In this document: one piece after another, positions 1 through 5,964 of the stretch
Layout: every line of letters starts with the position of its first letter
How positions within the stretch are numbered: position 1 is the stretch's first letter
Source of the DNA: a candidate division KSB1 bacterium
Lineage (GTDB): Bacteria; Zhuqueibacterota; JdFR-76; DREG01
Assembly: GCA_022566355.1 (NCBI GenBank)
Contig: JADFJB010000184.1
Coordinates: 1-5,964 of the forward strand
Direction: 5' to 3'
DNA length: 5,964 nt
Program-made: the position numbers and the translations under genes
The notes under the pieces: generated by a model
The model's input: the letters and a program-made list of their open reading frames with translations, nothing else
Database searches by the model: none
What the model was told of the DNA's origin: nothing

Positions 1-2871
1 ATCACCTTCTACTGGTGCAATCCCAGCTCCGGGTGCCCTCAACGTGATCCTCCATATCTCCTCCCTCTCGCCATCGATTGTCTCCTGGATATCAATAAAA
101 TTACCGGACTTCCACTCACCCCGGCCTTGAAAACGAAATTCAGACTCACGGTCTTCCGTGGCATTCCAGATAATGAAATTCGCCGGACGGTTATTGGTAG
201 ATGTCGATACGGCCCCATCGGCGAATCTGATTTCATAGTCCGCCGGATAGAGAATCTGCTTGTCAAAATTGGCGCCGGAGAGTGTTATTTCAAACTCGAA
301 GTCGCTGTCCCCGGCAATCCAGGCCGATGCAGTCGTGTCCAGCCGGGTTTGATCGTTATCGACAACCAGGCTCAGGCCGTCAAATACCGGCCCCTCATTA
401 TCGATGCTTAGCGCGTTGCTGGCGCTGATTTTCAGATCGTCCGCGCCATTGGTCACATCCGTCACCGAGTATGATGTCGTCAGGAAAACCTGGGCCGGCG
501 TTAAAGTGTTGACGTCGAAGGGGACCAATTCGTCCGAACTTTGGAACGTGACCCGGTAAGTACGGTCGACGACAAGTCTCTCATCAAGGACCTTAATCCC
601 GGCAATGCCACCGCTACCGATAATCCCAGAGCCTGTAATCAGGTTTCCTGCCGGCTTCAAACTCCCCTCTTCAACAAAAGGCGAAATGTATCCCGGCACT
701 TTTGGATTGGGGGTGACCACAACGGTATTGACATCGGTACCAACCACATTGCCAAAAGCGTCGATGTCGATAACAGATGATGACTCCGAAGGGGGTAGCC
801 CAGTTGTGCCAAGATTGGGTGCACCTCTGTCATAAGATACAACAGCATAATAATAGGTTTGACCATTCTCTACAGTGCTATCGACAAAAGAGTGCCGCAA
901 ACCAGAGTCATTACCCAAGTCAAAAGAAATACCGTTGACTCTAACCGGAGCCGGACCTTTGATGCCGTTTACAAGGTCGAAGGTGGCGATCGCCGTTCTA
1001 AAAGTAGCGTTGCCAAAAGCATCCGTAATGTTTTTCGATTCTAGAAAGGCCGGTTCTGTACTGCGGTAAATTTTATACCCCTCGAAATCTTTCGCACCCG
1101 GACGGCCGGTTTCAGGATTGATCAAGAAAAGGTCTACCGATTCTTCAGCTCGCCGATCCCAATAGAGAGTGACCTTGCCATCGCCGGGCACTGCGGTGAC
1201 AAATGGCTTCAAGGGCGGCTTGGCAAAATTATAATTGGCATTAAAGATTAATTGCACCGTAATTTTATTTCTTAAGAGATCATCGAGATTCTCGCCAAAA
1301 AGCATCGCAATAGAAAATGATTGGCTGCTTCCTTTTGGCAGGGAAAAGCCGCCGGAACTGTAGAGGAGACTTGCTAAAGAGTTTTGAATATCTGTAACAA
1401 ATCTCTTGTTGCTAAAGGAGTCCCAGATTAAGTCATCAGTTTTCGGCGTAATATCGTGTGTCACAAATATATGAACGCCTGTAAGGCCAATCTGATCTGA
1501 TTCGTCCAGATCTGTCGCATCAAAATTAGGCTCCCCGGCCGTTGGCATGCCATCGCCTTCGCCAAAATCGGGGCCAGGATAACCGGGATCAAAGTTGCTG
1601 ATGCCATCGGCACCCACGTCGTTGTTGAGCGGCTCGTTGGTGGAATCCCATCGGCCATTGCTGTTCAAATCGGAGAAACCCACCCAGTCCAGATCCTCAT
1701 CTCCGGTCCATAAAATCCCGGATTTAACCGCCGGGAATTCTGCGATTTCTAAACCAAAAAAGCTCGTGAGGTTCTCAACGTCATAATTGGTTTGAATATA
1801 GTTGGTGATATTGTCGATTCCTTCGATTTTATCGCCTGGCCCGCTTTCACGTGTCTCGTCCGTAAAACCATCGTCATCGTTGTCTTCATTATCGAATGGA
1901 TTACCCGGACTTTCCAGGAAGGCGAACCCGGCATAAGCAGTGGGGGAAAAACCGGTATTGCCCTTATTATCCCTATCAAACCCGTAGCTGATGTCGATGA
2001 ACGTGTCATAAAACGCGCTGTCGTCGCCAGAATCTCCCAAACCGCCAATGCCATAGTCAAACATCATTCCAAAGAAAACTTTCGGTTCCGTACCAGCCGG
2101 AACCACACCGAGATCGAAGGCAGAGATGTTGTAAATTTTGTATACCCAAAAAACCACATCCTCGGCCAACACCTGCGACCACTGCAGTCCTCTAGCGGTT
2201 ACCATGGTTCCGAGACCGCCTCGGTTTGGATCGCTCGGGACAGGCAGGTAATTAAACTCCCGGTCCGAAGCGTCATCCATCACAAAAAACGTTTCGAGAT
2301 CCGCGTTGAATTGATTCTTGCCAAAAAACCCGTTCCACGCGCCCGGCCATCCGGGATCATCGGCAAATTCAGGGCCGAATTTATCCGGCCAGACATCCGG
2401 CCAGGAGTCGGGCTTATTGCTCATGGCGGGCGTGATGTTCCGGCCAAAAGGAAACGGCCCGCGCTCAAAATTTTTACCATCCCAACCTGGGCGCGGCTCG
2501 TACCCCCACGGGGTGCCGGTAGGACCGACGTCGATATCCTCGCGATAACCGGCTTCTGCGATGTGGACCACGTTGCCGTCGCGATCGACTACTTCTGCAA
2601 TGACGATGGGCGTGGCGCCCTCAACATAAGTATGACCACTGCCTTTCGGCCACTCCGCCGGATCCGGATTATTCGGCCAGTTCCCTACCATGCCGTAATT
2701 TATGAAGGGAGTGTTTACCAAATTACCATTCATCTGCCCCCATTTTCTAAAAGTTCGCTCACCATAAACCCCGGACTGCGGATCCCCGTTTGTGCCTTGC
2801 GCCCGAACCTGTGAACTGAGAATCGCGATTAGAAATAAGGCAGAAAAACCGAATAGAAGTTTTTGAGACAT
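1..2871 (-). CDS. Large secreted surface protein with fibronectin-III-like module (3' end outside the window)
   Basis: The frame is open for 957 codons from ATG at 2871 to the left edge; I checked every in-frame triplet and found no stop. The start is supported by GGAGGA at 2883-2878, six bases upstream. Residues 1-24 form a signal peptide: a Lys near the N-terminus, a hydrophobic core at about 5-18, and a V-R-A signal peptidase site before Gln25. Residues about 60-165 are rich in Trp, Pro and Gly. Aspartate-rich stretches at 327-339 (ending DDDGFTDE) and 401-409 (DLNSNGRWD) resemble calcium-binding thrombospondin-3 or dockerin-type loops. Residues about 551-700 look like a fibronectin-III fold, with GKVTLYWD, YKIYRS at 599-604 and YYYAVVSYD at about 673-681; VVVTPNPKVPGY follows. 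I infer an exported cell-surface or secreted protein of the large FCB-type families. A type IX secretion sorting domain could lie in the missing C-terminus. No catalytic motif is visible, so its function is unknown. Confidence 0.92.
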   Translation of the reverse strand, partial: MSQKLLFGFSALFLIAILSSQVRAQGTNGDPQSGVYGERTFRKWGQMNGNLVNTPFINYGMVGNWPNNPDPAEWPKGSGHTYVEGATPIVIAEVVDRDGNVVHIAEAGYREDIDVGPTGTPWGYEPRPGWDGKNFERGPFPFGRNITPAMSNKPDSWPDVWPDKFGPEFADDPGWPGAWNGFFGKNQFNADLETFFVMDDASDREFNYLPVPSDPNRGGLGTMVTARGLQWSQVLAEDVVFWVYKIYNISAFDLGVVPAGTEPKVFFGMMFDYGIGGLGDSGDDSAFYDTFIDISYGFDRDNKGNTGFSPTAYAGFAFLESPGNPFDNEDNDDDGFTDETRESGPGDKIEGIDNITNYIQTNYDVENLTSFFGLEIAEFPAVKSGILWTGDEDLDWVGFSDLNSNGRWDSTNEPLNNDVGADGISNFDPGYPGPDFGEGDGMPTAGEPNFDATDLDESDQIGLTGVHIFVTHDITPKTDDLIWDSFSNKRFVTDIQNSLASLLYSSGGFSLPKGSSQSFSIAMLFGENLDDLLRNKITVQLIFNANYNFAKPPLKPFVTAVPGDGKVTLYWDRRAEESVDLFLINPETGRPGAKDFEGYKIYRSTEPAFLESKNITDAFGNATFRTAIATFDLVNGIKGPAPVRVNGISFDLGNDSGLRHSFVDSTVENGQTYYYAVVSYDRGAPNLGTTGLPPSESSSVIDIDAFGNVVGTDVNTVVVTPNPKVPGYISPFVEEGSLKPAGNLITGSGIIGSGGIAGIKVLDERLVVDRTYRVTFQSSDELVPFDVNTLTPAQVFLTTSYSVTDVTNGADDLKISASNALSIDNEGPVFDGLSLVVDNDQTRLDTTASAWIAGDSDFEFEITLSGANFDKQILYPADYEIRFADGAVSTSTNNRPANFIIWNATEDRESEFRFQGRGEWKSGNFIDIQETIDGEREEIWRITLRAPGAGIAPVEGD

Positions 2872-2883
2872 ATTAAATCCTCC

Positions 2884-3242
2884 ATCCTTTGTTAGGCAAA
2901 GTCCATGCCAGTTCCATCTTTTTGTTGGTGCCATAAATTTAACCAATTAATCAAAAGGTGGACTTACTGAGCCTACCACTACCAGACGTAGTAGTCTAAG
3001 CCAATTAATTAACGGTCGTAAGTTCAATTCGAGTTCAGACATAAATTTGAATTTATTTATTTTCAATATAATATATTACACAAAGGTATGCCAAGAACCA
3101 CCAAAATTTTTTACTCTTGTACATACATCTTGATTTTTCGGAACACCTAAAAGCCTTGATGTAGAAACATTGAGCGGAAACTAAAGTTGAAAGGCCAATT
3201 CATTTATTTCTTATTCACACCCCAAATTAAGGAAGTAATATC
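2884..3242. other. AT-rich divergent intergenic region
   Basis: This non-coding stretch lies between the minus-strand secreted-protein gene and the plus-strand IS110 fragment. It should contain the promoter of the secreted-protein gene, but I see no convincing -35/-10 pair or Bacteroidota-type element. It holds a perfect short palindrome at 3041-3056 and two direct copies of CCAATTAAT at 2943-2951 and 3001-3009. The part nearest 3242 is probably the remaining left-end DNA of the IS110 element. AAGGAAG at 3229-3235 is a good ribosome binding site for the ATG at 3243. The base composition is clearly more AT-rich than the neighbouring long gene. Confidence 0.6.
3041..3056. repeat. 16-bp perfect palindrome in the divergent intergenic region
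   Basis: ATAAATT at 3041-3047 and AATTTAT at 3050-3056 are exact inverted repeats around a TG centre. It could be a binding site for a dimeric regulator or a weak hairpin. In DNA this AT-rich it could also arise by chance. No T-run typical of an intrinsic terminator is attached. Confidence 0.4.
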
Positions 3243-3581
3243 ATGAGGCAGTATAAAGCCTTTCAAAAGAAGCGGGAGTCTATCCAGGGTAAAACCATAG
3301 TCGGTATAGACCCGGCGAACGATAAACATCAAGGCGTTGTCATCAATGAATTTGGTCTTCCCATCGGCAATAGTTTTCATTTTTCTGTGAGTTTTGAGGG
3401 TTACACAACGATTAAGCTAACCGGATTTAACCGACCAATAAATCCTTATATTGCCAATCATCGTCGCACGGTTAAATTCCGTGTTAAGCGCCGTGTTATG
3501 CATGATTTTGATTTTGCTTGCAGTGCCAAGATAAAGTGTGATTCCCAAGAGCACCATCATGAGTCTTTGTGGACACACTGA
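3243..3581 (+). pseudogene. IS110-family transposase, N-terminal fragment fused to attC sequence
   Basis: Residues 1-54 match the start of IS110-family DEDD transposases. The core TIVGIDPANDKHQGVV carries the first catalytic Asp (D23) of the RuvC-like domain, followed by NEFGLPIGNSFHFSVSFEGY. AAGGAAG at 3229-3235 lies seven bases before the ATG, so the 5' end is native. After about residue 54 (codon ending 3404) the frame runs into the attC-like inverted repeat and unrelated DNA, stopping at 3579-3581. The other DEDD residues, the coiled-coil linker and the C-terminal Ser domain are missing; IS110 proteins are usually about 300-450 residues. It cannot be an active recombinase. The abrupt end next to an attC-like site suggests truncation by cassette recombination or by a deletion there. 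Confidence 0.8.
3415..3489 (-). other. attC-like integron recombination site (left, imperfect)
   Basis: This is an imperfect inverted repeat around a 35-base loop at 3434-3468. TTTAACCG at 3426-3433 pairs with CGGTTAAA at 3469-3476, CGGA at 3422-3425 with TCCG at 3478-3481, and TAAC at 3418-3421 with GTTA at 3483-3486. T3477 is unpaired on the right arm, as are T3482 and A3487. Read on the minus strand, it runs from GCTTAAC (R'' side) to GTTAGCT at 3421-3415 (R' side), close to the GTTRRRY consensus. The unpaired bases fall on the same arm as in the attC at 5857-5948, so both sites share one orientation. The central spacer is nearly absent, which is atypical. A second R-box-like GCATAAC lies just outside, at 3501-3495. 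It could be a degenerate or hybrid attC, or a non-integron hairpin. Confidence 0.55.
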
Positions 3582-3615
3582 TTTCCAGCGACCATTGTGG
3601 CCTTCGCTCAATCTT

Positions 3616-3849
3616 CTATTCAAGAATTTCAAGAACTCCCCGTTTACCAGCTTTAGCTGAAACTGCTTTAAGAATTGTCCGTATTGCATTAGCATTTTGT
3701 CCATGTTTTCCAATTATTTTACCATAGTCTCCAGCACCAACACGCAACTCATAAATACAAACTGATTCGCCCTCAATCTCGGTTATTCTGACTTCATCAG
3801 GTTTGTCCACTATAGGCTTAACGATGTTTTCTAAAAATTCCTTTAGCAT
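3616..3849 (-). CDS. khpA: KH-domain RNA-binding protein KhpA
   Basis: This 77-residue protein has the usual KhpA length and layout. It opens MLKEFLENIVKPIVDKPDEV, followed by a beta strand (ITEIEGESVCIYELRV) and then the KH core GDYGKIIGKHGQNANAIRTI. The GxxG RNA-binding loop is G47-K48-H49-G50, and the Lys-rich segment after it (KAVSAKAGKRG) is typical. KhpA is a cytoplasmic RNA chaperone; in Gram-positive bacteria it pairs with KhpB and affects cell division and small-RNA biology. AGGA at 3857-3854 lies four bases before the ATG, somewhat close but workable. In many bacteria khpA sits between rpsP and rimM. Neither is here: the neighbours are a lysine-rich small gene upstream and an attC-like site downstream. 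The family call is firm; whether this is the only genomic copy is unknown. Confidence 0.93.
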   Translation of the reverse strand: MLKEFLENIVKPIVDKPDEVRITEIEGESVCIYELRVGAGDYGKIIGKHGQNANAIRTILKAVSAKAGKRGVLEILE

Positions 3850-4001
3850 AATATCCTGTTGCCATTAAAATTAGCTTTAAACATTTGATGTTGGGTCTAG
3901 AACTCAGGAATCAGGTTGCCTTACAAGAGCATTATCTTTGTGTTTGGCATGCACTTGTTCCCATTTCGCTTTCTCCTTTGGTTCAAAGAGAATGCTTCTA
4001 G

Positions 4002-4115
4002 TTACGGAGTTCTTTTTGGTTGTTTTTCCGACTTCTTTTTTGTCTTTTGTTCCTGTTTACTTTTCTTCTGTTTCTGACTCTTGTTCTTGTCTTTCTTGCC
4101 ACCCTTGTCTCCCAT
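4002..4115 (-). CDS. Small lysine-rich protein, 37 residues
   Basis: The frame starts MGDKGGKKDKNKSQKQ and ends KQPKRTP at a TAA (4004-4002). It is almost entirely Lys, Gln, Ser, Asp and Glu, with no hydrophobic core, so it should be highly basic and disordered. I recall similar short MGDKG...PKRTP-type proteins annotated as hypothetical in diverse bacteria, but I know of no defined function; nucleic-acid or ribosome association is only an inference from charge. An in-frame ATG at 4124-4122 would add MYI. I prefer the ATG at 4115 because AAAGG at 4129-4125 abuts the upstream ATG but lies nine bases from this one. It sits 84 bases after the glycosyltransferase stop and about 150 bases before khpA on the same strand. 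The -1 frame stays open past its stop to 3904. Confidence 0.72.
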   Translation of the reverse strand: MGDKGGKKDKNKSQKQKKSKQEQKTKKKSEKQPKRTP

Positions 4116-4199
4116 TATGTACATCCTTTCCTGTTATCAATCATCTTTTACCGTAAAGGTCAATATATTGTAATCTATAATTTTGTACCTTCATTGTCC

Positions 4200-5252
4200 T
4201 TATGGTTTATTTTTTAATAGTGTTTCAAAAAGAGTAATAAATTTTTTAGCAATTTTATCAGGTGAGAATTTATCTATAATTTTTTCAGCTTTCTTATTTA
4301 TATCAATCAACATGCTTTTATCATTAAGTAGCGTAATTAATTGAGAATTAAGATCAGATGGATTAGTATAATGTATAAGCGCTTCTTTAAAATCTTGAAA
4401 AAAATCTGAGCCTTTGGGAACAAAAATTGGGCAACCCGTTCCCAGGGCCTGTAAAGCAGTAGTAGAAACTACAGCCTGGTCTTTAATTTGATATTTGTGT
4501 AAAATAACAACATCGGAAGCAAAAAGATAGTCATCAAATAATTGGGTAGTAATAACCTTTTCTCTTTTAACAATGATATAAGGATTTTCGGTTTGATTTT
4601 CTTCTAGAAGTTCGTGCATATCCTCTCTGATCACCTGGAGAAGAATGGTATTGTTTCGTAGCTCTTTTGGTAAATCTCTATAATAATGTCCATATCCTCT
4701 ATGACTGAAAGAATAAACAATTTTTTTGTTTAAGGGAAGGCCTAATTTTTTTCTGGCTTCAATTTTATCTCCCGTTCTCATCTTGTAGCAGGGGAAAGGG
4801 ATAAATTCTGCGTCAGGATATGCTTTTTTTAAAAAATTTTGACGCTGATCGAAATATACTATACTGTCCCACAGTATTCTATAAAACCAAGTTCCGTCCG
4901 GAGGTCTGTTTTCATGAACTACATGCACAACTTTTGCTTTCTTTTTTATAATAGGCATGAGATTATTAAGTTTCTCACCAGGCAACACTCCAAGATCCTC
5001 GACTATAAGTATTTCATAATCATTTTCAATAAAGGGACGCGGATCTATGGTATTTGTGTTAAACCTTGTACCAAAACAGGGAAATACAAAATCTTCATTT
5101 TCTGCCGTAATTCCATCTCCATGATGATCATGCGGGTAAAATGTAAAAACTATTACATCGTGACCCATTTCCATAAAGGCTTTTGCAATTGGTTCAGAGT
5201 GCATACATACACCACTGGTTGTATTCCAGGCTGACATAAATGCAATTTTCAT
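4200..5252 (-). CDS. GT-B glycosyltransferase (GT4-like)
   Basis: This 350-residue cytoplasmic or membrane-associated enzyme probably transfers a sugar from a nucleotide-sugar donor to a surface glycan or similar acceptor; donor and acceptor cannot be read from the sequence. The N-terminal Rossmann half opens MKIAFMSAWNTTSGVCMHSE, with the acceptor-side helix PIAKAFMEMGHDVIVF at 21-36 and a strand-loop KVVHVVHENRPPDG at 107-120. The donor half begins near KKIVYSFSHRG (176-185) and holds the signature YLFASDVVILHKYQIKDQ at 242-259, then ALQALGTGCPIFVP at 266-279. The glutamates of the classical EX7E motif are replaced: the aligned positions appear to be Ala260 and Gln268. There is no signal peptide or transmembrane segment. 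AGGAGA at 5267-5262 lies nine bases before the ATG. The gene is strikingly AT-rich compared with the secreted-protein gene, which suggests acquisition. Confidence 0.85.
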   Translation of the reverse strand: MKIAFMSAWNTTSGVCMHSEPIAKAFMEMGHDVIVFTFYPHDHHGDGITAENEDFVFPCFGTRFNTNTIDPRPFIENDYEILIVEDLGVLPGEKLNNLMPIIKKKAKVVHVVHENRPPDGTWFYRILWDSIVYFDQRQNFLKKAYPDAEFIPFPCYKMRTGDKIEARKKLGLPLNKKIVYSFSHRGYGHYYRDLPKELRNNTILLQVIREDMHELLEENQTENPYIIVKREKVITTQLFDDYLFASDVVILHKYQIKDQAVVSTTALQALGTGCPIFVPKGSDFFQDFKEALIHYTNPSDLNSQLITLLNDKSMLIDINKKAEKIIDKFSPDKIAKKFITLFETLLKNKP

Positions 5253-5403
5253 CTTTTATTTTCTCCTATACTGTTTTGGGCTTTCACAAGTGTATTTTTT
5301 TAATATATTTATTAACATCATAATTTTAGTATTTTTTTAAGAATAAATTAACAATCTGCAAAAATAACTGTTTTTATTCAGGAAAGCTAATATAATGTTT
5401 AAC

Positions 5404-5452
5404 ATTAATCGTTCTGAAAGAAATCCTCTTATTACGCTCTCGAGCGATTAAT
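5404..5452. repeat. Inverted repeat in the glycosyltransferase leader
   Basis: ATTAATCG at 5404-5411 is repeated inverted as CGATTAAT at 5445-5452, with 33 bases between. Nested at its right edge is a tighter hairpin, CGCTC at 5435-5439 and GAGCG at 5442-5446. There is no T-run, so it is not an obvious terminator. It could shape the 5' leader of the glycosyltransferase mRNA if the promoter at 5500-5528 is used, or be chance. Confidence 0.35.
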
Positions 5453-5499
5453 CCTGTGCTTTAGCAAAAATCCATCCGGTGTACATCTATCATAAGCCC

Positions 5500-5528
5500 A
5501 TTATACATCATATAATTTTTTACCAAAA
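5500..5528 (-). promoter_or_regulatory. Candidate sigma-70-type promoter
   Basis: On the minus strand a perfect TATAAT lies at 5505-5500, and a weak -35 hexamer TTTTGG at 5528-5523 is separated by exactly 17 bases. It points toward the glycosyltransferase and would leave a leader of roughly 240 bases. The region is very AT-rich, so a chance -10 is plausible. In Bacteroidota-like lineages the housekeeping promoter differs from this form. Confidence 0.35.
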
Positions 5529-5714
5529 ATAGCATGATTGATAATTTTCTTCTAATAACATTTTAGTAAAGTTTACCAGCACTGAGTGTTTTTATATTTT
5601 TGTGTATGTGTTTCTCGTATAAATAACAATAAACAGACAGTAAGAGGTAAAAGGAAATAAAAATTATGCTGCTTGACTATGATTGTGATGATGTAACCCG
5701 AATAAAATTGGTTG

Positions 5715-5858
5715 TTAAATTATTTTACCTTCGAACTGGGTTTTAAATCCCGATAGTGTCTTTTGCTCAAGGCTTTGATGTGGTCTGAAACTATTGACTC
5801 CCATTAATATTAACTTAGCGTATCGATGTTCAATGATAAATGCAATTTTTGCTTTTGG
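5715..5858 (-). pseudogene. DDE transposase/integrase-core C-terminal remnant
   Basis: A 47-codon open stretch ends at TAA (5717-5715). It includes GVNSFRPHQSLEQKT, with RPHQSL encoded at 5786-5769. The N-x-x-R-P-H-Q-x-L pattern is a hallmark of the C-terminal end of rve-type DDE transposases (IS3/IS481-like), where it usually follows a Tyr; Val stands there here. The catalytic Asp and Glu residues are absent, and upstream the frame closes at a TAG (5861-5859) inside the attC R' box. This looks like the tail of an insertion-sequence transposase cut off at the recombination point. The short length means the match rests on one motif. Confidence 0.5.
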
Positions 5859-5948
5859 CTAACGTTTGCGTTCACCGGGCGGCGGAGAGCGACTTTCCAT
5901 TGCGAGAAACGGTGGCACCGCCGCTCCGGTGCAACGCATTGTTATGCC
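5857..5948 (-). other. attC integron recombination site (right, well formed)
   Basis: The arms pair as follows: GGC 5857-5859 with GCC 5946-5948; TAAC 5860-5863 with GTTA 5941-5944; TGCGTT 5867-5872 with AACGCA 5933-5938; CACCGG 5873-5878 with CCGGTG 5926-5931; GCGGCGG 5879-5885 with CCGCCGC 5918-5924. GTT 5864-5866 and TT 5939-5940 form the unpaired central spacer. The unpaired bases C5932 and T5925 lie on one arm only, matching the extrahelical bases that set attC orientation, and T5945 is also bulged. Read on the minus strand, the site runs from R'' GCATAAC to R' GTTAGCC, with extra G and A in L'' just as in known cassette sites. The loop at 5886-5917 is the variable terminal structure. 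Only integron-type attC sites are known to me with this combination. Confidence 0.83.
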
Positions 5949-5964
5949 GCATTGTCGATCACAG

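Follow-up and report, generated by a model that had tools for sequence, protein, structure and literature searches.

Near one end of contig JADFJB010000184.1 (C184), whose entire 5964 bp form the window analysed here, stands a compact palindrome that raises the question of whether it is an integron attC site, part of a genome that carries gene cassettes, or a dispersed repeat with the look of one. The host assembly comprises 4.62 Mb in 213 contigs, with a completeness of 98.5% and a contamination of 0.21%. An earlier note on this DNA had placed a well-formed attC at 5857-5948, in minus orientation like the three genes to its left, and had taken it as a sign of integron cassette content in the genome. 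We conclude that the element, called attC1 below, is a genuine integron attC within a small array of gene cassettes. Our main reading, with a probability of about 0.94, is that 5857-5947 is the attC of a cassette in a short chromosomal array without an adjacent integrase on the contig, either a CALIN or the distal part of an integron that the assembly has truncated, and what was observed directly for it is the anatomy, the model score, a second site in the window, a second array in the genome, and an integrase in relatives. The parts of the site are as follows, the minus strand being the top strand:

5857-5947, minus: attC1 (covariance model, fold z, pairs covarying with sites of other phyla)
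5947-5941, minus: R'' box GCATAAC, read from the sequence
5938-5926, minus: L'' box TGCGTT-(G)-CACCGG, with extrahelical base G5932
5925, minus: second bulge, A5925, on the same arm as G5932
5924-5918 and 5885-5879, minus: inner stem GCGGCGG / CCGCCGC, from the sequence
5878-5867, minus: L' box CCGGTG-AACGCA, from the sequence
5863-5857, minus: R' box G|TTAGCC, with the predicted G|TT crossover between 5863 and 5862

On the minus strand the site thus reads GCATAAC AA TGCGTT(G)CACCGG(A)GCGGCGG ... CCGCCGC CCGGTG AACGCA AAC GTTAGCC, with unpaired central spacers (AA and AAC) and both extrahelical bases on one arm. The R box pairs at only five of its seven positions, the AAC...G|TT core lying at the ends of the palindrome with partial outer pairs. 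Folded as DNA, the plus strand, presumably the bottom strand that folds, reaches -29.4 kcal/mol (z = -4.7), a value equalled by no shuffled sequence. Were attC1 active, its bottom strand (the plus strand of the window) would form the attC hairpin, whose R and L boxes an integron integrase would bind, and single-strand exchange would take place at G|TT (5863|5862), allowing flanking cassettes to be excised, inserted or shuffled. The contig stops 17 bases past R'', so that the cassette owning attC1 would lie off the contig to the right.

Similarity searches with the whole site were of little help: Rfam returned no family for attC1, blastn against plasmid and phage records gave matches at chance level only, and in relatives it found stem-sized chance matches and nothing more, a search that is uninformative because attC loops diverge and that therefore calls for a covariance model. 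In the host genome, a degenerate R''-L'' pattern matched no more often than its reversed control, and a home-made attC scanner was dropped as less specific than the covariance model. The latter was built from 15 gammaproteobacterial sites (on Thiopseudomonas, Saccharospirillum, Stagnimonas, and Oceanospirillum contigs), with the window and every site carrying the attC1 20-mer described below excluded; two loops were kept at full length and most were shortened, since a full-length MAFFT alignment had put the 3' arms wrongly. Under this model attC1 scores 37.2 bits at 5857-5947 on the minus strand (E 2e-8 in the window, 1.6e-5 in the whole genome) and ranks first across the 4.6 Mb, ahead of a site on another contig, C200:247-321, at 32.6 bits. 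A second site in the window, attC2, scores 26.3 bits (3403-3501, minus; E 1.9e-5 in the window), nothing else in the window exceeds 9.1 bits, and the maximum over 82 kb of other sequence of the host genome is 11.8 bits. The genome-wide scan scored the best candidates only and let the weaker 3403 site escape, and the number of weak sites elsewhere is therefore probably underestimated. The attC of the earlier note is thereby borne out, with all its parts in place, together with its orientation, which is that of the covariance match and of the three genes, and a covariance check of the kind proposed there yields the minus-strand match that it anticipated.

The site at 3403, which has the same orientation as attC1 and went unmentioned in that note, turns the window into a two-attC array holding one complete cassette, whose features and flanks are these:

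3403-3501, minus: attC2, terminal site of the array by the covariance model (R'' GCATAAC at 3501-3495, R' GTTGTGT at 3409-3403)
3409-5862, minus: complete gene cassette of 2454 bp between two crossover points, with coordinates set by attC1 and attC2
4200-5252, minus: glycosyltransferase-like cassette gene, 350 aa (NCBIfam TuaC-type glycosyltransferase, E 2e-7, far under the cut-off; no Pfam match)
4002-4115, minus: predicted ORF for a lysine-rich 37-aa peptide, MGDKGGKKDKNKSQKQKK..., from sequence reading
3616-3849, minus: gene for a KhpA-type KH-domain RNA-binding protein, 77 aa (PF13083, E 2e-22)
3243-3407, plus: likely N-terminal remnant of an IS110-type transposase (44% identity to an ORF of the same phylum, E 2e-10)
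1-2871, minus: flanking 957-aa ORF outside the array, an ORF call truncated at the contig end (no Pfam or NCBIfam match)

The cassette has a GC content of 34%, where the flanking 957-aa ORF has 50%, and the cassette cargo at 3616-3849 is an RNA-binding protein of the KhpA type. With three ORFs in 2454 bp it is large for a single cassette and may comprise two or three old cassettes that have lost attC sites to decay, the covariance model having found no intermediate attC between 3409 and 5862. In the proposed arrangement, the cassette that owns attC1 would be followed by this one, which would terminate in attC2. The attC sites at 3403 and 5857 are separated by 2.4 kb, and the window fits the definition of a CALIN (two or more attC sites with less than 4 kb between them and no neighbouring intI); contig C184 itself contains no intI, and its end leaves room for one beyond.

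That the host genome carries cassettes is settled by contig C200 (4748 bp), where the region 247-3711 holds seven attC sites, all on the plus strand and spaced by 400-940 bp:

C200 from 247, plus: attC, 32.6 bits
C200 from 757, plus: attC, 33.0 bits
C200 from 1170, plus: attC, 29.1 bits
C200 from 2107, plus: attC, 23.5 bits
C200 from 2650, plus: attC, 10.7 bits
C200 from 3072, plus: attC, 20.8 bits
C200 from 3652, plus: attC, 27.9 bits

Six of the seven exceed 20 bits, and the one at 10.7 bits, too weak by score alone, has R-box anatomy and the expected position. A single ORF lies between each adjacent pair, zinc-ribbon and RidA-type proteins being among the products, and the gene after the last site weakly matches inositol-phosphate synthase. 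The loops of attC1, attC2 and the C200 sites are mutually unrelated, as expected of separately acquired cassettes. The genome search that the earlier note had proposed, for an integrase gene and for further attC sites, thus succeeded in its second half, through attC2 and C200, and the cassette content that it had deduced is real; its first half returned no intI above the cut-off.

That absence bears on whether the window array belongs, as its distal end, to a complete integron whose integrase end failed to assemble, or is a true integrase-less cluster. In the 98.5%-complete host genome no protein matches TIGR02249 above the cut-off (best score, 78.5 bits), which speaks for the cluster, and the assembly lacks a complete integron, that is, an intI with the extra domain together with attI. 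The best-aligned tyrosine recombinase of the host (contig C20, 304 aa) has no counterpart to model positions 198-236, which we take to be roughly where the IntI-specific extra domain lies. Yet in C184 and C200 alike the array has its distal end on the contig and breaks off on the proximal side, where intI would be expected, and a genome of the same family, G002, encodes a full-length IntI (471 bits; contig C88, 11433-12491). The G002 contig with this gene ends with no array on the intI-proximal side, apart from one weak site at 13143-13273; another, C18, bears about eight arrayed attC sites at 4002-9382, five of them near-identical 128-nt copies with an AT-rich loop. One attC of that array (at 5369) has a variable loop that attC2 resembles (z 4.9 against shuffled loops). 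It is known that integrons can be broken up in draft assemblies (PMC9024848), and CALINs are common, their counts being inflated in draft genomes (PMC9024848; PMC9668308). Across the phylum, 28 of the 59 genomes searched, the host included, have an IntI above the cut-off; two or three copies are present in several of them, and the open frames include some of about 450-490 aa, longer than usual. We regard an unassembled integron end and a true cluster as evenly balanced for the window, and since two arrays each have their own distal end, one or both probably lack an integrase, unless there are two integrons in the genome. The host integrase would accordingly be in an assembly gap, or lost, or supplied in trans, and attC1 and attC2 would recombine through an IntI acting either in cis, from an unassembled region, or in trans.

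The left edge of the array suggests a different kind of entry, in which the cassettes were inserted at an attG-like G|TT site inside an IS110-type transposase gene and not at an integron platform. In E. coli, attG sites are known targets of integration (Loot et al. 2024, as cited in PMC12444791), and the IS110-type similarity of the ORF at 3243 breaks off near residue 54 (nt 3404), about 5 nt or less from the attC2 crossover (3408/3409). IS110 transposases appear among the matches of a tblastn search of plasmids with this kind of ORF. We nevertheless consider the attG entry unlikely. The IS110 assignment is weak: the window ORF has no Pfam match, DEDD_Tnp_IS110 (PF01548) included, and its 44%-identical relative matches PF01548 only under the cut-off (E 0.004). 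At 44% identity the exact break cannot be placed, no further part of the transposase gene turned up, and a related fragment in genome G010 ends at the same residue without any attC, so that the break may simply mark the end of alignable similarity; an attC-targeting insertion sequence, or plain decay, would give a similar picture. Matches of the ORF on viral contigs were set aside as methyltransferase-type proteins sharing the short motif VGIDPAND.

Where attC1 itself came from can be approached through its relatives. Its exact R''-L'' 20-mer, TAACAATGCGTTGCACCGGA, is shared by only eight other species contigs, of which two are planctomycete, one is from Leptolyngbya and five are gammaproteobacterial; six of the seven searched genomes of these carriers have an IntI above the cut-off, and one carrier contig (L042) bears a clear attC array. 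Loop included, attC1 is 75-78% identical to sites in planctomycetes and Leptolyngbya sp. PCC 7375, whose loops match its own at 3.4 to 5.9 sd over loop-shuffled controls. Over a 26-pair structure, comparison of four sequences gives standard pairs in 86.5% of cells, with 13 pairs invariant and five changed on both sides, and this covariation across phyla, in as few as four sequences, is no more than supporting evidence for the attC1 structure. In planctomycetes such sites form a family with a conserved loop, single or paired and directly 3' of ORFs (L040, at 5317-5406 and from 6015 on, L057, L061 and L062). A contig classed as viral (L048; IMGVR_UViG_3300033553_000696) has attC-like sites at 3249-3296 and 5194-5254, both minus. 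The likeness of the attC1 hairpin to planctomycete and cyanobacterial sites suggests cassette exchange between phyla, and attC1 may have been transferred from a planctomycete-type pool. The fuller scenario, in which an attC x attG event inserted into the IS110 transposase gene a cassette from that pool with a KhpA regulator as cargo, is less probable still than the attG entry alone; if the attG and planctomycete-pool reading were true, it would be a natural case of cassettes spreading to the chromosome outside an integron platform.

The shared loop, and the fact that the planctomycete and Leptolyngbya relatives are likewise single and in part decayed (L041, L043), could also fit a REP- or MITE-like dispersed palindrome, attC-like by chance or descent, a reading that is largely refuted and very improbable given that attC1 is single-copy in 4.6 Mb, that only four of 294 sampled planctomycete genomes match it (E<=1e-5), with one match apiece, that four planctomycete homologues (L040, L057, L061, L062) lie directly downstream of a same-strand ORF in attC fashion, and that the loops of the other attC sites of the host are unrelated to its own. 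A second match to attC1 in the host genome (14 bp, on contig C15) was rejected as chance, being located within a coding gene. The many copies by which the earlier note would have recognised a REP-like repeat are thus not seen.

As to significance, the element kind and its mechanism are already known, and the phylum commonly carries integrons; what is added is the confirmation that cassette arrays occur in a phylum that is rich in integrons and apparently uncultivated, with an integrase in about half of the sampled genomes, and a site whose closeness to those of Planctomycetes and Cyanobacteria supports cassette flow across phyla. The view that attC sites outside Proteobacteria are thinly described was overstated, as a 2021 paper provided attC models for Acidobacteria, Cyanobacteria, Planctomycetes, and Spirochaetes (PMC8352920), and one of 2022 described integrons of archaea (PMC9668308).

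Compared with known systems, the locus shares with integron attC sites (59-be) and CALINs the R''-L''-loop-L'-R' anatomy, the G|TT crossover, the extrahelical bases, and two same-orientation sites less than 4 kb apart with cassette ORFs between them, and differs in having no integrase assembled nearby and one large cassette of three ORFs. Its likeness to attC of the Planctomycetes and Cyanobacteria types (PMC8352920) is the 75-78% identity noted above, which is to individual genome sites, whereas its host belongs to another phylum and its R' box is intact, unlike the degenerate R' boxes of L041 and L043. With the C18 array of G002 it has in common the attC2 loop sequence, found at one site there, while most G002 sites are 128-133 nt long, with AT-rich loops and the five near-identical copies.
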